Source of the DNA: Oscillospiraceae bacterium
GTDB taxonomy: Bacteria > Bacillota > Clostridia > Oscillospirales > CAG-272
DNA: 64,000 nucleotides
NCBI GenBank assembly: GCA_015064885.1
Contig: SVRJ01000003.1
Span: 1 to 64,000, forward strand
Direction of reading: 5' to 3'
The notes beneath the pieces were generated by a model. That model did not search any database. It was not told the origin of the DNA and saw only the letters and a program-made list of their open reading frames with translations. The position numbers and the translations under genes are program-made. This document shows, in pieces, positions 1 through 64,000 of this stretch. How positions within the stretch are numbered: the first letter of the stretch is position 1; each line of letters begins with the position of its first letter.

Positions 1-2
1 AA

Positions 3-1112
3 ACGTTTATTCATGAGTATATTCTCAATGGAACTCAGATAATATGCGAAGCGGTTTACTATGTTGGGGATGACTTGGAGCTCGAGGAACGCTATAGAAT
101 CGTCTATCTTTACGACGAAACGGGTGCGCCTGTCGGTATGAAATACCGAGAACCCTCTTACGCAGAAGGGGTGTATGACGTCTTCTTCTTTGAGAAGAAC
201 CTCCAAGGGGACATAATTGCTGTCTATAATTCGAGCGGCACAAAGCTCATAACCTATGACTATGACGCATGGGGCAACTGCACAGAAAGCTATGCCTCCC
301 AGTTCCTCCCCGGCGGTGCTATCCATAACCCGTTCAGATACCGTGGATATTACTACGATGTTGAGACCGGGTGGTATTATGTAGGTAGCCGTTATTACGA
401 TCCTGAGATCGGGCGGTGGATAAGTTCAGATAATATAGATTATCTTGGCGCTGATGGAAGTTTGCTGAGTTATAATCTGTTTGCATATTGTATGAACGAT
501 CCGGTTAATCGTTTTGATGATAATGGCAACTGGTCTTTGCCTAACTGGGCAAAAGTAGCTATCGGTGCTGTTGCAACAGTCGCAGCAGTTGCAGTGACTG
601 TTGCAACAGGTGGAGCGGCTGCTCCTGTTTTACTTGGAGTTGCTGTTAGTACGATAACAAGTGGGGCGATTGGGTATGCAACTGGCGGTGTTGAAGGTAT
701 GAAGGATGGATTGGCCAATGGGTTTATGATGGGCGGCTTATCTGCGCTTGGTGGATCAGTAGTCTCGGCTGGTGTGAAAGCGGTAAAAACAGCAAGGCAG
801 GGAATAACAATTGGCCGGGGAATGGACAAAGTTAATCGTGCTGCTGGGTTAACAGATACGGCTACATATTCTAGCGATGCGCTTTGGAAACCACTTAATG
901 GTAGCTACTATAATGGAATCAAAAAGATATTCGGAGAAAAAGCAGCTAATGCTGTCAGCTGTGCTTGCAATAAATTGTATATAAAAACTATGCGTACTCT
1001 CGGTGCTGTTATATACGATTCTGGCCTAAATGGGTATGCACAAGCTGGGCAATTCTATGGTATGGAGTTGGAGGTCCTTGAAGGATATGCGAATTTGGTG
1101 CAAATGTATTAA
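3..1112 (+). CDS. RHS repeat protein, C-terminal part with toxin tip (5' partial)
   Basis: The reading frame is open from the window edge, so the N-terminal bulk of this large RHS/YD-repeat shell protein lies outside. A TTG at 75 is only an internal codon. The conserved RHS core is visible as RYRGYYYDVETGWYYVGSR followed by YYDPEIGRWISSD and the YNLFAYCMNDPVNRFD end motif. After the core comes a Gly/Ala-rich hydrophobic pretoxin stretch (about 545-790) and a C-terminal tip of about 100 residues beginning near IGRGMDKV and ending in FYGMELEVL. RHS shells encapsulate such variable tips, which usually act as toxins in contact-dependent competition. From memory the IG.GM...FY.ME pattern recurs in RHS tips, but I cannot name its activity. 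The overlapping downstream gene is the natural immunity candidate. Confidence 0.88.
   Translation, partial: TFIHEYILNGTQIICEAVYYVGDDLELEERYRIVYLYDETGAPVGMKYREPSYAEGVYDVFFFEKNLQGDIIAVYNSSGTKLITYDYDAWGNCTESYASQFLPGGAIHNPFRYRGYYYDVETGWYYVGSRYYDPEIGRWISSDNIDYLGADGSLLSYNLFAYCMNDPVNRFDDNGNWSLPNWAKVAIGAVATVAAVAVTVATGGAAAPVLLGVAVSTITSGAIGYATGGVEGMKDGLANGFMMGGLSALGGSVVSAGVKAVKTARQGITIGRGMDKVNRAAGLTDTATYSSDALWKPLNGSYYNGIKKIFGEKAANAVSCACNKLYIKTMRTLGAVIYDSGLNGYAQAGQFYGMELEVLEGYANLVQMY
1070..1074 (+). promoter_or_regulatory. Ribosome binding site inside the RHS tip
   Basis: A perfect GGAGG lies 12 nt before an ATG at 1087, inside the last codons of the RHS gene. It supports an overlapping start for the next gene rather than the earlier in-frame ATG at 1030. 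Confidence 0.45.
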
Positions 1113-1488
1113 CCGAATCCAACCAGACAAACGGATTCACAATTCACCGTTTAGTAATCTAGATAACTCTAGCTATTCATACTCCCAAGTATATTTAGGA
1201 GTAAAAGGTATTGTGAACATTTATTCCCAGGATTTGGTTTTGTCTATGTCTTATTCAGTAAGAGACGGGATCTTGGTAAACATCAAAAAGAATCGGCCCT
1301 ATAAGGTTCTTTTTGACTATGTGGATGGTTCTTGTTACATTAACGATGATAGTCACAAGGGATATGATCATTTGGTAGAACTTCTTTCTACGCTAAAAAA
1401 TCAAATAAAAAACCGCCATCACACATCAGTTTATGAAAATCTCGAGGCAATAATGTTCAATTTTATTGCAAACTACTATAACATATAG
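1087..1488 (+). CDS. Hypothetical protein, candidate immunity protein of the RHS tip
   Basis: This is a 133-residue protein of no family I recognise. I chose the ATG at 1087 because GGAGG precedes it; the open frame extends back to an ATG at 1030 without a comparable site. The gene overlaps the RHS toxin tip by 26 nt in another frame. That arrangement is typical of toxin-immunity pairs and suggests translational coupling. The protein has no signal peptide or transmembrane segment and is rich in Tyr, Asn and Ser (for example SYSYSQVYLGVKG). Its C-terminal half looks like mixed beta strands followed by a helix. The immunity role is inferred from position only. Confidence 0.55.
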   Translation: MRIWCKCINRIQPDKRIHNSPFSNLDNSSYSYSQVYLGVKGIVNIYSQDLVLSMSYSVRDGILVNIKKNRPYKVLFDYVDGSCYINDDSHKGYDHLVELLSTLKNQIKNRHHTSVYENLEAIMFNFIANYYNI

Positions 1489-1504
1489 TCTATCTGCAAG
1501 CATC

Positions 1505-1524
1505 GCCTTTTGGGGACAAAAGGC
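1505..1524. repeat. Short hairpin at RHS module boundary
   Basis: A perfect 8-bp stem (GCCTTTTG/CAAAAGGC) with a 4-nt loop follows the candidate immunity gene. No T-run follows, so it is a weak terminator at best. Comparable hairpins sit at the later module boundaries near 2093 and 3091. Confidence 0.5.
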
Positions 1525-1592
1525 AGTTTGTTGGGATAATCCCAAGCTCTTATGTGAAGATTAAGACTTAACGGTTACAAAATAGCCTTTTA

Positions 1593-2018
1593 GTGAGGAA
1601 ACATCCGGAGGGACTAACCTCCCTCCGGGTGGTACACCTACGGCGACAGCACGTGGAAGGACTTGCTGACAAACTATCCGTCGGGTACAAAAAGACTAAC
1701 ATTATTGAAATTGTGGAAAAAGCAATTCAAACAGAACACTGTTATTTTGTTAAGGTTTCTTGCTACAGATGTTTTCACTTGTTATGTAATCGTGATACAC
1801 TTCAACAGATAATAAACTGTTTTTCTTCAAAAAAATATCAAACAAGGTGTGCTGTTGTAAACGCTTTAGACGAAATTCTTGATGAAGAAAATGCAAAAAC
1901 TATTTTTCACGCACTTGAACACTTTTCTGACATTGAAAAAGAATCATATGCAGTTCAAGATACCATAAATCATTTAAAAACTAAAATTAAATCAATGTAT
2001 GATTTTTCAATCGATTAA
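1593..2018 (+). CDS. Orphan HEAT-like immunity-type protein, N-terminus probably lost
   Basis: The open frame spans 141 codons, but its first 30 or so are out-of-frame RHS remnant, so the true N-terminus is probably missing or replaced. A GTG at 1713 has no good ribosome site. From about residue 65 the sequence resembles paired helices of a HEAT-like repeat (CAVVNALDEILDEENAK, then a second amphipathic helix pair). Many immunity proteins of polymorphic toxins have that build. AT-rich codon use differs from the housekeeping genes downstream. It is best read as a displaced immunity gene kept or decaying beside the RHS locus; a cognate toxin is not seen. Confidence 0.4.
   Translation: MRKHPEGLTSLRVVHLRRQHVEGLADKLSVGYKKTNIIEIVEKAIQTEHCYFVKVSCYRCFHLLCNRDTLQQIINCFSSKKYQTRCAVVNALDEILDEENAKTIFHALEHFSDIEKESYAVQDTINHLKTKIKSMYDFSID
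1605..1641 (+). repeat. 37-nt repeat, copy 1 (RHS tip array)
   Basis: This element starts CCGGAGGGACTAACCTCC and ends GGTACACCTAC. It matches 2121-2157 at 32 of 37 positions without gaps. It marks the point where displaced RHS sequence resumes, and its GGAGG/CCTCC arms can pair. Confidence 0.7.
1627..1677 (+). pseudogene. RHS core remnant (17 codons)
   Basis: In the frame starting at 1627 the DNA encodes GWYTYGDSTWKDLLTNY, the Y-x-YGD...W-x-DLLT pattern of RHS/YD repeats. It has no start, and downstream sequence in this frame does not look like a tip. It is the scar of an RHS coding region, left when a tip-immunity cassette was displaced. Confidence 0.6.
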
Positions 2019-2092
2019 TCCCAACCACTATCCAATATAATACATTTTTCAAATCATCCGGATAACCAAGACTCGATTAACGCAAAAAGTCA

Positions 2093-2115
2093 CCCGCCAA
2101 TTCCACATTGGCGGG
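2093..2115. repeat. Hairpin at RHS module boundary, related to 3091-3114
   Basis: CCCGCCAAT and ATTGGCGGG pair perfectly over 9 bp with a 5-nt loop. The same stem sequence recurs at 3091-3114. On the minus strand a TTTTT follows the stem, so a terminator role in that direction is possible. Confidence 0.6.
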
Positions 2116-2120
2116 GAGCC

Positions 2121-2157
2121 CCGGAGTGACTAACCTCCATCAGGGCGGTACACCTCC
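2121..2157 (+). repeat. 37-nt repeat, copy 2 (RHS tip array)
   Basis: Second copy of the element at 1605-1641, with five substitutions and no gaps. It lies just before a HINT-encoding fragment, again at the junction between non-coding DNA and resumed RHS-type sequence. Confidence 0.7.
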
Positions 2158-2297
2158 GCGCGGGCGACAGATTACAGCTCCTTAACGGTGAGTATGTAAT
2201 CATAGAGCAAGTTCAGCATGAACTTCTTGAAGCCCCTGTAACCGTCTATAACTTTGAGGTTGAGGATTTTCATACTTATTATGTTACCGATAGTGCC
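2130..2297 (+). pseudogene. Pretoxin HINT domain remnant without its RHS shell
   Basis: The frame opens after a TGA at 2127 and encodes the last part of an intein-like pretoxin HINT domain. It reads HLRAGDRLQLLNGEYVI, then VTVYNFEVEDFHTYYVTD, and ends at the splice-type motif VLVHN just past 2298. HINT domains of this type normally sit between an RHS or other shell and the toxin, which they release autocatalytically. Here the upstream shell and the N-terminal catalytic Cys/Ser part are missing, so this is a displaced tip fragment. It runs on in frame into the following entry. Confidence 0.75.
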
Positions 2298-3059
2298 GTG
2301 TTGGTGCATAATAGATGTCATGGTAAGGAATTCCCGGATGATGGGGTTCCGAACTCTTCAAAACTTAAATATGGGCAAAATGGTAAGATATATTCTGCCG
2401 GAACGTATGGACCTGATGGAAAGCTAATGTATAAAATTCACTTTCAAGGTGCCAAACACTATGTGAAAAGTATCAAACGGTATATAATTCCACATGTTCA
2501 CCCACTGGTCAACAATAACGTTTTTTTAAGAGAGGGTGACGCTATTACATTTTTTAAATATCTGAGTAAATATGGAGGGCGAAACATGAGTGCTACACTT
2601 TATCTAAGAGTAAAATTAAATAATGATTTTTTCGATACTATTACATCAGCTTTTCTTTTCAAAATAATCAAAGAGGGATGTAACAGGCGAATTGCCATAA
2701 CTGTTGATCATGAAAATTTGGTTCCTTTTGACCAGTGTGAATGTATTTTGGCTTTAGAAGATAGCTTCAACTTTAAACTTGTCACTCCTCTTACGGGGCA
2801 AGATCTTGATTGTGAAGTTGTGGAATATCGTCCCGAACCGCTTAATACTCGTATGATGAATTTACAAGAGATGCTTGAGTTCATTATGAAAGAAAGCATT
2901 GTAAAGCGAATTGATGTATATTTTACGGTTAGTTATGATATTGATGATCTTGACTCTATCAATATATCGGTTGAAGAGTTTGCCAAAGTATTAGAACCTA
3001 TGATTGCTAACAACCGTAGTCCCGATTTTTATTTTCATTGTATTTTAGAGAAGCCATAG
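2298..3059 (+). CDS. Orphan RHS toxin tip fused in frame to an immunity-like protein
   Basis: The frame continues from the HINT remnant; GTG at 2298 is merely the first start-type codon. Residues 1-5 are the HINT end MLVHN. Residues 6 to about 95 resemble an RHS toxin tip (AGTYGPDGKLMYKIHFQGAKHY, with IIPHVHPLVNN giving a His-rich H-x-H core). At 2586 an ATG preceded by GGAGGG (2574-2579) starts a 157-residue segment, MSATLYLRVKLNND, that looks like a separate soluble immunity protein. Toxin and immunity frames are joined with no stop between them. Either they form one inactive fusion, or the immunity part is made from 2586. The toxin part cannot be exported by itself because its shell is gone. 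Confidence 0.6.
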   Translation: MLVHNRCHGKEFPDDGVPNSSKLKYGQNGKIYSAGTYGPDGKLMYKIHFQGAKHYVKSIKRYIIPHVHPLVNNNVFLREGDAITFFKYLSKYGGRNMSATLYLRVKLNNDFFDTITSAFLFKIIKEGCNRRIAITVDHENLVPFDQCECILALEDSFNFKLVTPLTGQDLDCEVVEYRPEPLNTRMMNLQEMLEFIMKESIVKRIDVYFTVSYDIDDLDSINISVEEFAKVLEPMIANNRSPDFYFHCILEKP

Positions 3060-3090
3060 AAACAAGAACAGCAATCGCGATGGAAAGTTT

Positions 3091-3114
3091 CCCCGCCAAT
3101 CCATATTGGCGGGG
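3091..3114. repeat. Hairpin at RHS module boundary, copy of 2093 stem
   Basis: CCCCGCCAAT and ATTGGCGGGG form a perfect 10-bp stem with a 4-nt loop, reusing the stem sequence of 2093-2115. It follows the fused toxin-immunity frame and precedes another RHS remnant. Confidence 0.6.
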
Positions 3115-3128
3115 TGGCCCAGAACTAA

Positions 3129-3191
3129 ACTTACACCTACTACAATAACGGCAATATCTCAATTAGGACAAATCACGCTTATACTACTTAG
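3129..3191 (+). pseudogene. RHS/YD-repeat remnant
   Basis: From 3129 the DNA encodes TYTYYNNGNISIRTNHAYTT and then a stop. The Y-x-NNGNI-S core is the classical YD repeat. It has no start and is 20 codons long, a third vestige of RHS coding sequence in this stretch. Confidence 0.55.
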
Positions 3192-3200
3192 CACAATTCC

Positions 3201-3235
3201 GGTCTGCCCGAATTTTCCGGCAGGCCATCTTTTTG
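3201..3235 (+). terminator. Terminator closing the RHS region
   Basis: A GC-rich inverted repeat (GGTCTGCC / GGCAGGCC with a short AT-rich loop) is followed by ATCTTTTTG, a typical intrinsic terminator. Confidence 0.7.
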
Positions 3236-3318
3236 CCAAAAACATGAACTGCACTTCATGGGCAACGTCTAATCCTGTGGTATAATATAAAAAAACAAAC
3301 TTTTAAGGAGGTTTTCTA

Positions 3319-3480
3319 TTACAACCACAGAAACAATTAAAGCAAATCTCAGGTGCGTCCGTGTTGCGCAGAATCTCACACAAGAAGAAGCCGCGTTCAG
3401 GTGCGGAACAAGCACAAGACATTACAGCACTACTGTTTGTGAGAGAAAATATTATTCCGAAAATCAAGTTTCCTCTTGAA
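3319..3480 (+). pseudogene. HTH (XRE-type) fragment, probably decayed
   Basis: A 53-codon frame follows AAGGAGG (3305-3311), but the codon at the expected distance is ATT, not a normal start. Its N-terminal half reads TIKANLRCVRVAQNLTQEEAA, the first two helices of a Cro/C1-type HTH domain. The rest has no HTH continuation, so it looks like a truncated or frameshifted regulator. A TATAAT lies at 3281-3286 but no convincing -35 is present. It could also be a tiny gene using ATT as start, which I consider unlikely. Confidence 0.35.
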
Positions 3481-3504
3481 TTACGGCCGATTTTATGATA
3501 TAAT
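3476..3504 (+). promoter_or_regulatory. Promoter for thymidine kinase
   Basis: TTGAAT (3476-3481), a 17-nt spacer and TATAAT (3499-3504) with the extended TGA just upstream. A leader of about 65 nt follows. Confidence 0.75.
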
Positions 3505-3575
3505 AAATACCGAAGGAAATGAAAAACGTACTGCGGTGACAACATTTAAAAAGCACCGACAAAGTGAGGTTACGA

Positions 3576-4187
3576 ATGGCAAAGTTATATTTCAAATACG
3601 GAGCTATGGCTTCTTCAAAGACGGCTAATGCTCTGATGACACGTTTTAACTATGAGGAAAAAGGAAACAAAGTCTGGCTCATCAAACCCGACCTTGATGA
3701 CAGAGACGATTACACCGATGAGAGCGGTGCGCGTATTACAGTGGTAAAATCGCGCATAGGACTATCTGCGGTTGCAGACGCAATAAAAAGGGATGAAGAT
3801 CTTCTTGAACGTTACCGCACATTAATAAGCACCTCTGCCGTCGACGTAATTATCTGCGACGAGTGTCAGTTTCTCACTGCAGACCAGGTCGATCAGCTTA
3901 AGTATATAGCGGAATTTCACGATACACCGGTTTTGTGCTTCGGGCTTCGGGCGGATTTTCTCACCAAGCTTTTTGAAGGCTCAAAGCGTCTGTTCGAGAT
4001 TGCAGACAGTATAAGCGAGGTAAAGTCTGTATGCAGGTGCGGTAAAAAAGCTATCGTCAACGCCAGGATCGACAGTGACGGCAGGATAGTTGTTGTCGGA
4101 GATCAGATCGAGATAGGCGGAAACGACAAATACGAAAGCATGTGCTGGGGATGCTGGCAGATGAGAATAAAGGATGAGAAACGCTGA
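3576..4187 (+). CDS. tdk: Thymidine kinase (type II)
   Basis: Phosphorylates thymidine with ATP in the cytosolic nucleoside salvage pathway. At 203 residues it has the usual type II length. The P-loop is GAMASSKT (residues 9-16), the Walker-B-like motif is DECQFL (95-100), and a structural zinc site is formed by C153, C155, C190 and C193 (CRCG and CWGC). The frame extends to a GTG at 3564, but the ATG at 3576 gives the conserved MAKLYFKYG start and is preceded by AGTGAGG. It has its own promoter and is monocistronic. Nothing looks abnormal, and the identification is secure. Confidence 0.95.
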   Translation: MAKLYFKYGAMASSKTANALMTRFNYEEKGNKVWLIKPDLDDRDDYTDESGARITVVKSRIGLSAVADAIKRDEDLLERYRTLISTSAVDVIICDECQFLTADQVDQLKYIAEFHDTPVLCFGLRADFLTKLFEGSKRLFEIADSISEVKSVCRCGKKAIVNARIDSDGRIVVVGDQIEIGGNDKYESMCWGCWQMRIKDEKR

Positions 4188-4433
4188 ACTCCTGCTCCAA
4201 GGCTTAAAGATGTCGTTACTTAATTTACTGCGGAGTGCTCATAACAGCATCGATCTTTATAAATGCATTGGTATAAGGGCTGCCGGGATGCGCATAACTT
4301 ACGCAAGCGGCGAAGCAAATACCGAAGAAAGATCTGAAACGTATTTATAGGTATGATTTTAGACAAAACAAAGCCGCTGTCGGTATAATATATTCGTTTT
4401 TCAGTGTGATCTAACCAACACACTCCAACGTCT
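4188..4433. other. Intergenic stretch after tdk, no recognised gene
   Basis: About 245 nt hold nothing I can name. A 46-codon frame (4210-4350, ATG after AAGG) exists but shows no family signal, and there is no promoter between it and tdk. It may be 3' untranslated sequence of tdk up to the terminator. Confidence 0.4.
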
Positions 4434-4480
4434 GAACCCCTCATGTTATATTACCCGAGGGGTTCGGGCTTTTTTATTTT
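4434..4480 (+). terminator. Intrinsic terminator after tdk
   Basis: GAACCCCTC pairs with GAGGGGTTC across a 14-nt loop and is followed by GGGCTTTTTTATTTT. Confidence 0.8.
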
Positions 4481-4512
4481 TTGCCTCAAATAAAAATTTT
4501 TTTGAAAACCTA

Positions 4513-4541
4513 TTGACAAAATCAATACTTCGTGATATGAT
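4513..4541 (+). promoter_or_regulatory. Promoter of the PadR cassette
   Basis: TTGACA (4513-4518), 17-nt spacer, TATGAT (4536-4541). PadR regulators usually repress their own operon by binding near such a site, but I see no clear long palindrome here. Confidence 0.75.
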
Positions 4542-4565
4542 ATATTATGCAAAGAGGGGTATGCT

Positions 4566-4883
4566 ATGGATATTCAATTAAAGCGAGGTCTGCTCGACGT
4601 CTGCGTACTTACCGCGATAAAAAACGAGGATTCCTACGGCTATAAGATCATAAAGGATATGAAGCCGTATATTGAAATGTCGGAATCTACTTTATATACG
4701 ATCTTAAAGAGGCTTGAAACGGCAAATATGCTCACGGTACGCACTGCGGAGCACAACGGCAGACTCAGAAAATATTATCATATTACAAATGCCGGACTCG
4801 GGCGTATAGAAGACTTCAAGAACGAATGGCGTGAGGTCATGTCTATATATAAGTTTGTGACTAAGGAGGATGAGGCAAGGTGA
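4566..4883 (+). CDS. PadR family transcriptional regulator
   Basis: A 105-residue winged-helix repressor of the PadR-s2 type, the short class with only a small C-terminal dimerisation helix. The diagnostic start LKRGLLDVCVLTAIK is followed by SYGYKIIKDM, the recognition-helix region SESTLYTILKRLE and the wing RLRKYYHITNAGLGRI. PadR proteins repress genes for envelope or efflux functions and respond to small molecules or envelope stress. The following DUF1700 gene starts at an overlapping GTGA, so this is the first gene of a three-gene operon and probably autoregulated. The ATG at 4566 is preferred over one at 4561, which is out of frame. Confidence 0.92.
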   Translation: MDIQLKRGLLDVCVLTAIKNEDSYGYKIIKDMKPYIEMSESTLYTILKRLETANMLTVRTAEHNGRLRKYYHITNAGLGRIEDFKNEWREVMSIYKFVTKEDEAR

Positions 4884-5476
4884 CGAAGAGTGAATTTATT
4901 ACAGAACTAAGAAAAAGGCTTTCGGGGCTGCCAAGTGAGGATATTGAGGAGCGTATCGCCTTTTACAGTGAAATGATAGACGACATGATAGAGGAGGGGC
5001 GTACGGAAAAAGAGGCGTTGCTCGATATTGGCAGCGTCGAGGATATATCATCACAGATAATAAGTGATATTCCTCTTAAAAGAATAGCTAAGGAGCGTAT
5101 AAAGCCGAAAAGACGGATACAAGCATGGGAGATAATACTTTTGGTGCTCGGTTCACCTATATGGTTTTCGCTTGCCGTCGCGGCTGTTTCTGTCATACTC
5201 TCTCTTTACGTCGTGTTGTGGTCTGTGGTCATTTCATTCTGGGCTGTATTCGCATCCCTCATTGCCGGCGGTATTGGCGTTATAGTGGGCGGAGCAGTCA
5301 TTGCTGTGATCGGGAGCAGTATTTCGGGTATCGCGCTTATAGGCTCGGGCCTTGTGTGCGTGGGAATATCGCTATTCGTTTTTATCGGGTGCTCTGCCAT
5401 TACAAAATGCACCGTAATACTTACAAAGAAGATTGCCTTGGGCATTAAAAAATGCTTTATAAGAAAGGAGAAATAA
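4880..5476 (+). CDS. DUF1700 family membrane protein (HAAS-type)
   Basis: This 198-residue protein begins with the typical cytosolic domain of DUF1700 proteins (EFITELRKRLSGLPSEDIEE, then EKEALLDIGSVEDIS). Three or four hydrophobic segments follow in residues 80-185, rich in Gly, Val and Ile, and it ends in a basic tail. It starts at a GTG that overlaps the padR stop by 4 nt, which implies coupled translation. PadR-DUF1700-DUF4097 cassettes are common in Firmicutes. Their molecular role is not established; an envelope-related regulatory or anti-sigma-like role has been proposed from domain associations. The family call is secure, the function is not. Confidence 0.88.
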   Translation: MTKSEFITELRKRLSGLPSEDIEERIAFYSEMIDDMIEEGRTEKEALLDIGSVEDISSQIISDIPLKRIAKERIKPKRRIQAWEIILLVLGSPIWFSLAVAAVSVILSLYVVLWSVVISFWAVFASLIAGGIGVIVGGAVIAVIGSSISGIALIGSGLVCVGISLFVFIGCSAITKCTVILTKKIALGIKKCFIRKEK

Positions 5477-5478
5477 TT

Positions 5479-6444
5479 ATGCGCACGTCAACGAAAATAC
5501 TTATAATAGCCGCAATTTCTCTCATATTGGTAGGAAGCATGATATTCGGATGTGTAATGCTTATGCTTAACTGGGATATTACAAAATTATCGACCGATAA
5601 ATATGAAACGAATGAGCACGAAATAAGCGGGAGCTTCTCGTCGATCTCTGTCGTTACCGAAACTGCAAGCATTGTATTTCTTCCATCTGATAATGAAAAA
5701 TGCTCGGTCGTTTGCTATGAAGAGGAAAAGGTAAAGCACTCTGTTTCCGTAAAGGACGACACGCTCACAGTAGAAGCGGTCAACACAAAAAAATGGTATG
5801 AGCACATTGGCATCAATATCGGTTCACCTAAGATAACGGTATATCTCCCCTTAAGCGAGTACCGGGATCTGTACGTAAAGACCGATACGGGGGCGGTGGA
5901 AATACCTAAAGACTTCACTTTTGAAAATATAGAAATCACCGAAAACACGGGCAGTGTAAAGTGTTATGCCTCCGCATCGGGTAGCCTAAAGATAAAGACG
6001 ACCACAGGAAGCATCCGTATTGAAGGGGTCTCAGCGAATTATATCGACCTTTCGGTTTCTACGGGTAAGGTAACTCTCTCTAATACCGTGTGCGCGGGAG
6101 ACGTCAGCGTAAACGTATCTACCGGCAATGCCGAGCTTTCCGGCGTTTCATGCAAAAATCTTACATCAAGCGGAAGCACCGGAGGTATCTCGCTGGTAAA
6201 CGTTATTGCAACCGAAAAGCTCTCGGTCGAAAGAAGCACCGGTAGCGTAAAATTCAGCCGTTCCGACGCATCCGATATCCTTGTAAAAACCGATACGGGT
6301 AATGTCAGCGGAAGCTTGCTTTCCGAAAAAGTATTCATTACAAGCACGGATACCGGAAGGATCGATGTTCCAAAGACAGCAAGCGGCGGCAGATGTGAGA
6401 TCACCACCGATACGGGAAATATTATAATAAGCATAGAAGAGTAA
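5479..6444 (+). CDS. DUF4097 beta-repeat protein, membrane anchored
   Basis: A 321-residue protein with an N-terminal membrane anchor or uncleaved signal (residues 6-32). A long right-handed beta-repeat follows, in which TDTGxVxI / STGxVxLS motifs recur about every 20 residues (for example VKTDTGAVEIPKD, ENTGSVKCYAS, TTTGSIRIEGV). That is the DUF4097 pattern, and the domain probably faces the cell surface. The ATG at 5479 is chosen because AAAGGAG precedes it; the upstream in-frame codon at 5452 lies inside the DUF1700 gene. It is the last gene of the padR operon, and a terminator follows within 30 nt. No enzymatic motif is seen. Confidence 0.88.
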   Translation: MRTSTKILIIAAISLILVGSMIFGCVMLMLNWDITKLSTDKYETNEHEISGSFSSISVVTETASIVFLPSDNEKCSVVCYEEEKVKHSVSVKDDTLTVEAVNTKKWYEHIGINIGSPKITVYLPLSEYRDLYVKTDTGAVEIPKDFTFENIEITENTGSVKCYASASGSLKIKTTTGSIRIEGVSANYIDLSVSTGKVTLSNTVCAGDVSVNVSTGNAELSGVSCKNLTSSGSTGGISLVNVIATEKLSVERSTGSVKFSRSDASDILVKTDTGNVSGSLLSEKVFITSTDTGRIDVPKTASGGRCEITTDTGNIIISIEE

Positions 6445-6472
6445 CAGATCTTCGCTTCTTCTCCGAGGCAAT

Positions 6473-6511
6473 AAAAAGCGTCCCTTAACTGTTGTTTTGG
6501 GATGCTTTTTT
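6473..6511 (+). terminator. Terminator of the PadR operon
   Basis: AAAAAGCGTCCC pairs with GGGATGCTTTTTT across a 14-nt loop, ending in a T-run. Confidence 0.8.
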
Positions 6512-6545
6512 ACTAAAAAATTTGTTTTTAAATTTTCGCTTTCTG

Positions 6546-6574
6546 TTGACAAGCAAAATTAAATATGATATAAT
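6546..6574 (+). promoter_or_regulatory. Promoter of the GRE/glycosidase operon
   Basis: TTGACA (6546-6551), 17-nt spacer, TATAAT (6569-6574) with extended TGA. It is the only clear promoter before the terminator near 15.06 kb and probably drives five genes. Confidence 0.85.
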
Positions 6575-6629
6575 ACTACCGATATATAGAGGCTATGCAT
6601 TTACAAGGCAGAAAAGGAGAGAGGCATTT

Positions 6630-7457
6630 ATGAACGGCAGAATTTTTGACATTCAAAGATTTTCGGTACACGACGGACCGGGAATAAGAACCACCGTATT
6701 TATGAAGGGCTGTCCTCTTCGCTGTAGATGGTGCCATAATCCCGAAGGGCTTTCTCCGGACCCTCAGCTTCAATTTTTTGAAGAGAAGTGCATAGGATGT
6801 AACGAATGTAAAAGCAGGACTCATCCTTCGGATGCCGATCGCTGTCCTACGGGCGCTTTGTCGGTATGCGGACGCACGGTAGATGAATACGAGATACTGA
6901 CCGAGATAAAGAAGGACCGTATTTTCTATGCGAGAGAAGGCGGAGTAACCTTCTCGGGAGGTGAATGCCTACTGCAAGCAGATTTTGTCACTTCCGCTTT
7001 AAGGCTGGCAAAGGAAATAGGGATACACACCGCGATCGATACCTCAGGGTACGTTCGGTGGGAAGATATACAAAAGACACTTGAATACTGCGACCTGTAC
7101 CTTTACGACGTAAAATGCATGGATGGGAATTTACACAAGGAATACACGGGGGTCGATAATGCGCTTATTCTTGACAATCTGAAAAAGCTCTCCTCTGTGG
7201 GAAAAAGCATATGGATACGCATCCCCGTCATTCCGGATTTCAATGACAATGTGAGTGAGATCGAGCGCATCGCAGAGCTTGTGGCATCGCTTTCCTCGGT
7301 GAAGCAGGTTACTCTTATGCCCTATCACACTCTCGGAGCAAGCAAATATAAAACGCTCGGCATGGATTATCCATACGATGAGTCAAAAAGAATATCTAAC
7401 GAATCGCTTTTGGAGTTTCGGAGAATATTTTTAAATAAAGGCTTAACTGTATGCTAA
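6630..7457 (+). CDS. Glycyl radical enzyme activase (radical SAM), one-cluster type
   Basis: This 275-residue enzyme uses S-adenosylmethionine and a [4Fe-4S] cluster to abstract H from the glycine of its partner GRE. The signature start RIFDIQRFSVHDGPGIRTT leads to the radical-SAM cysteines C28, C32 and C35 (KGCPLRCRWCHNPEG). The inserted ferredoxin-like region holds only four obvious cysteines (C54, C57, C60, C72), so it can bind one extra cluster where many activases bind two. The GGE motif appears as TFSGGECLLQ. The ATG at 6630 follows AAAGGAGAGAGG and gives the conserved N-terminus; an upstream extension has no ribosome site. The partner is almost certainly the GRE two genes downstream. 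Confidence 0.93.
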   Translation: MNGRIFDIQRFSVHDGPGIRTTVFMKGCPLRCRWCHNPEGLSPDPQLQFFEEKCIGCNECKSRTHPSDADRCPTGALSVCGRTVDEYEILTEIKKDRIFYAREGGVTFSGGECLLQADFVTSALRLAKEIGIHTAIDTSGYVRWEDIQKTLEYCDLYLYDVKCMDGNLHKEYTGVDNALILDNLKKLSSVGKSIWIRIPVIPDFNDNVSEIERIAELVASLSSVKQVTLMPYHTLGASKYKTLGMDYPYDESKRISNESLLEFRRIFLNKGLTVC

Positions 7458-7511
7458 GCTGAAGATATTCTCTTATAGATCAACTTCAAAATCAACATTA
7501 AGGAGAAAAAA

Positions 7512-10088
7512 ATGGACAAAAGACTGCATGACGTGCTCGGTGGAAATACTGAAAACTATCTTCTTCCCTTCTATTGGCAGCATGGAGATCATACCGATCT
7601 TATCCCCGAGCAGATACAGAGAATATATAACAGCGGATGCCGTGCATTCTGTGTAGAAGCGCGTCCTCACCCGGATTTTGCCGGAGACGGATGGTGGCGT
7701 GATATGGATATTATCCTTGACGAGGCTCAAAAGCGAAATATGAAGGTATGGCTGCTTGACGACGATCACTTCCCTACCGGTCACGCCGCGGGAATGATAG
7801 CAAAAAAACATCCCGAGCTTCGTCAATGGGAGCTTATCGAACGTCACGTAGACGTAGTGGGTCCTTCTCCGGATACGTCGATCATTGTAAAGCCGGACGA
7901 TAGCGACAACCTGCTTATCCGAGCATACGCATACAAAAGACGTGCCGACGAGCTTGAGACCTGCCTATACGATGGAATAGATCTGTCAGACAAAATAAAC
8001 CGAGATCAAAGCTATCTCACCTGGGATATACCGAGCGGAGTGTGGCGTATATTCTTTTACTGTAAGTCAAGAAAGGGCGGAAGACCCGAATATATCGATA
8101 TGATAAATCCCGATTCGGTAAGGGTACTTATAGATGCGGTATATGAGAGCCACTACAAGCATTACGCACGCTACTTTGGAAACACGTTTGCGGGCTTCTT
8201 CTCGGATGAGCCATGTCTCGGGAATCAGGTGTTCGGTCAGCAGAGATTTGATTTCGGATTTTACGAAGCAAGAATAGGCAAGCACGGTCTGGCTCTTCCG
8301 TGGAATGAGAAGCTTCTTGAAAGAATGCGTGAAAAGCTCGGATACGATCCGATCCCGCACCTCAACCTGCTCTGGTATGAGGATGGGGAAAACGGAGACA
8401 GACAAGCTGATATCAGACACGCATACATGGACACGCTGACACAGCTCTACAGCGAATGCTTTAACAAGCAGGTAGCCGATTGGTGTCACGCTCACGGAGT
8501 GCAATATATAGGTCACGTCATAGAGGATATGAACTGCCATATGCGACACGGTATAGGACATTATTTCCGTTCACTGTGTCATCAGGATATGAGCGGTATC
8601 GACGTCGTTCTCCATCAGATAATGCCCGGTATGGCTGATCACCTTCACACGTGCACGTGCGCTACGGGAGTAGCGTCCGGTCACTTCTATCAATACGTTT
8701 TGGCCAAGCTCGGAGCCTCACTCGCGCATCTCACCCCCGAAATGAAGGGAAAAGCAATGTGCGAGGTCTTCGGTGCTTACGGGTGGGGTGAAGACTCTGT
8801 AATGATGAAATTTCTCATCGACCACCTACTCGTCCGCGGAATAAACCATTTTGTTCCTCACGCCTTCAGTTCAAAATTTCCCGACCCCGATTGTCCTCCG
8901 CATTTTGGGGCTGAGGGACACGATCCGAGCTTTGAAGCATTTACTGCACTTATGGGCTATACGAACAAAGCCGCACACCTTCTTTATGGTGGAACTCACG
9001 TAGCAAACGCCGCCATCCTATACCACGTTGACGGAGAATGGGCGAGCCGATTTATGAATGCCTCAACAATGGACGATATAGCAGCCGATCTTTACGACAA
9101 CCACATTGATTACGATATAGTATCTTACGACATGCTTAAGGATCACGCACACGTGAGATCCGGAAAACTCATTATAGCGAATGAAAGCTTTGACTGCCTG
9201 ATAGTTCCCTATGCCGATCATATACCCTCTGCTCTGCTTTCCGATCTCAAGGCTCTGAGCGACCGAGGGCTCCCCGTCTGGTTTATGAGGAGTATGCCCG
9301 AAAACGCAGAGTTTGAAGGAACGGTAGTTGATGAAAAAGAAGTCGCCAAAAAGATGATATCACTCGGAATGACCGACGTAACGGTTGACGGAGATTTTCC
9401 GAAGCTGAGAATATACCATTCCGTACGTGACGGAAACGATATATTTATGTTTGTAAACGAGGATGTTGAAAAGAGCGCATGTACGACCGTAAGGCTTCCC
9501 TGCCGCGGAGATCTTGCACGCCTTGATCTTCATACGGAGATATACACCTCAGAACACTCAAAGGACGGAGTGATCTCTCTCGACCTTCTTCCCTACCAAT
9601 CGCTGATAGTGATATTCGGTGACAAGGCAGGACTCCCCTCACGTGCGCCTCTGTCGGAGGTAATACCTCTTTCTCCGAGCTTTGAGCTTGAGCTTGCCGA
9701 ATGCGACGATCTCGGGCTCTATAAGCACTGCGGAACTTTTGACCGTTTCTTTAACGTAAACTCTCCCGACTTCAGGATAGATTTTTCGGGAAAGATGAAA
9801 TACACGTTCACATTCCGTGTTTCAAGAGAGGAAAGAAGGACCCTCCTCGACCTTGGTAAGGTGGGACAGAATGCAGAGCTGTATCTGAACGGGAAGCACT
9901 GCGGCATTCGTATATCAAATCCTTACCTGTTCGATATAACGGACGCCTTAATTGACGGAGAAAACAAGGCGGTGGTAATAGTATCAAACACCCTCGCACA
10001 AAAGGTAAGAGACAGATTCTCACACTTCCTTCAGCTCTCACCCTCGGGACTAATCGGAGGTATGTGCATTAAAAGAGAGAAATATTAA
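7512..10088 (+). CDS. GH106-like glycoside hydrolase (putative alpha-L-rhamnosidase superfamily)
   Basis: An 858-residue cytosolic protein (no signal peptide). The N-terminal half looks like the TIM barrel of GH106-like glycosidases: PFYWQHGDHTDLIPEQI, SGCRAFCVEARPHPDF, KVWLLDDDHFPTG and GFFSDEPCLG, with D232/E233 as candidate catalytic acids. The C-terminal 110 residues form a GH2-type sugar-binding jelly roll (LLDLGKVGQNAELYLNGKHC, SNPYLFDITDAL). GH106 enzymes release L-rhamnose from pectic glycans, but substrate specificity cannot be read here, and other rhamnosidase-like activities are possible. It lies between the activase and its GRE, suggesting that it frees a deoxysugar or related compound for the radical enzyme. 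The start follows AAGGAG. Confidence 0.72.
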   Translation: MDKRLHDVLGGNTENYLLPFYWQHGDHTDLIPEQIQRIYNSGCRAFCVEARPHPDFAGDGWWRDMDIILDEAQKRNMKVWLLDDDHFPTGHAAGMIAKKHPELRQWELIERHVDVVGPSPDTSIIVKPDDSDNLLIRAYAYKRRADELETCLYDGIDLSDKINRDQSYLTWDIPSGVWRIFFYCKSRKGGRPEYIDMINPDSVRVLIDAVYESHYKHYARYFGNTFAGFFSDEPCLGNQVFGQQRFDFGFYEARIGKHGLALPWNEKLLERMREKLGYDPIPHLNLLWYEDGENGDRQADIRHAYMDTLTQLYSECFNKQVADWCHAHGVQYIGHVIEDMNCHMRHGIGHYFRSLCHQDMSGIDVVLHQIMPGMADHLHTCTCATGVASGHFYQYVLAKLGASLAHLTPEMKGKAMCEVFGAYGWGEDSVMMKFLIDHLLVRGINHFVPHAFSSKFPDPDCPPHFGAEGHDPSFEAFTALMGYTNKAAHLLYGGTHVANAAILYHVDGEWASRFMNASTMDDIAADLYDNHIDYDIVSYDMLKDHAHVRSGKLIIANESFDCLIVPYADHIPSALLSDLKALSDRGLPVWFMRSMPENAEFEGTVVDEKEVAKKMISLGMTDVTVDGDFPKLRIYHSVRDGNDIFMFVNEDVEKSACTTVRLPCRGDLARLDLHTEIYTSEHSKDGVISLDLLPYQSLIVIFGDKAGLPSRAPLSEVIPLSPSFELELAECDDLGLYKHCGTFDRFFNVNSPDFRIDFSGKMKYTFTFRVSREERRTLLDLGKVGQNAELYLNGKHCGIRISNPYLFDITDALIDGENKAVVIVSNTLAQKVRDRFSHFLQLSPSGLIGGMCIKREKY

Positions 10089-10138
10089 AAATACAAAAAC
10101 ATTACGTAAAAACACACGGTAAGAGAGGAATAGCAGAT

Positions 10139-12331
10139 ATGACACGAACAGAGTTTTTAAGAGAGCAGACACTGTCGGGAAAAAACAAATGCAAAAGGAT
10201 GCCTCTTCCTTCCTTCTCGGTAGCGGACGCTCCGTATTCTCTTCCCGAGCGAAAGGCACTTGCCCTGAAATATATATTTGATAATATGCCCGTATATATC
10301 GGCCCCGGGGAGCTGATAGTCGGAACGCGTACATTCTTTACCGCAAATAAGGGTAACGAGGAAGGACACAGCATATACGAATACAGTCTGCAGACACGTA
10401 TCCCGTACGTAAACAAAAAGGATATCGAGCGCTTTGGACGTGATCTCAGCTACAAGAATAAAACACATTTCACCCCCGATCTCGGTATCATTCTTGAAAA
10501 AGGGATAGGCGGTATACTCAACGAGGTCGAATCGAGGAAGGCGGACAAATCGCTCCACTCGGTAAATCTTGAATTTCTCTCTTCTGTCACCATAGCCTAC
10601 ACCGGACTCAAAGATCTGATCCTTCGTTATGCTGCAGAGGCGCGTTTACTTTCCGAAAGATCCGAGCGCCCTGAAAGAGATGAGCTTTTAGAAATAGCTC
10701 GCATCTGCGAGAAAATAAGTAACGACCGCCCGGACACCTTCAGAGAAGCGGTACAGCTTCTGTGGTTTGCACATCTCGGAACAATAATCGAAAGCTTTGA
10801 ATTTATAAACTACGGCAGACTCGACGTCATTCTTATGAACTATTTGGGAGATACTCCGAAGGAAGACGCTCTGCAGATAATAGAATGCCTGCTCCTCAAA
10901 ATGTACGATCAGGCAGACGTTCGCACCACGTATCTCGGAAGCTATGCCGCACAGCTTGTAATAACTCTCGGAGGTATTCTTCCGGATGGAGAGAATGCCG
11001 TAAATGACGTCACAATGCTTTTCCTGAAGGCAATAGAAAACACACGTCTTCCCGAGCCCGAATTCAATCTGAGAATAAACAGTAAAAATCCCACCGAATT
11101 TTTGGATAAGGCTGCCGCGCTTACAATAAGCGGATGCAACTTCATTTCATACTACAATGACGACCTCTTTGTAAAAAGTCTCGTCAATGCAGGTATTCGA
11201 TTTGAGGATGCCGCATGCTACGGCTTTGATCTCTGCCAGGATATAAACGTTCCCGGCAAGGGTGACTTCTGGCTTGTGGGAAGCGTATCCCTCACAGATA
11301 TTCTCATGGAAATGCTCAGAGACGATCGCTCATTTATAAGCTTCGATAAGCTTACCTATGCTTTTAAGGAAAGGATCGCTCTGGCAGTAAACAACAAGGT
11401 TGAGGGCTACAATCTTGCCGAGAGGCATGCCTCACTATACGCTGACGGAAGGACTGACGAGTATTTTGAAGGCATAAAAAACAAGAATATGCCCGCCGTA
11501 CGCAACGGGTGTACTCCTATGGCTCCGCTTCCCCTTCTCAGCGCACTCTATCACGGTTGTATAGATAACGCCCTCGACGTTACGCTCGAGCCGTATCCGA
11601 TAAAAGAGAAAGGCTTCTATTTCGGAACCGCCACAGAAGCGATAAACTCGCTCGCCGCAATAAAAAAAGCGGTTTATGATGAAAAGAGATTCACGCTTGA
11701 CGAGGTGTACGATGCATGCGTATCCGATTTTGACGGAAAGGGCGGAAAGCTTATACAGAGCGTTATGTGGAACTGCCCGAAATGGGGAAACGACGACCCG
11801 TACGTCGATGATATAGCAAAAGATATTCTCGAATTCAGTCTTAATGAATGCCGGAAGTATAAGACCCATCTTTCGGGACAGGTGCTCGGAGGAATTCATC
11901 AGCCGCACCCGGTTCCAAACGGAGCAAAGCTCATGGCAACCCCCGAGGGAAGACGAAAAGGCTCTCCCGTAGCAGTAACTCTCACCCCCGAAAGCGGAAC
12001 TATGCAAAACGGCCCTACCGCGGTTCTCTGCTCGGCTGCAAAAATAGATCCTATGCTTATTCAGTGGAATTATTGCGTTATGGTCAATTATTTTGCATCA
12101 GTATTTAAGGGTAACAACGGAAAAGATATATTCAAGGATCTTCTTCTCGGATATTTCGGATCGGGAGGACTTCAGCATCAGCCCAACGTGCTCGACGTAG
12201 ATACGTTAAAGAGTGCACAGCTCGAGCCCGAAAAATACAAGGACCTCATCGTTCGTCTGTGGGGTGTATCAGCACACTTTGTTGACCTTCCGCGCGAGCT
12301 TCAGGACGAAATGATAGCGAGGTTTTCATAA
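10139..12331 (+). CDS. Glycyl radical enzyme of unknown reaction (C-x-D type)
   Basis: A 730-residue member of the PFL-like superfamily. The N-terminal region has the family features MPVYIGPGELIVGTRT and HFTPDLGIILEKGIGGIL. The thiyl cysteine is C366 in YGFDLCQDINVPGKG, so the residue two after it is Asp368, where the known dehydratases and C-N or C-O lyases have Glu (C-x-E) and pyruvate formate-lyase has Cys-Cys. The glycine loop is VRLWGVSAHFVD with G709, 21 residues before the C-terminus; the usual form is R-[VI]-[SAC]-G-Y. Both catalytic residues are thus present but in altered surroundings. The activase lies two genes upstream in the same operon. The enzyme works anaerobically in the cytosol. 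I cannot name the substrate; a sugar-derived polyol or acid is plausible from the flanking glycosidases. Confidence 0.88.
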   Translation: MTRTEFLREQTLSGKNKCKRMPLPSFSVADAPYSLPERKALALKYIFDNMPVYIGPGELIVGTRTFFTANKGNEEGHSIYEYSLQTRIPYVNKKDIERFGRDLSYKNKTHFTPDLGIILEKGIGGILNEVESRKADKSLHSVNLEFLSSVTIAYTGLKDLILRYAAEARLLSERSERPERDELLEIARICEKISNDRPDTFREAVQLLWFAHLGTIIESFEFINYGRLDVILMNYLGDTPKEDALQIIECLLLKMYDQADVRTTYLGSYAAQLVITLGGILPDGENAVNDVTMLFLKAIENTRLPEPEFNLRINSKNPTEFLDKAAALTISGCNFISYYNDDLFVKSLVNAGIRFEDAACYGFDLCQDINVPGKGDFWLVGSVSLTDILMEMLRDDRSFISFDKLTYAFKERIALAVNNKVEGYNLAERHASLYADGRTDEYFEGIKNKNMPAVRNGCTPMAPLPLLSALYHGCIDNALDVTLEPYPIKEKGFYFGTATEAINSLAAIKKAVYDEKRFTLDEVYDACVSDFDGKGGKLIQSVMWNCPKWGNDDPYVDDIAKDILEFSLNECRKYKTHLSGQVLGGIHQPHPVPNGAKLMATPEGRRKGSPVAVTLTPESGTMQNGPTAVLCSAAKIDPMLIQWNYCVMVNYFASVFKGNNGKDIFKDLLLGYFGSGGLQHQPNVLDVDTLKSAQLEPEKYKDLIVRLWGVSAHFVDLPRELQDEMIARFS

Positions 12332-12351
12332 CAAATAAAAAGGATAAAACC

Positions 12352-12774
12352 ATGTACAACACAAAAATGATAATAGTTATGCGCCGTGATCTGAAAATGC
12401 GCAAGGGTAAGATAGCCGCGCAAGCGGGACACGCGGCAATTGAAGCGGCTCTCACCGCACTGAAAAAAGAAAACAGATTTGATGACCTTGAGCTTGGCCC
12501 GGACGGACTTTTCCTCAGAAAAACGGATAGACCCGAAACTCCTCTCAGCGAGTGGTTCAACTGCGGTCAAGCCAAAATATGCGTTTACGTTGATTCCGAG
12601 GATGAACTGACGGCAATTGCAAAAAAGGCAGAAGAAATGCAGATATCTGCATCCGTAATAACAGATGCGGGTGCAACAGAATTTCACGGGATCCCCACAA
12701 AGACGTGTCTTGCACTCGAACCGATGCCGTCGGAGGTTACAGACGCGATCACGGGCCATCTGCCGCTTTACTGA
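12352..12774 (+). CDS. Peptidyl-tRNA hydrolase PTH2 family protein
   Basis: A 140-residue protein of the PTH2 fold, the archaeal/eukaryotic type of peptidyl-tRNA hydrolase, which also occurs sporadically in bacteria. Conserved features are MRRDLKMRKGKIAAQAGHAA near the N-terminus (the catalytic Lys/Asp region) and ITDAGATEFHGIPTKTCLALEP near the C-terminus. Compared with the minimal enzyme it has an insert at residues 45-70. In the cell PTH2 recycles peptidyl-tRNA. Bacteria normally rely on the unrelated Pth1, so this copy may be auxiliary. It lies 20 nt after the GRE gene in a catabolic operon, a context I cannot explain. Confidence 0.82.
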   Translation: MYNTKMIIVMRRDLKMRKGKIAAQAGHAAIEAALTALKKENRFDDLELGPDGLFLRKTDRPETPLSEWFNCGQAKICVYVDSEDELTAIAKKAEEMQISASVITDAGATEFHGIPTKTCLALEPMPSEVTDAITGHLPLY

Positions 12775-12840
12775 TCAACGCACTTCAAAACGAAAACCAA
12801 TACGAATCAAATCCATAAAACCAAGAAAGAGGTCAAACGT

Positions 12841-15033
12841 ATGTCAATCAAGGTAAATAATAAGGTATTCACTCTTCAGACCGAAAATTCCACCTACCAG
12901 ATGAAGGTCACCGAGCACGGGCATCTTCTTCATCTTTACTACGGAAGCAAAATAGCGGATGAGGACATATCCTATATCATTCCGCAGGTAATGAGAAGCC
13001 ACGAGTCAAATCCCCCTGAGGTGGGTGAGGACCGCATCTATTCTCTCGCCGCATATCCACAGGAGTTTTCCACAAACGACGTTGGAGACTATCGCATTCC
13101 CTCGATCGAGCTTATAAATCACGACGGAAGCTATTCGTTCGTCGGAAAATATGCGTCGCACAGAATATACGACGGAAAGTATTCGCTTTCTTCGCTTCCA
13201 ACGATCTACGCAAACGAGGATGACTGCGCGCAGACCCTCGAAATAATTCTTGAGGACGACGTAACTCACGTATCCGTAAAGCTTCTTTACGGAGTATTCC
13301 CCAAAAAGGATATCATCACCCGCGCGGTAATTCTTTGCAACAGATCGGGAAAAGAGATACGCCTCAGGCGCCTTATGTCGATGAATCTTGATCTTATGAC
13401 CTCTGATCTTGATATGATAGAATTCTACGGACACCACTATTACGAGAGACAGACAAATCGACACCCGCTCACTCACGGAATAAACGAGATAGGCTCCTTC
13501 CGTGGAGTATCAAGCCATTTTCACAATCCGTTCGCTATCATTTGCGACAGAAAAACGGATGAGGACACAGGTAACGCATACGGCTTCTGCTTTATGTACA
13601 GCGGAAATTTTGTGTTTGATGCCGAGGTTGACGGATACGGTCAGACAAGGATAGCTATGGGTATACATCCGAAGCAATTTGATTTTCACGTAAGCGACGG
13701 TGAATGCTTTGAGGCTCCCGAGGTTCTGCTTTGTCATTCCGCAAGCGGACTTTCAGCGCTCAGCCATAGGTACCACGATATTTTCAGAAACAATGCTTGC
13801 AGAAGTAAATTTGTAAACAGTAAACGTCCCGTACTCATAAACAGCTGGGAGCCGTTCAGGTTCACCTTTAACACAGACACACTTCTCCGCACCGCAGAGA
13901 TCTCCAAAAAGCTCGGAGCGGACATGTTCGTTCTCGACGACGGATGGTTCGGGAAGAGAGACAACGACAGAGCCGGACTCGGAGACTGGGTCGTAAACGG
14001 TGAAAAGATAATCGGCGGCATACCCGCCCTTTCCGAAAAGATACACGCTATGGGTATGAGCTTCGGGCTTTGGTTTGAACCCGAAATGGTAAATGAAGAT
14101 TCAGACCTGTACCGCGCGCATCCGGATTGGTGTCTTCGTGTTCCCGGCAGAGCCCCCTCCCGAAGCAGACATCAGCTCTGCCTCGACCTATCACGCCCCG
14201 ACGTATGCGATCACATCATCGATGCCGTCAACGCTGTGCTTGACGCAGGCGGTGTCGATTACGTAAAATGGGATTACAACAGATACGTATGCGACGTTTA
14301 CAGCAGTTATTATCCGGCAGACAGACAAGGAGAGGTATACCACAGATATATTCTCGGTCTCTACCGTATACTCGATGGGATAGTAAAAACGCATCCGGAC
14401 ATTCTCTTTGAAGGCTGCAGCGGCGGCGGAGGAAGGTACGACGGGGCTATAATGACCTATTTCCCGCAAACCTGGTGCAGTGATAATACCGACGCTCCTT
14501 CTCGTCTCGTAATACAGTACGGAACCTCATTTGCTTATCCGATATCTACAATGGGCTCTCACGTATCTGTGTGCCCCAATAAAAAAACAAAGCGCACAGT
14601 TCCCTTCAAAACAAGGGCACTGACCGCTATGCACGGAACCTTTGGATACGAGCTCGACCCCGCCAAAATGACAGACGAGGAGATGAGCGAGTGTGCGGAA
14701 TATACCGCACTTTATAAGGAATATCAACCCCTTATATTCGGAGGCGATTACTACAGACTGTCCTCTCCCTATGACGACGAGCTTTTTACCGCATGGGAAT
14801 TCGTCTCAAAGGATAAGAGCTCTGCACTTGTCTTTGTGGTAATGCAGGAGATATCCATCATGGATAAAAACTGCTACGTTCATCTTCGCGGGCTGAAGGA
14901 TGATTCCTTCTACCGCATTGAACAAACAGAACAGATACTCAGCGGTGCCGTGCTTAAGAACGCAGGTATTCTTCTGCCTCACACAAAGCCGCAGTATTCA
15001 TCATACGTATTTAAGCTTAGCGAGGTACGGTAA
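12841..15033 (+). CDS. Alpha-galactosidase, GH36
   Basis: A 730-residue GH36 enzyme that hydrolyses terminal alpha-1,6-galactose from raffinose-family sugars or galactomannan fragments by a retaining mechanism. An N-terminal beta-supersandwich (about residues 1-320) is followed by the TIM barrel. The nucleophile is D478 in YVKWDYNRY and the acid/base is D548 in WCSDNTDA. The substrate-binding motifs FVLDDGWFG and CSGGGGRYD are intact, and the length matches tetrameric bacterial GH36. There is no signal peptide, so it acts on imported oligosaccharides. The start follows AAGAGG. It is the last gene of the operon, with a bidirectional terminator 25 nt downstream. Confidence 0.95.
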   Translation: MSIKVNNKVFTLQTENSTYQMKVTEHGHLLHLYYGSKIADEDISYIIPQVMRSHESNPPEVGEDRIYSLAAYPQEFSTNDVGDYRIPSIELINHDGSYSFVGKYASHRIYDGKYSLSSLPTIYANEDDCAQTLEIILEDDVTHVSVKLLYGVFPKKDIITRAVILCNRSGKEIRLRRLMSMNLDLMTSDLDMIEFYGHHYYERQTNRHPLTHGINEIGSFRGVSSHFHNPFAIICDRKTDEDTGNAYGFCFMYSGNFVFDAEVDGYGQTRIAMGIHPKQFDFHVSDGECFEAPEVLLCHSASGLSALSHRYHDIFRNNACRSKFVNSKRPVLINSWEPFRFTFNTDTLLRTAEISKKLGADMFVLDDGWFGKRDNDRAGLGDWVVNGEKIIGGIPALSEKIHAMGMSFGLWFEPEMVNEDSDLYRAHPDWCLRVPGRAPSRSRHQLCLDLSRPDVCDHIIDAVNAVLDAGGVDYVKWDYNRYVCDVYSSYYPADRQGEVYHRYILGLYRILDGIVKTHPDILFEGCSGGGGRYDGAIMTYFPQTWCSDNTDAPSRLVIQYGTSFAYPISTMGSHVSVCPNKKTKRTVPFKTRALTAMHGTFGYELDPAKMTDEEMSECAEYTALYKEYQPLIFGGDYYRLSSPYDDELFTAWEFVSKDKSSALVFVVMQEISIMDKNCYVHLRGLKDDSFYRIEQTEQILSGAVLKNAGILLPHTKPQYSSYVFKLSEVR

Positions 15034-15056
15034 ATATATCTTGCGATCCGTAAGAA

Positions 15057-15099
15057 TAAAAGCGTCTGCCTAATTGCTTTGGCAGACGCTTTTTATTTT
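15057..15099. terminator. Bidirectional terminator between the GRE operon and the convergent URO-D-like gene
   Basis: A perfect 10-bp stem, AGCGTCTGCC/GGCAGACGCT, is flanked by AATAAA on the left and TTTTATTTTA on the right, so it can stop both the operon and the convergent gene ending at 15112. Confidence 0.85.
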
Positions 15100-15111
15100 A
15101 AGCAAGAGCGG

Positions 15112-16080
15112 TCACTCTCTCGCCAGCTTATATATAAGATCGTATGCAAATTCAAGATCATCCATAGAGCAGTGGTTTTGAACAAAGTGCGAGGTACAGA
15201 CGATCCACCGTTTTCCTTTCAAAACAGAAAAAACTCTGCGTATCTCCGCTTCAAGCTGTTTTCTTGGGAGAATACCTATTGCAGACTGAACGCACACTCC
15301 ACCGAGAATGGCAAATCGGTCGGCATATTTTTTAAGATAAACGTCGTACGGCATTCCCGCATTTTCCTGCCAAGGATGTACCATGTCAAACCCTATGTCG
15401 GCTATTCCGTCAGCCACCTTCAATACGTTTCCGTCAGAATGCAGGCTACACATTATCCCTTTTGAATGAACGTGGTCTACTACACTCTTTACGTGCGGGA
15501 AGATCAGCTCCTTCCATACGTCGGGGCTGAAGAGCAGGTCCTTCTGCGAGCCCCAATCATCAGATATATGTATCATATCCGCTCCAAGCCCGATACATTT
15601 ATCTGCGTAAAGCTTTGTCCATTCTACCTGTCTGCGGTAAAGCTCATACAGCTCGTCCGGATAAAGAATCAGCCACATCAGATGATTCTGTATGCCGAAT
15701 ATACTGTTAAAATTCTCGAAAAATCCCGGAGTCTGAATATAGCACCATCTGCCTCGCTTCTTGTGGTGAGCAAGCGAAGCACGAATGCCTGCAAATTTTC
15801 TGTCATCGTCGGGTGAATTATATATATCCGCGTCCAGAAGCATATCCGGTGTGATCTCACCGTTTTTTTCGGCAATGGCGCTTATAATGCTTTTGTTAAA
15901 GCATCCGAAGCCGGGAAAAATATGTGCGGCATCGAATTCGTATTTATCTTCAAAAGCGGCTACCGAACCGAATCGCTCATTTATCTCTTCTGTGAGATTT
16001 GCGTACACCCAACCGTATATCGGCTGGCGGTCTGTATCAAGCCCTTGTATCGTTCTTCTTACACGCTCTGTACTGTTCAT
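15112..16080 (-). CDS. Uroporphyrinogen decarboxylase-fold protein (URO-D family)
   Basis: A 322-residue protein of the URO-D superfamily, which includes haem-pathway decarboxylases and corrinoid- or folate-dependent methyltransferases. It lacks the N-terminal R-x-R-x-P region expected of a true HemE. The barrel features are present: GADMIHISDDWGSQ and CSLHSDGNVLKVADGIADIG, then FAILGGVCVQ. GLGADMIHISDDWG with the His and Cys-rich end resembles the methyltransferase-type branch found in Clostridia. The ATG at 16080 is preceded on the minus strand by GGAGGAG; an upstream extension to 16149 would run into the promoter. The reaction is not known. It is divergent from a second, distantly related URO-D-like gene. 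Confidence 0.8.
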   Translation of the reverse strand: MNSTERVRRTIQGLDTDRQPIYGWVYANLTEEINERFGSVAAFEDKYEFDAAHIFPGFGCFNKSIISAIAEKNGEITPDMLLDADIYNSPDDDRKFAGIRASLAHHKKRGRWCYIQTPGFFENFNSIFGIQNHLMWLILYPDELYELYRRQVEWTKLYADKCIGLGADMIHISDDWGSQKDLLFSPDVWKELIFPHVKSVVDHVHSKGIMCSLHSDGNVLKVADGIADIGFDMVHPWQENAGMPYDVYLKKYADRFAILGGVCVQSAIGILPRKQLEAEIRRVFSVLKGKRWIVCTSHFVQNHCSMDDLEFAYDLIYKLARE

Positions 16081-16120
16081 AACATGCTCCTCCGAAAAAT
16101 CAATTACTCGGTGCAATATT

Positions 16121-16149
16121 ATTATACAGCCATCAAGTAAAAAAGTCAA
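16121..16149 (-). promoter_or_regulatory. Promoter of the minus-strand URO-D-like gene
   Basis: On the minus strand TTGACT (16149-16144), 17-nt spacer, TATAAT (16126-16121). Confidence 0.75.
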
Positions 16150-16197
16150 TATGGTTTTGTTTCAAAAAATCAGATCAACTAAGAAAGCATACCATAT

Positions 16198-16225
16198 TGA
16201 CAAACATAAAAACAAGTGATATAAT
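16198..16225 (+). promoter_or_regulatory. Promoter of the plus-strand URO-D-like gene
   Basis: TTGACA (16198-16203), 16-nt spacer, TATAAT (16220-16225) with extended TGA. It lies about 50 nt from the divergent promoter, so shared regulation is possible. Confidence 0.8.
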
Positions 16226-16273
16226 ATTATAGAGACACAATAATTACCTTGTAAGATCAAAGGAGAAATATAA

Positions 16274-17344
16274 ATGTTCAAAGAGAATTACAAAGCCGCA
16301 CTTGAGGGCTACGAAAAATTCTGGGAAAGAACGAACACCGACCGCTGTATACTCAATATGTCGTATCCTAAGGAAGGCTTCGTTCCCTACAGAGCCCCCG
16401 CCTCACTTGAGGAGCAATGGCTTGACGAGGAATATATCTATAACGCATACAAGCACAAAACTGCTAACACAGGCTACCTTGCAGAGGGAATTCCCTTTCT
16501 CTTCACAAATCTCGGTCCCGGTTGCCTTGCGGCATGTATCGGAAGCAAGTACGGACTTGCTCAGAGAACTATATGGTTCGATCAGGACCCTATGATAAAG
16601 GAATGGGAAAGTGCGCCTGAAATAAAATTTGACGAGCAGAGCGAAATGTGGCAGCACATAGTGCGTCTGCAGAAAAAATTTGCTACCGATCCCGACGTCA
16701 ACTTCACCATAACCGATATCGGAGGAATTCTCGATGTCGTTGCGGCACTCCGTTCCACAGAATCTCTTCTCTATGACCTTTACGATTACCCTGATGAAGT
16801 AAAGGAATGTACGGAAAAAGTAAAGGCAGAGTGGTTCAAGGTCTACGACATGCAGCTTAAGACAGTAAGCAAAACGGGGCAGCCTATAAACAACTGGATG
16901 AACATTCCATCTTCAAAGCCCTGGTATCCTCTGCAGTGCGATTTCTCGTATATGATATCCCCCGCTCAGTTTGAGGAGTTTGTTCTTCCTCACATAACAG
17001 AGCAGGCTAACTATATGGAACGTTCCATATATCACCTCGACGGTGTCGGAGAGATACGCCATCTCGATATGCTTCTCGACATACCGACTCTCAACGGTAT
17101 CGAATGGGTAGCAGGTGCGGGAGAAACTCCTCTGTGGGATGAAAGATGGTTCGACATGTACAGAAAGATACAAGACAAAAAGAAAAACATCGTCCTTCGT
17201 CTGGCTATCAATGAAAACGAAATGGCGGGCGCGGAGAGGCTCATCAAGTCTATAGATCCCGTAGGTGTCTACATATCCGTCAATTGCTCTTGCCGTGAAA
17301 AGGCAGAGGACATTCTCGAAAAGGTCACACGCTGGTCCGAGTAA
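16274..17344 (+). CDS. URO-D-like / trimethylamine-corrinoid-methyltransferase-related protein
   Basis: A 356-residue protein with the URO-D-like barrel of the group often annotated as uroporphyrinogen-III decarboxylase-like. It begins FKENYKAALEGYEKFWERTN and has YHLDGVGEIRHLDMLLDIP and GIEWVAGAGETPLWDERW, followed by GVYISVNCSCREKAEDIL with two nearby cysteines. The group is widespread in gut Firmicutes and Bacteroides, but its reaction is unproven; one-carbon or methyl transfer is a guess from the superfamily. It has its own promoter and terminator, starts after AAAGGAG, and is monocistronic opposite the other URO-D-like gene. Confidence 0.75.
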   Translation: MFKENYKAALEGYEKFWERTNTDRCILNMSYPKEGFVPYRAPASLEEQWLDEEYIYNAYKHKTANTGYLAEGIPFLFTNLGPGCLAACIGSKYGLAQRTIWFDQDPMIKEWESAPEIKFDEQSEMWQHIVRLQKKFATDPDVNFTITDIGGILDVVAALRSTESLLYDLYDYPDEVKECTEKVKAEWFKVYDMQLKTVSKTGQPINNWMNIPSSKPWYPLQCDFSYMISPAQFEEFVLPHITEQANYMERSIYHLDGVGEIRHLDMLLDIPTLNGIEWVAGAGETPLWDERWFDMYRKIQDKKKNIVLRLAINENEMAGAERLIKSIDPVGVYISVNCSCREKAEDILEKVTRWSE

Positions 17345-17366
17345 TCGTCTTCAATATAGGCTTTTT

Positions 17367-17405
17367 ATCAGCATCCCGTACGTTACGGGGTGCTGATTTG
17401 TTTAT
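17367..17405 (+). terminator. Intrinsic terminator
   Basis: ATCAGCATCCCGTA pairs with TACGGGGTGCTGAT and is followed by TTGTTTATT. Confidence 0.75.
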
Positions 17406-17486
17406 TAAATATTAATGTATATGCTACAGAAAAAGTCATAAAAATCTGATAAAATATATGCGTAAAAAACGTGCTTGGAGGCTTGT

Positions 17487-18002
17487 ATGCAAATTGCGGG
17501 TCACATCATAGGATTCATCTCTACCGCTCTGCTTTTTCTTTCTTATCAGGTGTTTGACAAAAAGCGGCTCATAGTTATTCAGACGGTCGCCACAGCTCTC
17601 AGCTGTATCCAGTATCTTCTGATCGGTGCACTATCGGGATTTGCTCTTAATATAGTTTGCATTACGAGAAACATACTGTTTTATAACAGAGATAAAAAGC
17701 TTCTGACGGGCAAGTGGCTTCCCTTTGCCACGGCTCTCCTTATGGCAGGCGTCAGCGCGCTCTCGTGGGAAGGTCTACATTCTCTCTTTATAATATCCGG
17801 ACTTATGATAAACACTGTGTGCATGGGTCTGTGCGATTCGCAGGATCTCAGAAAAAGCATCCTGCTCACAAGTCCGCTCGTGTTCGTGTATAATACGATC
17901 AAGCTTTCCTACAGCGGTATGTCGAGTGAATTTCTTTCATTCTGCTCGGCTATTATAGGAATTATAAGATACGTAAAAGCGAAAAAGAAAAGCGACGCTT
18001 AA
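17487..18002 (+). CDS. YgjV-family inner membrane protein
   Basis: A 171-residue integral membrane protein with about five or six hydrophobic helices. The family features are an N-terminal IAGHIIGFISTALLFLSYQ with basic DKKR, followed by QYLLIGALSGFALNIVCITRN. YgjV-like (Imp) proteins are small, widespread and uncharacterised. The ATG at 17487 is chosen because TTGGAGG lies just upstream; the TTG at 17475 is part of that ribosome site. No clear promoter was found, although the gene follows a terminator by about 80 nt. Transport or signalling function is unknown. Confidence 0.75.
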   Translation: MQIAGHIIGFISTALLFLSYQVFDKKRLIVIQTVATALSCIQYLLIGALSGFALNIVCITRNILFYNRDKKLLTGKWLPFATALLMAGVSALSWEGLHSLFIISGLMINTVCMGLCDSQDLRKSILLTSPLVFVYNTIKLSYSGMSSEFLSFCSAIIGIIRYVKAKKKSDA

Positions 18003-18017
18003 GATAGCTCAAACTTA

Positions 18018-18046
18018 TTGACAAACAAAATTTTTTATGATATAAT
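18018..18046 (+). promoter_or_regulatory. Promoter of the superoxide reductase gene
   Basis: TTGACA (18018-18023), 17-nt spacer, TATAAT (18041-18046), extended TGA. No obvious PerR-like palindrome overlaps it. Confidence 0.85.
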
Positions 18047-18076
18047 TATATCAATAACAAAACGGAGGATATTGCC

Positions 18077-18718
18077 ATGTGTGATAACAATAAATTTTAT
18101 ATATGTGAGCACTGCGGAAATCTTATCGGAATGATACACGACTCAGGCGTTCCGATGATGTGCTGCGGAAGAAAGATGACAAAGCTCGAACCGGGTGTTA
18201 CAGACGCAAGCGTTGAGAAGCATCTTCCCGTAGTCACGGTAGACAACAACAGAGTAAGAATAGACGTAGGCTCGGTAGAGCATCCTATGACAGAGGAGCA
18301 CAGCATCCTTTGGGTATACCTGCAAACAGACAAGGGCGGTCATCGCAAATGCCTTGAGGTCGGAAAGCCTCCCGTTGCAAGCTTTATTCTTCCCAACGAG
18401 AAGCCTCTTGCCGCATACGCATACTGTAATCTTCACGGTCTTTGGAAAACAGAGATCAAGGAGAAGGAAGAGGAAAAAGTATGCCCCCTTGCCCCGGTAA
18501 ACGTAAAAACAAATCAAAACTACACGGTATGTGCTTGTAATGCAGTCAGCTATTTCGATATTCTCGATGCTCTCAAGAACCTTAACAGTGTAGATAAGCT
18601 TCTCGATACGTTTGAAAGTGTAAAAAACACCACACACTGCTCGACGGGATGCGGAGGATGCTATGACAAGGTAATACACATCATCTCCGAGGTCATGGCA
18701 AACGGCGAGCCTCAGTAA
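18077..18718 (+). CDS. Superoxide reductase (desulfoferrodoxin) with C-terminal BFD-like [2Fe-2S] domain
   Basis: A 213-residue fusion that reduces superoxide to peroxide in the cytosol of anaerobes. Residues 1-36 are a desulforedoxin-type Fe site (C10, C13, C29, C30). Residues 40-127 are the catalytic SOR domain with Fe ligands H49, H69, H75, C117 and H120 (VEHPMTEEH and YCNLHGLW). After a charged linker (KEKEEEKV), residues 148-205 resemble a BFD/NifU-type [2Fe-2S] domain with CAC (C152, C154) and CSTGCGGC (C188, C192, C195). Standard desulfoferrodoxin stops near residue 127. The extra cluster could pass electrons from a reductase directly to the SOR centre; that is inference. It is monocistronic between a strong promoter and a terminator. 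Confidence 0.92.
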   Translation: MCDNNKFYICEHCGNLIGMIHDSGVPMMCCGRKMTKLEPGVTDASVEKHLPVVTVDNNRVRIDVGSVEHPMTEEHSILWVYLQTDKGGHRKCLEVGKPPVASFILPNEKPLAAYAYCNLHGLWKTEIKEKEEEKVCPLAPVNVKTNQNYTVCACNAVSYFDILDALKNLNSVDKLLDTFESVKNTTHCSTGCGGCYDKVIHIISEVMANGEPQ

Positions 18719-18722
18719 ATAA

Positions 18723-18760
18723 AAAAAGATCGCACCGATAATCTCGGTGCGGTCTTTTTA
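18723..18760. terminator. Bidirectional terminator
   Basis: AAGATCGCACCGA pairs with TCGGTGCGGTCTT around TAATC. A-rich sequence on one side and TTTTTA on the other let it serve both the SOR gene and the convergent MATE fragment, whose stop codon lies inside it. Confidence 0.8.
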
Positions 18761-19030
18761 ATTTATATCGGATTGCTTTATAGCCCTTCTTCTTTTGATC
18801 TCTTTTCCTATTCCTATCAGGTCGGCAAGAGAAAAATTTATCATAACAAGGGGCATCGCTATATTGACTGCGGCAAATGCGTCCTCACCCAGCTTGTGCC
18901 CTATGAAGGCACCCTCTATAATACTGTATATCGACATTGCAAACATGCTGATCATCCCGGGGATCGCAACGACAAAGAACAGCCGCCACGGCTTCATATT
19001 TGCATACATTGCTTCGGCATCCGTTTTCAT
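18758..19030 (-). pseudogene. Truncated MATE efflux transporter (N-terminal 70 residues only)
   Basis: The 90-residue frame starts like a MATE multidrug/sodium antiporter (PWRLFFVVAIPGMISMF, then IIEGAFIGHKLGEDA and INFSLADLIGIG). It then switches to a basic tail, KEIKRRRAIKQSDIN, and stops. A complete MATE protein has about 440-460 residues and twelve helices; here only about two are left, so it cannot transport. The break falls where SSVPI usually follows, which points to an internal deletion that joined the 5' end to the terminator region. No remaining MATE sequence is seen nearby. It follows the deaminase gene by 62 nt on the same strand. Confidence 0.8.
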
Positions 19031-19092
19031 TTTGTCACTTCCTCACAAAGCCATACATCTATGTATAAATATATACTTACCGATCTTATCCT

Positions 19093-19503
19093 TCAGCATT
19101 CTACCGGCCGCCATGCAAAAGGAAGCAGATCTCTTGCTTTTACCTTGATCAGCCTTCCGTTCTCATCGTTCACTATAACTTTTATGTCGGGGCAGTATTC
19201 ATACAGCATCTGTCTGCAATTTCCGCAAGGAGGGATAACACAGTTGAGATGCTTTTCATGTACCGCAACTATAGTATCAAAATCACGCTCGCCTGCCGAG
19301 ATAGCTGTTCCGACGGTAACGTATTCGGCACACGCTCCGTGTATACCGTCGCAGTTTACGCCCTTATATATTTTTCCGTTCTTACACAGAAGCGCGCATC
19401 CTACGGTGTGATTGTATACCCCGTCGTCAAAGTTCCGCAAAAGAACGTCAAGCCCTTCTTTTATAAGCTCCTTATCCTTTTCATTCAGTTCATATCTTTT
19501 CAC
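19093..19503 (-). CDS. Cytidine deaminase-superfamily protein, blasticidin-S-deaminase-like
   Basis: A 136-residue zinc hydrolase of the cytidine deaminase fold. The zinc site is C58-A-E60 (HGACAEYV) with C93 and C96 (PPCGNCRQ), and E60 is the proton shuttle. Typical Cdd has NCAERTA; the G-A-C-A-E-Y-V-T-V-G-T form and the spacing are closer to blasticidin-S-deaminase-like members. The natural substrate may be a nucleoside or a nucleoside-like antibiotic. The start is preceded by an AAGGAGAA-type site on the minus strand. It sits upstream of the MATE fragment, so a former export-plus-detoxification pair is imaginable but unproven. Confidence 0.82.
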   Translation of the reverse strand: MKRYELNEKDKELIKEGLDVLLRNFDDGVYNHTVGCALLCKNGKIYKGVNCDGIHGACAEYVTVGTAISAGERDFDTIVAVHEKHLNCVIPPCGNCRQMLYEYCPDIKVIVNDENGRLIKVKARDLLPFAWRPVEC

Positions 19504-19524
19504 GGTGTATTCTCCTTTTTTTGC

Positions 19525-19562
19525 CCTAAAAATGCGGGCAACCGAACGGTTGCCTGCATTTT
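19525..19562 (-). terminator. Terminator of the lipoprotein gene (minus strand)
   Basis: On the minus strand AATGCAGGCAACC pairs with GGTTGCCCGCATT and is followed by TTTTAGGG. The deaminase gene lies immediately beyond, so partial read-through may feed it. Confidence 0.7.
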
Positions 19563-19569
19563 AACGTCA

Positions 19570-21072
19570 TCATTTGAATTTAATATCCGCCATTACGGGA
19601 TAATGATCGCTCGTGTCGTCAATGTCAGAAGATGTGAGAACCTTGAAGCAAAGCGCTTGCAGCTTATCGGTATGCCATATAAAGTCCTCGGATATTCTGG
19701 ATATCTGTCTCTCGCCTATCTTGTGGAAGGTTCCGTGGGAAATATTGTTGTTTGCATTCACGAGGGCCTTCCTCTGAGAATCTATATATCCCTGAGATGC
19801 AATATACTTGTATCCGCTGTTAGCCGATGAGCTTGCCGCAGAGGTGTAAAGATCTCCGGTAAGTATGACGGGAATCACCTCTGTACTGCCGCTTGCCTTC
19901 TGAGCGTCGTTTATAGCGGCAATATGCTCCTTTGCCCACTTATTCTCCGAGCCGCTGTTTGCATAGTGTGCAACAGAAACTATAAACTTTCTTCCGCTAT
20001 AAGAGAATACAGCGGTGTGCGATCCGTGATAATATACCCAGCCACCCGGATTGTTTGCAGACGTGGTGGTTTTTTCTGTGGAATATCTCCAGGATGATGT
20101 CACTACCGAAAGTCCGATATCCTTTCTGTAGATGATATTCGAGTTTATCGTCTTGCCCTTAATAGCATCAGCGCCTACTGCCGGCTTATCCTTATCATAG
20201 GGGGAATCAAGGCAAACGTAGTATTCGCCAAGCTCGCCCATTACCGCATCGTAGAACACGGTATTTCCATTGTGGCTTGCATAGAACTCGTTTGTTGTAA
20301 TAATATCCGGCATAAGCTGAAGAATAATATCCGCCATTACCTCGCCGCGTGTCTTATTGCTTGTATACACTACAGGAGGAGCAGTAACGGCAGGGTCAAG
20401 ATACGGAGCCGCCATATTCCAGTGGAACACGCGAAGATCCGTGCCATCGGCTCGATTCACCATAGATTTCTGCAAAGTGTCTACCTTGTCAATTATGTTT
20501 CCGCTGACAGCCGCACCGCCAAGATCCGAATTACTGTTGCTCATATTCAAAATATAGTCTACCAGTTTTCCCGTAACCTCATTCAGAACCGTATAGCCCT
20601 CTCCCATAACAACAAGGCATTTTCCGCTCACCTTGATATCATAGTAAACGTTAGGGCGAGAGTAATTTGCTCTTACGGCATTGCTCTCTTCTCTGCCCGT
20701 CTTTCCCACGAGTATCTCGTATTCTGTTTCCTTACCCGTATGTCTGCGTATCGGAATAATATGTCCGGTGACCTTTGTCAACGCGGTCTGTATGTTTTTT
20801 GCACACTCAGCGGCATAGTCGGAATCGTAATATACGATCTTATATTCCTTAATGTCATTACCTGCTACTGTCATATTGTCTACTTTACCCTTAATGTCAT
20901 CGGTCACGGGCGAAGATGTCGTTTCTTCTGTATCGGAACCGGTATCCGCCGGTGAAGTATCCGGGGTAGTCTCCGCGTCTGATGGGGTGTTTCCTCCGCA
21001 CCCAACGACAGAGACAAGCATTATAGCTGCCAGAAAGAATGAAAGCACCGATCTCACACATCTTTTTTTCAT
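19570..21072 (-). CDS. Lipoprotein with endonuclease/exonuclease/phosphatase (EEP) fold
   Basis: A 500-residue secreted lipoprotein. The signal peptide ends in the lipobox VSVVGC with C25 as the lipid-bearing cysteine, followed by a Thr/Ser/Asp/Glu-rich linker (about 26-60). Residues 70-190 form an alpha/beta domain like those next to surface hydrolases. Residues 215-500 carry the EEP pattern: FHWNMAAPY, IITTNEFY, VSVAHYANSG, LTGDLYTS and the terminal SDHYPVMADI. EEP proteins are metal-dependent phosphodiesterases acting on nucleic acids, phosphoinositides or sphingomyelin. The second motif is NE rather than QE, a tolerated variant. The substrate is unknown; extracellular phosphate or nucleic-acid scavenging is plausible. 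Confidence 0.83.
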   Translation of the reverse strand: MKKRCVRSVLSFFLAAIMLVSVVGCGGNTPSDAETTPDTSPADTGSDTEETTSSPVTDDIKGKVDNMTVAGNDIKEYKIVYYDSDYAAECAKNIQTALTKVTGHIIPIRRHTGKETEYEILVGKTGREESNAVRANYSRPNVYYDIKVSGKCLVVMGEGYTVLNEVTGKLVDYILNMSNSNSDLGGAAVSGNIIDKVDTLQKSMVNRADGTDLRVFHWNMAAPYLDPAVTAPPVVYTSNKTRGEVMADIILQLMPDIITTNEFYASHNGNTVFYDAVMGELGEYYVCLDSPYDKDKPAVGADAIKGKTINSNIIYRKDIGLSVVTSSWRYSTEKTTTSANNPGGWVYYHGSHTAVFSYSGRKFIVSVAHYANSGSENKWAKEHIAAINDAQKASGSTEVIPVILTGDLYTSAASSSANSGYKYIASQGYIDSQRKALVNANNNISHGTFHKIGERQISRISEDFIWHTDKLQALCFKVLTSSDIDDTSDHYPVMADIKFK

Positions 21073-21127
21073 AACGTTCTCCTTAGTAAATCAGACCCGC
21101 CTTACACATCGGATCATTCATATATAT

Positions 21128-21156
21128 ATTATAACACACAAAAGGCGAAAAGTCAA
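21128..21156 (-). promoter_or_regulatory. Promoter of the EEP lipoprotein gene
   Basis: Minus strand TTGACT (21156-21151), 17-nt spacer, TATAAT (21133-21128). Confidence 0.78.
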
Positions 21157-21187
21157 CGCCTCGGTTATAAAGCCTTAATATCATTAT

Positions 21188-22108
21188 TTATATAAATCTG
21201 TCGTTAAAGAGAGATATCCACTCTGATACAAGCGAGATATCGATCCTCTCTCCTGCCGAAGATCCCATAAGATTCATAGGACGCATATCAAGTCCGTGAA
21301 AATCGCTTCCCCCGCTCTTATAGATCCCTCTTTTTTCGCAAAAGGAAGACATATATTCCTTCTGAGCCGGAGTAAACGTACCGTAAAAGCATTCCATTCC
21401 GTCAAGACCGAGGTCTGCCACTCTGCCAAGCTTTGAAGGGAATTCCGCCGAATATACGAACGCATGCGCCAAAAATGCGAAACCTCCGCAATCGTGTATC
21501 ATTCGTATGACCGTATCAACGCTCGGACTTAATGAGGACTGATCACTGTAAAGCGTGCTTTTTGAATTGAAAAGATAGTCACGGGAAAACCTGTGGCGAT
21601 CTATCGAATAAAACTCCTCCTCGCTTGGAAAAAAGCGTGCGTTCTCGGGATGGCGTTTCATCTCTGCAAGAAGATACTCGCGGTTACTCTTATGATTAGG
21701 ATCAAATACGCTTTCCGGATGCTCGAGCATAGCCGTTACAAACCAATCGTCAAGCACCGCTCCGTGTTCAAGCACCGCCAGAGTATCGAGCTTTGCCTCC
21801 TTGACCTGCTTATCATAAAATGAAAGATAATTCGACTTAATAAGCTTATCCATAGCATAGACGTCTATTCCGTATCCGAGTATCTCTATGACCTCGCCCT
21901 CAAACACCGTACTGAGTTCAACACCCGGAAGTATCTTTCCGGAAAACATACTGCGTTTTTCGATGATCTCGGAGTATGCCCCAACAGTGTTATGGTCTGT
22001 CACCGAAAACATCGAGAGCCCGAGAGCCTCCGCACACGCAAGTGAATTCTCTACGGTTGAGGTCCCGTCCGAATATACGGTATGAGAATGCAGATCGATA
22101 TGTTCCAT
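21188..22108 (-). CDS. PHP-domain phosphoesterase
   Basis: A 306-residue member of the polymerase/histidinol-phosphatase metal hydrolases. Motifs are HSHTVYSDG (H7, H9 with D14), SVTDHNTV (D-H-N), PGVELSTVFEGEVIEILGYG and the late GGSDFHG. This is the layout of the YciV/TrpH-like branch, which hydrolyses 3',5'-bisphosphonucleotides or 5'-phosphorylated oligonucleotides. An insert of about 60 residues in the middle (near HPESVFDPNHKSN) is longer than in the minimal members. It is cytosolic and monocistronic, with its own promoter. The exact substrate is not deducible. Confidence 0.85.
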   Translation of the reverse strand: MEHIDLHSHTVYSDGTSTVENSLACAEALGLSMFSVTDHNTVGAYSEIIEKRSMFSGKILPGVELSTVFEGEVIEILGYGIDVYAMDKLIKSNYLSFYDKQVKEAKLDTLAVLEHGAVLDDWFVTAMLEHPESVFDPNHKSNREYLLAEMKRHPENARFFPSEEEFYSIDRHRFSRDYLFNSKSTLYSDQSSLSPSVDTVIRMIHDCGGFAFLAHAFVYSAEFPSKLGRVADLGLDGMECFYGTFTPAQKEYMSSFCEKRGIYKSGGSDFHGLDMRPMNLMGSSAGERIDISLVSEWISLFNDRFI

Positions 22109-22149
22109 ATAAGCACCTTCCCTTATCTGTTTATCGAGCCGACTTATAT

Positions 22150-22178
22150 ATTATATCATACAATAAATAATTTGTCAA
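22150..22178 (-). promoter_or_regulatory. Promoter of the PHP gene
   Basis: Minus strand TTGACA (22178-22173), 17-nt spacer, TATAAT (22155-22150), extended TGA. Confidence 0.82.
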
Positions 22179-22240
22179 CTCGCAAAAAAGCTTCGAGAAA
22201 AAATTCAAAAACAATTCATAAAAAAAGAAACGCTTTCCTC

Positions 22241-22269
22241 TTGCTTTCAGCGTACAAACGCTGTATAAT
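22241..22269 (+). promoter_or_regulatory. Promoter with palindromic operator for the LuxR-type regulator
   Basis: TTGCTT (22241-22246), 17-nt spacer, TATAAT (22264-22269). The spacer holds a perfect palindrome, CAGCGT-ACAA-ACGCTG (22248-22263), exactly between -35 and -10. That is a good place for repression, possibly autoregulation by the gene product. Confidence 0.65.
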
Positions 22270-22318
22270 ATTAACTATGATTTAAAAACCGGATATTTCA
22301 GCTGTATCGGAGGCAAAA

Positions 22319-23557
22319 ATGAATTATATAAATGCAGAAGCCGCAGCAAAAAAATGGGGGCTCTCGCTCAGAAGAGTTCAGGACATATGCAAGCTTGGAA
22401 AGGTGCCCGGAGCAAAGCATCTGGGCAAAAACTGGCTTATTCCGGAGGATGCCGAAAAGCCTGCGGACGGACGTCGTAAGGAGGTAAAGGAAAACCTTCA
22501 CCACTACCGCCCGCTTATAAGAAAAACGCCCTTTCTCACAATGACTAATCTTTATACCGTGCCGGGAAGTGCCGAGGAGGTTGCAAAAACTCTGGAAGAC
22601 CATCCCGAGGGACAAGCACTCTTCAATGCACAGATAGCATATGCACGCGGTGACATTGACACGGTATACAACTATGCAAAATATTTTCTTGAGCTTCACT
22701 CAGGATTTTATGCGGTAATATCGGGAGGAATGCTACTCGCCCTCTGCGCTATATGGAAGGGTGACATAAGCATGTGGAGATCTGCACAAAAGCATATCTG
22801 CGAGGCGCCGTTCATGCACGACCACCAGAAGGATATAATATCTCTTTCGCTTGCAGCCACAAACAGCTACCTACGTGTAACGCAAGGATATCCCGAATGG
22901 TTTCTTGAGGGCTGCTTTGACCACTTACCCACCGATTCATACCCAACGGCACGCGTATATTACGTCAAACGTCTGCTCGTAGATGCGCAGGAGGTAGCCG
23001 TAGGTAAGTTAAAGCTTGACGACGTACGCGGTCTCGGGCTTATAAAAACCATTCCTTTTATTGTTGAACCGATGATAACGCAAATGGCGGCAGACAAGAT
23101 AATAGTAGCCGAAATATATCTGCGTCTTTTCTGCGCTATCGCCTACCAGCAGTCGGGAAATATTCAAAAGGCCACCCTTCATATTGACAAGGCGATCGCC
23201 CTTGCTCTTCCCGATAAGCTTTTCGGTCCTCTCGCTGAGTACAAAAGGCAGTTCGGTCTCCTTCTTGACGAAAGGCTGATGCTCGTATCCCCCGAAGCCG
23301 CCAAAAAGGTCAAGGACCTGCACAAGCAACATATGGAAGGCTGGACCAAGCTCCACAATATCATACTTAATAATTCTGTAGCCATATCGCTATCCGCGAG
23401 AGAACGCGAGGTGGCGCGTCTTGTTGCATTCGGGCTTTCCGACGCTCAGATAGCAAAGCAGCTTTACATATCCGAGGCATCGGTAAAGGCACTGGTCAGA
23501 TCGGCAAAAAACAAGACCGGAGTAGAAAAAAGACGTGAGCTTGCGGCATACGTCTGA
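22319..23557 (+). CDS. LuxR-type HTH regulator with N-terminal HTH and helical sensor region
   Basis: A 412-residue transcription factor with DNA-binding elements at both ends. Residues 1-45 resemble the excisionase/MerR-like HTH found in Clostridia (YINAEAAAKKWGLSLRRVQDI, then KNWLIPEDAEKP). Residues 80-345 are all-helical, TPR-like, and are the probable sensor and dimerisation part. Residues 355-410 are a LuxR/GerE HTH (LSAREREVARLVAFGLSD, IAKQLYISEASVKALVR). No receiver or ATPase domain is present. The start follows CGGAGG. Targets are unknown; the flanking surface-protein locus on the same strand is the nearest candidate, and the palindrome in its own promoter suggests self-control. Confidence 0.85.
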   Translation: MNYINAEAAAKKWGLSLRRVQDICKLGKVPGAKHLGKNWLIPEDAEKPADGRRKEVKENLHHYRPLIRKTPFLTMTNLYTVPGSAEEVAKTLEDHPEGQALFNAQIAYARGDIDTVYNYAKYFLELHSGFYAVISGGMLLALCAIWKGDISMWRSAQKHICEAPFMHDHQKDIISLSLAATNSYLRVTQGYPEWFLEGCFDHLPTDSYPTARVYYVKRLLVDAQEVAVGKLKLDDVRGLGLIKTIPFIVEPMITQMAADKIIVAEIYLRLFCAIAYQQSGNIQKATLHIDKAIALALPDKLFGPLAEYKRQFGLLLDERLMLVSPEAAKKVKDLHKQHMEGWTKLHNIILNNSVAISLSAREREVARLVAFGLSDAQIAKQLYISEASVKALVRSAKNKTGVEKRRELAAYV

Positions 23558-23637
23558 TCGCCTTACTTAATTTTGCAGACTCAAAAAAAACTATACTTTT
23601 TTTGCCTTTCAAAGGTGGATGTTTTTTTCAGTAAAAT

Positions 23638-23671
23638 CCTTTATACTATTGGCACAGCAATAGTGTAAGGG
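23638..23671. repeat. Long inverted repeat, operator or terminator
   Basis: CCTTTATACTATTG and CAATAGTGTAAGGG match as inverted arms at 12 of 14 positions around GCACAG, followed by GATTTTCTTTTTC. It lies between the regulator and the next gene. Either it terminates the regulator transcript or it is a symmetrical binding site before 23770. Confidence 0.6.
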
Positions 23672-23769
23672 ATTTTCTTTTTCACTGCTTTTAAAAATCA
23701 AGGCTATAGCAAACAATACCAACGAAAAATACGCAAGAAAGGTAAACTCACAGCAAAGGTACCGTTACA

Positions 23770-24147
23770 ATGAAAGATAATCATCTCAGCCCAAGCGAAG
23801 GTGATCTTTTTATGACTGTAGCTGTCGGAGGTTATACGTTTGATCTGCGGTACGGATACTATGAGGATTCGGACCGATCGCTCGGCGAGCCGGTTCCGAT
23901 CTACCCCGATCTAAAGAAGCATCCGCTATATTCAAGGGACGGATTTCCTATTGTCACCGCCGTTCAATCTCCCTGCGAATACTATACTGTCAAAAAAGAT
24001 GAAGCACGCGAGGATTGCTGCTGTGACTGTATATATTACCCGAGCATGAAGGATGAAATAGGTATATGCAGATGCAGAGCACGGCAGCTTATGATCCCTA
24101 CCGAAAGCAAATACGCTCAGACCGAAAGCAACGAAACTGATATCTGA
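23770..24147 (+). CDS. Cys-rich hypothetical protein (Clostridia-type)
   Basis: A 125-residue protein I do not assign to a named family, though similar small proteins with a Y-PDL-x(3)-P-x-Y-x-x-DG-P-V-TAVQ core recur in Clostridia. The first 75 residues are likely beta-rich (FDLRYGYYEDSD, PVPIYPDLKKHPLYS). The last 50 residues hold seven cysteines, in CCCDCIYY and GICRCRAR plus an earlier Cys, which suggests metal binding or a small zinc ribbon. There is no signal peptide. It precedes the giant surface protein by 34 nt and could be cotranscribed with it; no promoter is seen between them. Confidence 0.65.
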   Translation: MKDNHLSPSEGDLFMTVAVGGYTFDLRYGYYEDSDRSLGEPVPIYPDLKKHPLYSRDGFPIVTAVQSPCEYYTVKKDEAREDCCCDCIYYPSMKDEIGICRCRARQLMIPTESKYAQTESNETDI

Positions 24148-24181
24148 AAAATTTTCAATTTCACCCCAAGGAGGTACTAAC

Positions 24182-27100
24182 ATGAAAACAAACCTTATGC
24201 GCAGGGCTACAAGCCTTTTACTATGTGTAGCACTGCTGATAACCTACATTCCGCTGACTATACTTTCTGCGGAGGACACTGCCATAAGCCGTATAGCCGA
24301 TGATCCTACAATAGATCATTGGAAGAAGCTTTTCGGACCCGAGGTCCTGTCTACAGAAAATGCAGGCGGCGTATGGATGGATAAATCCGTATTTACCGAT
24401 GCTTCTGCCTTTAACGGCACCGGAATAGCAATGAAGGATGCGAACAGCTTCCTCGTAGCACTTTCTGCAATAGCCGCGAATAAGACAGTATCGGGTATGT
24501 CCTCCACTCCCACAGACACGATACTCGTTCTCGACGTATCGGGTTCTATGAACAGAAGCTACAACGACGTTGCAGAAGATCTTGTAGACGCGGCAAACCA
24601 GAGTATTTCCACTCTGCTCGCAACAAACGAGCACAACAGAGTAGGAGTTGTTCTCTATTCGGGTTCAAGCAGCAGCGCTAACAACAGCGACGCGGCTATC
24701 CTCATGCTCCCGCTTGACAGATATACGACCGGAACAGATAATATCTATCTCACCTACTCGAATAACTACAACGGAGAGGTGATCGGCGTTGACAGAGACG
24801 TAAGGATCTCGGGAACAAATCAAGCTCCCGCAAGACAGAACAAGACCGTAGTAGGCGCTACGTATATTCAGAAGGGCGTTATTCTCGCCAAGGATCAATT
24901 CGTAGCCGATTCCAACTCCACAACGGTCACAGATCCGGTTCAGGGTACGCTGAAGCGCAAGCCCGTAGTCGTTCTTATGTCCGACGGCGACCCGACACTC
25001 GGCTCCACTAATTTCACAGCACCCGGTCAGTATGATCTCGGAAACGGACAGTCCACGAGCGCCGCTCTCGGATTTGTAAGCCAGCTCAGCATATCTTACG
25101 CCAAGGAGCTGATAAAAGCAAAATACAACACAGAGTGTCTCTTCTATACCATTGGTCTCGGACTCGGTGAAGACAACAGCGTTGCAAAAAGCGTTCTTCA
25201 GCCCTCCTCCTCCACAAATGCGATAAACGCCTTCTGGACGTCGTATAATAATGCGTCCGTAGGCGGAACAGTCACCGTTCAGGGAGGATGGAACGCAAAG
25301 AGGGTCACCAAGATATCCACACCGCTCTCTAAAGATTACGTAGATAAATCAATAATCGTAACCTCTTCGACCACAGATCTTGCCGGTGAGCTTAAAAACG
25401 CTTTTCAGTCTATAGTTGAAACGATCCAGCTCCAGTCAAAATACTTTCCAACCCTCATTTCGGAAAACGAAGACCTCTCGGGATACATATCTTTTGTAGA
25501 CAGAGTGGGTAAATATATGGAGGTCACCGACGTTAAGGGCGTTCTTATAAATAACACCCTCTTCTCGGGAAAGGACCTCGCTCAGAATTTCAAGGCGGGA
25601 GCAAACGGCGGCGCTCTCGGAAGTGCGAGCGATCCCACAGCCCTCGGACACGAGATGGTGGCAGCGGTTCAGGCGCGCATTGGTCTCAAGGATGCCGATG
25701 CGGCAAGAACTCTTATAACTCTCGCCCATCAGTACGGACAGCTCAGCTATATAAGCGACACCGAATTTTCAAACTACATCGGCTGGTATGCAAATGCTGA
25801 CGGTGAGTTCCTCGGCTTCTGGCATGAGGGAATCACGACAATGCCCGATCCCGATGACGAAGCTCTCACCGATGCAACAAGACCTGCATACATAATCAGA
25901 TCCTACGGCTATCTCGGTGCGGTAGATGAGGAGCACGGTGTTTCCGCATCCGATATGATGTACGCTACCGTTCAGGTTCGCAAGAGCATACAGACGGGTG
26001 AAGAAATAGTTACGTTCGCGGTTCCCGCGGCTCTCATTCCCGTTGTAACGTACAACGTTTCACTTAATGCAGACAATGATCTCTCTGACCTTGAAGTCAC
26101 CGGAGCTGAGCATCCTATAGCTCTCGTTTACGAGGTTGCGCTCGACGACTCGATCAACGAGTTCACGGTAATGGATATCGTATCCGATCAGTATCTGGCA
26201 GACCACGGGAACGATGACGGCACGGTAAGCTTCTTCTCAAACAAATACGATCACAACAATCTCACAGGCTACGGCACTACAAATACGTACGCCTACTTCA
26301 ACCCTTCAAGACAGAATGATAAATACTACTATCTCGAAGACACTGCCGTTTATTCGGACACAAACGGCACGCTCTACTCGGGCACGTCTCAGCCCACCGG
26401 CGACAAGTATTATGCATATACCGTTTATAAGAAGGACGGTGCTTCCCTGAAGACAGAGACCGCTTATAAAAAGATCTCCCCCGAGGTTCTGTCATCGACT
26501 CTCCAATATGAGAATTCATCAAGCTGGTACATTCCCAAGGGTGACGTCCGCGTAAACCTTGAAGGCTACAGCATCTATAAGGGCGGTTCTTCCTCCTACG
26601 ATCCTGCGGCTAACAAAACCGGTACGCTGAATTTTGCAAACATTCCTTTCGTTGATACTCATAACCACTCGGTCAATGACAGCGGATATAATTTCTTTGT
26701 AGGTGCTACACTCGGAAACAACGGAAGACTTACCGTGACTCCCGAAACAGGCATAAAGATAACGAAGAGTCTGGCAGATGGCGCAACAAGCACTTCTTCT
26801 CCCTTTACGTTTACTATAGCAAACCTCACAAACGAAAATGATTCGTCAACATATCCCGCATATATCATTCTCGCAGACGGCACAGCAAGCAATACCGAGG
26901 TAACGTTTGAAAACGGCAAGGCAACTGTTCTCCTCAACCCTCTCGACGTAATTTACATAGGAGGAATGGAGGACGGAACACAGCTCAGAATAGATGAGCC
27001 GGAAACCGTCGACTACAAGGTCGATTCGGTAAACGGACAGTCCGGTCGCTCTTATGCAGAAATAACCGTTACGGCAAATATGCTTAAAGAGGTATCGTTT

Positions 27101-30100
27101 GTCAATGCTAACAGAGGAACAGGTAACGTTCTTATCTCAAAGGAAGTACTCCACAACTTCGGAGTATCATATCAGATACCCGAAAGCAAGATATTTGAGA
27201 TGACCGTAGCTCTCAGCGGAGTAGGTACGGCAAACGCTGAGTTCCCCGCAAAGCATACGAACGGATCTGTAGACAAGATAACAACAGACGCAGAAGGAAA
27301 ATTCACCGTCTCACTGAGACACGACGAGCAGATAGAGATCTCCGATCTGCCTGCAGGAACCGTGGTAACCGTTCGCGAGCTTAACCCCGGAGCAGGATTC
27401 ACACCCGATTACACGGACACCGACAACGTAAATGACGGCGTACTTACAGTTCTCACCGACTCAACGGCAGCAGTTATAGTACGCAACTCGTACGCGGCAT
27501 CTGAGGTGTATCCCGTAAACGTTGACGTATCGGGTACTAAGACACTCAGAGGAAGAGATTGGCTCAGCACAGATTCGTTTACGTTCACACTTCAAAGACT
27601 TGAGAGCGACGGCGCCTGGACAACTCTCGCAGAGGCACACGTCAAGGGTACCGACGCAAGCAAGACCTTCAGCTTCAACGGTGCGTTTGCAAACGAAAGC
27701 TTCACCGCTCAGGGAACCTATTACTACAGAGTAACAGAAACAGAACCCGAAGGCGGCACTATAGGAGGAGTTTCCTATGATAAGACCGTGCATGCATTCT
27801 CGGTAGACGTTACCGACGTAGATATGGACGGTAAGCTCGAGATATCTGCGGTAAGAGCTGCACGCGAGGAAACGACTCATATCGAAAGCGAAAACAACTC
27901 CTGGCACGTAAGCGTTGACTTCCTTAACACCTACTCGGCTACCGGAAATGCAACTGTCACCATTGATCTTAACAAGACCGTAAGTAACGATTCACTCAGC
28001 CCGCTCGCAAGCGTAAGTGGCTTTGAATTCGAGCTTCTGAACGCCCATGACCGAACTGTATTCGCTATTTCCGAAAAGACCACAGACCGTGGATTTACAA
28101 GACTTATTCTCAATTATAACGAATCTGATATCGGCACTCACGAATATATTCTGAGAGAGAGGATCCCGACGTCTGTTCCCGCAGGATGGACCTACAGCAC
28201 CTCCGAGATCCCCGTGACCGTTATCGTAAAAGACACTAACGACGGTGAAATAACCGCTGTGATCTTCAAAGGAGACCCTAACTCTGTTCCCGAGACGGTT
28301 ACGACCTCCATATCCGAAAGCTTCATAAACTCTTATACGGCAAAGCCTACATCTCTCCCAATTGACTTTGTAAACAAAAACCTCAAGGGAAGAGATATGA
28401 ACGAAGGAGAATTCGAGTTTGCGATACTTGACGTTCAGGGCAACACGATCCTTACAGGTAAAAACAGCGCAGACGGAAAGGTCACCTTCAACGATAAGCT
28501 CTATTTTGACAAGGTCGGAACCTATGCATACTCTATCGTTGAAACAACAGGCGACGGCAACGGAATCGTATCCGACAAGACAGTATATTCGATGCTCGTT
28601 TACGTAACAGACGAAGGCGGAGAGCTTCGCGCTTCGTACAGCATACTTAACAGTGTAGGAACGACAGTAGTCTTCAACAACACCTACACCGCAAAAGAGG
28701 TATCCCATTCGGTATCCGGAAAGAAGCAGCTTATCGGACGAGTTCTCCTCAACGAAGAGTTCACGTTCGTTCTCACAGAGGCTCTTGATGCAAACGGAGC
28801 ACTTAAGGGCAACGCAATAAGCTACGAGGCGAAGAACTTTACAGACGGAACCTTCTCCTTCCCCGCTATAACGTATAAGGAAGCCGGCACGTATTACTAC
28901 GTTGTCACCGAAAAGGGAAACGGGCTCACACAGTACGGAATCAGATACGACAAGACCGAATACTCTGTTGCCGTAACTGTCAAGGATAACAAAGAAGGCG
29001 CTCTCGTTATCGACGAGGTAGTCTACAGTGTTATCGGCGGAAACGACGTAAACGAGATAAAGTTCATAAACAACTATATCCCGAACTCTACCAGCGTTTC
29101 TATCCCCGGTAACAAGATACTTGAGGGCAAGGTACTCGGCGAGGGTAATTTCTCCTTCGAGCTCTACAAATCAAATGAAGCATGGGAGCTTATAGGCGAG
29201 CCCGAGACGGTAAAGAACGGTGCAAACGGCAGCTTCTCCTTCGCTTCCGTTGAATACGACGCAGTAGGAACCTACTACTACGTAGTAAAAGAGGTAAACG
29301 GCGGAGAAAAGATAGACGGAGTAACCTATGACGCAACAGAATTCAGAGTAAAGATAACCGTGAGCGATAACCTCATGGGTCAGCTCGGCCATTCTATACT
29401 CGTATACGATAACTACGACGTTCCTCAGGAAGGCATAGAATTTGTTAACGTTTATGAAATAACCGGCGACAGCACGGTAGAAATAAACGGAAACAAGACA
29501 CTTAACGGACGCGACATGACAGACGGAGAGTTCACGTTTGAGCTTTACGAGACAGATCAGTCGTTCACCTTCCCCGAGGATCCCATGACGACGGCAACCA
29601 ACACAAACGGAAAATTCTCCTTTACTCTCGGATACACCGCAGAGGACGTCGGTAAGACATTCTACTATACGGTAAGAGAAAAGAACTTCGGCAAAACAAT
29701 AAACGGAGTCAAGTTCAGCAGCGTTACTTATTATATCACGGTAAAGGTCCTCGACGGCGGAAAGGGCAACGTAACCACCGAAATGACAATAACCAACGGT
29801 GAAAGCACAGTGTCCTCGCTCGACTTTGTCAACGAATACTCTGCTATCGGAGCAAGCATTGACTTTGATGGTAAAAAGACTCTCACCGGTAACCGTGAGC
29901 TTAAGGAAAACGATTTTACCTTTGATATCTATGCAACGGGCAGCTCATTTGCTATAAACGGCGATCCGATCAAGTCTGTAAAGAATGCATCTGACGGCAC
30001 ATTCAAATTTGAAGGGATCGAGCTCGACGGGGCAAAGACCTACTACTTCGTCATCAAGGAAAACGCGACCTCACCTATCGGCGGCGTTAAGTACGACTCA

Positions 30101-31120
30101 TCCGTATACAACGTTACTGTAACAGTAAAGGACGACGGAAACGGAAAGCTCTACGTTGAAGGCACGACCGTAGTAAAGATCAAGGATTCTGTATCCGAAA
30201 AAGCTACAGAGATCGAATTTACTAACGAATACAGTGCATCAAGCGTAAATCTCGTCCTCAGCGGCAAGAAGATACTCAGCGGAAGAGAGCTTCTTGCAGG
30301 CGAATTCTCGTTCATTCTTCAGGCTTCCGACGCAAACGGCAAAGCTCTTGACGGATCGGTTGCAATAAAAGCTCAGAATAAGGCTGACGGAAGCTTCACC
30401 TTCGACGCTCAGACGTTTACCGAAGCGAAGACCTATTACTTCACACTCAGAGAAGACACAAGCGTAAGCGCAGACCGTGTTAAATTCGACAGTACCGTTT
30501 ATCTTGTATCCGTAGAGGTAACAGACAACGGAGAAGGAAAGCTGATCGCTTCCGCTCCGGTGATAAGCAAGCTTGGCGAAGAAAGCAAGGTAAACGAGAT
30601 AGTATTCACAAACGTTTACACACCGAAGCCCACAGATATCACGGTAGACGTTAACGTGGTGAAGACAGTAAAGAACCTCGGAAGCGCTGCTATCACTCCC
30701 GAAGGCTTTGAATTCATTCTCGAGGATCTTGCAACAAAGCTCAAGTCCTCGGTAAAGACGGATGCAAGCGGCAAGGCAGTATTTACACTCACCTTCAGTG
30801 AAAGCGATATAGGAAAGACATACACCTATAGCCTCAAAGAGCTTAACGACGGAAGAGAAAACGTCAAGTACAGCACGGCAGAGTACACCGTATCGGTAAG
30901 TATATCGCTTGATGAAAACAATACTCTCGTCGCAAGCGTAAGACTTAACGAGGCTGACGTGAAATCCGCAGTCGCAGAGTTTGAAAACATTTACGACGTG
31001 CCTCCCGTAAATCCGCCCACAGGAGACAGAAGCCACCTTTGGCTCTGGATAGCTCTCGCATTCATAAGCGGAACTGTCATCATCTCCGCATTCGGCGGCA
31101 AGAGGAGAGAGGCAAGATAA
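24182..31120 (+). CDS. Giant sortase-type surface adhesin: VWA domain plus about nine pilin isopeptide domains
   Basis: A 2312-residue wall-anchored protein. Residues 1-30 are a signal peptide. A VWA domain starts near residue 105 with the MIDAS motif DVSGSM (D118) and a later VVLMSDGDP, and is interrupted by long insertions, as in tip adhesins of Gram-positive pili. From about residue 960 to 2270 come around nine tandem FctA/Spy0128-type modules of about 110-130 residues. Each begins with a G-x-K-x-L-x-G-R-like strand and ends in F-x-N-x-Y, which supply the Lys and Asn for intramolecular isopeptide bonds; the acidic partner is the E of the V-x-E motif. The C-terminus is NPPTGD, a hydrophobic helix and KRREAR, a non-LPXTG sorting signal. 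The start follows AAGGAGG. Its role is probably adhesion to host or particle surfaces. Confidence 0.9.
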   Translation: MKTNLMRRATSLLLCVALLITYIPLTILSAEDTAISRIADDPTIDHWKKLFGPEVLSTENAGGVWMDKSVFTDASAFNGTGIAMKDANSFLVALSAIAANKTVSGMSSTPTDTILVLDVSGSMNRSYNDVAEDLVDAANQSISTLLATNEHNRVGVVLYSGSSSSANNSDAAILMLPLDRYTTGTDNIYLTYSNNYNGEVIGVDRDVRISGTNQAPARQNKTVVGATYIQKGVILAKDQFVADSNSTTVTDPVQGTLKRKPVVVLMSDGDPTLGSTNFTAPGQYDLGNGQSTSAALGFVSQLSISYAKELIKAKYNTECLFYTIGLGLGEDNSVAKSVLQPSSSTNAINAFWTSYNNASVGGTVTVQGGWNAKRVTKISTPLSKDYVDKSIIVTSSTTDLAGELKNAFQSIVETIQLQSKYFPTLISENEDLSGYISFVDRVGKYMEVTDVKGVLINNTLFSGKDLAQNFKAGANGGALGSASDPTALGHEMVAAVQARIGLKDADAARTLITLAHQYGQLSYISDTEFSNYIGWYANADGEFLGFWHEGITTMPDPDDEALTDATRPAYIIRSYGYLGAVDEEHGVSASDMMYATVQVRKSIQTGEEIVTFAVPAALIPVVTYNVSLNADNDLSDLEVTGAEHPIALVYEVALDDSINEFTVMDIVSDQYLADHGNDDGTVSFFSNKYDHNNLTGYGTTNTYAYFNPSRQNDKYYYLEDTAVYSDTNGTLYSGTSQPTGDKYYAYTVYKKDGASLKTETAYKKISPEVLSSTLQYENSSSWYIPKGDVRVNLEGYSIYKGGSSSYDPAANKTGTLNFANIPFVDTHNHSVNDSGYNFFVGATLGNNGRLTVTPETGIKITKSLADGATSTSSPFTFTIANLTNENDSSTYPAYIILADGTASNTEVTFENGKATVLLNPLDVIYIGGMEDGTQLRIDEPETVDYKVDSVNGQSGRSYAEITVTANMLKEVSFVNANRGTGNVLISKEVLHNFGVSYQIPESKIFEMTVALSGVGTANAEFPAKHTNGSVDKITTDAEGKFTVSLRHDEQIEISDLPAGTVVTVRELNPGAGFTPDYTDTDNVNDGVLTVLTDSTAAVIVRNSYAASEVYPVNVDVSGTKTLRGRDWLSTDSFTFTLQRLESDGAWTTLAEAHVKGTDASKTFSFNGAFANESFTAQGTYYYRVTETEPEGGTIGGVSYDKTVHAFSVDVTDVDMDGKLEISAVRAAREETTHIESENNSWHVSVDFLNTYSATGNATVTIDLNKTVSNDSLSPLASVSGFEFELLNAHDRTVFAISEKTTDRGFTRLILNYNESDIGTHEYILRERIPTSVPAGWTYSTSEIPVTVIVKDTNDGEITAVIFKGDPNSVPETVTTSISESFINSYTAKPTSLPIDFVNKNLKGRDMNEGEFEFAILDVQGNTILTGKNSADGKVTFNDKLYFDKVGTYAYSIVETTGDGNGIVSDKTVYSMLVYVTDEGGELRASYSILNSVGTTVVFNNTYTAKEVSHSVSGKKQLIGRVLLNEEFTFVLTEALDANGALKGNAISYEAKNFTDGTFSFPAITYKEAGTYYYVVTEKGNGLTQYGIRYDKTEYSVAVTVKDNKEGALVIDEVVYSVIGGNDVNEIKFINNYIPNSTSVSIPGNKILEGKVLGEGNFSFELYKSNEAWELIGEPETVKNGANGSFSFASVEYDAVGTYYYVVKEVNGGEKIDGVTYDATEFRVKITVSDNLMGQLGHSILVYDNYDVPQEGIEFVNVYEITGDSTVEINGNKTLNGRDMTDGEFTFELYETDQSFTFPEDPMTTATNTNGKFSFTLGYTAEDVGKTFYYTVREKNFGKTINGVKFSSVTYYITVKVLDGGKGNVTTEMTITNGESTVSSLDFVNEYSAIGASIDFDGKKTLTGNRELKENDFTFDIYATGSSFAINGDPIKSVKNASDGTFKFEGIELDGAKTYYFVIKENATSPIGGVKYDSSVYNVTVTVKDDGNGKLYVEGTTVVKIKDSVSEKATEIEFTNEYSASSVNLVLSGKKILSGRELLAGEFSFILQASDANGKALDGSVAIKAQNKADGSFTFDAQTFTEAKTYYFTLREDTSVSADRVKFDSTVYLVSVEVTDNGEGKLIASAPVISKLGEESKVNEIVFTNVYTPKPTDITVDVNVVKTVKNLGSAAITPEGFEFILEDLATKLKSSVKTDASGKAVFTLTFSESDIGKTYTYSLKELNDGRENVKYSTAEYTVSVSISLDENNTLVASVRLNEADVKSAVAEFENIYDVPPVNPPTGDRSHLWLWIALAFISGTVIISAFGGKRREAR
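27484..30996 (+). repeat. Tandem FctA-type domain repeats in the surface protein
   Basis: About nine consecutive units of roughly 330-450 nt encode modules joined at F-x-N-x-Y boundaries such as FLNTYSA, FINSYTA, FNNTYTA, FINNYIP, FVNVYEI, FVNEYSA, FTNEYSA, FTNVYTP and FENIYDV. The units have diverged in sequence, so recent slippage expansion is unlikely. Confidence 0.8.
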
Positions 31121-31140
31121 CACCTTAAGGGTTTGACCCC

Positions 31141-31178
31141 GGCGGCAACCGAAAATCGGTTGTCGCCGCTTTTTATTT
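31141..31178 (+). terminator. Terminator after the surface protein
   Basis: GGCGGCAACCGA pairs with TCGGTTGTCGCC and is followed by GCTTTTTATTT. Confidence 0.85.
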
Positions 31179-31187
31179 CATGCGCAA

Positions 31188-31216
31188 TTGACAAAAGGCA
31201 AAATATATGATATAAT
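31188..31216 (+). promoter_or_regulatory. Promoter of the sialidase-fold gene
   Basis: TTGACA (31188-31193), 17-nt spacer, TATAAT (31211-31216), extended TGA. Confidence 0.85.
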
Positions 31217-31251
31217 AATCTAACAAACAAAGTATCCGAAAGGAGAACGGC

Positions 31252-32625
31252 ATGAAAGGACAAAGCGGATGGAGTTATTCTCCTTACAGACCCTTCCTTA
31301 CCGAAACGGGAGACTTGTACGTATGCAGGATAGCCCCCACAGAAAACAGTATACATATCGAGTGGCTCGACACAAAAGAGGATGAATACAATGTATTCGT
31401 TAGGCGCAGAGGTGCGGAATTTTTCGATATGGCGGGAAAAACGCGAGCAAACGAGTTCGATATAACAGGACTTGACCAGAAGACGGATTACGAATTTTTC
31501 GTGAGCTCAAAGTGCGGCAAAAGCCTGATCCGTCTTGCAAGATGCGGCGTATCGGTGGGAACAACGGTAAATTATCTTCACCCCGACGACACGGCATACT
31601 CCTTTTCGGGAAGATATCTCTGCTCCCCTTCTCTCCTCAGACTCCCCGACGGTATACTCCTTGCTTCAATGGACGTATACGCTCCGGGTGCTCCGCAAAA
31701 TCTCACTCTCATCTTCAGATCTGAGGATAACGGTGAGACCTGGCACTACTCGTGCGAGCTTATGCCGTGCTTTTGGGGAAAGATGTTTCTCCACAATAGA
31801 AAAATATATATGCTCGCCTGCTCTACCGAGTACGGTGACCTGCTGATAGGCTGCTCGGAGGACGGCGGAAGGAGCTTTTCTTCGCCGGTAACTCTTCTTC
31901 GCGGCTCGAACGGAAAGGACGGAAACGTCGGAGTTCATAAGAACCCCCAGAATATTATAAGGTACAATGACAGGATATACGAAACTCTCGAATGGGGAAG
32001 CTGGAAGAACAAAGAATATTATCACGCCGCCATGGTAATGTCCTGCAACGAGGACGACGACCTTCTCTCTCCCGAAAGTTGGCATTTCACGCCTCCTCTG
32101 AAATACGACAGCAGATGGGAGGGCACCGCACCCGACGGTGAAAAGGGATGTATAGAAGGTACTCTTTGCATAGATAAAGGCGGAAGGCTGATGAATCTTA
32201 TGCGTTATCAGACCGAGGAAAAGAAGGTCCTTGCCTTTTGTGTCAATGAGTCGGACGCAGATGCGCCTCTGTCATTCTCGCACGCGATAGACTTTCCGGC
32301 AAACCTCTCAAAATTCATGATAAAATTCGATACGGTATCAAACAAATATTATTCTGTGGCAAGCAAGCGGATAGACTCTCCGAAAACGCGGAGGAATCTC
32401 CTTTCACTCCTTTCTTCTCCCGACCTTGAAAAATGGGATACCGTATGCGATATAATTGACAAAAGATATGATGATATGAATAAAATAGGGTTTCAGTACG
32501 TAGATTTTGAGATCGAAGGAGAAGACATCATCTTCCTGTGCAGGACTGCAATAAACGGAGCTCACTCCTTCCACGATTCAAACTACTCTACATTCCACAG
32601 AATAAAAAATTTCAGAAAATTATAG
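31252..32625 (+). CDS. Sialidase/neuraminidase-fold glycosidase-like protein with N-terminal Fn3-like domain
   Basis: A 457-residue cytosolic protein. Residues 20-100 look like a fibronectin type III-like beta domain (IHIEWLDTKEDEYNVFVRR, FDITGLDQKTDYEFFV). Residues 110-455 look like a six-bladed propeller of the sialidase superfamily. Two Asp-box motifs are visible (RSEDNGETW and CSEDGGRSF), with propeller strands such as YLCSPSLLRLPDGILLASMD. The arginine triad of GH33 cannot be placed with confidence, so it may act on another glycan. The lack of a signal peptide is unusual for a sialidase and suggests action on an imported fragment. It has its own promoter, a strong AAAGGAG site and no partner gene. 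Confidence 0.7.
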   Translation: MKGQSGWSYSPYRPFLTETGDLYVCRIAPTENSIHIEWLDTKEDEYNVFVRRRGAEFFDMAGKTRANEFDITGLDQKTDYEFFVSSKCGKSLIRLARCGVSVGTTVNYLHPDDTAYSFSGRYLCSPSLLRLPDGILLASMDVYAPGAPQNLTLIFRSEDNGETWHYSCELMPCFWGKMFLHNRKIYMLACSTEYGDLLIGCSEDGGRSFSSPVTLLRGSNGKDGNVGVHKNPQNIIRYNDRIYETLEWGSWKNKEYYHAAMVMSCNEDDDLLSPESWHFTPPLKYDSRWEGTAPDGEKGCIEGTLCIDKGGRLMNLMRYQTEEKKVLAFCVNESDADAPLSFSHAIDFPANLSKFMIKFDTVSNKYYSVASKRIDSPKTRRNLLSLLSSPDLEKWDTVCDIIDKRYDDMNKIGFQYVDFEIEGEDIIFLCRTAINGAHSFHDSNYSTFHRIKNFRKL

Positions 32626-32694
32626 CACAAAAAAGCTTAAAATAACGCAAAATTCGAAAAAATATCACTCTGCAACCTTGAGTTGCTAAAAATT

Positions 32695-32736
32695 AAAGTC
32701 AAGTTGGTAGACTTTATATCGGATATGTGATATAAT
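32695..32736 (+). promoter_or_regulatory. Promoter and inverted repeat before the XRE regulator
   Basis: A weak -35 TAGACT (32708-32713), 17-nt spacer and TATAAT (32731-32736). An inverted repeat, AAAGTC (32695-32700) and GACTTT (32710-32715) separated by 9 nt, overlaps the -35, suggesting an autoregulatory operator. Confidence 0.55.
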
Positions 32737-32796
32737 ACAGGCACACAAATACCTATAGTGAAAGCCAACCGCACCAAATCTTACTCGAGGAGAATT

Positions 32797-33372
32797 ATGA
32801 GCTTAGGAGAAAACATATTCAAACAAAGAACAAATCAAAACTGGTCGCAGACAGATCTTGCAAACGAGCTTAACGTATCAAGGCAATCGGTCTCAAAGTG
32901 GGAAAACAACACGGCGGTCCCCGACCTTGATAAGCTTATAAAAATGAGTCGCCTTTTCAACATTTCTCTCGACGCACTTGTCTTTGACACCCCTCCGCAA
33001 AACGGTGTGGAGACACCGCGAAGCAACGCCCCCTTCTCTTCCGTCCAGAGCACGATCGGTATCATTATGATGATCTTCGGCATGACACTTTTTCTTCTGT
33101 CTATATTTTGGGGCGATCATCTTTATTTCGGCGAGGCCTTTGGAGAACTCTTTTCAATAATAATCGTTCTTTCAAGCACTGTTATGCTGGCCCCCTACAA
33201 TTTCAATATTATGGGGATCTGTGCCATAATTTATTTTCTGTATACGGTTGTCTGCTATGGTATATTGAACGTATCATCACTATATCATTATATATTCACT
33301 TTTATTGCGGGAGCTCTTATCGTCATCTGGTTTATAACGTATGGTATTCATGAAACCGCAAAAAACAATTGA
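32797..33372 (+). CDS. XRE-family regulator with C-terminal membrane domain
   Basis: A 191-residue protein. Residues 3-58 are a Cro/C1-type HTH (IFKQRTNQNWSQTDLANEL, NVSRQSVSKWENNTAVPDL). Residues 95-185 contain about four hydrophobic helices, so the DNA-binding domain is tethered to the membrane. Such membrane-bound XRE regulators in Firmicutes sense envelope conditions, but the signal here is unknown. The ATG at 32797 is used because GAGGAG precedes it; an upstream GTG at 32758 would add 13 residues lacking homology. The neighbouring MgtC-like gene starts 38 nt later and may be cotranscribed. Confidence 0.85.
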   Translation: MSLGENIFKQRTNQNWSQTDLANELNVSRQSVSKWENNTAVPDLDKLIKMSRLFNISLDALVFDTPPQNGVETPRSNAPFSSVQSTIGIIMMIFGMTLFLLSIFWGDHLYFGEAFGELFSIIIVLSSTVMLAPYNFNIMGICAIIYFLYTVVCYGILNVSSLYHYIFTFIAGALIVIWFITYGIHETAKNN

Positions 33373-33410
33373 ATTCTATATCAAGTGCATGAAAGGACTC
33401 CACACTGCCA

Positions 33411-34094
33411 ATGGAAAAAATCATTGATATACTGCATACAGTAAATCCTTGTTCAACAGCTTTCCGAATATTCCTCTCGCTCCTTCTCGGAGGAATAATA
33501 GGGTTTGAACGTGGATACCACAGACGCGCCGCAGGCTTACGTACCCATATCCTTGTCTGCGTAGGCTCAACTCTCACTCCAATAATCGGAATATACTCTG
33601 TTGCCGTTCTCGGCCTCGGCGGAGATGCTATGCGTATAGGCGCACAGGTAATTTCCGGAATAGGCTTTCTCGGTGCAGGTACGATACTTGTACGAAAGCA
33701 TGAGCAGGTAACCGGACTAACTACAGCTGCGGGCCTATGGGCAACTGCAAGTATAGGTCTGGCTATCGGTGTCGGCTTTTACAGTGCAGCGCTGTTCGGA
33801 TTTATCGCTGTTATGATAACCATATCTCTTCTCATCTTTCTTGAAAAGAAGACAAAAAGAATAACCTCATATACCTGCTACATAGAGCTTACCGATCTTT
33901 ACTCTGTAAATGCGTTTTACAGTGAAATAAAGGACCTGGTCTCATCAATTGAGATAATTCCACCCAAAAGCGGATCTACCGACCACGTAGGTCTGGAGCT
34001 CAAATCGGATTCATATATCGAATTTGAAAAGCTTATGCAAAGCTCCTTGCAACGAAAGAACGTAGCTATCGCTCTTCCGTCCAAATCGAATTGA
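33411..34094 (+). CDS. MgtC/SapB family membrane protein
   Basis: A 227-residue protein with four or five helices. The family core is complete: RIFLSLLLGGIIGFERGYHR, AGLRTHILVCVGST, IGAQVISGIGFLGAGTI and VTGLTTAAGLWATASIGLA. The C-terminal 75 residues form a soluble ACT-like domain. MgtC proteins modulate F-type ATPase or Mg2+/phosphate homeostasis in pathogens; in commensals the role is unclear. The ribosome site is poor (GAAAGGA placed 11 nt upstream), consistent with coupling to the preceding XRE gene. Confidence 0.93.
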   Translation: MEKIIDILHTVNPCSTAFRIFLSLLLGGIIGFERGYHRRAAGLRTHILVCVGSTLTPIIGIYSVAVLGLGGDAMRIGAQVISGIGFLGAGTILVRKHEQVTGLTTAAGLWATASIGLAIGVGFYSAALFGFIAVMITISLLIFLEKKTKRITSYTCYIELTDLYSVNAFYSEIKDLVSSIEIIPPKSGSTDHVGLELKSDSYIEFEKLMQSSLQRKNVAIALPSKSN

Positions 34095-34229
34095 ATTTTA
34101 AGAGGTTGTGTCATTAAGACCCGGCCTCTTAAAAAATCTTCAAATACTGGCTTTTGATGCTATTGCACAAAATTGTCCGTTTTTGTGCTTTATAAGCCTC
34201 AGGCAACCGATCTTACCGTCAAATAAAAC

Positions 34230-34270
34230 AAGGGGATGACTCACCGGCAAGTGACTCGTCCCTTTTCCGA
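34230..34270 (+). terminator. Probable terminator
   Basis: An imperfect inverted repeat (AAGGGGATGACTCAC with GTGACTCGTCCCTT) ends in TTTTCC. The rest of 34095-34354 contains only the next promoter. Confidence 0.55.
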
Positions 34271-34296
34271 TTTTAATACTTTTTTGTGAATTACTA

Positions 34297-34325
34297 TTGA
34301 CTTATTAATATAAAAATGCTATAAT
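34297..34325 (+). promoter_or_regulatory. Promoter
   Basis: TTGACT (34297-34302), 17-nt spacer, TATAAT (34320-34325). Confidence 0.75.
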
Positions 34326-34354
34326 GTAATAAAACAAAATGCAAGGAGAGACAA

Positions 34355-35233
34355 ATGAGAAATTTAACAGTTAAAAGAGGCGGTTCCGTCGCTGCATGTG
34401 CCGTTGCTATGCGAGTTTACATAGAGGACCCCGAGGGAACAGACATAACTGTCAACGGTATTCCCTGCCGCAATCTCGGTGAACTCAAAAACAACAGCGA
34501 GGATACCTATTCCATTTCTGAAAATGAGGCAAAGCTCTACGTTATTCCCGAGAAGGAAGGCAGCGTATACAAAAGCGAATACTATCAGATACCCGCCGGA
34601 AGCGAGGACGTAAGAGTTTCGGGAAAGAACGTTCTTGAGAATGAATACGGCAATCCCAATCCCTTCCGCTTTGACGGTGTCACAAACGCTACTATTGAAA
34701 GATCGAAGGACAGATCCCGTTTCAAAAATATTCTCATAGTGGCGATCGCAGTTATAGTGGGACTCGCAATAGGACTGGCGAGAACTCTGCTTCCCCTATT
34801 CAATGAAACCTCCCCAAAGACCTTCAAGGTCGATAATATGGAGATCACACTTACAAAAGCGTTCAAAAAATACGACCACAAGGACTATACTGCAAACTAT
34901 AATTCAAATGATTCATCTGTTTTCGTAATAAAGGACAGCTTTGCCGACTATCCCGATGTCCGCAACTATACGGCAGAGGGCTACGCCGAGCTTTGTGCTG
35001 ACTTCTTCGTTGCCGAAAAAATATCGCAGAACGTCGAAAAGAAGACGGCGGAGGGACTTATATACCTCTCGTTTGACGCAGAGGGTGAGGATACGAACAC
35101 GTATCATTACTACGAATTTTTCTTTAAAACCGACGACGCATTCTGGATAATCGAATTCTCCGTAGACACGGATAAGGCGGAAAGCTCGCTTCCCAAAATC
35201 ATTGAATGGGCAAAGACGGTCAAATTCTCGTAA
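34355..35233 (+). CDS. Hypothetical single-span membrane protein
   Basis: A 292-residue protein I do not recognise. Residues 1-100 look like a cytosolic beta-rich domain (VKRGGSVAACAVAMRVYI, with YSISENEAKLYVIPEKE). A single transmembrane helix lies near residues 125-147 (ILIVAIAVIVGLAIGLART), and a domain of about 140 residues follows outside, ending WIIEFSVDTDKAESSLPKI. The N-terminal strand pattern recalls small PEGA-like or cargo-sensing domains, but that is only an impression. It has its own promoter and terminator. Confidence 0.7.
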   Translation: MRNLTVKRGGSVAACAVAMRVYIEDPEGTDITVNGIPCRNLGELKNNSEDTYSISENEAKLYVIPEKEGSVYKSEYYQIPAGSEDVRVSGKNVLENEYGNPNPFRFDGVTNATIERSKDRSRFKNILIVAIAVIVGLAIGLARTLLPLFNETSPKTFKVDNMEITLTKAFKKYDHKDYTANYNSNDSSVFVIKDSFADYPDVRNYTAEGYAELCADFFVAEKISQNVEKKTAEGLIYLSFDAEGEDTNTYHYYEFFFKTDDAFWIIEFSVDTDKAESSLPKIIEWAKTVKFS

Positions 35234-35252
35234 CATACCACAGTAAAAAAGC

Positions 35253-35289
35253 AAAGAGGATCGGAATATTCCGAGCCTCTTTATTTTTC
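35253..35289 (+). terminator. Intrinsic terminator
   Basis: AAAGAGG pairs with CCTCTTT, with an inner CGGAATATTCCG palindrome, followed by ATTTTTC. Confidence 0.75.
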
Positions 35290-35297
35290 TCAAAGCC

Positions 35298-35326
35298 TTG
35301 ACTTTAACGTTGAAATATGTTATACT
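35298..35326 (+). promoter_or_regulatory. Promoter of the MFS-GH2 gene
   Basis: TTGACT (35298-35303), 17-nt spacer, TATACT (35321-35326). Confidence 0.72.
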
Positions 35327-35375
35327 TATTGTATAGAAATTGACACATACTAATAGAAAATATCAAGGTGGACAT

Positions 35376-38360
35376 ATGGAAAAGCAAAAAAGAAGAAAAA
35401 ATACTTTCTGGCTGGCACTGACAATATTCAGCCTCGTAGGTCAGGTCGCGTGGACGGTTGAGAATATGTATCTCAACGTATTCATTTACAAGACCTTTGG
35501 AGCATCCGCCTCGGATATTTCAAACATGGTCGCCGCCTCCGCGGTCATCGCTACGCTCACCACGGTGTTTATGGGAGCGCTCTCAGACCGAGTGGGAAAA
35601 AGAAAGCTGTTTATATGCGGCGGATATATCCTGTGGGGACTCTCTATATTCGGATTTGCCGCTCTGAGAACAGATCTGCTCAGCACGATAGCCGGTGCCG
35701 CGTCCGCGGCAAGCCTAGGCATCTCACTCACGATCCTGCTCGACTGTATTATGACATTTTTCGGATCAACGGCAAATGACGCGGCATTCAATGCGTGGCT
35801 CACGGATTCAACTACCGAAAAGAACAGAGGAGCGGCAGAAAGCGTAAACGCAATGATGCCTCTTATCTCTATCCTTGCCGTGTTCGGCGGATTTATGTTT
35901 CTCGATCTCGACATACCCTCATCCTGGACGATCATTTTCTCGGTTATAGGTATACTCGTACTACTGATCGGTATTATCGGTGCGTTCATTATAAAGGAGC
36001 CTGATATAAGCCGTGACAGATCCCCCTACCTGGCGGGTATCCTTTACGGCTTCAGAGCATCTACAATAAGGAAAAATCCGCGCCTGTATATAACACTTGC
36101 GGCTTTCATCCTCCTCAACGTGTCTATACAGATATTCATGCCCTATCTGATCATATACTACGAGGTGTCGCTCGGAATGACAAACTACGTGCTGATACTC
36201 GCGCCCGCGGTTATCCTTGCGGCGGCAGTCACCGCTGTTTGGGGCAGATTTTATGACAAAAAGGGATTTTCGGTATCCGGTGCTCTTTCAATAGCTATCC
36301 TCGTCTTGGGATATGCAATACTCTATCTGACAAGAAGCACCGCACCCGTATTCATAGGCTCGCTTCTTATGATGAGCGGATACCTTTCGTCTATAGCCGT
36401 ATTCGGTGCTATGATAAGAGACAATACTCCTGTGGGAAAATCGGGAAGACTTCAGGGCATAAGAATATTCTCTCAGGTCCTCATTCCCGGAATAATAGGA
36501 CCCTACATCGGAAAGACCGTTCTCGCAAATGCGGATACTCTCGTAGGCAACGACGGAACCGTCTCGTTTATTCCCAATGCAAATATATTCATAGCGGCAG
36601 CCGTGGCGGCTCTGATCGTATTTCCCGTGTTCTTTATTTTGAAAAACAAAAAGCCCACACGCTTTGCGGAACTGACAACAGATTTTGAAAATGATGAAAA
36701 GAAGGACGGTATTCCGTTTGCAGAGTATCCGCGTCCGCAAATGAAACGAGATTCTTATATCTGCCTCAACGGAGAGTGGTCCTTCGAGATAAAAAGAAAT
36801 GGCGTCTCTGTCTACTCGGGTAAAATAACAGTTCCCTTCTGCCCCGAGAGCCGCCTCTCGGGCGTAATGAGAAGCATAACGGATGACGACGTTCTCGTTT
36901 ATGAAAGGAACACTGACCTTCGAATAAACGATGAGGAACGCATTATACTCCATATAGGAGCCTGCGACACCGAAACCGAGGTATATGTAAACGGGTGTAA
37001 GGCAATCGAAAACCGCGGTGGCTATCTGCCCTTTTCCGTGGATATCACCGATATGTGCAGAAGCGGTAACAACCTCATACGCATAGAGGCACGCGACAGA
37101 ACAGACCCTGATTATCCGTACGGAAAACAGACGAAGAAACGCGGCGGAATGTGGTACACCAAGATCAGCGGAATATGGCAGACGGTATGGATAGAACACG
37201 TTCCAAACAGTCATATAGAAAAAATAAAGATCACACCCGATCTCCTTGGAATAGACCTTGAGGTCTCCGGAGGAGAGGAGGAGAAAACGCTCAGCTTCAA
37301 CGGCAAAGACTACACATTCACAGGAGATCACTTCAGACTTGACGTTGAAGCTCCGATCCTCTGGACACCCGATGATCCTCATCTCTATGATTTTTCGATC
37401 ACATCGGGTAGTGATAAGGTGTATTCCTACTTTGCGCTTCGCACTGTATCTATAGGTGAACGGAACGGAAGATCGTTTATTCTTCTTAACGGTGAGCCTA
37501 TATTCTGCCACGGTCTTCTCGACCAGGGATACTTCCCCGACGGAATATTCCTTCCCGCATCCGAAAGAGGGTACAAAGAAGACGTTCTGAAGATGAAGGA
37601 GTGCGGCTTCAATATGCTGAGAAAGCATATAAAGCTTGAGCCGGATATTTTCTACTATTACTGCGACAAATACGGCATGCTCGTATTTCAGGATATGATA
37701 AACAGCGGAAAATACAGCTTTATTATAGATACCGCGTTGCCCACGGTCTTTCTTAAGAAGGGGGTCACGCACCGCGCAAGCAAAAAGAGACGCGAAGAAT
37801 TCTACAGAACGTCGCTCGGTATCATTGAAGCGCTCTACAATCACCCATCCGTCGTCTACTATACCATATTCAACGAGGGCTGGGGGCAGTTTTCCGAAAA
37901 GGAATGCTACGATCTCTTAAAGGGTGCAGACCCTACGAGAATATACGATACTACCTCGGGCTGGTTCAAGGTAGACAGCACTGACGTTGAGAGCGACCAC
38001 GTTTATTTTAAACCGGTAAAGCTCAAAAGTGTAAAGGGCAGACCTATGGTCCTCTCAGAATTCGGAGGATACGTCTGCAAGATAGACGGGCATTCATTCA
38101 ACACCGACGAAACCTACGGATACAGATTTTTCGACAGCACGGATAAGCTTGAAGACGCTCTTATATCACTCTACGAAGATGAAATAATGCCCGAGACCGA
38201 AAAAGGACTTTGCGCAACAGTGCTTACTCAAGTCAGCGACGTTGAGGATGAGACCAACGGCCTTCTTACCTATGACAGAAAAGTGCTCAAGGTATCTCCG
38301 GATCGCATGTCCGATATGGCGAAAAGGCTTTACGCCAAATTTTCGGAAAACAACAGATGA
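35376..38360 (+). CDS. MFS sugar permease fused to a GH2 glycoside hydrolase
   Basis: A 994-residue natural fusion in one unbroken frame. Residues 1 to about 428 are a 12-helix major facilitator permease with MGALSDRVGKRKL as the loop 2-3 signature. Residues 428-455 are a polar linker. Residues 455-994 are a GH2 glycosidase: jelly roll (ICLNGEWSFEI, TETEVYVNGCKA), Ig-like domain, then the catalytic barrel with acid/base E834 in IFNEGWGQ and nucleophile E895 in LSEFGGYV. An even number of helices puts the C-terminus, and so the enzyme, in the cytosol, able to cleave sugar as it enters. The ATG at 35376 follows AAGGTGG. No ribosome site is seen at the domain junction. Substrate is unknown; beta-galactoside, beta-glucuronide or beta-mannoside are possible for GH2. 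Confidence 0.9.
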   Translation: MEKQKRRKNTFWLALTIFSLVGQVAWTVENMYLNVFIYKTFGASASDISNMVAASAVIATLTTVFMGALSDRVGKRKLFICGGYILWGLSIFGFAALRTDLLSTIAGAASAASLGISLTILLDCIMTFFGSTANDAAFNAWLTDSTTEKNRGAAESVNAMMPLISILAVFGGFMFLDLDIPSSWTIIFSVIGILVLLIGIIGAFIIKEPDISRDRSPYLAGILYGFRASTIRKNPRLYITLAAFILLNVSIQIFMPYLIIYYEVSLGMTNYVLILAPAVILAAAVTAVWGRFYDKKGFSVSGALSIAILVLGYAILYLTRSTAPVFIGSLLMMSGYLSSIAVFGAMIRDNTPVGKSGRLQGIRIFSQVLIPGIIGPYIGKTVLANADTLVGNDGTVSFIPNANIFIAAAVAALIVFPVFFILKNKKPTRFAELTTDFENDEKKDGIPFAEYPRPQMKRDSYICLNGEWSFEIKRNGVSVYSGKITVPFCPESRLSGVMRSITDDDVLVYERNTDLRINDEERIILHIGACDTETEVYVNGCKAIENRGGYLPFSVDITDMCRSGNNLIRIEARDRTDPDYPYGKQTKKRGGMWYTKISGIWQTVWIEHVPNSHIEKIKITPDLLGIDLEVSGGEEEKTLSFNGKDYTFTGDHFRLDVEAPILWTPDDPHLYDFSITSGSDKVYSYFALRTVSIGERNGRSFILLNGEPIFCHGLLDQGYFPDGIFLPASERGYKEDVLKMKECGFNMLRKHIKLEPDIFYYYCDKYGMLVFQDMINSGKYSFIIDTALPTVFLKKGVTHRASKKRREEFYRTSLGIIEALYNHPSVVYYTIFNEGWGQFSEKECYDLLKGADPTRIYDTTSGWFKVDSTDVESDHVYFKPVKLKSVKGRPMVLSEFGGYVCKIDGHSFNTDETYGYRFFDSTDKLEDALISLYEDEIMPETEKGLCATVLTQVSDVEDETNGLLTYDRKVLKVSPDRMSDMAKRLYAKFSENNR

Positions 38361-38381
38361 TCCATAAGGTATAATAATCAC

Positions 38382-38410
38382 TTGACAAAATCACACGTTT
38401 GTGATAAAAT
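38382..38410 (+). promoter_or_regulatory. Promoter with palindrome for the second MFS gene
   Basis: TTGACA (38382-38387), 17-nt spacer, TAAAAT (38405-38410). The spacer contains the palindrome TCACA-CGTT-TGTGA (38391-38404), a likely operator. Confidence 0.65.
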
Positions 38411-38447
38411 ATATTCAGTAATATATCTAACAGCAGGGACAGATCAA

Positions 38448-39710
38448 ATGAAAACGAATTACACGAAATTAAAATTTGCTTGTTACACCACCAATATGTC
38501 GATGTCTGTGGTGGCAAGCCTCTCTCCGGTCCTCTTCACTACCTTTTACAGAGAATACGGTATATCATTTTCTCTTCTCGGACTACTTGTACTCGTAAAC
38601 TTTTTCACACAGCTTGCGGTAGATCTGATATTCTCCTTCTTCTCTCATAGGTTCAACATTCCGCTTGCAATAAAGCTCACCCCCGTAATAACGCTTCTCG
38701 GATTACTCATATACGCGCTCTTTCCTTTTTTGCTACCCGAGTACACCTACGTCGGGCTCGTCATCGGAACGATCGTGTTTTCCGCTTCGAACGGACTTGC
38801 AGAGGTGCTTATAAGCCCTGTGATCGCCGCTATTCCCGCAAAGGATCCCGACAGAGAGATGAGCAAGCTTCACTCCATATATGCGTGGGGTGTCGTATTC
38901 GTGATAATTTTTTCAACTCTTTTCCTTTCGATCTTCAAAAGCCAAAGCTGGCAGATACTCGCGCTCGTTCTTATGCTGATACCGCTCAGCTCGGTCCTTC
39001 TCTTCGTCGGAACCGATATCCCCGAGATGAAAACGGAAGAAAGAGTCTCGGGAGTGCTTAAATTCTTAAAGAACAAGAGCCTCTGGCTCTGCGTTGCAGC
39101 CATATTCTTCGGAGGAGCCGCTGAATGCACAATGGCTCAATGGTGCTCGGGTTACCTTGAACAAGCATTCATGATAGATAAGGTAAAGGGTGATATTTTC
39201 GGTGCGGCACTGTTTGCCCTCATGCTCGGAACGGGCAGGACGCTCTATTCAAAGATAGGCAAAAACATCGCACCCGTCCTCTTTTTCGGCATGCTCGGTG
39301 CAACCGCCTGCTATCTTGTTGCGGCGCTCTCGGGAGTACCGTTCATAGGCCTTGTCGCATGTGCTCTCACAGGCTTTTGCGTTTCGATGCTTTGGCCGGG
39401 AAGCCTCATAGTAGCCTCAGACAGATTTCCCGCGGGAGGAGTGTTCATATATGCCATGATGGCTGCGGGCGGAGATCTCGGAGCCTCGGTCGGTCCTCAG
39501 CTCGTCGGAATCATCACCGACACCGCAATAGCTGCTTTTGATGCAGATACTCTTATGCAGACATTCGGACTTTCACCCGAGCAATTTGGGATAAAGCTCG
39601 GTATGCTCGTCGGAATGATCTTCCCCCTTATAGGTATCTTTGTTACCGCTCGCATACTGAAAAGCAAAAAGGCATCTTCCGTAAATACGGATAGGCCGAT
39701 GGAGATATAA
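38448..39710 (+). CDS. MFS transporter
   Basis: A 420-residue permease with about 12 hydrophobic helices. It starts KFACYTTNMSMSVVASLSPV and carries EYGISFSLLGLLVLVNF, typical of the sugar/nucleoside-type MFS branch in Clostridia; DREMSKLHSIYAWG and FPAGGVFIYAMMAAGGDLGASVGPQ are the clearest family stretches. The latter two resemble FucP/FGHS-like permeases, so a sugar or glycoside substrate is likely but unspecified. The ATG at 38448 follows GCAGGGA. Its stop overlaps the start of the TcdA gene by one base, so the two are cotranscribed. Confidence 0.88.
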   Translation: MKTNYTKLKFACYTTNMSMSVVASLSPVLFTTFYREYGISFSLLGLLVLVNFFTQLAVDLIFSFFSHRFNIPLAIKLTPVITLLGLLIYALFPFLLPEYTYVGLVIGTIVFSASNGLAEVLISPVIAAIPAKDPDREMSKLHSIYAWGVVFVIIFSTLFLSIFKSQSWQILALVLMLIPLSSVLLFVGTDIPEMKTEERVSGVLKFLKNKSLWLCVAAIFFGGAAECTMAQWCSGYLEQAFMIDKVKGDIFGAALFALMLGTGRTLYSKIGKNIAPVLFFGMLGATACYLVAALSGVPFIGLVACALTGFCVSMLWPGSLIVASDRFPAGGVFIYAMMAAGGDLGASVGPQLVGIITDTAIAAFDADTLMQTFGLSPEQFGIKLGMLVGMIFPLIGIFVTARILKSKKASSVNTDRPMEI

Positions 39711-40414
39711 TGGAGAATAATTATTTTGACAGAGAGATAGCACTCATAGGTATCGAAGCCTTCAACCGCCTGAAAAACGCTTCCGTCCTTATTTTCGGAG
39801 TGGGCGGAGTCGGAGGATACGCCCTTGAGGCGCTTGTCAGAGCGGGAATCGGAAGAATTACAGCGGTAGACGGTGACTGCGTAAGTGATACGAACATCAA
39901 CAGGCAGATACTCGCCACGAGAGACACTGTAGGAATGAAGAAGGTAGACGCCGCCAAGGCGCGTGCTCTGTCGATAAATCCGGACATAAGTTTTTCTGCG
40001 ATAGATATGTTCTATCTTCCCGAAAATGCGAATGAACTTGATTTTTCGGGATATGACTATATCATAGACGCAATCGACACGGTAAGTGCAAAAATAAATA
40101 TTGCCGAGCGTGCGGGAAAGCTCGGAATACCCCTCATATCATGCATGGGGACCGCAAACAGAAAAAGCAGCGCCGGCTTTTCGATATGCGACGTATATGA
40201 AACGAGCGGCTGCCCACTTGCCCGCGTAATGCGCAGAGAATGTAAAAAGAGAGGCATCGAAGGCTTCAAGGTCGTATTCAGCGCAAGTGAAAGCGAAAAA
40301 ACGACCGTAAAAGACGAAAACGGAAGAAACGTTCCGGCATCGATATCATACGTTCCGCCTATAGGAGGACTCCTTGCAGCGGAAGAGGTAATAAGACATA
40401 TTGCTAAAATATAA
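39710..40414 (+). CDS. tcdA: tRNA threonylcarbamoyladenosine dehydratase (TcdA/CsdL)
   Basis: A 234-residue ThiF/E1-fold ATPase that cyclises t6A37 in tRNA to ct6A. The nucleotide motif is LIFGVGGVGGYALEALVRAG (near residues 24-43), followed by DGDCVSDTNINRQ with the catalytic Arg, DYIIDAIDTVSAK, and the end SYVPPIGGLLAAEEVIRHI. The length is slightly short but complete. The start overlaps the upstream MFS stop (TAATG), with the ribosome site inside that gene. Physical linkage with a transporter is probably operon economy, not function. Confidence 0.92.
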   Translation: MENNYFDREIALIGIEAFNRLKNASVLIFGVGGVGGYALEALVRAGIGRITAVDGDCVSDTNINRQILATRDTVGMKKVDAAKARALSINPDISFSAIDMFYLPENANELDFSGYDYIIDAIDTVSAKINIAERAGKLGIPLISCMGTANRKSSAGFSICDVYETSGCPLARVMRRECKKRGIEGFKVVFSASESEKTTVKDENGRNVPASISYVPPIGGLLAAEEVIRHIAKI

Positions 40415-40433
40415 AAACAAAGGAGAACAAACT

Positions 40434-40739
40434 ATGAAAGAAATTAACGCAATTGAATTTGAAGAGCTCGTAAAGGGCAGTGAGGGCAGAGTTATCGTAG
40501 ACTTTTTCGCTACTTGGTGCGGTCCGTGCAAGATGCTTGCGCCTATACTTGAAAAGGTGGCGGAAGATAACACCGACATTGAATTTTACAAAGTAGACGT
40601 GGATAAATGCGACGAGCTTGCCGCTCTCTACGGTATCGTAAGTATTCCCACGCTCATCTGCTTTGAAAAGGGCGAAGAGGTAAAAAGACAGATCGGCGGC
40701 CTCGGCAGAGGACCTCTTAACGATTTTGTGAGAAACTAA
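40434..40739 (+). CDS. trxA: Thioredoxin
   Basis: A 101-residue classical thioredoxin that reduces protein disulfides in the cytosol. The active site is FFATWCGPCKM (C29 and C32), with the cis-Pro loop VSIPTLICF and the terminal GG motif. The ATG at 40434 follows AAAGGAGAAC; a longer frame from 40401 lacks a ribosome site. It lies 19 nt after tcdA. Thioredoxin could also support the downstream radical enzyme, but that is speculation. Confidence 0.95.
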   Translation: MKEINAIEFEELVKGSEGRVIVDFFATWCGPCKMLAPILEKVAEDNTDIEFYKVDVDKCDELAALYGIVSIPTLICFEKGEEVKRQIGGLGRGPLNDFVRN

Positions 40740-40760
40740 AAAGCGAAGCGATCCTTGTAT

Positions 40761-40795
40761 ATCTCCCAAAAGCTCCCAAAACGCTTTTGGGAGAT
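40761..40795. terminator. Hairpin after thioredoxin
   Basis: ATCTCCCAAAAG pairs with CTTTTGGGAGAT, with a second copy of CTCCCAAAA inside the loop. There is no T-run, so it may stabilise the transcript rather than end it; no separate promoter is visible before the GRE gene. Confidence 0.45.
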
Positions 40796-40873
40796 ATGCG
40801 ACTATAAGAACTGGCAAAGATCAAGTTTAACGAATATCTTTCAAGTACCGTAACAGTACAAAGGTAAACAAAA

Positions 40874-43090
40874 ATGAAAACGTATACAAAAAACGTCGAG
40901 GAAGCTATTTCTGCCTTGACCGAACGCCCGATGCTTGCCGCAGATGCGGAAAGGATAACCATAGCACACTCCTTGCTGAACGAGGAGCCTTCGCTGCCGC
41001 AGCCTGTAAGATTTGCACGTGCTGTGGCGGCACTTCTTGACGGAGTCTCGGTTCCGATCGAAAGTCATGATCTTATTGCCGGGAGATCGGTTCAAAGAGA
41101 GCTTACGGACGATGAGGAAATGATGTTCTCCGAGCTTATCTCGGATCCGCGTTCCCCTTATAAGACCTCCGTCCTTTCAGCAGGACACTGCTCGTATGAT
41201 TGGGATATGATAGCAGAAAACGGTATGCCCGGACTTATCGCCAAGGCAAAGGCATCGCTGAGCAGCAAAAGCGATCCGGAAAGCCGTATCTTCCTCTCCT
41301 CGGTCATTGAGGTGTACGATGCCATCGTACGCTATATTCTCAGATATTCCGAAGCGGCACGCGAGCGTGGGATGACAGAGCTTTCACTCACCCTCAAAAA
41401 AGCCGCACTTGAAAAGCCTTCAGACTTCCGCACAGCGCTCCAGCTGATGTGGATAATAACCCTTATAAATTGCTCGTATATTACAGCCAACCCCACTCTT
41501 ACGGTGGGCAGACTCGACCGCATTCTTTATCCCTTTTACAAGGCGGACACAGAATCGGGAAGGCTCACGCGTGATGAGGCAAAGGAGCTTATCACCGATT
41601 ACTACTGCAAGCACAATCTTAATATGGGACGCGGAGAGCATCAGATCGGAGACGCTTCGAACTCCACGACCTTTGCGAGAGTATTCAATTTTGACGCCCC
41701 GCAGTATCTTTTACTCGGTGGAACAGATATTGGCGGCAGATATGCGGTGAACGAGCTTACATATCTTTTTGCCGAATGCATCAAACCCGAATTTAAAAAT
41801 CCCGTCGTTGTATTTTACTACTCACCCGGAATGGATAAAGAATACCCCGAGCTTTGGAGGATACTTTCATCGCGCGCTCTTTCCTCGTCCGCTCTTATGT
41901 TCTATAACGACTCATGCGTAAAGAGCGCCTATCGCCGCCTCGGTCTTCCCGAGGAGGATTTTGCCGATTATCATCATTTCGGATGCAATTGGCCTTCCCC
42001 GGGATCTCATAGCTTTTGGATAAATGGGGCACCTTCGGCACGCCACTATGACGTGTACGTCTCCGAGGGTAAGCGCGCGGATCCGTATTCCTTTGCCCGC
42101 ATTCCGCAAAAGGGCTGGCAGGACGTGCTTATAGACATCCTTCATAAATACCGCGACCGTACGGACGTAACTATCGAGGATATCTATTCGGATTACTTCG
42201 ACTTTATGAATTCGTTTTGCGAAAAAAAGATCGAGAGAGGCGTCCGTGAGGTGCGTATTCGACGAATGAGGCCTTCATCCGTATGCTTTTTCTGCGATTG
42301 CTTCACAAGGGCGCCGATAGAACGCGGAGAGTGCTTCACAGCCTGTGCCAAATACATCTTTGCGCTATTGAATTTTCAGATGTTCGGAACCGTATGCGAC
42401 TGTTTTACTGTTATTGACGCGCTCGTTTTCCGTGACAAAAGGCTGACACTCGGCGAGCTTCTCGATGCGGTAGATTCTGATTTTGAAGGCCACGAAATGA
42501 CACTTGCACTCTGCAGATCGGTTCCCAAATACGGAAGTAACGACGCCTTTTCCAATATGCACGTGAAAAGACTTGCAGAGGAAATGGCAAATATCGCACG
42601 CAAGTGCTCAAAAAAATATATGGAAAGCGACGGTTTTATCGGTGTGCCCTGCTTACAGAGTGACACTTGGCACATCAAATACGGACGAAAATACGGAGCG
42701 ACTCCGGACGGTCGCCGTGCCGGAATGCCGTTCACTCAGAACTCACGGCCTGCCAACGGCTCGTGTACTTCCGGAATTACGGGGATGCTCAATTCCATGC
42801 TCAATATACCTTCAGACGGCTTTGTCTCGGGCGCACTCAATCTTGACGTCGACCCGAAGCAATTTCAAAAGGAAGACGGAATCGATGTATTTGCCTCTAT
42901 ACTTGCGGTTTATTTCAATCGCGGAGGGCTGCACGCACAGGTGACCTCGGTAAGCCGAGAGGAGCTTCTGGATGCGCAGATAAATCCGCAGCTGCACAGG
43001 GATCTGAGAGTGCGGATAACCGGATACAGCGGTATTTTCGTAGATATTTCAAGGCCGCTGCAGAATGATATTATTGAAAGAATGAAATAA
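40874..43090 (+). CDS. Glycyl radical enzyme of unknown reaction (C-x-W type)
   Basis: A 738-residue PFL-like enzyme. The thiyl cysteine is C371 in HHFGCNWPSPGSHS, so Trp373 takes the place of the Glu found two residues after Cys in known GRE dehydratases and lyases. The glycine loop is LRVRITGYSGIFVD with G717, close to the canonical R-[VI]-[SAC]-G-Y (Thr at the third place). Other family features include ESHDLIAGRS near the N-terminus, NLNMGRGEHQIG, and TPDGRRAGMPFTQN before the radical domain. It is followed by an aldo/keto reductase and then its activase, a three-gene unit. The aldehyde-type product implied by the reductase is inference. The start follows AAAGGT. Confidence 0.88.
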   Translation: MKTYTKNVEEAISALTERPMLAADAERITIAHSLLNEEPSLPQPVRFARAVAALLDGVSVPIESHDLIAGRSVQRELTDDEEMMFSELISDPRSPYKTSVLSAGHCSYDWDMIAENGMPGLIAKAKASLSSKSDPESRIFLSSVIEVYDAIVRYILRYSEAARERGMTELSLTLKKAALEKPSDFRTALQLMWIITLINCSYITANPTLTVGRLDRILYPFYKADTESGRLTRDEAKELITDYYCKHNLNMGRGEHQIGDASNSTTFARVFNFDAPQYLLLGGTDIGGRYAVNELTYLFAECIKPEFKNPVVVFYYSPGMDKEYPELWRILSSRALSSSALMFYNDSCVKSAYRRLGLPEEDFADYHHFGCNWPSPGSHSFWINGAPSARHYDVYVSEGKRADPYSFARIPQKGWQDVLIDILHKYRDRTDVTIEDIYSDYFDFMNSFCEKKIERGVREVRIRRMRPSSVCFFCDCFTRAPIERGECFTACAKYIFALLNFQMFGTVCDCFTVIDALVFRDKRLTLGELLDAVDSDFEGHEMTLALCRSVPKYGSNDAFSNMHVKRLAEEMANIARKCSKKYMESDGFIGVPCLQSDTWHIKYGRKYGATPDGRRAGMPFTQNSRPANGSCTSGITGMLNSMLNIPSDGFVSGALNLDVDPKQFQKEDGIDVFASILAVYFNRGGLHAQVTSVSREELLDAQINPQLHRDLRVRITGYSGIFVDISRPLQNDIIERMK

Positions 43091-43105
43091 CAGAGAGGGA
43101 TAAGC

Positions 43106-44041
43106 ATGAAAAAAATCACTCTTACAAACGGACTCAGTGTCTCTCCGATCTGCCTTGGGGCTATGATGTTCGGAACTACGGTCTCAAAGGAGGCTGCTTA
43201 CAGGATCCTTGATTCCTACGTTGATATGGGAGGCAACTTTATCGACACGTCAAACAACTATGCTCACTGGGCAGGAACGGGCGACGAAAGTGAAACGCTC
43301 CTCGGAGAGTGGCTCAGCGACAGAGGGTGCCGTGATAAATTAATTATTGCAACGAAGGTCGGCTTTGACCGTCACGGAGCAGGAGCCGGACTTAGACGCG
43401 AGCAGATCGAATATTGGTGCGACGAAAGCCTTCGCAAGCTCAGAACCGACCGTATCGATCTCTATTACGCCCACACCGATGACCCGAATACTCCAATAGA
43501 GGAAACCGCCGAGGCGTTTGACTTGCTCGTAAAAAAGGGAAAGGTGCGCCTTCTCGGCGGAAGCAATTACGATACCTGGAGATTTGCCGAGTTCAACTAT
43601 ACCGCAAAGGAAAAAGGACTTACGCCCTATACGGTGATGCAGCAAAGATTCACCTACCTCAACGCACGCCACGATATTAAACCTAATTATATTTTTAACG
43701 AAAACACAGGCCGCGAGCGTCTGAGATTTCTGGAGGACAAGGACATCCCGCTTGTAGCATATTCCTCTCTTATTCGCGGAGCGTACGAAATGCCCGAGCG
43801 TCTGCCCGAAAACTACGTCGGAGGCGCAAGGCTTGAGATCCTTTCGAAAATGGCACTTGAAAAGCGAGTCTCCCGCAGTGCGCTTGCTATCGCTTGGATG
43901 TGCAACGCTCACAGAATGAAGGGATATCCGAGAGTCATTCCGCTTTTTTCCTCGTCAAATCCAAAGCATTTCTCGGATAATTGCAGCGGTGCGTATTTAG
44001 AGCTCACCGACGAGGAAATGAATATACTTACCGAAGCATGA
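43106..44041 (+). CDS. Aldo/keto reductase
   Basis: A 311-residue NAD(P)H-dependent TIM-barrel oxidoreductase. The start LTNGLSVSPICLGAMMFG is typical of the AKR11/12-like groups. The catalytic tetrad can be placed: Asp and Tyr in FIDTSNNYAHW, Lys in IIATKVGFDR, His in LYYAHTDDPNTP. The coenzyme loop near VIPLFSSSNPKHF is somewhat changed from the usual IPGxSxxxQ. It lies between the GRE and its activase and overlaps the latter by ATGA, so it very likely reduces the carbonyl product of the radical enzyme, or supplies its substrate. The specific substrate is not known. Confidence 0.9.
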   Translation: MKKITLTNGLSVSPICLGAMMFGTTVSKEAAYRILDSYVDMGGNFIDTSNNYAHWAGTGDESETLLGEWLSDRGCRDKLIIATKVGFDRHGAGAGLRREQIEYWCDESLRKLRTDRIDLYYAHTDDPNTPIEETAEAFDLLVKKGKVRLLGGSNYDTWRFAEFNYTAKEKGLTPYTVMQQRFTYLNARHDIKPNYIFNENTGRERLRFLEDKDIPLVAYSSLIRGAYEMPERLPENYVGGARLEILSKMALEKRVSRSALAIAWMCNAHRMKGYPRVIPLFSSSNPKHFSDNCSGAYLELTDEEMNILTEA

Positions 44042-44808
44042 TACCGTTTGTCTTTGATATAAACAGATCCTCGACCGCAGACGGTCCGGGCGTAAGAACT
44101 GCTTTTTTCTTCAAGGGCTGCAATCTTGACTGCAAATGGTGTCACAACCCCGAGGGAAAATCACCTGCACCCGAGCTTGCTCTCTTTTCCGAAAAATGTA
44201 TCGGATGCGGAATATGTGAAAGAATATGTCGGAGCCGTGAGGAATGTATATCCTGCGGAGAATGTACCGCCATGTGCCCGCAGGGTGCGAGAAAACTCTA
44301 CGGTCACAGATATACCGCAGAGGAGCTTTACTCTATCGCAGCAGAGGATCTGGATTTTTTCCGTGCAAGCGGCGGTGGAGTAACGTTTTCGGGCGGAGAA
44401 TGCATGCTTTATCCGAGTTTTTTAGCCGAGCTTTCAAGGAGGTGCGTTCTTGGAGGTATTGACGTAGCAATAGACACTGCAGGGCACGTTCCGTGGAGTC
44501 ATTTTGAAGCGGTACTTTCTTACGTATCATGCTTCCTTTACGATATCAAGGCCATTGATCCCGCGCTTCATAAGCTCGGCACGGGGGTTGATAATTATCT
44601 TATACTCGACAATCTTGAAAAGCTGATACGCACAGGCAAGAAAATAATTATCCGCACGCCCGTTATTCCCGAATATAACGACGGGGCGGAGCTTGAAAGA
44701 ATAACCTCATATTGCGCAAAGCGTGGGCTTACGCACGAGCTTTTACCGTATCACAGTATCGGTGAAAATAAAAAACTCGCTCTGTATGCGGCAAAAAATC
44801 AAAAATAA
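44038..44808 (+). CDS. Glycyl radical enzyme activase (radical SAM), two-cluster type
   Basis: A 256-residue activase for the GRE two genes upstream. Radical-SAM cysteines are C28, C32 and C35 (KGCNLDCKWCHNPEG). The ferredoxin insert holds two complete sets: C54, C57, C60, C64 and C70, C73, C76, C80 (CIGCGICERIC and CISCGECTAMC). This contrasts with the one-cluster activase at 6.6 kb. The GGE motif is TFSGGECML. The true start is the ATG of the ATGA overlap with the reductase gene, giving the conserved PFVFDINRSSTADGPGVRT. A strong terminator follows at once. Confidence 0.93.
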   Translation: MIPFVFDINRSSTADGPGVRTAFFFKGCNLDCKWCHNPEGKSPAPELALFSEKCIGCGICERICRSREECISCGECTAMCPQGARKLYGHRYTAEELYSIAAEDLDFFRASGGGVTFSGGECMLYPSFLAELSRRCVLGGIDVAIDTAGHVPWSHFEAVLSYVSCFLYDIKAIDPALHKLGTGVDNYLILDNLEKLIRTGKKIIIRTPVIPEYNDGAELERITSYCAKRGLTHELLPYHSIGENKKLALYAAKNQK

Positions 44809-44853
44809 AGGCTGATCCGCCAAACACATAACGGCGAATCAGCCTTTTTATTA
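44807..44853 (+). terminator. Terminator of the second GRE unit
   Basis: AAAGGCTGATCCGCC pairs with GGCGAATCAGCCTTT across an 11-nt loop and runs into TTTTATT. The convergent serpin gene ends just beyond. Confidence 0.85.
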
Positions 44854-44870
44854 TAAATATACCGTAAGTA

Positions 44871-46190
44871 TCAATTCACACTATTCACAACACCGGCAAA
44901 AAGAACTGCACCGTAGCTATCTGTGATCACGAACCCGAAGGCTCTGTCAACGATGTAGTCGTGATATACCTCCTCATATCCATCAAGAGGACCTGCCGCG
45001 CCTGCCATCGGCATAACGGTAACAGCCGCACCTTCGATGCCCCTATCATTCACGTCGATGCTACACTTATGGATAACACCGTCGCAAGCAAGCTTCTCGT
45101 CTGTTACGTTTGAAAGGTCGCACTGTTCAAAATCAAACAGATCGTTGATTCCAAAATCGTTTTTGAGTATCTCGGCGAGATCACCGTCAAAGGAAGCCTT
45201 GTATTCCGGGAAAAAGACTCTTGTGTGATGCAAAAGCTTGTTTTCCTCATCAATGTATCCGTAATCACCGAGATTGTTGATATTGTAAATGTTGTCCGAG
45301 GTGAATACTTCCTCAAGAGTATGTCCGTCGGTGGGAAGGATAAACTTAATATCAAAGCCGTGCTCTGTTCTTGTGTAGAATGAGGTATATCCCTCTCCTT
45401 CGTAGATGTTACCGTTAAAATAATAGCCTTGAAGCAGCTTGGTGTTTATCATGCTTCCGTCTGCGTTTTTGAAATCATACGCCTTATCGGTAAACTTAAG
45501 CTCGTCACCATCCTCGTTCCAAACCTCTTTGAGATAGAACGTATTGATGAGCGTGATCAAGGTCTCGGGTGACAGATCGAGGTCACTGTCAATAACACCG
45601 TGTGTTTTGTCCTTGATATAGGCGTTGATCGCCTTCTCGCCCTCACTCGTCTTAAAGTTCACGCTGAACAAGTCGCAGTTAAAGTTACTTGCAAGATCGT
45701 TTATACCATCTTCTTTGAGCGTAGTATTCTTATCCACCCAAATAGAATTTGCAAGCTCCTCGAATGCGAGGATCTTCTTGTTATTCATCATATTGGTGTA
45801 GTAATACTCGCGGTTGGAGAAGGCATAAAGCACCTTGGTGAAATTCTTTACCTCATCGTAGGTAACACCCACGGCGTTCAGTATTTCATCCCTTGTTTCG
45901 CCGCCCGAACACTCGGTTGCAAGAGCGAGTGCCATATAGACCGACACGGGCGAGATGCAAATATTCGATTGCTTATTGCTGTCTGCATAGACCTCATAGG
46001 TAAGCTTTGAAGCAAAGGCATCTAACTTGTCAAGGAAATTCTCATAGCTTTCTTCTTTCGCATCCGAGTATTCGACCTCAATTGCTTTCGCCGCAAGTGC
46101 CAAGGAATAATTCTCGGGATTTACGGCGCAGGATGAAAAAGCGAGACATATTGTTAAAACGAGAATTAACGATATAAATTTCTTCATCAC
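44871..46190 (-). CDS. Serpin family lipoprotein
   Basis: A 439-residue serine protease inhibitor of the serpin fold. The signal peptide ends in the lipobox LAFSSC with C21, so the inhibitor is displayed on the outer face of the membrane. Core serpin motifs are NICISPVSVYMALALATECSG, NSIWVDKNTTL, VNFKTSEGEKAINAYIKDKT and LINTFYLKEVW. The reactive loop follows HKCSIDVNDRGIEGAAVTVMP; the hinge small residues GAAVT suggest an inhibitory, loop-inserting serpin. Predicted P1 lies in AGAAGPLDGY, pointing to elastase-like proteases, which is inference. Serpins are uncommon in bacteria but known in gut Firmicutes. The SD is strong, and a small membrane protein lies upstream. Confidence 0.93.
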   Translation of the reverse strand: MMKKFISLILVLTICLAFSSCAVNPENYSLALAAKAIEVEYSDAKEESYENFLDKLDAFASKLTYEVYADSNKQSNICISPVSVYMALALATECSGGETRDEILNAVGVTYDEVKNFTKVLYAFSNREYYYTNMMNNKKILAFEELANSIWVDKNTTLKEDGINDLASNFNCDLFSVNFKTSEGEKAINAYIKDKTHGVIDSDLDLSPETLITLINTFYLKEVWNEDGDELKFTDKAYDFKNADGSMINTKLLQGYYFNGNIYEGEGYTSFYTRTEHGFDIKFILPTDGHTLEEVFTSDNIYNINNLGDYGYIDEENKLLHHTRVFFPEYKASFDGDLAEILKNDFGINDLFDFEQCDLSNVTDEKLACDGVIHKCSIDVNDRGIEGAAVTVMPMAGAAGPLDGYEEVYHDYIVDRAFGFVITDSYGAVLFAGVVNSVN

Positions 46191-46207
46191 ATAGACTCCT
46201 TTCTGTT

Positions 46208-46444
46208 TTATTTCCGTTTAAATATACGTATAATAACCGATACGACTATTGAAATAATACCAAACGCGGCAAGCAAGAAATATATTCCGCTATGTTGCCG
46301 GAAAAACACAAAAACCAACGTGTAGAGGTCTGCTCCGCCAATTACGTCCTTATCATTCGCAGAAATAACCGAAAGTATAGCAGCTACACATATAAGGATA
46401 ATTCCAAGAACAAGAAGTAAGGTTGCAACAAATTTTCTTTTCAT
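46208..46444 (-). CDS. Small two-helix membrane protein
   Basis: A 78-residue protein with two transmembrane helices (residues 6-27 and 52-72), short basic ends (MKRKF and IIRIFKRK) and a loop of about 24 residues. It belongs to no family I know. The minus-strand ribosome site AAAGGAGGTG is among the best in the window, which supports real translation. It lies 17 nt upstream of the serpin gene and is probably cotranscribed. A small hairpin (CGCCT-ATGC-AGGCG, 46473-46486) lies in its leader. Confidence 0.7.
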   Translation of the reverse strand: MKRKFVATLLLVLGIILICVAAILSVISANDKDVIGGADLYTLVFVFFRQHSGIYFLLAAFGIISIVVSVIIRIFKRK

Positions 46445-46533
46445 AGAAGCACCTCCTTTGTGATATTATTTCCGCCTATGCAGGCGAGATCACACCTTGA
46501 AGAATTCGCCATTCACTAAATACAGTATACGCC

Positions 46534-47388
46534 TTATTGCGGAAGTATATCGACCGTGATCAGCTCGGGCGGATTGAACACCCTCGGCAAAAGGTCCTTA
46601 CATAATCCTCTGCTGACTATCATGACAGTATCATCCGAGAGGCTATATTCTCCACCGTCATATTCAGGGAAAAATCCGTCTGTAGGTGTAAAAAGTCCCT
46701 TTCCGGTAAAGGGTATCTGAACCTGACCGCCGTGATTATGACCAGACAGAACAAGATCAAACTTATACTTTGAATAAAGATCCGCCTGCTGAGGTCTGTG
46801 TGAAAGAAGAACCGAGAATGAATCCTCTCCGGCCTCTCTGTACAGCTCTCCGAGTGCGTTATCAAACGGCAAAAGTGACTCAGAAGTCTTATCCCCAAAA
46901 CCAAACAGATCATCTATACCGCATATTTTGATGCTTTGACCGTTGACCGTAAGCTCTATAACGTCACCGTCGAGCACGGTTACTCCGTACGTGCGTACAA
47001 GTGTTTTAAGCTCTTCGCATCTTCCTGTCCTGTATTCATGGTTACCCGTGGTATAATAGCAGGTATATTTCTTGCCTATAGCACGCAGAAGAGCCTCGGC
47101 ATTGTCGGTTTTTCTGTCTTCATCGAAGAGATCTCCAATTATAAGTACAACGTCGGGATCCTGATCTTCTATCGCGGAAACGAGCTTTTTTTGGTCCTTG
47201 CCGTAGCTTGAAGCGTGATGGTCTGTTATAACGCATAGCCTTATACCGCTATCCACCTTATCAGAATACACACTGTAGGTGCTTACGGTAAGCCCCTGCC
47301 AGAGCACCGCGGTAAGAAGGGCAAGAATGAGAACGGCACATGATCCGAGTACGGCAATTCTTTTTTTATTAAGTAACTTTCTTTTCAT
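46534..47388 (-). CDS. Metallophosphoesterase, membrane anchored
   Basis: A 284-residue calcineurin-like phosphoesterase with one N-terminal transmembrane helix (about residues 12-33) and the catalytic domain outside. Metal motifs in order: VITDHHASSYG (D-x-H), IIGDLFDEDR (GD), TTGNHEYRTG (GNHE), LLSHRPQQAD and LSGHNHGGQVQIPF (GHxH). The order and the GHNHGGQ motif match the YaeI/YkuE type, which acts on membrane phospholipid derivatives or lipid A precursors. It is 60 nt downstream of the RqcH gene on the same strand and probably shares its transcript. Confidence 0.9.
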   Translation of the reverse strand: MKRKLLNKKRIAVLGSCAVLILALLTAVLWQGLTVSTYSVYSDKVDSGIRLCVITDHHASSYGKDQKKLVSAIEDQDPDVVLIIGDLFDEDRKTDNAEALLRAIGKKYTCYYTTGNHEYRTGRCEELKTLVRTYGVTVLDGDVIELTVNGQSIKICGIDDLFGFGDKTSESLLPFDNALGELYREAGEDSFSVLLSHRPQQADLYSKYKFDLVLSGHNHGGQVQIPFTGKGLFTPTDGFFPEYDGGEYSLSDDTVMIVSRGLCKDLLPRVFNPPELITVDILPQ

Positions 47389-47448
47389 ATTCTGAACGTC
47401 TCTTCCCTTCCCGAAAATTTTATTCTCGCAATTTCTCTCAATAAGGCC

Positions 47449-49206
47449 TTATTTCACCTTGAGCTTTTCCACGTACTCACGATCCGGCTTTACGTATGCC
47501 GAATAATTCGTATGATATATAACGAAGCCCGGCTTTGCTCCGCTCGGCTTCTTTACGTGCTTTGCATAGGTATAATCCACCTCTGCCATAGGAGAATCGG
47601 ACAGCGAGGAGTGTACTGCGGCTATCATCGCAGCCTCTGTAAAGTCCTTTTCACTCGGCTCCTCTCCGCTGCACACCATTATGCAGTGAGAACCGGGCGC
47701 ATTCTTTGCGTGGAACCAATAATCGTAGTTCTCTGCCTCCTTATGTGTAAGAAGGTCGTTTTGAATATTGTTTCTTCCGCAGAGCACGGTATACCCTCCG
47801 CTCGTTCTGAATTTGAGGAAATCTGCCTTTTTCTTTTTCTGAACGCCTCCGTGCTTCATCTTTGACGAATATCCCGAGGTGTACAGCTCCTCGCGTATAT
47901 CGGCGAGCTCTGTCGGGGTGGTTGCACGTGAAAGGCAGTCGAAGACCGTTTTTATATATTCGAGCTCCCTCTTTGCGTTTTCTATCTGAACGATAAGCAC
48001 CTCGGAGGCTTTTTTTGCTTTATTGTATTTTTTATAATAATATCCCGCATTCTGAGACGGACTCATGCTCTTATCAAGCTTGAGTGTCACCGTAGCGAAG
48101 CCGCCTTCCTCGGTATAGCTTGAGTAATCTGTGAGAGTGACCTCCTCGTCACCTCTTTTTATTGCATATATGTTTGACGTGATAAGATCGCCCTTGAGCT
48201 TATACTCGTCCATCCTTTTGCTTTCTTCAAGCTCCGCATACTGCTTGTTCAGCTTCTTTTCTATCCTTGCCTCCGCATTGCAAAGAAGCTTCAGAATATC
48301 CGACGCGCGGCTTCTGACCATAGCATCGTTATCTCTGTCAGCAAAGCACTTGTCAAGCATAGCGCACGGAGAGTCAAAGCACACCGTCTCCTTTCCCTCA
48401 TACGAGGTAAGCCTTGCGAACGAATAATCCACGACACGGCTGCCGTCGTAAACTGCCGACGGAGAATATCTGCCCTCACGTACGTCTGAGAAAAATTCAA
48501 AAAACGTCTTTGCAAGCAGAGATATGTTGCACCGGCCCATTACGGTATCCGTGTGCTTGCTTGCTCTGTAGACTATCTCTCCGGCATTTGAACGGCTTAT
48601 TCCGCAGAAGGTGTCGGTTATATATTTTTGGGCGGGAGTATCGGGGTCTGCTTCTCTGAATATTCTCACAGCATCCTCATAAGAGGCTTTAAGAGGATCC
48701 TTTTTGTTCTGTGTTGGGGGAAGCTCATACAGAAAGCCGGGGAGCACCTGCCTTTTGGACGAGGTGGTGATATCAACACATTTGAGAGCGTTGAGCACTC
48801 TGTTCTCACCGTCTGTGAGAATGATGTTCGAATAACGTCCCATTACCTCACAGTAAAGCCTCTTGACACATTCAAAGCCCATCTCGTCTCTTGCATTGAA
48901 TTCAAAAAGAGCAACTCTTTCAAAATCTATCTGTTCTATTTTTGTAAGCAAGGCACCTGTAATATGCTTGCGAAGACTCAGACAAAAGGTAGGCGGTGAG
49001 GGAGGATTCTCTCTCGCTATATCGGTAAAGGATATCCTGCCGCATGATCCGGAATTTACAACTATTCTCTTTCCGCCGCTTCTCGAACGGATGTTTATCA
49101 CTATCTCATCCTTCTCGGGCTGGTATACCTTTTCTACTCTTGCCCCGAGCGACTCGCGCTCTATCTCATAAAGGGCGCATCTCATCATTCCCGCATCGAA
49201 TGCCAT
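47449..49206 (-). CDS. rqcH: NFACT ribosome quality control factor RqcH
   Basis: A 585-residue NFACT protein, the bacterial Rqc2/NEMF homologue. It binds stalled 50S-peptidyl-tRNA complexes and directs addition of C-terminal alanine tails for degradation. The NFACT-N domain begins AFDAGMMRCALYEIERESLG, includes the glycosylase-like RLYCEVMGRYSNIIL and the NALKCVDI region, then a coiled coil (about residues 290-430, NKQYAELEESKRMDEYKLK). The NFACT-R domain reads FRTSGGYTVLCGRNNIQND and DYWFHAKNAPGSHC. The length is typical. The minus-strand ribosome site AAAGGAGGCG supports the ATG at 49206. Confidence 0.93.
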   Translation of the reverse strand: MAFDAGMMRCALYEIERESLGARVEKVYQPEKDEIVINIRSRSGGKRIVVNSGSCGRISFTDIARENPPSPPTFCLSLRKHITGALLTKIEQIDFERVALFEFNARDEMGFECVKRLYCEVMGRYSNIILTDGENRVLNALKCVDITTSSKRQVLPGFLYELPPTQNKKDPLKASYEDAVRIFREADPDTPAQKYITDTFCGISRSNAGEIVYRASKHTDTVMGRCNISLLAKTFFEFFSDVREGRYSPSAVYDGSRVVDYSFARLTSYEGKETVCFDSPCAMLDKCFADRDNDAMVRSRASDILKLLCNAEARIEKKLNKQYAELEESKRMDEYKLKGDLITSNIYAIKRGDEEVTLTDYSSYTEEGGFATVTLKLDKSMSPSQNAGYYYKKYNKAKKASEVLIVQIENAKRELEYIKTVFDCLSRATTPTELADIREELYTSGYSSKMKHGGVQKKKKADFLKFRTSGGYTVLCGRNNIQNDLLTHKEAENYDYWFHAKNAPGSHCIMVCSGEEPSEKDFTEAAMIAAVHSSLSDSPMAEVDYTYAKHVKKPSGAKPGFVIYHTNYSAYVKPDREYVEKLKVK

Positions 49207-49262
49207 ACCGCGCCTCCTTTCATACGTTTAATCGCGGACCTCTCCGCATGAATTTAAAGAAT

Positions 49263-49291
49263 GGGGTATTGCAAGATCGGTGCAATACCCC
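49263..49291 (-). terminator. Hairpin after the HAD phosphatase gene
   Basis: GGGGTATTGCA pairs perfectly with TGCAATACCCC over 11 bp. The T-run is poor, so it is a weak terminator or 3' stabiliser between the HAD and rqcH genes on the minus strand. Confidence 0.5.
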
Positions 49292-49308
49292 GTAATACGC
49301 TGTTATTA

Positions 49309-50130
49309 TCAGCCGAACATTACCTCATCGACCTCATTGAGTGACGGGAATACGAAATCCGGTTTTTCCGCAACGCTTGCTGCGTCAACGTCTTCCATAT
49401 GTGTTTCGCCCGAAAGGACGAGGACTGCGGTAACACCGTGCTTCTTTCCGAGCGCTATATCAGTGTAGAGTCTGTCACCGAATATGCACATTCTCTCTCT
49501 TGCTATCTCTGTAGCCTCGCTGATCATCTCGACCGTCTCTGCATAGGGCTTGCCGAAATATGTGGGAACCTTTCCCGTAGATGCAGTACAGAATGCCGCG
49601 ATAGCTCCGCTGTCGGGAATAAAGCCTGTCTCTGTGGGGCAGTTGAAATCGGGGTGCGTGGAAAGATATTCTGCGCCGTTTCTGATAAATCTGCAGGCGT
49701 TGTCAAGCTTCTCATACGTAAGAGAAGTATCAAAGCTTGTAACAACTATATCAGCACTTTCCTCTTTACCTGTAAGAACGTTTATTCCGTTAGCCTTAAA
49801 GTCTGCAACAAGCTCGTCCGTGCCTACGAGATAAACAGATTTTCCGGGTCTGTGGCGCTTAAGAAATTCTATTGTAACGTCTCCCGACGTCATTATTTCT
49901 TCTCTTGTTGGTGAAAAACCGAGCTTTGTGAGCTTGCTTACGTAGAAATCACTTGTATGCGACGCATTGTTTGTGAAGAAAAGAACGCGTCTTCCGCTCT
50001 TACGGAGATTGTTGATAAAGCGTACGGCATAATCAAACACGTTATATCCAAGATAAATGGTTCCGTCCATATCAAAGATATAAAGATCCTTTTCAAGTAA
50101 AATGCCGTTGTCGGGGTTCTTAAAGTCCAT
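49309..50130 (-). CDS. HAD-IIA family hydrolase (NagD-like)
   Basis: A 273-residue phosphatase. Motif I is FDMDGTIYLG with nucleophile D20 and D22; motif II is LFFTNNASHTSDFY; the C2 cap and TGKVPTYFGKPYAE follow; motif III/IV is CIFGDRLYTDIALGKKHG. The NagD/AraL type removes phosphate from small metabolites such as UMP or sugar phosphates and often has a house-cleaning role. The start follows AGAGGT on the minus strand. Its promoter overlaps that of the divergent pantothenate kinase gene. Confidence 0.92.
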   Translation of the reverse strand: MDFKNPDNGILLEKDLYIFDMDGTIYLGYNVFDYAVRFINNLRKSGRRVLFFTNNASHTSDFYVSKLTKLGFSPTREEIMTSGDVTIEFLKRHRPGKSVYLVGTDELVADFKANGINVLTGKEESADIVVTSFDTSLTYEKLDNACRFIRNGAEYLSTHPDFNCPTETGFIPDSGAIAAFCTASTGKVPTYFGKPYAETVEMISEATEIARERMCIFGDRLYTDIALGKKHGVTAVLVLSGETHMEDVDAASVAEKPDFVFPSLNEVDEVMFG

Positions 50131-50174
50131 AACAATTACCTCTCTGTGTATGTAACAAAAATTTTATTACTAAT

Positions 50175-50203
50175 ATTATATCACAGACTTGATTTTTTTA
50201 CAA
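50175..50203 (-). promoter_or_regulatory. Promoter of the HAD gene (divergent, overlapping)
   Basis: Minus strand TTGTAA (50203-50198), 17-nt spacer, TATAAT (50180-50175), extended TGA. It overlaps the opposing promoter at 50189-50217. Confidence 0.7.
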
Positions 50204-50217
50204 GAGTATGTTATAAT
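50189..50217 (+). promoter_or_regulatory. Promoter of the pantothenate kinase gene
   Basis: TTGATT (50189-50194), 17-nt spacer, TATAAT (50212-50217). It shares about 15 nt with the divergent HAD promoter, so the two polymerases should interfere. Confidence 0.7.
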
Positions 50218-50252
50218 ATTATTTGTAAATTTACTATTGAGGATAGGAAAAC

Positions 50253-51110
50253 ATGTACAAGAAAAAAATCATTGGAATAGACGTCGGAGGCTCCACTACC
50301 AAAATAGTCGGATTTGACCTGAGCAAGAATGCTCCCGAGCTCATACCCCCGATGTTTGTAAAGGCAACAGACCAGCTGACAAGCATTTACGGTGCCTTCG
50401 GAAAATTCACTCTCGAAAACGGAATAGCCCTCTCCGATATAGATTCAATACTTATGACCGGAGTCGGTGCATCTTATATAAACGATCCGATATACTCTCT
50501 CGAGTGCAGAAAGGTCGACGAATTCTCGAGTATAGGACGCGGCGGTCTTTACCTTTCCGGACTTAACGAGGCGATCGTCGTATCCATGGGAACGGGTACC
50601 GCTCTCATCCACGCAAAAAAGGTTGGATCAGACGTACAGACCACCTACCTTGGCGGTACGGGCGTAGGAGGCGGAACTATAGTAGGCCTTTCCCGCAAAA
50701 TGCTCGGAATTGACGACATAACTCATCTTGAATCACTTTGCGAGGGCGGAAATCTCGACAAGGTAGACCTGCGTATAAAGAACCTTTCCAAAAAGAAAAC
50801 GTATGAGAACATGAACGACGATCTCACCGCGTCTAACTTCGGAAATCTCTCCGATCTTGCAAACAAGCACGATATTGCGCTCGGTCTCTGCAATATGGTT
50901 GCCGAAACTATAGGAATGATCGCGGTGTTTGCCGCAAGATCCTACGGAATAAAGGATATTGTACTCACGGGAAATCTCACAACGATCTCAACGATAAACG
51001 ATACCATACTTACCTTCAACCGCCTTTTCGGAATGAATTTCATAACTCCGGATATGGCCCAGTACGGAACTGTAATAGGCGCGGCACTCAGTGCGAACGC
51101 ATTTAAATAA
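50253..51110 (+). CDS. coaW: Type II pantothenate kinase
   Basis: A 285-residue ASKHA-fold kinase for the first step of coenzyme A synthesis. Motifs: phosphate 1 IGIDVGGSTTK (residues 7-17), GVGASYI, the phosphate 2 region VVSMGTGTALI, LGGTGVGGGTIVGLSRKMLG, and adenosine-binding DIVLTGNLT. These match the eukaryote-like type II PanK found in Firmicutes; unlike type I enzymes they are typically not inhibited by CoA. The start follows GAGGATAGG and the gene is monocistronic, with its own promoter and a bidirectional terminator. Confidence 0.93.
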   Translation: MYKKKIIGIDVGGSTTKIVGFDLSKNAPELIPPMFVKATDQLTSIYGAFGKFTLENGIALSDIDSILMTGVGASYINDPIYSLECRKVDEFSSIGRGGLYLSGLNEAIVVSMGTGTALIHAKKVGSDVQTTYLGGTGVGGGTIVGLSRKMLGIDDITHLESLCEGGNLDKVDLRIKNLSKKKTYENMNDDLTASNFGNLSDLANKHDIALGLCNMVAETIGMIAVFAARSYGIKDIVLTGNLTTISTINDTILTFNRLFGMNFITPDMAQYGTVIGAALSANAFK

Positions 51111-51118
51111 GCATATAA

Positions 51119-51158
51119 AAAACAGCTCGGAATACAAACGGTGTTCCGAGCTGTTTTT
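51119..51158. terminator. Bidirectional terminator
   Basis: AACAGCTCGGAATAC pairs with GTGTTCCGAGCTGTT; A-run to the left and TTTTAA to the right allow it to stop both coaW and the convergent tldE. Confidence 0.8.
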
Positions 51159-51165
51159 AATCGGA

Positions 51166-52443
51166 TCAGTTTATTGCGATCCCCTCAAAAAGGGCGATCT
51201 TAGGTCCGGTATATCTTCCCGAGCATATCTCACAGTCGGATAGCCTTACCGAGCTGAGAGCCTCGCTGAGCTTACCCGATATGGATATTCCGGTCATGGG
51301 AATGACCTTATCTCCGTCGCAATAATAAGCGAGTCTTACCTCTCCGCCTATATAATCGTTATAGGCATCGACCTGAAGACCGGACATCGAAACGCATCTG
51401 AAATACGGCTCGCTTTTCAGCTCCTCGTCGGTGAGGCTTCCGGTAGCGACCTGCATGCAGGAAAGCTCACCGGTGACGGGTGCCTTCAGATACTGCGCAT
51501 ATCGGTTTCCACCGTAATAATTTGTAAACACTCCGTCCTTTACTATCTCGGTATCAATCAGGGTAATGCCGTCATTATCAAAAAGAGCAGACGCAACGCT
51601 TCCCTTTATAGCACCCTTCATGGTTATCGAAATTCTGTCGCCCTTCGCCTCTTTTTGGAGAGCGTCTCCTATAGAAAAAAGATTTGAATGGGTGTATACC
51701 GAAGAATAATTGGCATTGTGAGCGGCTTCAGAGAAAAGTCTGGCAAGCTCGTGTGCGTCGAGAGCCACCTTGCACGTGAGCGGTTCGGAAGGAGTGACTG
51801 CTCTGCCTCTGTCCCTTACCTCTCTCATCTTCTCTTCTATTTCTTCTCTTATCTCATCAGAATCGAAACTGTTAAAGCGTTTAGCCTCGTATAGCTCTAC
51901 AGACTCTCCGTCGGTCCACGTGGGTATAGCCTCTACCATGGCACTGTACTTTAATTCTCTCTTGTCGATACCGCGGCTGTTTTTCACGCTGACGGTATGC
52001 TTATTGATAAACACCTCGAGAGCATTTATCGATCCGTTTCCGTAGGTGTTTGCGGAAAATACCGCATCCGAAATGAGACGGGCAAGAGTCTTCGGCTCAT
52101 AGTCGGCAAAATCAGAGTCTATAGCTCCGTCAAGCGTCTCATTCGAAGGAAGCTCGTAATATTCGTTATCGATACGGCAAGCCTTTTCTGCGGCTGCCTG
52201 TATCTTTTCTCTTGCTTCATCCTCCTCGGTTGAGGCGTATATTTTGAAGCTTGCGTCACCCTTCTTTCCGTCGTGGTCTACGTAAACGGTAACGTCTGTA
52301 GAAGTAGTGTCGGTGCTTCTTACCGTTTCAAGCTTGCTGTGGACAAAGAAGAGCTCGTATGATTCTACTCTTTCGCTTCTTATCTTATAACCGCAAACGG
52401 CGGTGTTTTCTTTTAAAAGCTTTTCTATTATATCAGGTCTCAT
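51166..52443 (-). CDS. TldD/PmbA family protein, TldE-like subunit
   Basis: A 425-residue partner subunit of the TldD/TldE metalloprotease that degrades or processes modified peptides. It lacks the HExxxH motif, as expected for TldE/PmbA. Family stretches are YELFFVHSKLETVRSTDT near the N-terminus, VKNSRGIDKRELKYSAMVEA in the middle and the end MTGISISGKLSEALSSVRL. It starts in an ATGA overlap with tldD, so the subunits are translationally coupled. The heterodimer is cytosolic. Confidence 0.9.
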   Translation of the reverse strand: MRPDIIEKLLKENTAVCGYKIRSERVESYELFFVHSKLETVRSTDTTSTDVTVYVDHDGKKGDASFKIYASTEEDEAREKIQAAAEKACRIDNEYYELPSNETLDGAIDSDFADYEPKTLARLISDAVFSANTYGNGSINALEVFINKHTVSVKNSRGIDKRELKYSAMVEAIPTWTDGESVELYEAKRFNSFDSDEIREEIEEKMREVRDRGRAVTPSEPLTCKVALDAHELARLFSEAAHNANYSSVYTHSNLFSIGDALQKEAKGDRISITMKGAIKGSVASALFDNDGITLIDTEIVKDGVFTNYYGGNRYAQYLKAPVTGELSCMQVATGSLTDEELKSEPYFRCVSMSGLQVDAYNDYIGGEVRLAYYCDGDKVIPMTGISISGKLSEALSSVRLSDCEICSGRYTGPKIALFEGIAIN

Positions 52444-53843
52444 GCCAACTTCACCTTAACCTTCAACGCAGGGCCGCCGTCAGAAACGCGCACCCATTCT
52501 TTATAACCCTTTCCGCATCCTCCGCTTCCGATGACCTTGAAGTCGTCGGATACCATCGAAATGGATTTCAGAAGATCGGGAACGTACCCGCTCATAACCA
52601 CGGGAGAGACGTAATTGTCTGTAAGCTTGCCGTCAACGATCTCTATACCGTATTCCGCAGTACACTGTATCTGCCAGTTCTTCGGGTCCTCCATGCCGTT
52701 ATTGGTCTTAAAGAGCATATATCCGTGCTTTACGGAGGCTATCATATCCTCGAGCTTGTCTTTTCCCGGCTCGAAGAAGGTATTTGTCATTCTCGAATAA
52801 GCCTTTCTCTTATACGACTCACGTCTTCCGTTACCCGTAGGCTCTGTTCCGAGCTGTGTCGCAGAAGCAAGGTCGGAAATACCGGCAACGAGGACACCGT
52901 CCTTGATTATCTGTGTATCGTGAGCCAATACTCCGTCGTCGTCAAAGAAATAGGAAGCGGTAGAAAGTGCGGAAGCCGCACCGTCGCGCATATTACATAT
53001 CGGAGATGCCACGTACTTTCCCACGTATTCCTTGGCAAGCGCTCTGTCCTTTACGAACTGGTCCATCTCAACTCCGTGACCGAACGCCTCGTGAGCGATA
53101 AGACCGCTTATCGTCGGGTCTGTTATAACGTCGTAAACGCCCGGTACTATCGGCTTTGCGTTTGCAAGCTTGCCGGCTCTTTCGACCAAGGGGGCAACTA
53201 TAGCGGGAAACGAAGCGATCACCTCGGATATGAGATGCGAGTAGACTCCGTCATAGGTCTGCACCATCTTTTCTCCGTCGCGAAGGACCAAAAACGCATT
53301 CATATTCACCCACGAATAGTTCTGGTCGAGCTCCCTGTTTTCGGTAATGAAAAGCTTTGATACGGTAAAGGGGGCTATAGAAACGAAGAAGTTCAATATC
53401 CTGCTGTCAAGAGCAAGAGCTTCATCTCTCATTTTTTCGCAAAACGCGAGAAGCTCACTGTCAGAATATTTGTCGCAGTCGCTCTCACGCGAGAATGACT
53501 GTACCATAGGCTCGTCCGAAAGGAGCTTTACGTCTATCGTATTATCAGAAAGCTCTCTGTCAAGCTCAAGGGAAGAAAGTATCCTCTTTGCAAGCTCTGC
53601 CTTATCCCCGCTTATATCATCGAGAGAATATTCGTAGAACGCCTTTCCGTTATGCATTTTTATAACGAATCCGCACTCGGAAAGACCACCCTCACCCATA
53701 ACGGAGCTGCGTCTGTCGGCAGCTATTCTTGAGGAAACGACGTGGCTTCCGAGAATACTGACGTAGGAGAAGGCCTTGGAAAGCTCTTTAACAAGAGCTT
53801 TACAGCCCTCGCGTCTCGAGTCAAGAAATTTTGAAAATGCCAT
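52440..53843 (-). CDS. tldD: TldD metalloprotease subunit
   Basis: A 467-residue zinc protease subunit. The metal motif HEAFGHGVE (H251, E252, H256) is intact, followed by PICNMRDGAA and the YFFDDDGVLAHDT loop; the second metal region appears near VMSGYVPDLLKSISMV and GSGGCGKGYKEW, the latter giving the Cys ligand. TldD/E clips short peptides through a narrow channel and matures some RiPPs such as microcin B17; a RiPP precursor was not found here. The ATG at 53843 follows AAAGGAAG. The gene begins 31 nt after the GH127 stop. Confidence 0.92.
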   Translation of the reverse strand: MAFSKFLDSRREGCKALVKELSKAFSYVSILGSHVVSSRIAADRRSSVMGEGGLSECGFVIKMHNGKAFYEYSLDDISGDKAELAKRILSSLELDRELSDNTIDVKLLSDEPMVQSFSRESDCDKYSDSELLAFCEKMRDEALALDSRILNFFVSIAPFTVSKLFITENRELDQNYSWVNMNAFLVLRDGEKMVQTYDGVYSHLISEVIASFPAIVAPLVERAGKLANAKPIVPGVYDVITDPTISGLIAHEAFGHGVEMDQFVKDRALAKEYVGKYVASPICNMRDGAASALSTASYFFDDDGVLAHDTQIIKDGVLVAGISDLASATQLGTEPTGNGRRESYKRKAYSRMTNTFFEPGKDKLEDMIASVKHGYMLFKTNNGMEDPKNWQIQCTAEYGIEIVDGKLTDNYVSPVVMSGYVPDLLKSISMVSDDFKVIGSGGCGKGYKEWVRVSDGGPALKVKVKLA

Positions 53844-53874
53844 TTCTTTTGATCTTCCTTTCAATTTTGATGAA

Positions 53875-55656
53875 TCAATCGTTAAGCCATACCGCCATAT
53901 CGCTCTCTCCTCTGTTTGCAAATGCATAGTAAGGAATGAGCTTTATCCGGCGGGGTGTTCTTTCGGGCTCGAACGAATCCGAATAAAGCACGTCGTCGCA
54001 CTCTACCGTATGACCGGTAAATTCAACGGTGGGGAGACCTCCATAGGCTTCTCCTACGGTAACGTCGCTCTTTTCTCCCGCAAAGAAGGAGAATATATCA
54101 AAGTTGTTGTCTACGCGTTCCGCACAGTAAACGATCGGGCCTCTCATGACTGCGACCTTGCCTCTGCATGCCGCGATCTTCGGATTTGCCTTTACAAATC
54201 TTACGGGCATATCGAGTACGAGCGTAAGCTCGGAGGGGTTTTCTACTACTGCATATCCGTTTTGCATAGTATATTCGGAATCAAGTGTGAACGACTTGCA
54301 CCAATCGGGAATTCTGAGAGCTATCCTCTTCGTTCCGCTTGCGCTGATCTTTATATTTCCGTTCACGGGGTAAACGGTCGTGACCTTTACCTTCATACCG
54401 TCAAGATCTACGCTGCTGTCCATATACTGATTTACGTAGAGAGTGTCGCCGTCAACACCGTAAGCATATGCCGCGAGAGAGGGCATAAGTCTTACTATAT
54501 TCGGAGGGCAGCAGGAGCATCCGAACACACGCTTGCGCTGTGTTATCGGAAAAGCCTCAGGAACTACGTTTGCCTTATATCTGCTTCTGTTACGCATGTT
54601 TATCTCAAGCGGATTGGTATAGAAGAAGGAAACACCGTCGAGAGAAAGACCCGACATAACTCCGTTATAAAGTGCTCTCTCGGCAACGTCAGCATATTTC
54701 GAATCGTTCTGAAGTCTCTGCATTCTCGTAGCAAAGAAAAGGAGAGCTATAGACGCACACGTCTCCGCGTATGCAAGGTCGTTCGGAAGATCATACGCCT
54801 CTGTAAACGCCTCACCGAGCTTTGTTGATCCGATACCGCCTGTTATGTACATCTTCTTTTTTGCAATGTTATCAAAAAGTCGCTTGCAAGCAACAGCCAT
54901 AGGCGTATCGTCTGCTACAGCAGCGTAATCTGCCATACCCGAATACAGATAGCACGCTCTTACAGAGTGTCCTACAGCCTCATCCATAGAAACTACGGGA
55001 ACGTGGCTCTGATTGTACTGTCCCTTATCTTCCTTTATTCCGTGGCCGCGCATAACCAGGAAGAAGCGTGCAAGGTCGAGATACTTCTCATCTCCCGTAA
55101 CGTCGTAGAGGCGGAGAAGGGCAAGCTCTATCTCCTGGTGACCCGGAGTTGTGAAGGACGCACCCTTCTCCTCCATAAATATCTTTGTTATGCAGTCAAC
55201 GTATTTTGAGGATATCTTTATAAGTCTGTCATTGCCTGTAGCCTCATAGTATGCGACTGCCGCCTCAAAGAGATGTCCCGCGCAGTAAAGCTCGTGGTTG
55301 TTTCTGTTTGTAAAGCGTGTAAGCTCGGGGTGAACGGCATAGTAGCAGTTGTAGTATCCGTCCTCAAACGCATTCTTTTCCATAAGCTCGGCAAGCATAT
55401 TTATCTTGTCGTCAAGCTCCTTATCATATTCGAGTCCGAGGTAGTACGCAGCACCCTCTGCCCACTTGATAACGTCCGAGTCCCAGAATACGTGTGCCGG
55501 AAATTCCGCCTTCGGATCGCATTCGTATGCTCCTACGCGTCCGGTTTCATAAAATCTGTTCCATACGGCATCGACGGTTTCGTTTCTGACAAGATCGAGC
55601 TTGTCCTTGAGAAAACCGCCTTCAAGCTTAACGTTCTTAAGTCCTAAAAGTTTCAT
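53875..55656 (-). CDS. GH127 beta-L-arabinofuranosidase-like glycosidase
   Basis: A 593-residue enzyme with an (alpha/alpha)6 barrel followed by beta domains. GH127 enzymes remove beta-L-arabinofuranose from plant hydroxyproline-rich glycoproteins using a Zn-bound cysteine nucleophile. The metal/catalytic residues can be placed: E298 and C300 in YAETCASIAL, and C382/C383 in FGCSCCPPNIVR. Also conserved are FWDSDVIKWAEGAAY and TTPGHQEIELALLRLY. No signal peptide is seen, so it acts on imported material. The ATG at 55656 is used; a longer frame reaches into the upstream phosphatase gene. The gene lies 4 nt after that gene and before tldD, an odd neighbourhood. Confidence 0.92.
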   Translation of the reverse strand: MKLLGLKNVKLEGGFLKDKLDLVRNETVDAVWNRFYETGRVGAYECDPKAEFPAHVFWDSDVIKWAEGAAYYLGLEYDKELDDKINMLAELMEKNAFEDGYYNCYYAVHPELTRFTNRNNHELYCAGHLFEAAVAYYEATGNDRLIKISSKYVDCITKIFMEEKGASFTTPGHQEIELALLRLYDVTGDEKYLDLARFFLVMRGHGIKEDKGQYNQSHVPVVSMDEAVGHSVRACYLYSGMADYAAVADDTPMAVACKRLFDNIAKKKMYITGGIGSTKLGEAFTEAYDLPNDLAYAETCASIALLFFATRMQRLQNDSKYADVAERALYNGVMSGLSLDGVSFFYTNPLEINMRNRSRYKANVVPEAFPITQRKRVFGCSCCPPNIVRLMPSLAAYAYGVDGDTLYVNQYMDSSVDLDGMKVKVTTVYPVNGNIKISASGTKRIALRIPDWCKSFTLDSEYTMQNGYAVVENPSELTLVLDMPVRFVKANPKIAACRGKVAVMRGPIVYCAERVDNNFDIFSFFAGEKSDVTVGEAYGGLPTVEFTGHTVECDDVLYSDSFEPERTPRRIKLIPYYAFANRGESDMAVWLND

Positions 55657-55660
55657 AGCA

Positions 55661-56458
55661 TTATCCTCTTCTTTCCTTGAAGCTTTTGTAATAATCAATA
55701 AACTCAGCATGAGAACGGCCGTTGCCCGCACATATCGAGCATCCGTGAAGAAGGTCTATCCTTCCTCCAAGCATATCGGTGATCATACCGCCCGCCTCGG
55801 AAAGGATAAGAGATGCTGCTGCATAATCCCAAGGCTGAAGTATCGTTTCAAAGAATACGTTCTGTCTGTTTGCGGCAACGTAGCAGATATCCAGAGCGGC
55901 AGAACCGCATCTTCTTATATCCATAACGTGCGGATATATAGAATACGTAAGATCAAACGTCTCCTTTGCAAGCTCCATATGATACGGAGACGTACCGAAT
56001 CCGAGAAGGCTGTGTTTAAGATCGGTATCATAAACCGAAATGGGCTTTTCATTCACGTATGCGCCCTTTCCCTTCTCCGCCCAAAAGAGCTCGTCAAGAT
56101 AAGGATTATACACCATACCGAGCACTACCTCGCCATCCTTGACGAGAGCTATCGATATTGCGCTGTGGTGGTAATCGAGAGCAAAGTTTGTGGTTCCGTC
56201 TATCGGGTCTATAATAAAGCAGTAGCCTTCAAGGCTCTCCGACGAGTGAGAATCCTCCTCGCCTATAAACTTTGCCTCGGGAAGTATCTTTTTCAGCTCT
56301 GCGTAGAGGAACGCCTGTGTTTTTTCATCGTGCTCGGTGCACAGGTCGCGGAAATTCAGTTTAGAATGCATCTCAACGTGAGAATAATCAACGTTCTTTA
56401 CGTACTGTCCCGCCTCTTTTATTACTTTTTCAATCTTTTCTTTAAGCATATTTATCAC
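55661..56458 (-). CDS. Inositol monophosphatase family protein
   Basis: A 265-residue Mg2+-dependent phosphatase. Motifs: KFIGEEDS (GEE), FIIDPIDGTTNFALDY (DPIDGTTN) and LQPWDYAAASLILSEAGG (WDxAA). This group dephosphorylates inositol phosphates, fructose-1,6-bisphosphate, NADP or adenosine bisphosphate; the substrate cannot be chosen from sequence. The GTG at 56458 overlaps the ddl stop (GTGA), while an ATG at 56449 is an alternative three codons later. I favour the coupled GTG, but not strongly. Position 2 of a five-gene operon. Confidence 0.9.
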   Translation of the reverse strand: MINMLKEKIEKVIKEAGQYVKNVDYSHVEMHSKLNFRDLCTEHDEKTQAFLYAELKKILPEAKFIGEEDSHSSESLEGYCFIIDPIDGTTNFALDYHHSAISIALVKDGEVVLGMVYNPYLDELFWAEKGKGAYVNEKPISVYDTDLKHSLLGFGTSPYHMELAKETFDLTYSIYPHVMDIRRCGSAALDICYVAANRQNVFFETILQPWDYAAASLILSEAGGMITDMLGGRIDLLHGCSICAGNGRSHAEFIDYYKSFKERRG

Positions 56459-57495
56459 TTTCTAAGAGCAAGCTTTACGAGCTTATCGCAAAGCGCATCA
56501 TAATCTATTCCTATAGCCTTTGCTTCCTGCGGAAGGAGTGAAAGAGGTGTCATGCCCGGAAGAGTATTTGCCTCAAGGCAATAAAATTCATTTCCGTCAT
56601 ATATGAAGTCGATACGTGCATAGCTTCCGAGCTTCAGCGCGTTGAACACCTTCATTGTAAGAGCCGAAAGTCTCTCGTTCTCTTCCTTTGTAAGAGGTGC
56701 GGGGCATATCTCCTCGGTCCTTCCGGATTGATATTTGTTCGCATAGTCGTAAAAGCCGCTCTTCGGAATTATCTCCACGGGAGGGAGAGTTCTTCCGTCT
56801 ATAACTCCGACCGTAAGCTCTCTTCCGGTTATCTTCCTTTCAACGATTATGCTGTTTTCATATTTTGATGCACTGTCAAGAGCCTCCTTAAGACCCTCGA
56901 AATCATCCGCAAAGCTTACGCCGACGCTCGAGCCTCCGCAACACGGCTTTATAACGCAGGGATATCCTACGCGATTGGCGTAATCTTCCTCCGTGTATTC
57001 GTTGATATTCTTTTCATAACAAAGCCAATCGGCAGTGGGAACTCCAACACCTCTGATAAGCTGCTTTGATATGTTTTTATCCATAGCTATAGCGGCTCCG
57101 AGAGAAGGAGAACCCGTGTAGCGTATTCCGAGGATCTCAAGCATGGCCTGGAGCTTCCCGTTTTCACCCATGCCACCGTGAAGAGCCATAAACACTACGT
57201 CAGCCGCGTGGCAAAGATCTATTATGTTTTCTCCTATTTCGGATTTTCCGCCTCTTTCTCTCTTAAGTTTTTCAAGGTCGGGAACCTCTTCACCAACTGT
57301 ATACAAATAATCAGATCTGCTTGTAAAGGTATTCACGTCAACCTTCTCACATCCCATGAATACGTCTGCAAGCGCTACCTTATATCCGCTTTTGGCGAGA
57401 GAATTCGCAATAAGGCTTCCCGAGACGAGCGAAACGTCTCTTTCATGGCTGAGACCTCCTGCGAGCACTGCTATCTTAATATTATTTCTGTCCAT
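56455..57495 (-). CDS. ddl: D-alanine--D-alanine ligase
   Basis: A 346-residue ATP-grasp ligase making D-Ala-D-Ala for peptidoglycan. Motifs: VLAGGLSHERDVSLVSG near the N-terminus, FMALHGGMGENGKLQA, GSPSLGAAIAMDKN and CCGGSSVGVSFADDFE, then the C-terminal ARIDFIYDGNEFYCLEANTLPGM with the Mg2+ ligands. The ATG at 57495 follows TTGGAG on the minus strand; the TTG at 57507 is inside that site. It is the first gene of an operon running ddl, phosphatase, GH127, tldD, tldE. I did not try to tell D-Ala from D-Lac specificity. Confidence 0.93.
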   Translation of the reverse strand: MDRNNIKIAVLAGGLSHERDVSLVSGSLIANSLAKSGYKVALADVFMGCEKVDVNTFTSRSDYLYTVGEEVPDLEKLKRERGGKSEIGENIIDLCHAADVVFMALHGGMGENGKLQAMLEILGIRYTGSPSLGAAIAMDKNISKQLIRGVGVPTADWLCYEKNINEYTEEDYANRVGYPCVIKPCCGGSSVGVSFADDFEGLKEALDSASKYENSIIVERKITGRELTVGVIDGRTLPPVEIIPKSGFYDYANKYQSGRTEEICPAPLTKEENERLSALTMKVFNALKLGSYARIDFIYDGNEFYCLEANTLPGMTPLSLLPQEAKAIGIDYDALCDKLVKLALRK

Positions 57496-57519
57496 TGTAA
57501 ACTCCAATTAAATATGATG

Positions 57520-57536
57520 TTGAGGTATTTCCTCAA
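57520..57536. repeat. Palindrome in the ddl leader
   Basis: TTGAGG-TATTT-CCTCAA, a perfect 6-bp inverted repeat about 25 nt before the ddl start. It could be an operator or small leader hairpin. Confidence 0.45.
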
Positions 57537-57570
57537 AAAATGAATCCTTCGTAAATCTGTGCTTATGCTC

Positions 57571-57605
57571 ACCAAGGGAACCTTTACAAGAAAAGTTCCC
57601 TTGGT
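57571..57605 (-). terminator. Hairpin between GDPD and ddl genes
   Basis: ACCAAGGGAAC pairs with GTTCCCTTGGT over 11 bp. No T-run follows on the minus strand, so it may be an inefficient terminator allowing read-through into ddl. Confidence 0.5.
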
Positions 57606-57631
57606 CAAGCTTTTATTATATCAAAAAACTA

Positions 57632-58369
57632 TCAGTCAAGAGCCTTCTTCGCAACGTCGGGATAGTTTGTGATCACTGCGTCAACGCCTGCTTCTGCAAG
57701 ATGCTTTACGTCTTCCGCGGTATTTACCGTCCATGCATGAACGCGGATGCCTCTCTTGTGCATCTCTTCAACGTACTCGGGATAAAGGTCTACCTGATTC
57801 ATCTTGGGGTGAGAAGCCTTTGCGGGAATGTTTGCAACGTAGTCCCAAGCCTTTACCATATTGAAGCTGTAAAGAGGAGCTATGAAAGCGTTGGGATCTG
57901 CTACGAGCGTGCGTGCGATCTGCTCATGGTCAAAGGAGGAGTAGATAACTCTGCCTTCCATTCCGTACTCCTTCTCAAGGGCTACAAGAGCCGCAGGAAT
58001 AGCGGGATCTATGCTCTTTATCTCAACGTTTACTACCTTACCCGTAGGTGCGAAAAGCTCATACACCTCGGAGAGAAGCGGGATCTTTGTTCCCTTGAAC
58101 TCGGGAGCGAACTTTACACCGAAATCGAAAGCAAGAAGCTCTTCATAGGTATAATCCGTGATCTTTCCCTGACCGTTGGAGGTTCTGTCTATCTTCTCGT
58201 CGTGGCAAACAACTATCTTTCCGTCCTTAGAGAAATGAACATCAAGCTCGATTCCGTCTGCTTCCATATCGAGAGCAAGCTTGAATGAGGGCATTGTGTT
58301 TTCAGGTGCGTAACCGCAAGCGCCTCTGTGCGCCCACACGAAAGTTCTGTCGGTAAGTGTCTTTTTCAT
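57632..58369 (-). CDS. Glycerophosphodiester phosphodiesterase
   Basis: A 245-residue GDPD-family TIM-barrel enzyme that splits glycerophosphodiesters into sn-glycerol-3-phosphate and an alcohol. Motifs: VWAHRGACGYAPENT (H14 and the HRG signature), GIELDVHFSKDG (E41, D43), VVCHDEKIDRTSNG (H56), NVEIKS and the final VHAWTVNTAEDV. It is cytosolic (UgpQ-like length) with no signal peptide. It lies 39 nt downstream of the DUF4965 gene on the same strand and is probably cotranscribed with it. It may recycle head groups from lipids or teichoic acids. Confidence 0.93.
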   Translation of the reverse strand: MKKTLTDRTFVWAHRGACGYAPENTMPSFKLALDMEADGIELDVHFSKDGKIVVCHDEKIDRTSNGQGKITDYTYEELLAFDFGVKFAPEFKGTKIPLLSEVYELFAPTGKVVNVEIKSIDPAIPAALVALEKEYGMEGRVIYSSFDHEQIARTLVADPNAFIAPLYSFNMVKAWDYVANIPAKASHPKMNQVDLYPEYVEEMHKRGIRVHAWTVNTAEDVKHLAEAGVDAVITNYPDVAKKALD

Positions 58370-58408
58370 AATATGTTTTTCCCTTCTTGTTTATTATAAA
58401 TTATTTTA

Positions 58409-60358
58409 TTAAAGGTCAAATTTCATGATTCCCGAATGCTCGAGAAGCTTGATAAAGAGTCCTCCCTGTACCGTACGGTTTCTGAAGCTCTTTCTTGCGC
58501 TTATGTGCTCAAGCTTACCCCATTCGGAATGGCAAGCGGTAATTGTATAATACCAGTCTGTCATAGGAACTCTCGAGGGAGAGAGGTGGAAGAAAAGCCA
58601 AAGAGGAGAGACAAATTCTTCAAAATCCTCTTTTCTCTCTGCAAGAGTTGCTGTCCATACGAGCCAGTCGCTCTTTGTATACGGCTTTCTGTTATCGAGC
58701 GGCATGCCATACGGATGAATTCTCTTCTTATAGCTTGCAAACTCGGAGGCGAGCACGCTCTTAGGCATAATATCGAGTCCGAAGAGCTTATCCCATACGA
58801 TATTGTACTTCATGCTGAAGGTATCCTCCGCATCAAACGCAAGCTTATAGCTTCCATCCTTATTGGAGGCTCTCTCTATCCAACTCTTGGCATAGCTCTT
58901 TGCCATAGTGATATATTTTCTTCCCTCGCGGACCTGTCCCTTCATCTTGTAGATGATACCCATGGACGCTATGCCCATAATAGCCTTGAGAGAAAGGTTA
59001 CAGTTATGAGCGAGGTGACCCGCAAAATCATCCGTGCAAAGCTGATGTCCGGGGTCCTCACCGTTGTCTATAAGGTATTTAACCCATTGCTCAAGAAGAT
59101 CGAGATGCTCGTCTGCAAACGAAACGTCGTTTGTAGCGACCGCTACTGCGGCATCCATTATTATCATGTTTCCGCATTCCTCTACGGGCATCTGCTTTTC
59201 AAAGAGGAGCACGCCCTCCTTAAGACCGTATCTCTGTCCGTCGACTGCGGGATAACGTCCTGCGTCGTGAGGTGCAAAGTCAAATTTCCATGCGTCGCTT
59301 CTCGCGAACTTATATATGGGACGCATCATTCCCTTTACAAGCTCGGGATTGTAGAGAAGGAAAAATGGTATCGAAGGATAACTTACGTCAACGGTTGCGG
59401 CACAGCCGTTGGAGTAACACTCCTTTGATATAAAGAGTATCTCTCCGTTCTCGTCCACTACAGCCTTATGCGCGCCTATAGTCTGACGGACCGCAAGCTG
59501 GAGTATTTCGGCATACTTTTCACCGCCTGCTCTTACAGCGTCGGTATACATCTTATCAGAGAAGTCCTTACAAAGAGAAAGAACGTACGAATAATCCGAC
59601 CTTGCCTCTTCTATAGCCTTCTCTATAGTCTTTCCGTTGTTATTCCAGCAGGACTTTAGGTGCTTTCCGAAATAATTTATTGAATAGATATCGTCGTAAG
59701 CAAAGGTAACGAGGTATGATTCGTGCGGCTTAAGCTCGGCACTCTGCACACAGGCAAAGGTCATCTCGTCCTTGTTTTCAAACGAGACCCGCGACTCGGA
59801 GTCGCCGGTAAGATAGAAGTAACCCCAATCTATACGTAGATCGTCTCCGTCTCTCGCGAGAACGTTCTGGACCGATGAGCCCATTTTTGCAGTCTCGCAG
59901 GAATTCACGTACAGCATCTCGGTGGTTACAGGGTACTGGCCTTTAATATCAAGGCATATCTGCTCGGACACCTTAACGCTGACCCTTACACTGTGCTTCT
60001 TTCCGTCAAGCGCACGTGTTATGACCTCAAGATAGCTTACCGGTCTTGTCATTATTTCAAGATCACCGGGAAGAAGAGGAGAGGTAAACGTAGCGGTAAG
60101 CTCAACACCGCCGGCAGAAAACACGTATACCGAGCTTAATGCATCAAAATCACTCTTTGTCTGCTTCATAGCGGGGACCTCGGGATCGACTCCCATAAAT
60201 CTGTAGAGGGTTCCGTCTATATTCGCATACGCGTTTATTGTATTATCGTAGCCCGTCCAGTGAACGGTCGCGCTGTCAGTAAGCTTATCTGTGGAGGACC
60301 ATACGCTGAAATAGGGGTCTATCGTTATTAAAGGTGTACTTGGCGGACGAAGAATCAT
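58409..60358 (-). CDS. DUF4965/DUF5127 (GtaA glutaminase-like) family protein
   Basis: A 649-residue protein of the family often labelled glutaminase A after fungal members. The N-terminal beta-sandwich begins LRPPSTPLITIDPYFSVWSS, followed by the YDNTINAYANIDGTLYRFMG region. The C-terminal half is an (alpha/alpha)6 barrel: KECYSNGCAATVDVSYPSIP, FDFAPHDAGRYPAVDGQ, MPVEECGNMIIMDAA and DWLVWTATLA. The barrel residues look like those of a glycosidase, so the glutaminase label is doubtful. There is no signal peptide, whereas many family members are secreted. The ATG at 60358 follows AGGTG; a longer start at 60385 lacks a ribosome site. Confidence 0.85.
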   Translation of the reverse strand: MILRPPSTPLITIDPYFSVWSSTDKLTDSATVHWTGYDNTINAYANIDGTLYRFMGVDPEVPAMKQTKSDFDALSSVYVFSAGGVELTATFTSPLLPGDLEIMTRPVSYLEVITRALDGKKHSVRVSVKVSEQICLDIKGQYPVTTEMLYVNSCETAKMGSSVQNVLARDGDDLRIDWGYFYLTGDSESRVSFENKDEMTFACVQSAELKPHESYLVTFAYDDIYSINYFGKHLKSCWNNNGKTIEKAIEEARSDYSYVLSLCKDFSDKMYTDAVRAGGEKYAEILQLAVRQTIGAHKAVVDENGEILFISKECYSNGCAATVDVSYPSIPFFLLYNPELVKGMMRPIYKFARSDAWKFDFAPHDAGRYPAVDGQRYGLKEGVLLFEKQMPVEECGNMIIMDAAVAVATNDVSFADEHLDLLEQWVKYLIDNGEDPGHQLCTDDFAGHLAHNCNLSLKAIMGIASMGIIYKMKGQVREGRKYITMAKSYAKSWIERASNKDGSYKLAFDAEDTFSMKYNIVWDKLFGLDIMPKSVLASEFASYKKRIHPYGMPLDNRKPYTKSDWLVWTATLAERKEDFEEFVSPLWLFFHLSPSRVPMTDWYYTITACHSEWGKLEHISARKSFRNRTVQGGLFIKLLEHSGIMKFDL

Positions 60359-60414
60359 ATGTTTCACCTGTCTTTTGAAAAACAAAATCCTTTCAGAACT
60401 TATTATGTAATTAT

Positions 60415-60443
60415 ATTATATCACATATATTTTATTTTGTAAA
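60415..60443 (-). promoter_or_regulatory. Promoter of the DUF4965-GDPD unit
   Basis: Minus strand TTTACA (60443-60438), 17-nt spacer, TATAAT (60420-60415), extended TGA. Confidence 0.78.
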
Positions 60444-60496
60444 TAGCTATACCAAAAAATAATTTGAAAAATTAGATTTAATTTTTGAAAAAACTC

Positions 60497-60525
60497 TTTA
60501 CATAAGCGTTTTTTTATGCTATAAT
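60497..60525 (+). promoter_or_regulatory. Promoter of mscS
   Basis: TTTACA (60497-60502), 17-nt spacer, TATAAT (60520-60525). Confidence 0.75.
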
Positions 60526-60563
60526 ATTATCATAAATATTTTTTAAAAGGAGATATAAAACCA

Positions 60564-61367
60564 ATGCAGGAATTTCTCAAGCAACTTATAACATACGCTT
60601 GCAACCTCGGAAGCAAGCTTATCGTTGCAGTTATCGTATTTTTCGTTGGAAGATTTCTTATCGACCTCGCTCTCAAGCTCTATGCCAAGTCAAACAAGAA
60701 GGGTAAGCTTGACGTTACCGTACATAAGTTCGCAGGCAACTTCATAAAGATCGCTCTTTACTGTGTACTCGCCGTTACCATCGTAGGTATACTCGGTCTT
60801 CCCACAGCAAGCTTCATCGCTGCTTTCGGATCTGTCGGTGTTGCGATCGGTCTTGCTCTTCAGGGCTCGCTTTCAAATTTTGCCGGCGGTATTATGCTTC
60901 TCGTATTCAAGCCCTTCAGCGCAGGTGACGTTATTGAATCCGGCGGTGTAGTCGGCACGGTTGAAGCGATCACACTCTTCTACACCTACGTTGTAACTCC
61001 CGATAACAGAAACGTTACAATTCCCAACGGCACACTCGCAAACAGCACTATCTTCAACAGCTCTGCCAAGGACGATCGCCGTGTAGATATGCAGATCACA
61101 GTTGCAAGCTATTCTGACCTTGATCTTGTAAAGAACACTCTTACGATCCTCGGTGAGAATCATCCCTCTGTTCTCGTTGACAAGGGCGTATACGCAAGGA
61201 TCTCTTCCTACACTCTCAACGGCATTGCAATTGATTTTAGAGTATGGTGCAAGAAGGAAGACTACTTTGCAGTAAAGGCAGATCTTCTCGAACAGATCAA
61301 CGAAGCGTTCAAGATCCGCGAGATCACCATCCCGCTCAACCAGCTTGACGTTAACCTTAAGAAATAA
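60564..61367 (+). CDS. mscS: Small-conductance mechanosensitive channel (MscS)
   Basis: A 267-residue channel that opens under membrane tension to release solutes during hypo-osmotic shock. Three transmembrane helices lie in residues 15-100; the pore-lining TM3 is AAFGSVGVAIGLALQGSLSN with the Gly/Ala packing pattern. The beta domain follows (FKPFSAGDVIESGGVVGTV, VTIPNGTLANSTIFNSSA), then the C-terminal alpha/beta domain. The length is close to E. coli MscS. The start follows AAAAGGAG. It is monocistronic, with a promoter and a terminator. Confidence 0.94.
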   Translation: MQEFLKQLITYACNLGSKLIVAVIVFFVGRFLIDLALKLYAKSNKKGKLDVTVHKFAGNFIKIALYCVLAVTIVGILGLPTASFIAAFGSVGVAIGLALQGSLSNFAGGIMLLVFKPFSAGDVIESGGVVGTVEAITLFYTYVVTPDNRNVTIPNGTLANSTIFNSSAKDDRRVDMQITVASYSDLDLVKNTLTILGENHPSVLVDKGVYARISSYTLNGIAIDFRVWCKKEDYFAVKADLLEQINEAFKIREITIPLNQLDVNLKK

Positions 61368-61388
61368 TAACATACACATCACTATTAT

Positions 61389-61418
61389 GAGGGGCACGCT
61401 TGTGCCCCTCTTTTTTTA
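61389..61418 (+). terminator. Terminator of mscS
   Basis: AGGGGCAC pairs with GTGCCCCT around GCTT and is followed by seven T residues. Confidence 0.88.
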
Positions 61419-61451
61419 CGGAAATAGGCTGCGAGAGTTGTGTGCGAATAG

Positions 61452-61641
61452 AATATCACTGAAGCCGCAAGGCTTCAATATCACGATTGCGATAGCAATC
61501 ATATCACTCTTTGCGAAAGCAAAGAATATCACTAAAAGCAGAAAAAGAGAGAGCAAAGCGGTTTTTCTTTCCGCCTTGTTCTCTCTTTGTGTTTTTATTG
61601 CGAGCTTCGCATTTGTTTAACAAATGCATCGGGCTATGCCC
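61452..61641. repeat. Array of short hairpins spaced by ATATCAC
   Basis: The unit ATATCAC occurs four times (near 61453, 61478, 61501, 61526). Between copies lie tiny perfect hairpins of different sequence: GAAGCC-GCAA-GGCTTC, ATTGC-GATA-GCAAT and CTTTGC-GAAA-GCAAAG. After the fourth copy come a longer stem (61544-61588), TGCGA-GCT-TCGCA (61599-61611), GCATTTG-TTTAA-CAAATGC (61609-61627) and GGGC-TAT-GCCC (61631-61641). The loops are often GNAA-like. No gene is seen in 61368-61745. It may be a mobile mini-repeat or a processed RNA. Confidence 0.7.
61544..61596 (+). terminator. Long hairpin with T-run
   Basis: AAAGAGAGAGCAAAGCGG pairs imperfectly with CCGCCTTGTTCTCTCTTT and is followed by GTGTTTTTA. 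It looks like an intrinsic terminator embedded in the hairpin array. Confidence 0.5.
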
Positions 61642-61705
61642 ATATTCCTATTATAGATTCTCCGATAAGGACAACACCCGTATTTGTCGCGGCCTTTTTT
61701 TGATC

Positions 61706-61729
61706 GCAGACGGAGCTTGCCCCGTCTGC
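61706..61729. repeat. Hairpin downstream of ftsH
   Basis: GCAGACGG pairs with CCGTCTGC over 8 bp, 17 nt past the ftsH stop on the minus strand. It lacks a T-run in that direction, so it is a doubtful terminator. Confidence 0.45.
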
Positions 61730-61745
61730 AATGTTAAAAAACTTA

Positions 61746-63776
61746 TCAATGAGGGATATTATTACCGTTGTCCGATCCGGGGAAGGAATTATAGTCGCCG
61801 TTCAGGTCGTCAAGTCTCTTCTGTGCAGATTCTTCACGTTCTTTCTTAAGCTGCTCCTGCTTTTCCTTTTCCGCTTCGTTGTCTATCTTACTCTGCTCTT
61901 CCTTGTTCGTTGAAACAGCCTCAACCTCTTCAACGGTGGGCGTACCCTCCATAACGAGCTTGAACTGGTCTGCATCCATTTCCGAGTGAGTAAAGAGATA
62001 GTCGGCAATAAAGTCGAGTTTCTCTCTGTTTTCAGTGAGTATCTCAACAGCCTTATCCATACAGGAGGTAATAATGCTGTGGATCTCTTCGTCTATCTTT
62101 GCAGATACGTTTTCACTGTAATCTCTGTTAGCGGAGAAGTCTCTGCCGAGGAATACGTTGTCATCGTGTCCGCTGCCATACTTGACGGGACCGAGCTTGT
62201 CGCTCATACCGTACTTGGTTATCATCTTCTTTGCAATAGCGGTAGCTCTTTCTATATCGTTAGAGGCGCCGCCTGTGTAATCGCCGTAAACAAGTCTTTC
62301 AGCCGCACGTCCGGCAAGGAGCACGGAAATTTCCTCTACAAGCTCTTGCCTGTACTCGCTGACCTTATCACCCTGAGGAAGATTTATCGTGTAACCGAGA
62401 GCTCTTCCGCTCGGGATTATTGAGATCATATGAACGGGGTCGCAGGTGGGAAGCACGTAAGATACGATGGCGTGGCCCGCTTCATGGTAAGCCGTATTCT
62501 TCTTTGCCTTATCGGAGAGATTTATCGACCTCTTCTTAGGACCTGTGATTATCTTGAGGAAGGATTCCTCGATCTCCTTCATACCGATAAGCGTCTTGTT
62601 TCTTCTCGCAGAGAGAAGTGCCGCTTCATTGAGAAGGTTTGCAAGATCCGCACCCGTAAAGCCGGCTGTGGATTTTGCTACGGTATCAAAGTCTACGTTG
62701 CCTTCAAACTTCTTGTTTCTTGCGTGTACCTCGAGAATTTCCTTTCTTCCCTTCTTGTTCGGGTAACCGACTGTTATCTGTCTGTCAAAGCGTCCGGGTC
62801 TGAGAAGAGCGGGGTCAAGGATGTCGGGTCTGTTGGTCGCAGCCATAACGATTATTCCGTCGTGCGAGCCGAAGCCGTCCATTTCAACGAGAAGCTGATT
62901 AAGTGTCTGCTCTCTTTCGTCGTGTCCGCCGCCGAGACCTGCGCCTCTGTGACGTCCGACAGCGTCTATTTCATCTATGAAAACTATACTTGCCGGATAC
63001 TTTCTCGCGTTTTCAAAAAGGTCTCTTACACGCGATGCACCTACACCGACGTACATTTCAACAAAGTCGGAACCGGATATCGAGAAGAACGGAACTCCCG
63101 CCTCGCCGGCAACCGCCTTTGCGAGAAGTGTTTTACCTGTACCCGGAGGGCCCATAAGAAGAACACCGTGGGGGATCTTTGCACCGAGCTTTGTGAATTT
63201 TTCGGGAGACTTAAGGAAATCCACTATTTCCTCAAGCTCTTCCTTTTCTTCATCCGCACCCGCTACGTCTTTAAAGGTGACCTTATTTTTATCGTCTGTT
63301 GCGAGCTTTGCACGGCTTTTGCCGAATGAGTTTATCTTGGAGCCGCCCTTTCCTCCCGCCATCTGTGAGTTCACGAAATAGAAGAGACCTATTATCACGA
63401 ACAGTATGATCACGTAGGGGAGAAGCTGTATCCACCAGGGCATCGTCTGATAAGGCTCGTATTCATACTCGGTAAGTATTCCCGCCTTCTTCTGCTCGAG
63501 TATGAGCTCTCCCAGATCCTGATAGAATATTCCTATATCGCGTATCTGATAGTTTACCGTCTTAAGACTTCCGTCCTCTGTCTTTACCTGCATGCTTATA
63601 ACGTTATCGTCACTTATAACAAAGGACTCAACGCTCTCACTTGTAAAGTACTGTACCACATCCGAATATACGGGCTTATCTCCGGTGTTCACTCCCGAAA
63701 GAAGAGAGAAGATAACCGAGAAGACAACAAATATAAGCACGAGATATATCAGAATGACCTTCCAATTGTTTTTCAT
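61746..63776 (-). CDS. ftsH: ATP-dependent zinc metalloprotease FtsH
   Basis: A 676-residue membrane AAA+ protease for quality control of membrane and regulatory proteins. Two transmembrane helices (about 5-25 and 115-137) flank an extracellular domain. The AAA module has Walker A GPPGTGKT, Walker B IVFIDEID, the pore loop [13 protein letters not shown] and the arginine-finger region RPGRFDRQI. The zinc site is [14 protein letters not shown], with the distal acidic ligand near [11 protein letters not shown]. The C-terminal 60 residues form an extended, charged tail ([20 protein letters not shown] and beyond), longer than in Bacillus. The ribosome site is poor; a leader hairpin CACAGC-ATA-GCTGTG lies at 63795-63809. 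It follows hpt by 66 nt, the classic Firmicutes order. Confidence 0.97.
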
Positions 63777-63842
63777 CTAAAAAAATTACCGCATCACAGC
63801 ATAGCTGTGCCTTTCTATATATAAAACTATTTTTTTACGAAT

Positions 63843-64000
63843 TTATTTCTCATACACCGAAGGCTTGAGAATACCGACGTACGGAAGAGCCCTGAACTGC
63901 TCGTCGTAATCAAGTCCGTAGCCGATAACGAATTCATCGGGAATAACGCATCCGACAAAGTCTGCTTTAAAGTCCTTAAGCTCGCTATCGCGTCTTTCGG
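63843..64000 (-). CDS. hpt: Hypoxanthine phosphoribosyltransferase, C-terminal end (5' partial)
   Basis: The minus-strand frame from the window edge encodes the last 51 residues of a purine salvage phosphoribosyltransferase. [21 protein letters not shown] followed by [14 protein letters not shown] is the diagnostic C-terminus of bacterial HGPRT, including the purine-contacting FVIGYGLDY segment. The catalytic loop and PRPP motif lie beyond the window. Position directly upstream of ftsH on the same strand fits the tilS-hpt-ftsH cluster of Firmicutes. Confidence 0.9.

Follow-up and report, generated by a model that had tools for sequence, protein, structure and literature searches.

Architecture of the ATATCAC array

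The intergenic stretch between an mscS-like gene (60564-61367, forward strand) and ftsH (61746-63776, reverse strand) raises the question of what kind of element is formed by a row of short hairpins that differ in sequence and are separated by one constant heptamer. It lies in the window, the 64,000 nt of Oscillospiraceae bacterium contig SVRJ01000003.1 analysed here. A pattern search placed the starts of four ATATCAC linkers at 61453, 61478, 61501 and 61526 (61453..61459, 61478..61484, 61501..61507 and 61526..61532, all on the forward strand), and the gaps between them are filled, with zero spare bases, by perfect hairpins on the same strand (array 61453-61532). Mini-hairpin 1 (61460..61477, TGAAGCC-GCAA-GGCTTCA) has a 7 bp stem and a GCAA loop, mini-hairpin 2 (61485..61500, GATTGC-GATA-GCAATC) a 6 bp stem and a GATA loop, and mini-hairpin 3 (61508..61525, TCTTTGC-GAAA-GCAAAGA) a 7 bp stem and a GAAA loop; each rests on its fold and on covariation at the homologous position. 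Four more stems follow 3' of the array, namely a long hairpin (about 61542-61597) and three short stems between 61600 and 61641 (GCGAgctTCGC, GCATTTGTttaACAAATGC and GGGCtatGCCC). The spaced array described in the original prediction is therefore real, with four linkers, three perfect hairpins and four further stems, and only the stem length of 5-6 bp given there needs correction, to 6-7 bp.

RNA folding of 61400-61700 gave -105 kcal/mol, compared with -69 kcal/mol for shuffles (z -7.2). The mscS-like gene possesses its own terminator at 61390-61417. Two ORFs of 91 and 112 aa that overlap the array stretch look spurious, and the array is not read as protein-coding, since most of its unit lengths (21-25 nt) are not divisible by three. 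Guide arrays of the TIGR or CRISPR type were likewise dismissed, as the variable segments are each self-complementary and homologous across species. A tRNA scan identified none, and an Rfam scan of the whole window returned zero matches over the gathering score; the first reading of this sequence knew of no named element of this kind, and no named family was found here either.

Distribution and covariation of ATATCAC units

The array is not the single occurrence that the original prediction had named as the outcome that would speak against it. Of 295 genomes from the same family, 185 contain the hairpin pattern, searched as ATATCAC-N14-24-ATATCAC; they represent 62 of 71 genera. The reversed pattern used as a control occurred 0-2 times per genome and strand. 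The genome-wide search proposed earlier yielded, in the genome of the window itself, three loci with seven genuine hairpin units between them. The triple-array pattern matched at least 117 loci in the GTDB species set; among the 117 listed, 88 have a flush hairpin and are mostly from Clostridia/Oscillospiraceae MAGs of the herbivore gut, and the 29 matches without a hairpin (Planctomycetes, Prevotella, Bacillus and others) were set aside. Triple-ATATCAC matches in viral contigs were considered mostly due to chance, with a flush hairpin in only 6 of 80 loci, and the leader module described below was absent from viral contigs.

The loci fetched contain 193 distinct perfect ATATCAC units, compared with 0 in shuffled loci, and this number reached 201 after more loci were added. 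Among 56 distinct right-half blocks, many two-sided changes were identified at homologous stem pairs; pair 2 of hairpin 2, for example, is A-T in 15, T-A in 9 and G-C in 5. Given these two-sided changes and the constant linker, pairing is kept while stem sequence drifts. The covariance check suggested earlier thus gave clear covariation in homologous hairpins, and the earlier view that conservation lies in the pairing and not in the sequence was borne out. ATATCAC arrays also occur outside the cassettes described below (L015, L166, L167 and L168), usually with CCTTAAC and one further hairpin ahead of them.

Complete elements and the truncated copy in the window

An all-against-all comparison of the loci gave sharp element edges, one about 126 nt ahead of the right block and, on the other side of this block, one at +80 to +240. 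Complete elements consist, in order, of a left terminal hairpin (TTGGCGTGATACTC...), a left half, a centre, a right half, a terminator-like long hairpin and a right end (CTCCGATAAGGACATCACCC), which is the inverted repeat of the left end. Their hairpins are linked by GTGATAT to the left of the centre and by ATATCAC to its right. They measure about 0.3-1.7 kb and possess imperfect terminal inverted repeats of ~20 bp; those designated type 1 are about 330-400 bp, non-coding, bounded by terminal inverted repeats and present in many copies.

Local alignment of the window copy (61421..61679, forward strand) to a complete copy from another genus (G182:C24:38853, or L162), situated at an unrelated locus, showed 96.2% identity over 236 nt. 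Only the part between centre and right end aligns; the left half, with the left inverted repeat, is therefore missing from the window copy, which retains the right half of a ~350-bp element. The feature is probably a left-truncated, cargo-less member of a family of transposable elements. The original prediction was right on pairing and missed both this larger, mobile, terminator-inserted element and its truncation.

The remnant of the element centre (..GCGAATAGA, 61435..61452, forward strand) aligns to GCTTTTAGGCGAATAGA of L162; most members have this centre ahead of the first linker, with GGCGAATAgA conserved. The long hairpin at about 61542..61597, to which no strand is assigned, has A-tract and T-tract flanks and a fold common to type 1 members, and it resembles a bidirectional intrinsic terminator and belongs to the type 1 element, which lacks cargo. 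It is followed on the reverse strand by a leader-like module (61600..61657), identified by comparison with cassette leaders, in which TATAAT precedes GGGC/GCCC and ATTTGT/ACAAAT hairpins and GCGAAGCTCGCAATAA; the same module is found directly 5' of the cargo ORF in cassettes. The right terminal inverted repeat (CTCCGATAAGGACAACACCC, 61660..61679, forward strand) matches the right ends of complete elements and is the inverted repeat of left ends. Beyond it, TCGCGGCCTTTTTTT (61687..61701, forward strand) is probably the 3' arm and T-tract of a host terminator, as judged from complete copies. Its 5' partner is uncertain in the window copy, as AGGCTGCGA (61426-61434) may be element-derived.

Insertion into terminator loops

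Complete copies are flanked by two mutually pairing arms with A-tracts and T-tracts, which are different at each locus. For 16 elements delimited blind to their flanks, with boundary regexes widened from a narrower first set (9 elements), pairing of the own flanks surpassed the 99th percentile obtained with swapped flanks in 15 of the 16, and the own partner was the best match in its row in all 16. Empty sites were identified at two loci. For the insertion in genome G182, its congener G297 holds an empty site with an intact terminator (AAAAAGCGCTTGATGC-GAATTC-GCATCAAGCGCTTTTT); for that in G227, the orthologous stretch of its congener G309 is uninterrupted and its hairpin closed, and a G154 locus shows another closed hairpin. 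Comparison with the empty sites in G297 and G309 revealed no target duplication. The elements have been dispersed and are inserted into host intrinsic terminators, at the loop, without visible target duplication.

Gene cassettes and their cargo

Larger members of the family are cassettes with the order left end, optional ATATCAC block, sigma70-type promoter, optional gene of the RAYT (REP-associated tyrosine transposase) HUH/Y1 type, constant leader, one variable cargo gene, terminator and right end. The promoter (TTGCTT-N17-TATAAT) lies to the right of the array and is followed by the leader (GGGGTATGGGC..GCCC..GCCTTTGTAATACAAAGGCGAAACTGGCGATAAA), an ORF, the terminator (CCCCGACAG..CTGTCGGGG) and the right end. 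At L162, the host arms enclose the whole ~900-bp unit, ORF included. The leader module was detected in 86 of 295 genomes, and the ORFs behind it at 40 fetched leader loci are nearly all different, a few cargos recurring. Pfam analysis of 20 cargo proteins identified GNATs (3), DMP19, EamA, Peptidase_S51, DUF4299, HTH_3 and DUF7660, with no Pfam match for the other 11. One cassette (L231/L238) shows 95% identity between two genera. A terminator loop as constant target would be a nearly harmless intergenic landing place, and such targeting would explain the spread of small unknown genes in gut Clostridia.

Two recurring cargos were identified, both in the 88-90% identity range: a protein beginning MLL(T/S)NYDFYDIYW... 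at L204 (G000:C20, in the genome of the window) and L078, and one beginning MFSLFSKK... at L226 and L099, in each case in cassettes of different genomes. In most cassettes (L159, L201, L202, L206 and many more), a CTCTCCC...GGGAGAG palindromic element occupies the RAYT position instead.

The structured strand

When stems are read on the ATATCAC strand, G.T pairs outnumber A.C pairs (29 versus 9) and G.A pairs outnumber C.T pairs (42 versus 8), many of the G.A pairs being tandem. In hairpin 1 of L068, L110 and L097 (TGTGAGGC-GTA-GCCGAACA), and in others, tandem G.A/A.G pairs recur at the same position of stems that are otherwise perfect. On this strand the tetraloops comprise 38 GNRA and 34 GNYA (72 GNNA), GNA forms 65 of 113 triloops and the closing pair is C-G in 199 of 219 (first tally), these loop statistics coming from units related by descent and not independent. 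The strand that carries ATATCAC is the structured one. In RNA, GNRA alone is favoured among tetraloops; DNA tolerates GNNA. A scan of terminator loops, a crude and noisy RNA control, gave GNNA in 9 of 84 loops as opposed to 72 of 111 in the arrays, and the TTCG-type contrast in the same control was not significant. GNA minihairpins have been described as very stable in DNA (Hirao 1994, Yoshizawa 1997, as cited in PMC6479982). Since the loops follow the DNA rule (GNA, GNNA) and not the RNA rule (GNRA), loop types and pair asymmetry favour a single-stranded DNA structure rather than a small RNA.

A reading of the array as RNA, either a small regulatory one or a structured one in which GNRA-like tetraloops are under selection, is accordingly held to be improbable. 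Such an RNA would be consistent with the preference for one strand (G.T over A.C), with the many GCAA, GAAA and GTAA loops, with the strong RNA folding of the stretch and with the promoter and terminator pieces within the element. However, 34 of the 72 GNNA loops break the GNRA rule and GNA leads among the triloops; the left-half hairpins have their good loops on the opposite (bottom) strand; Rfam holds no match; and the cassette promoter is downstream of the array, which is therefore not in the cargo mRNA.

A second explanation, by which the hairpin rows are neutral by-products of replication slippage or template switching at palindromes, is considered more improbable still. Intrastrand template switching does yield perfect stems of changing sequence, and at L082:2537-2952 a 68-bp three-hairpin unit has been amplified to about six tandem copies. 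Template switching would not, however, hold a 7-nt linker constant, and neither a one-stranded preference for GNA/GNNA loops with a C-G closing pair nor tandem G.A pairs at a fixed place would be expected from it. Hairpins folded in single-stranded DNA remain the preferred reading, and the arrays would then represent a natural data set on the DNA mini-hairpins preferred by evolution.

A RAYT gene as candidate driver of transposition

In several cassettes, a slot of fixed position, after the promoter and before the leader, encodes a protein with the motifs MPNHxH and YI(Y/F)ENP. This protein matches the REP-associated tyrosine transposase model REP_Tyr_transpos (NF047646, E 3e-18), although NCBIfam hits are mostly under the curated cut-off (66 versus 80 bits), and its alignment with the solved TnpA_REP structure (4er8) spans the HUH motif and the catalytic Tyr. 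A Pfam search of the RAYT proteins gave no match. RAYTs with HUH and Tyr are carried by the cassette members L176/L213, L230 and L220, not by the window copy; the genome of the window encodes one RAYT, in the cassette slot at L204 (G000:C20). A complete unit of 1.66 kb, L176/L213, carries a RAYT and a GNAT gene and has host arms on either side, and long inverted repeats surround the RAYT gene in L176 (complete), L296, L299, L321, L325 and L330. Two RAYT lineages were distinguished, and the lineage matches the type of the element ends in 17 of 19 cases: lineage A has type A ends in 11 and type B ends in 2, and lineage B has type B ends only (6 versus 0). The two exceptions, L295 and L296, hold a lineage A RAYT within type B ends, suggesting that ends may have been exchanged between elements. 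The leader co-occurs with a RAYT (63 of 86 genomes with the leader versus 92 of 209 without; Fisher p 6e-6), and co-occurrence of array and RAYT is moderate (odds ratio 2.3, p 0.0015).

The family is probably a cargo-carrying, terminator-targeting, RAYT/TIRtron-like group of transposons of gut Clostridia, with the ATATCAC arrays as single-stranded DNA hairpins. The RAYT would act on the element ends as single strands and would move, via single-stranded DNA, both itself and, in trans, RAYT-less derivatives. Terminators may attract insertion because they are themselves folded in single-stranded DNA. The array would correspond to REP-like single-stranded DNA mini-hairpins with constant feet, which the transposase may recognise or which may keep a single-stranded end folded; the stems could vary yet stay paired because selection acts on the folding of one strand. 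A bolder reading, slightly less likely than not, is that RAYT-driven cassettes folding via rows of GNA mini-hairpins enter terminator loops and carry single accessory genes between genera, in an integron-like manner without an integron. Against the RAYT model count the absence of a left end from the window copy, the arrays outside cassettes (L166-L168), the two lineage A RAYTs within type B ends, the only moderate association of array and RAYT, and the low NCBIfam scores.

Alternatively, another transposase (DDE or other) may act on the inverted repeats, with the RAYT as one more cargo gene; this is regarded as unlikely, if less so than the RNA reading. Two distant RAYT lineages in one slot and recombining ends (L295, L296) would agree with it, as would the many cassettes without a RAYT, which are the majority, and the long inverted repeats, which are more typical of DDE elements. 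Nevertheless, the RAYT slot is fixed and upstream of the leader rather than in the variable cargo slot, the empty sites show no target duplication, no other transposase was seen between the element ends read, and RAYTs with TIR flanks have already been described as TIRtrons (PMC3733652).

The RAYT is retained as the putative mobiliser but is no more than a candidate partner enzyme of the array, since an ATATCAC block and an intact RAYT were never found together among the elements read and RAYT genes contain GTAG REPs. Single GTAG-type REPs are inserted in frame within RAYT genes, and the usual substrate of the enzyme may thus be these REPs rather than ATATCAC hairpins. RAYT genes of subclass 2.4 are known to contain REPs (PMC6006769), and TnpA_REP is guided by the loop and by stem irregularities (PMC8266576). 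GTAG-footed REP pairs (GTAGGGGTGTTCTGTGAACGCC..GGCGAACACAGTTCGCCCCTAC) are also located ahead of the right end, on the minus strand, in L213, L230 and L162.

Relationship to known mobile elements

TIRtrons (TIRYT) are RAYT-type tyrosine transposases with long terminal inverted repeats (PMC3733652). The present family resembles them in having a RAYT-like Y1/HUH gene between inverted repeats and ends that also occur without the gene; unlike them, it includes ATATCAC blocks and a cargo gene preceded by promoter and leader, and its insertions lie in terminator loops, with empty counterparts at two loci. The GGGGWSAS motif of many, not all, described TIRtrons was not found in the ends here (GCGTGATRYTCTTARCGGAG or TTCTCATAAGGATGTTT). 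With REP, BIME and REPIN sequences and their RAYTs (PMC3116915, PMC2817692, PMC6006769, PMC8266576), the family shares rows and inverted halves of intergenic palindromes, a foot that stays constant beside each hairpin, an HUH enzyme acting on a single strand and dispersed non-autonomous units. As in BIMEs and REPINs, palindromes are oppositely oriented around a centre in complete elements, the window copy having the right half only. The array is not a REP, however: REPs possess a 5' GT[AG]G foot and a stem conserved within the family, whereas ATATCAC units are flush, have the ATATCAC foot on both sides and lack a GTAG foot, and their stems change freely (201 distinct perfect units).

In MICs (MICBce1 type), a passenger gene takes the place of the transposase, and bacterial MITEs and MICs are moved in trans. 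The present elements are likewise short with terminal inverted repeats and differ from both in their HUH/RAYT association, their terminator-loop target and the absence of a visible target duplication. Mitochondrial double-hairpin elements and palindromic repeats are also mobile mini-hairpins but, as far as their descriptions go, are without a constant 7-nt linker or a link to cargo cassettes (PMC5910586, PMC7218506). IS200/IS605 elements have subterminal hairpins in place of inverted repeats and a fixed tetranucleotide 5' of the insertion; the present family has inverted repeats, and the empty sites place its junction only approximately. Integron gene cassettes are alike in organisation alone (one cargo gene per unit); the cassettes here have their own promoter and a single unit is found per terminator. 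No report of cargo-carrying RAYT elements, terminator-loop insertion or ATATCAC hairpin rows was found in the literature searched, which lay mostly outside subscription journals.

According to Quentin et al. 2018, evidence for mobility of RAYT (class 2) genes is lacking (PMC6006769). Here, RAYT genes are located within discrete terminator-inserted elements, with ends common to RAYT-less cargo derivatives and with empty sites at two loci; RAYT-driven transposition and cargo transfer therefore become directly testable. If the model is true, RAYTs, generally held to be domesticated and immobile, would drive mobile cassettes.

Rows of hairpins with other spacers were also observed. At L007:1380-1559 (G000:C27, in the genome of the window), a second row combines another constant spacer (TATGGAATC) with variable GAA-loop hairpins, and L158 contains a row with spacers of CAATTCATG-like words.
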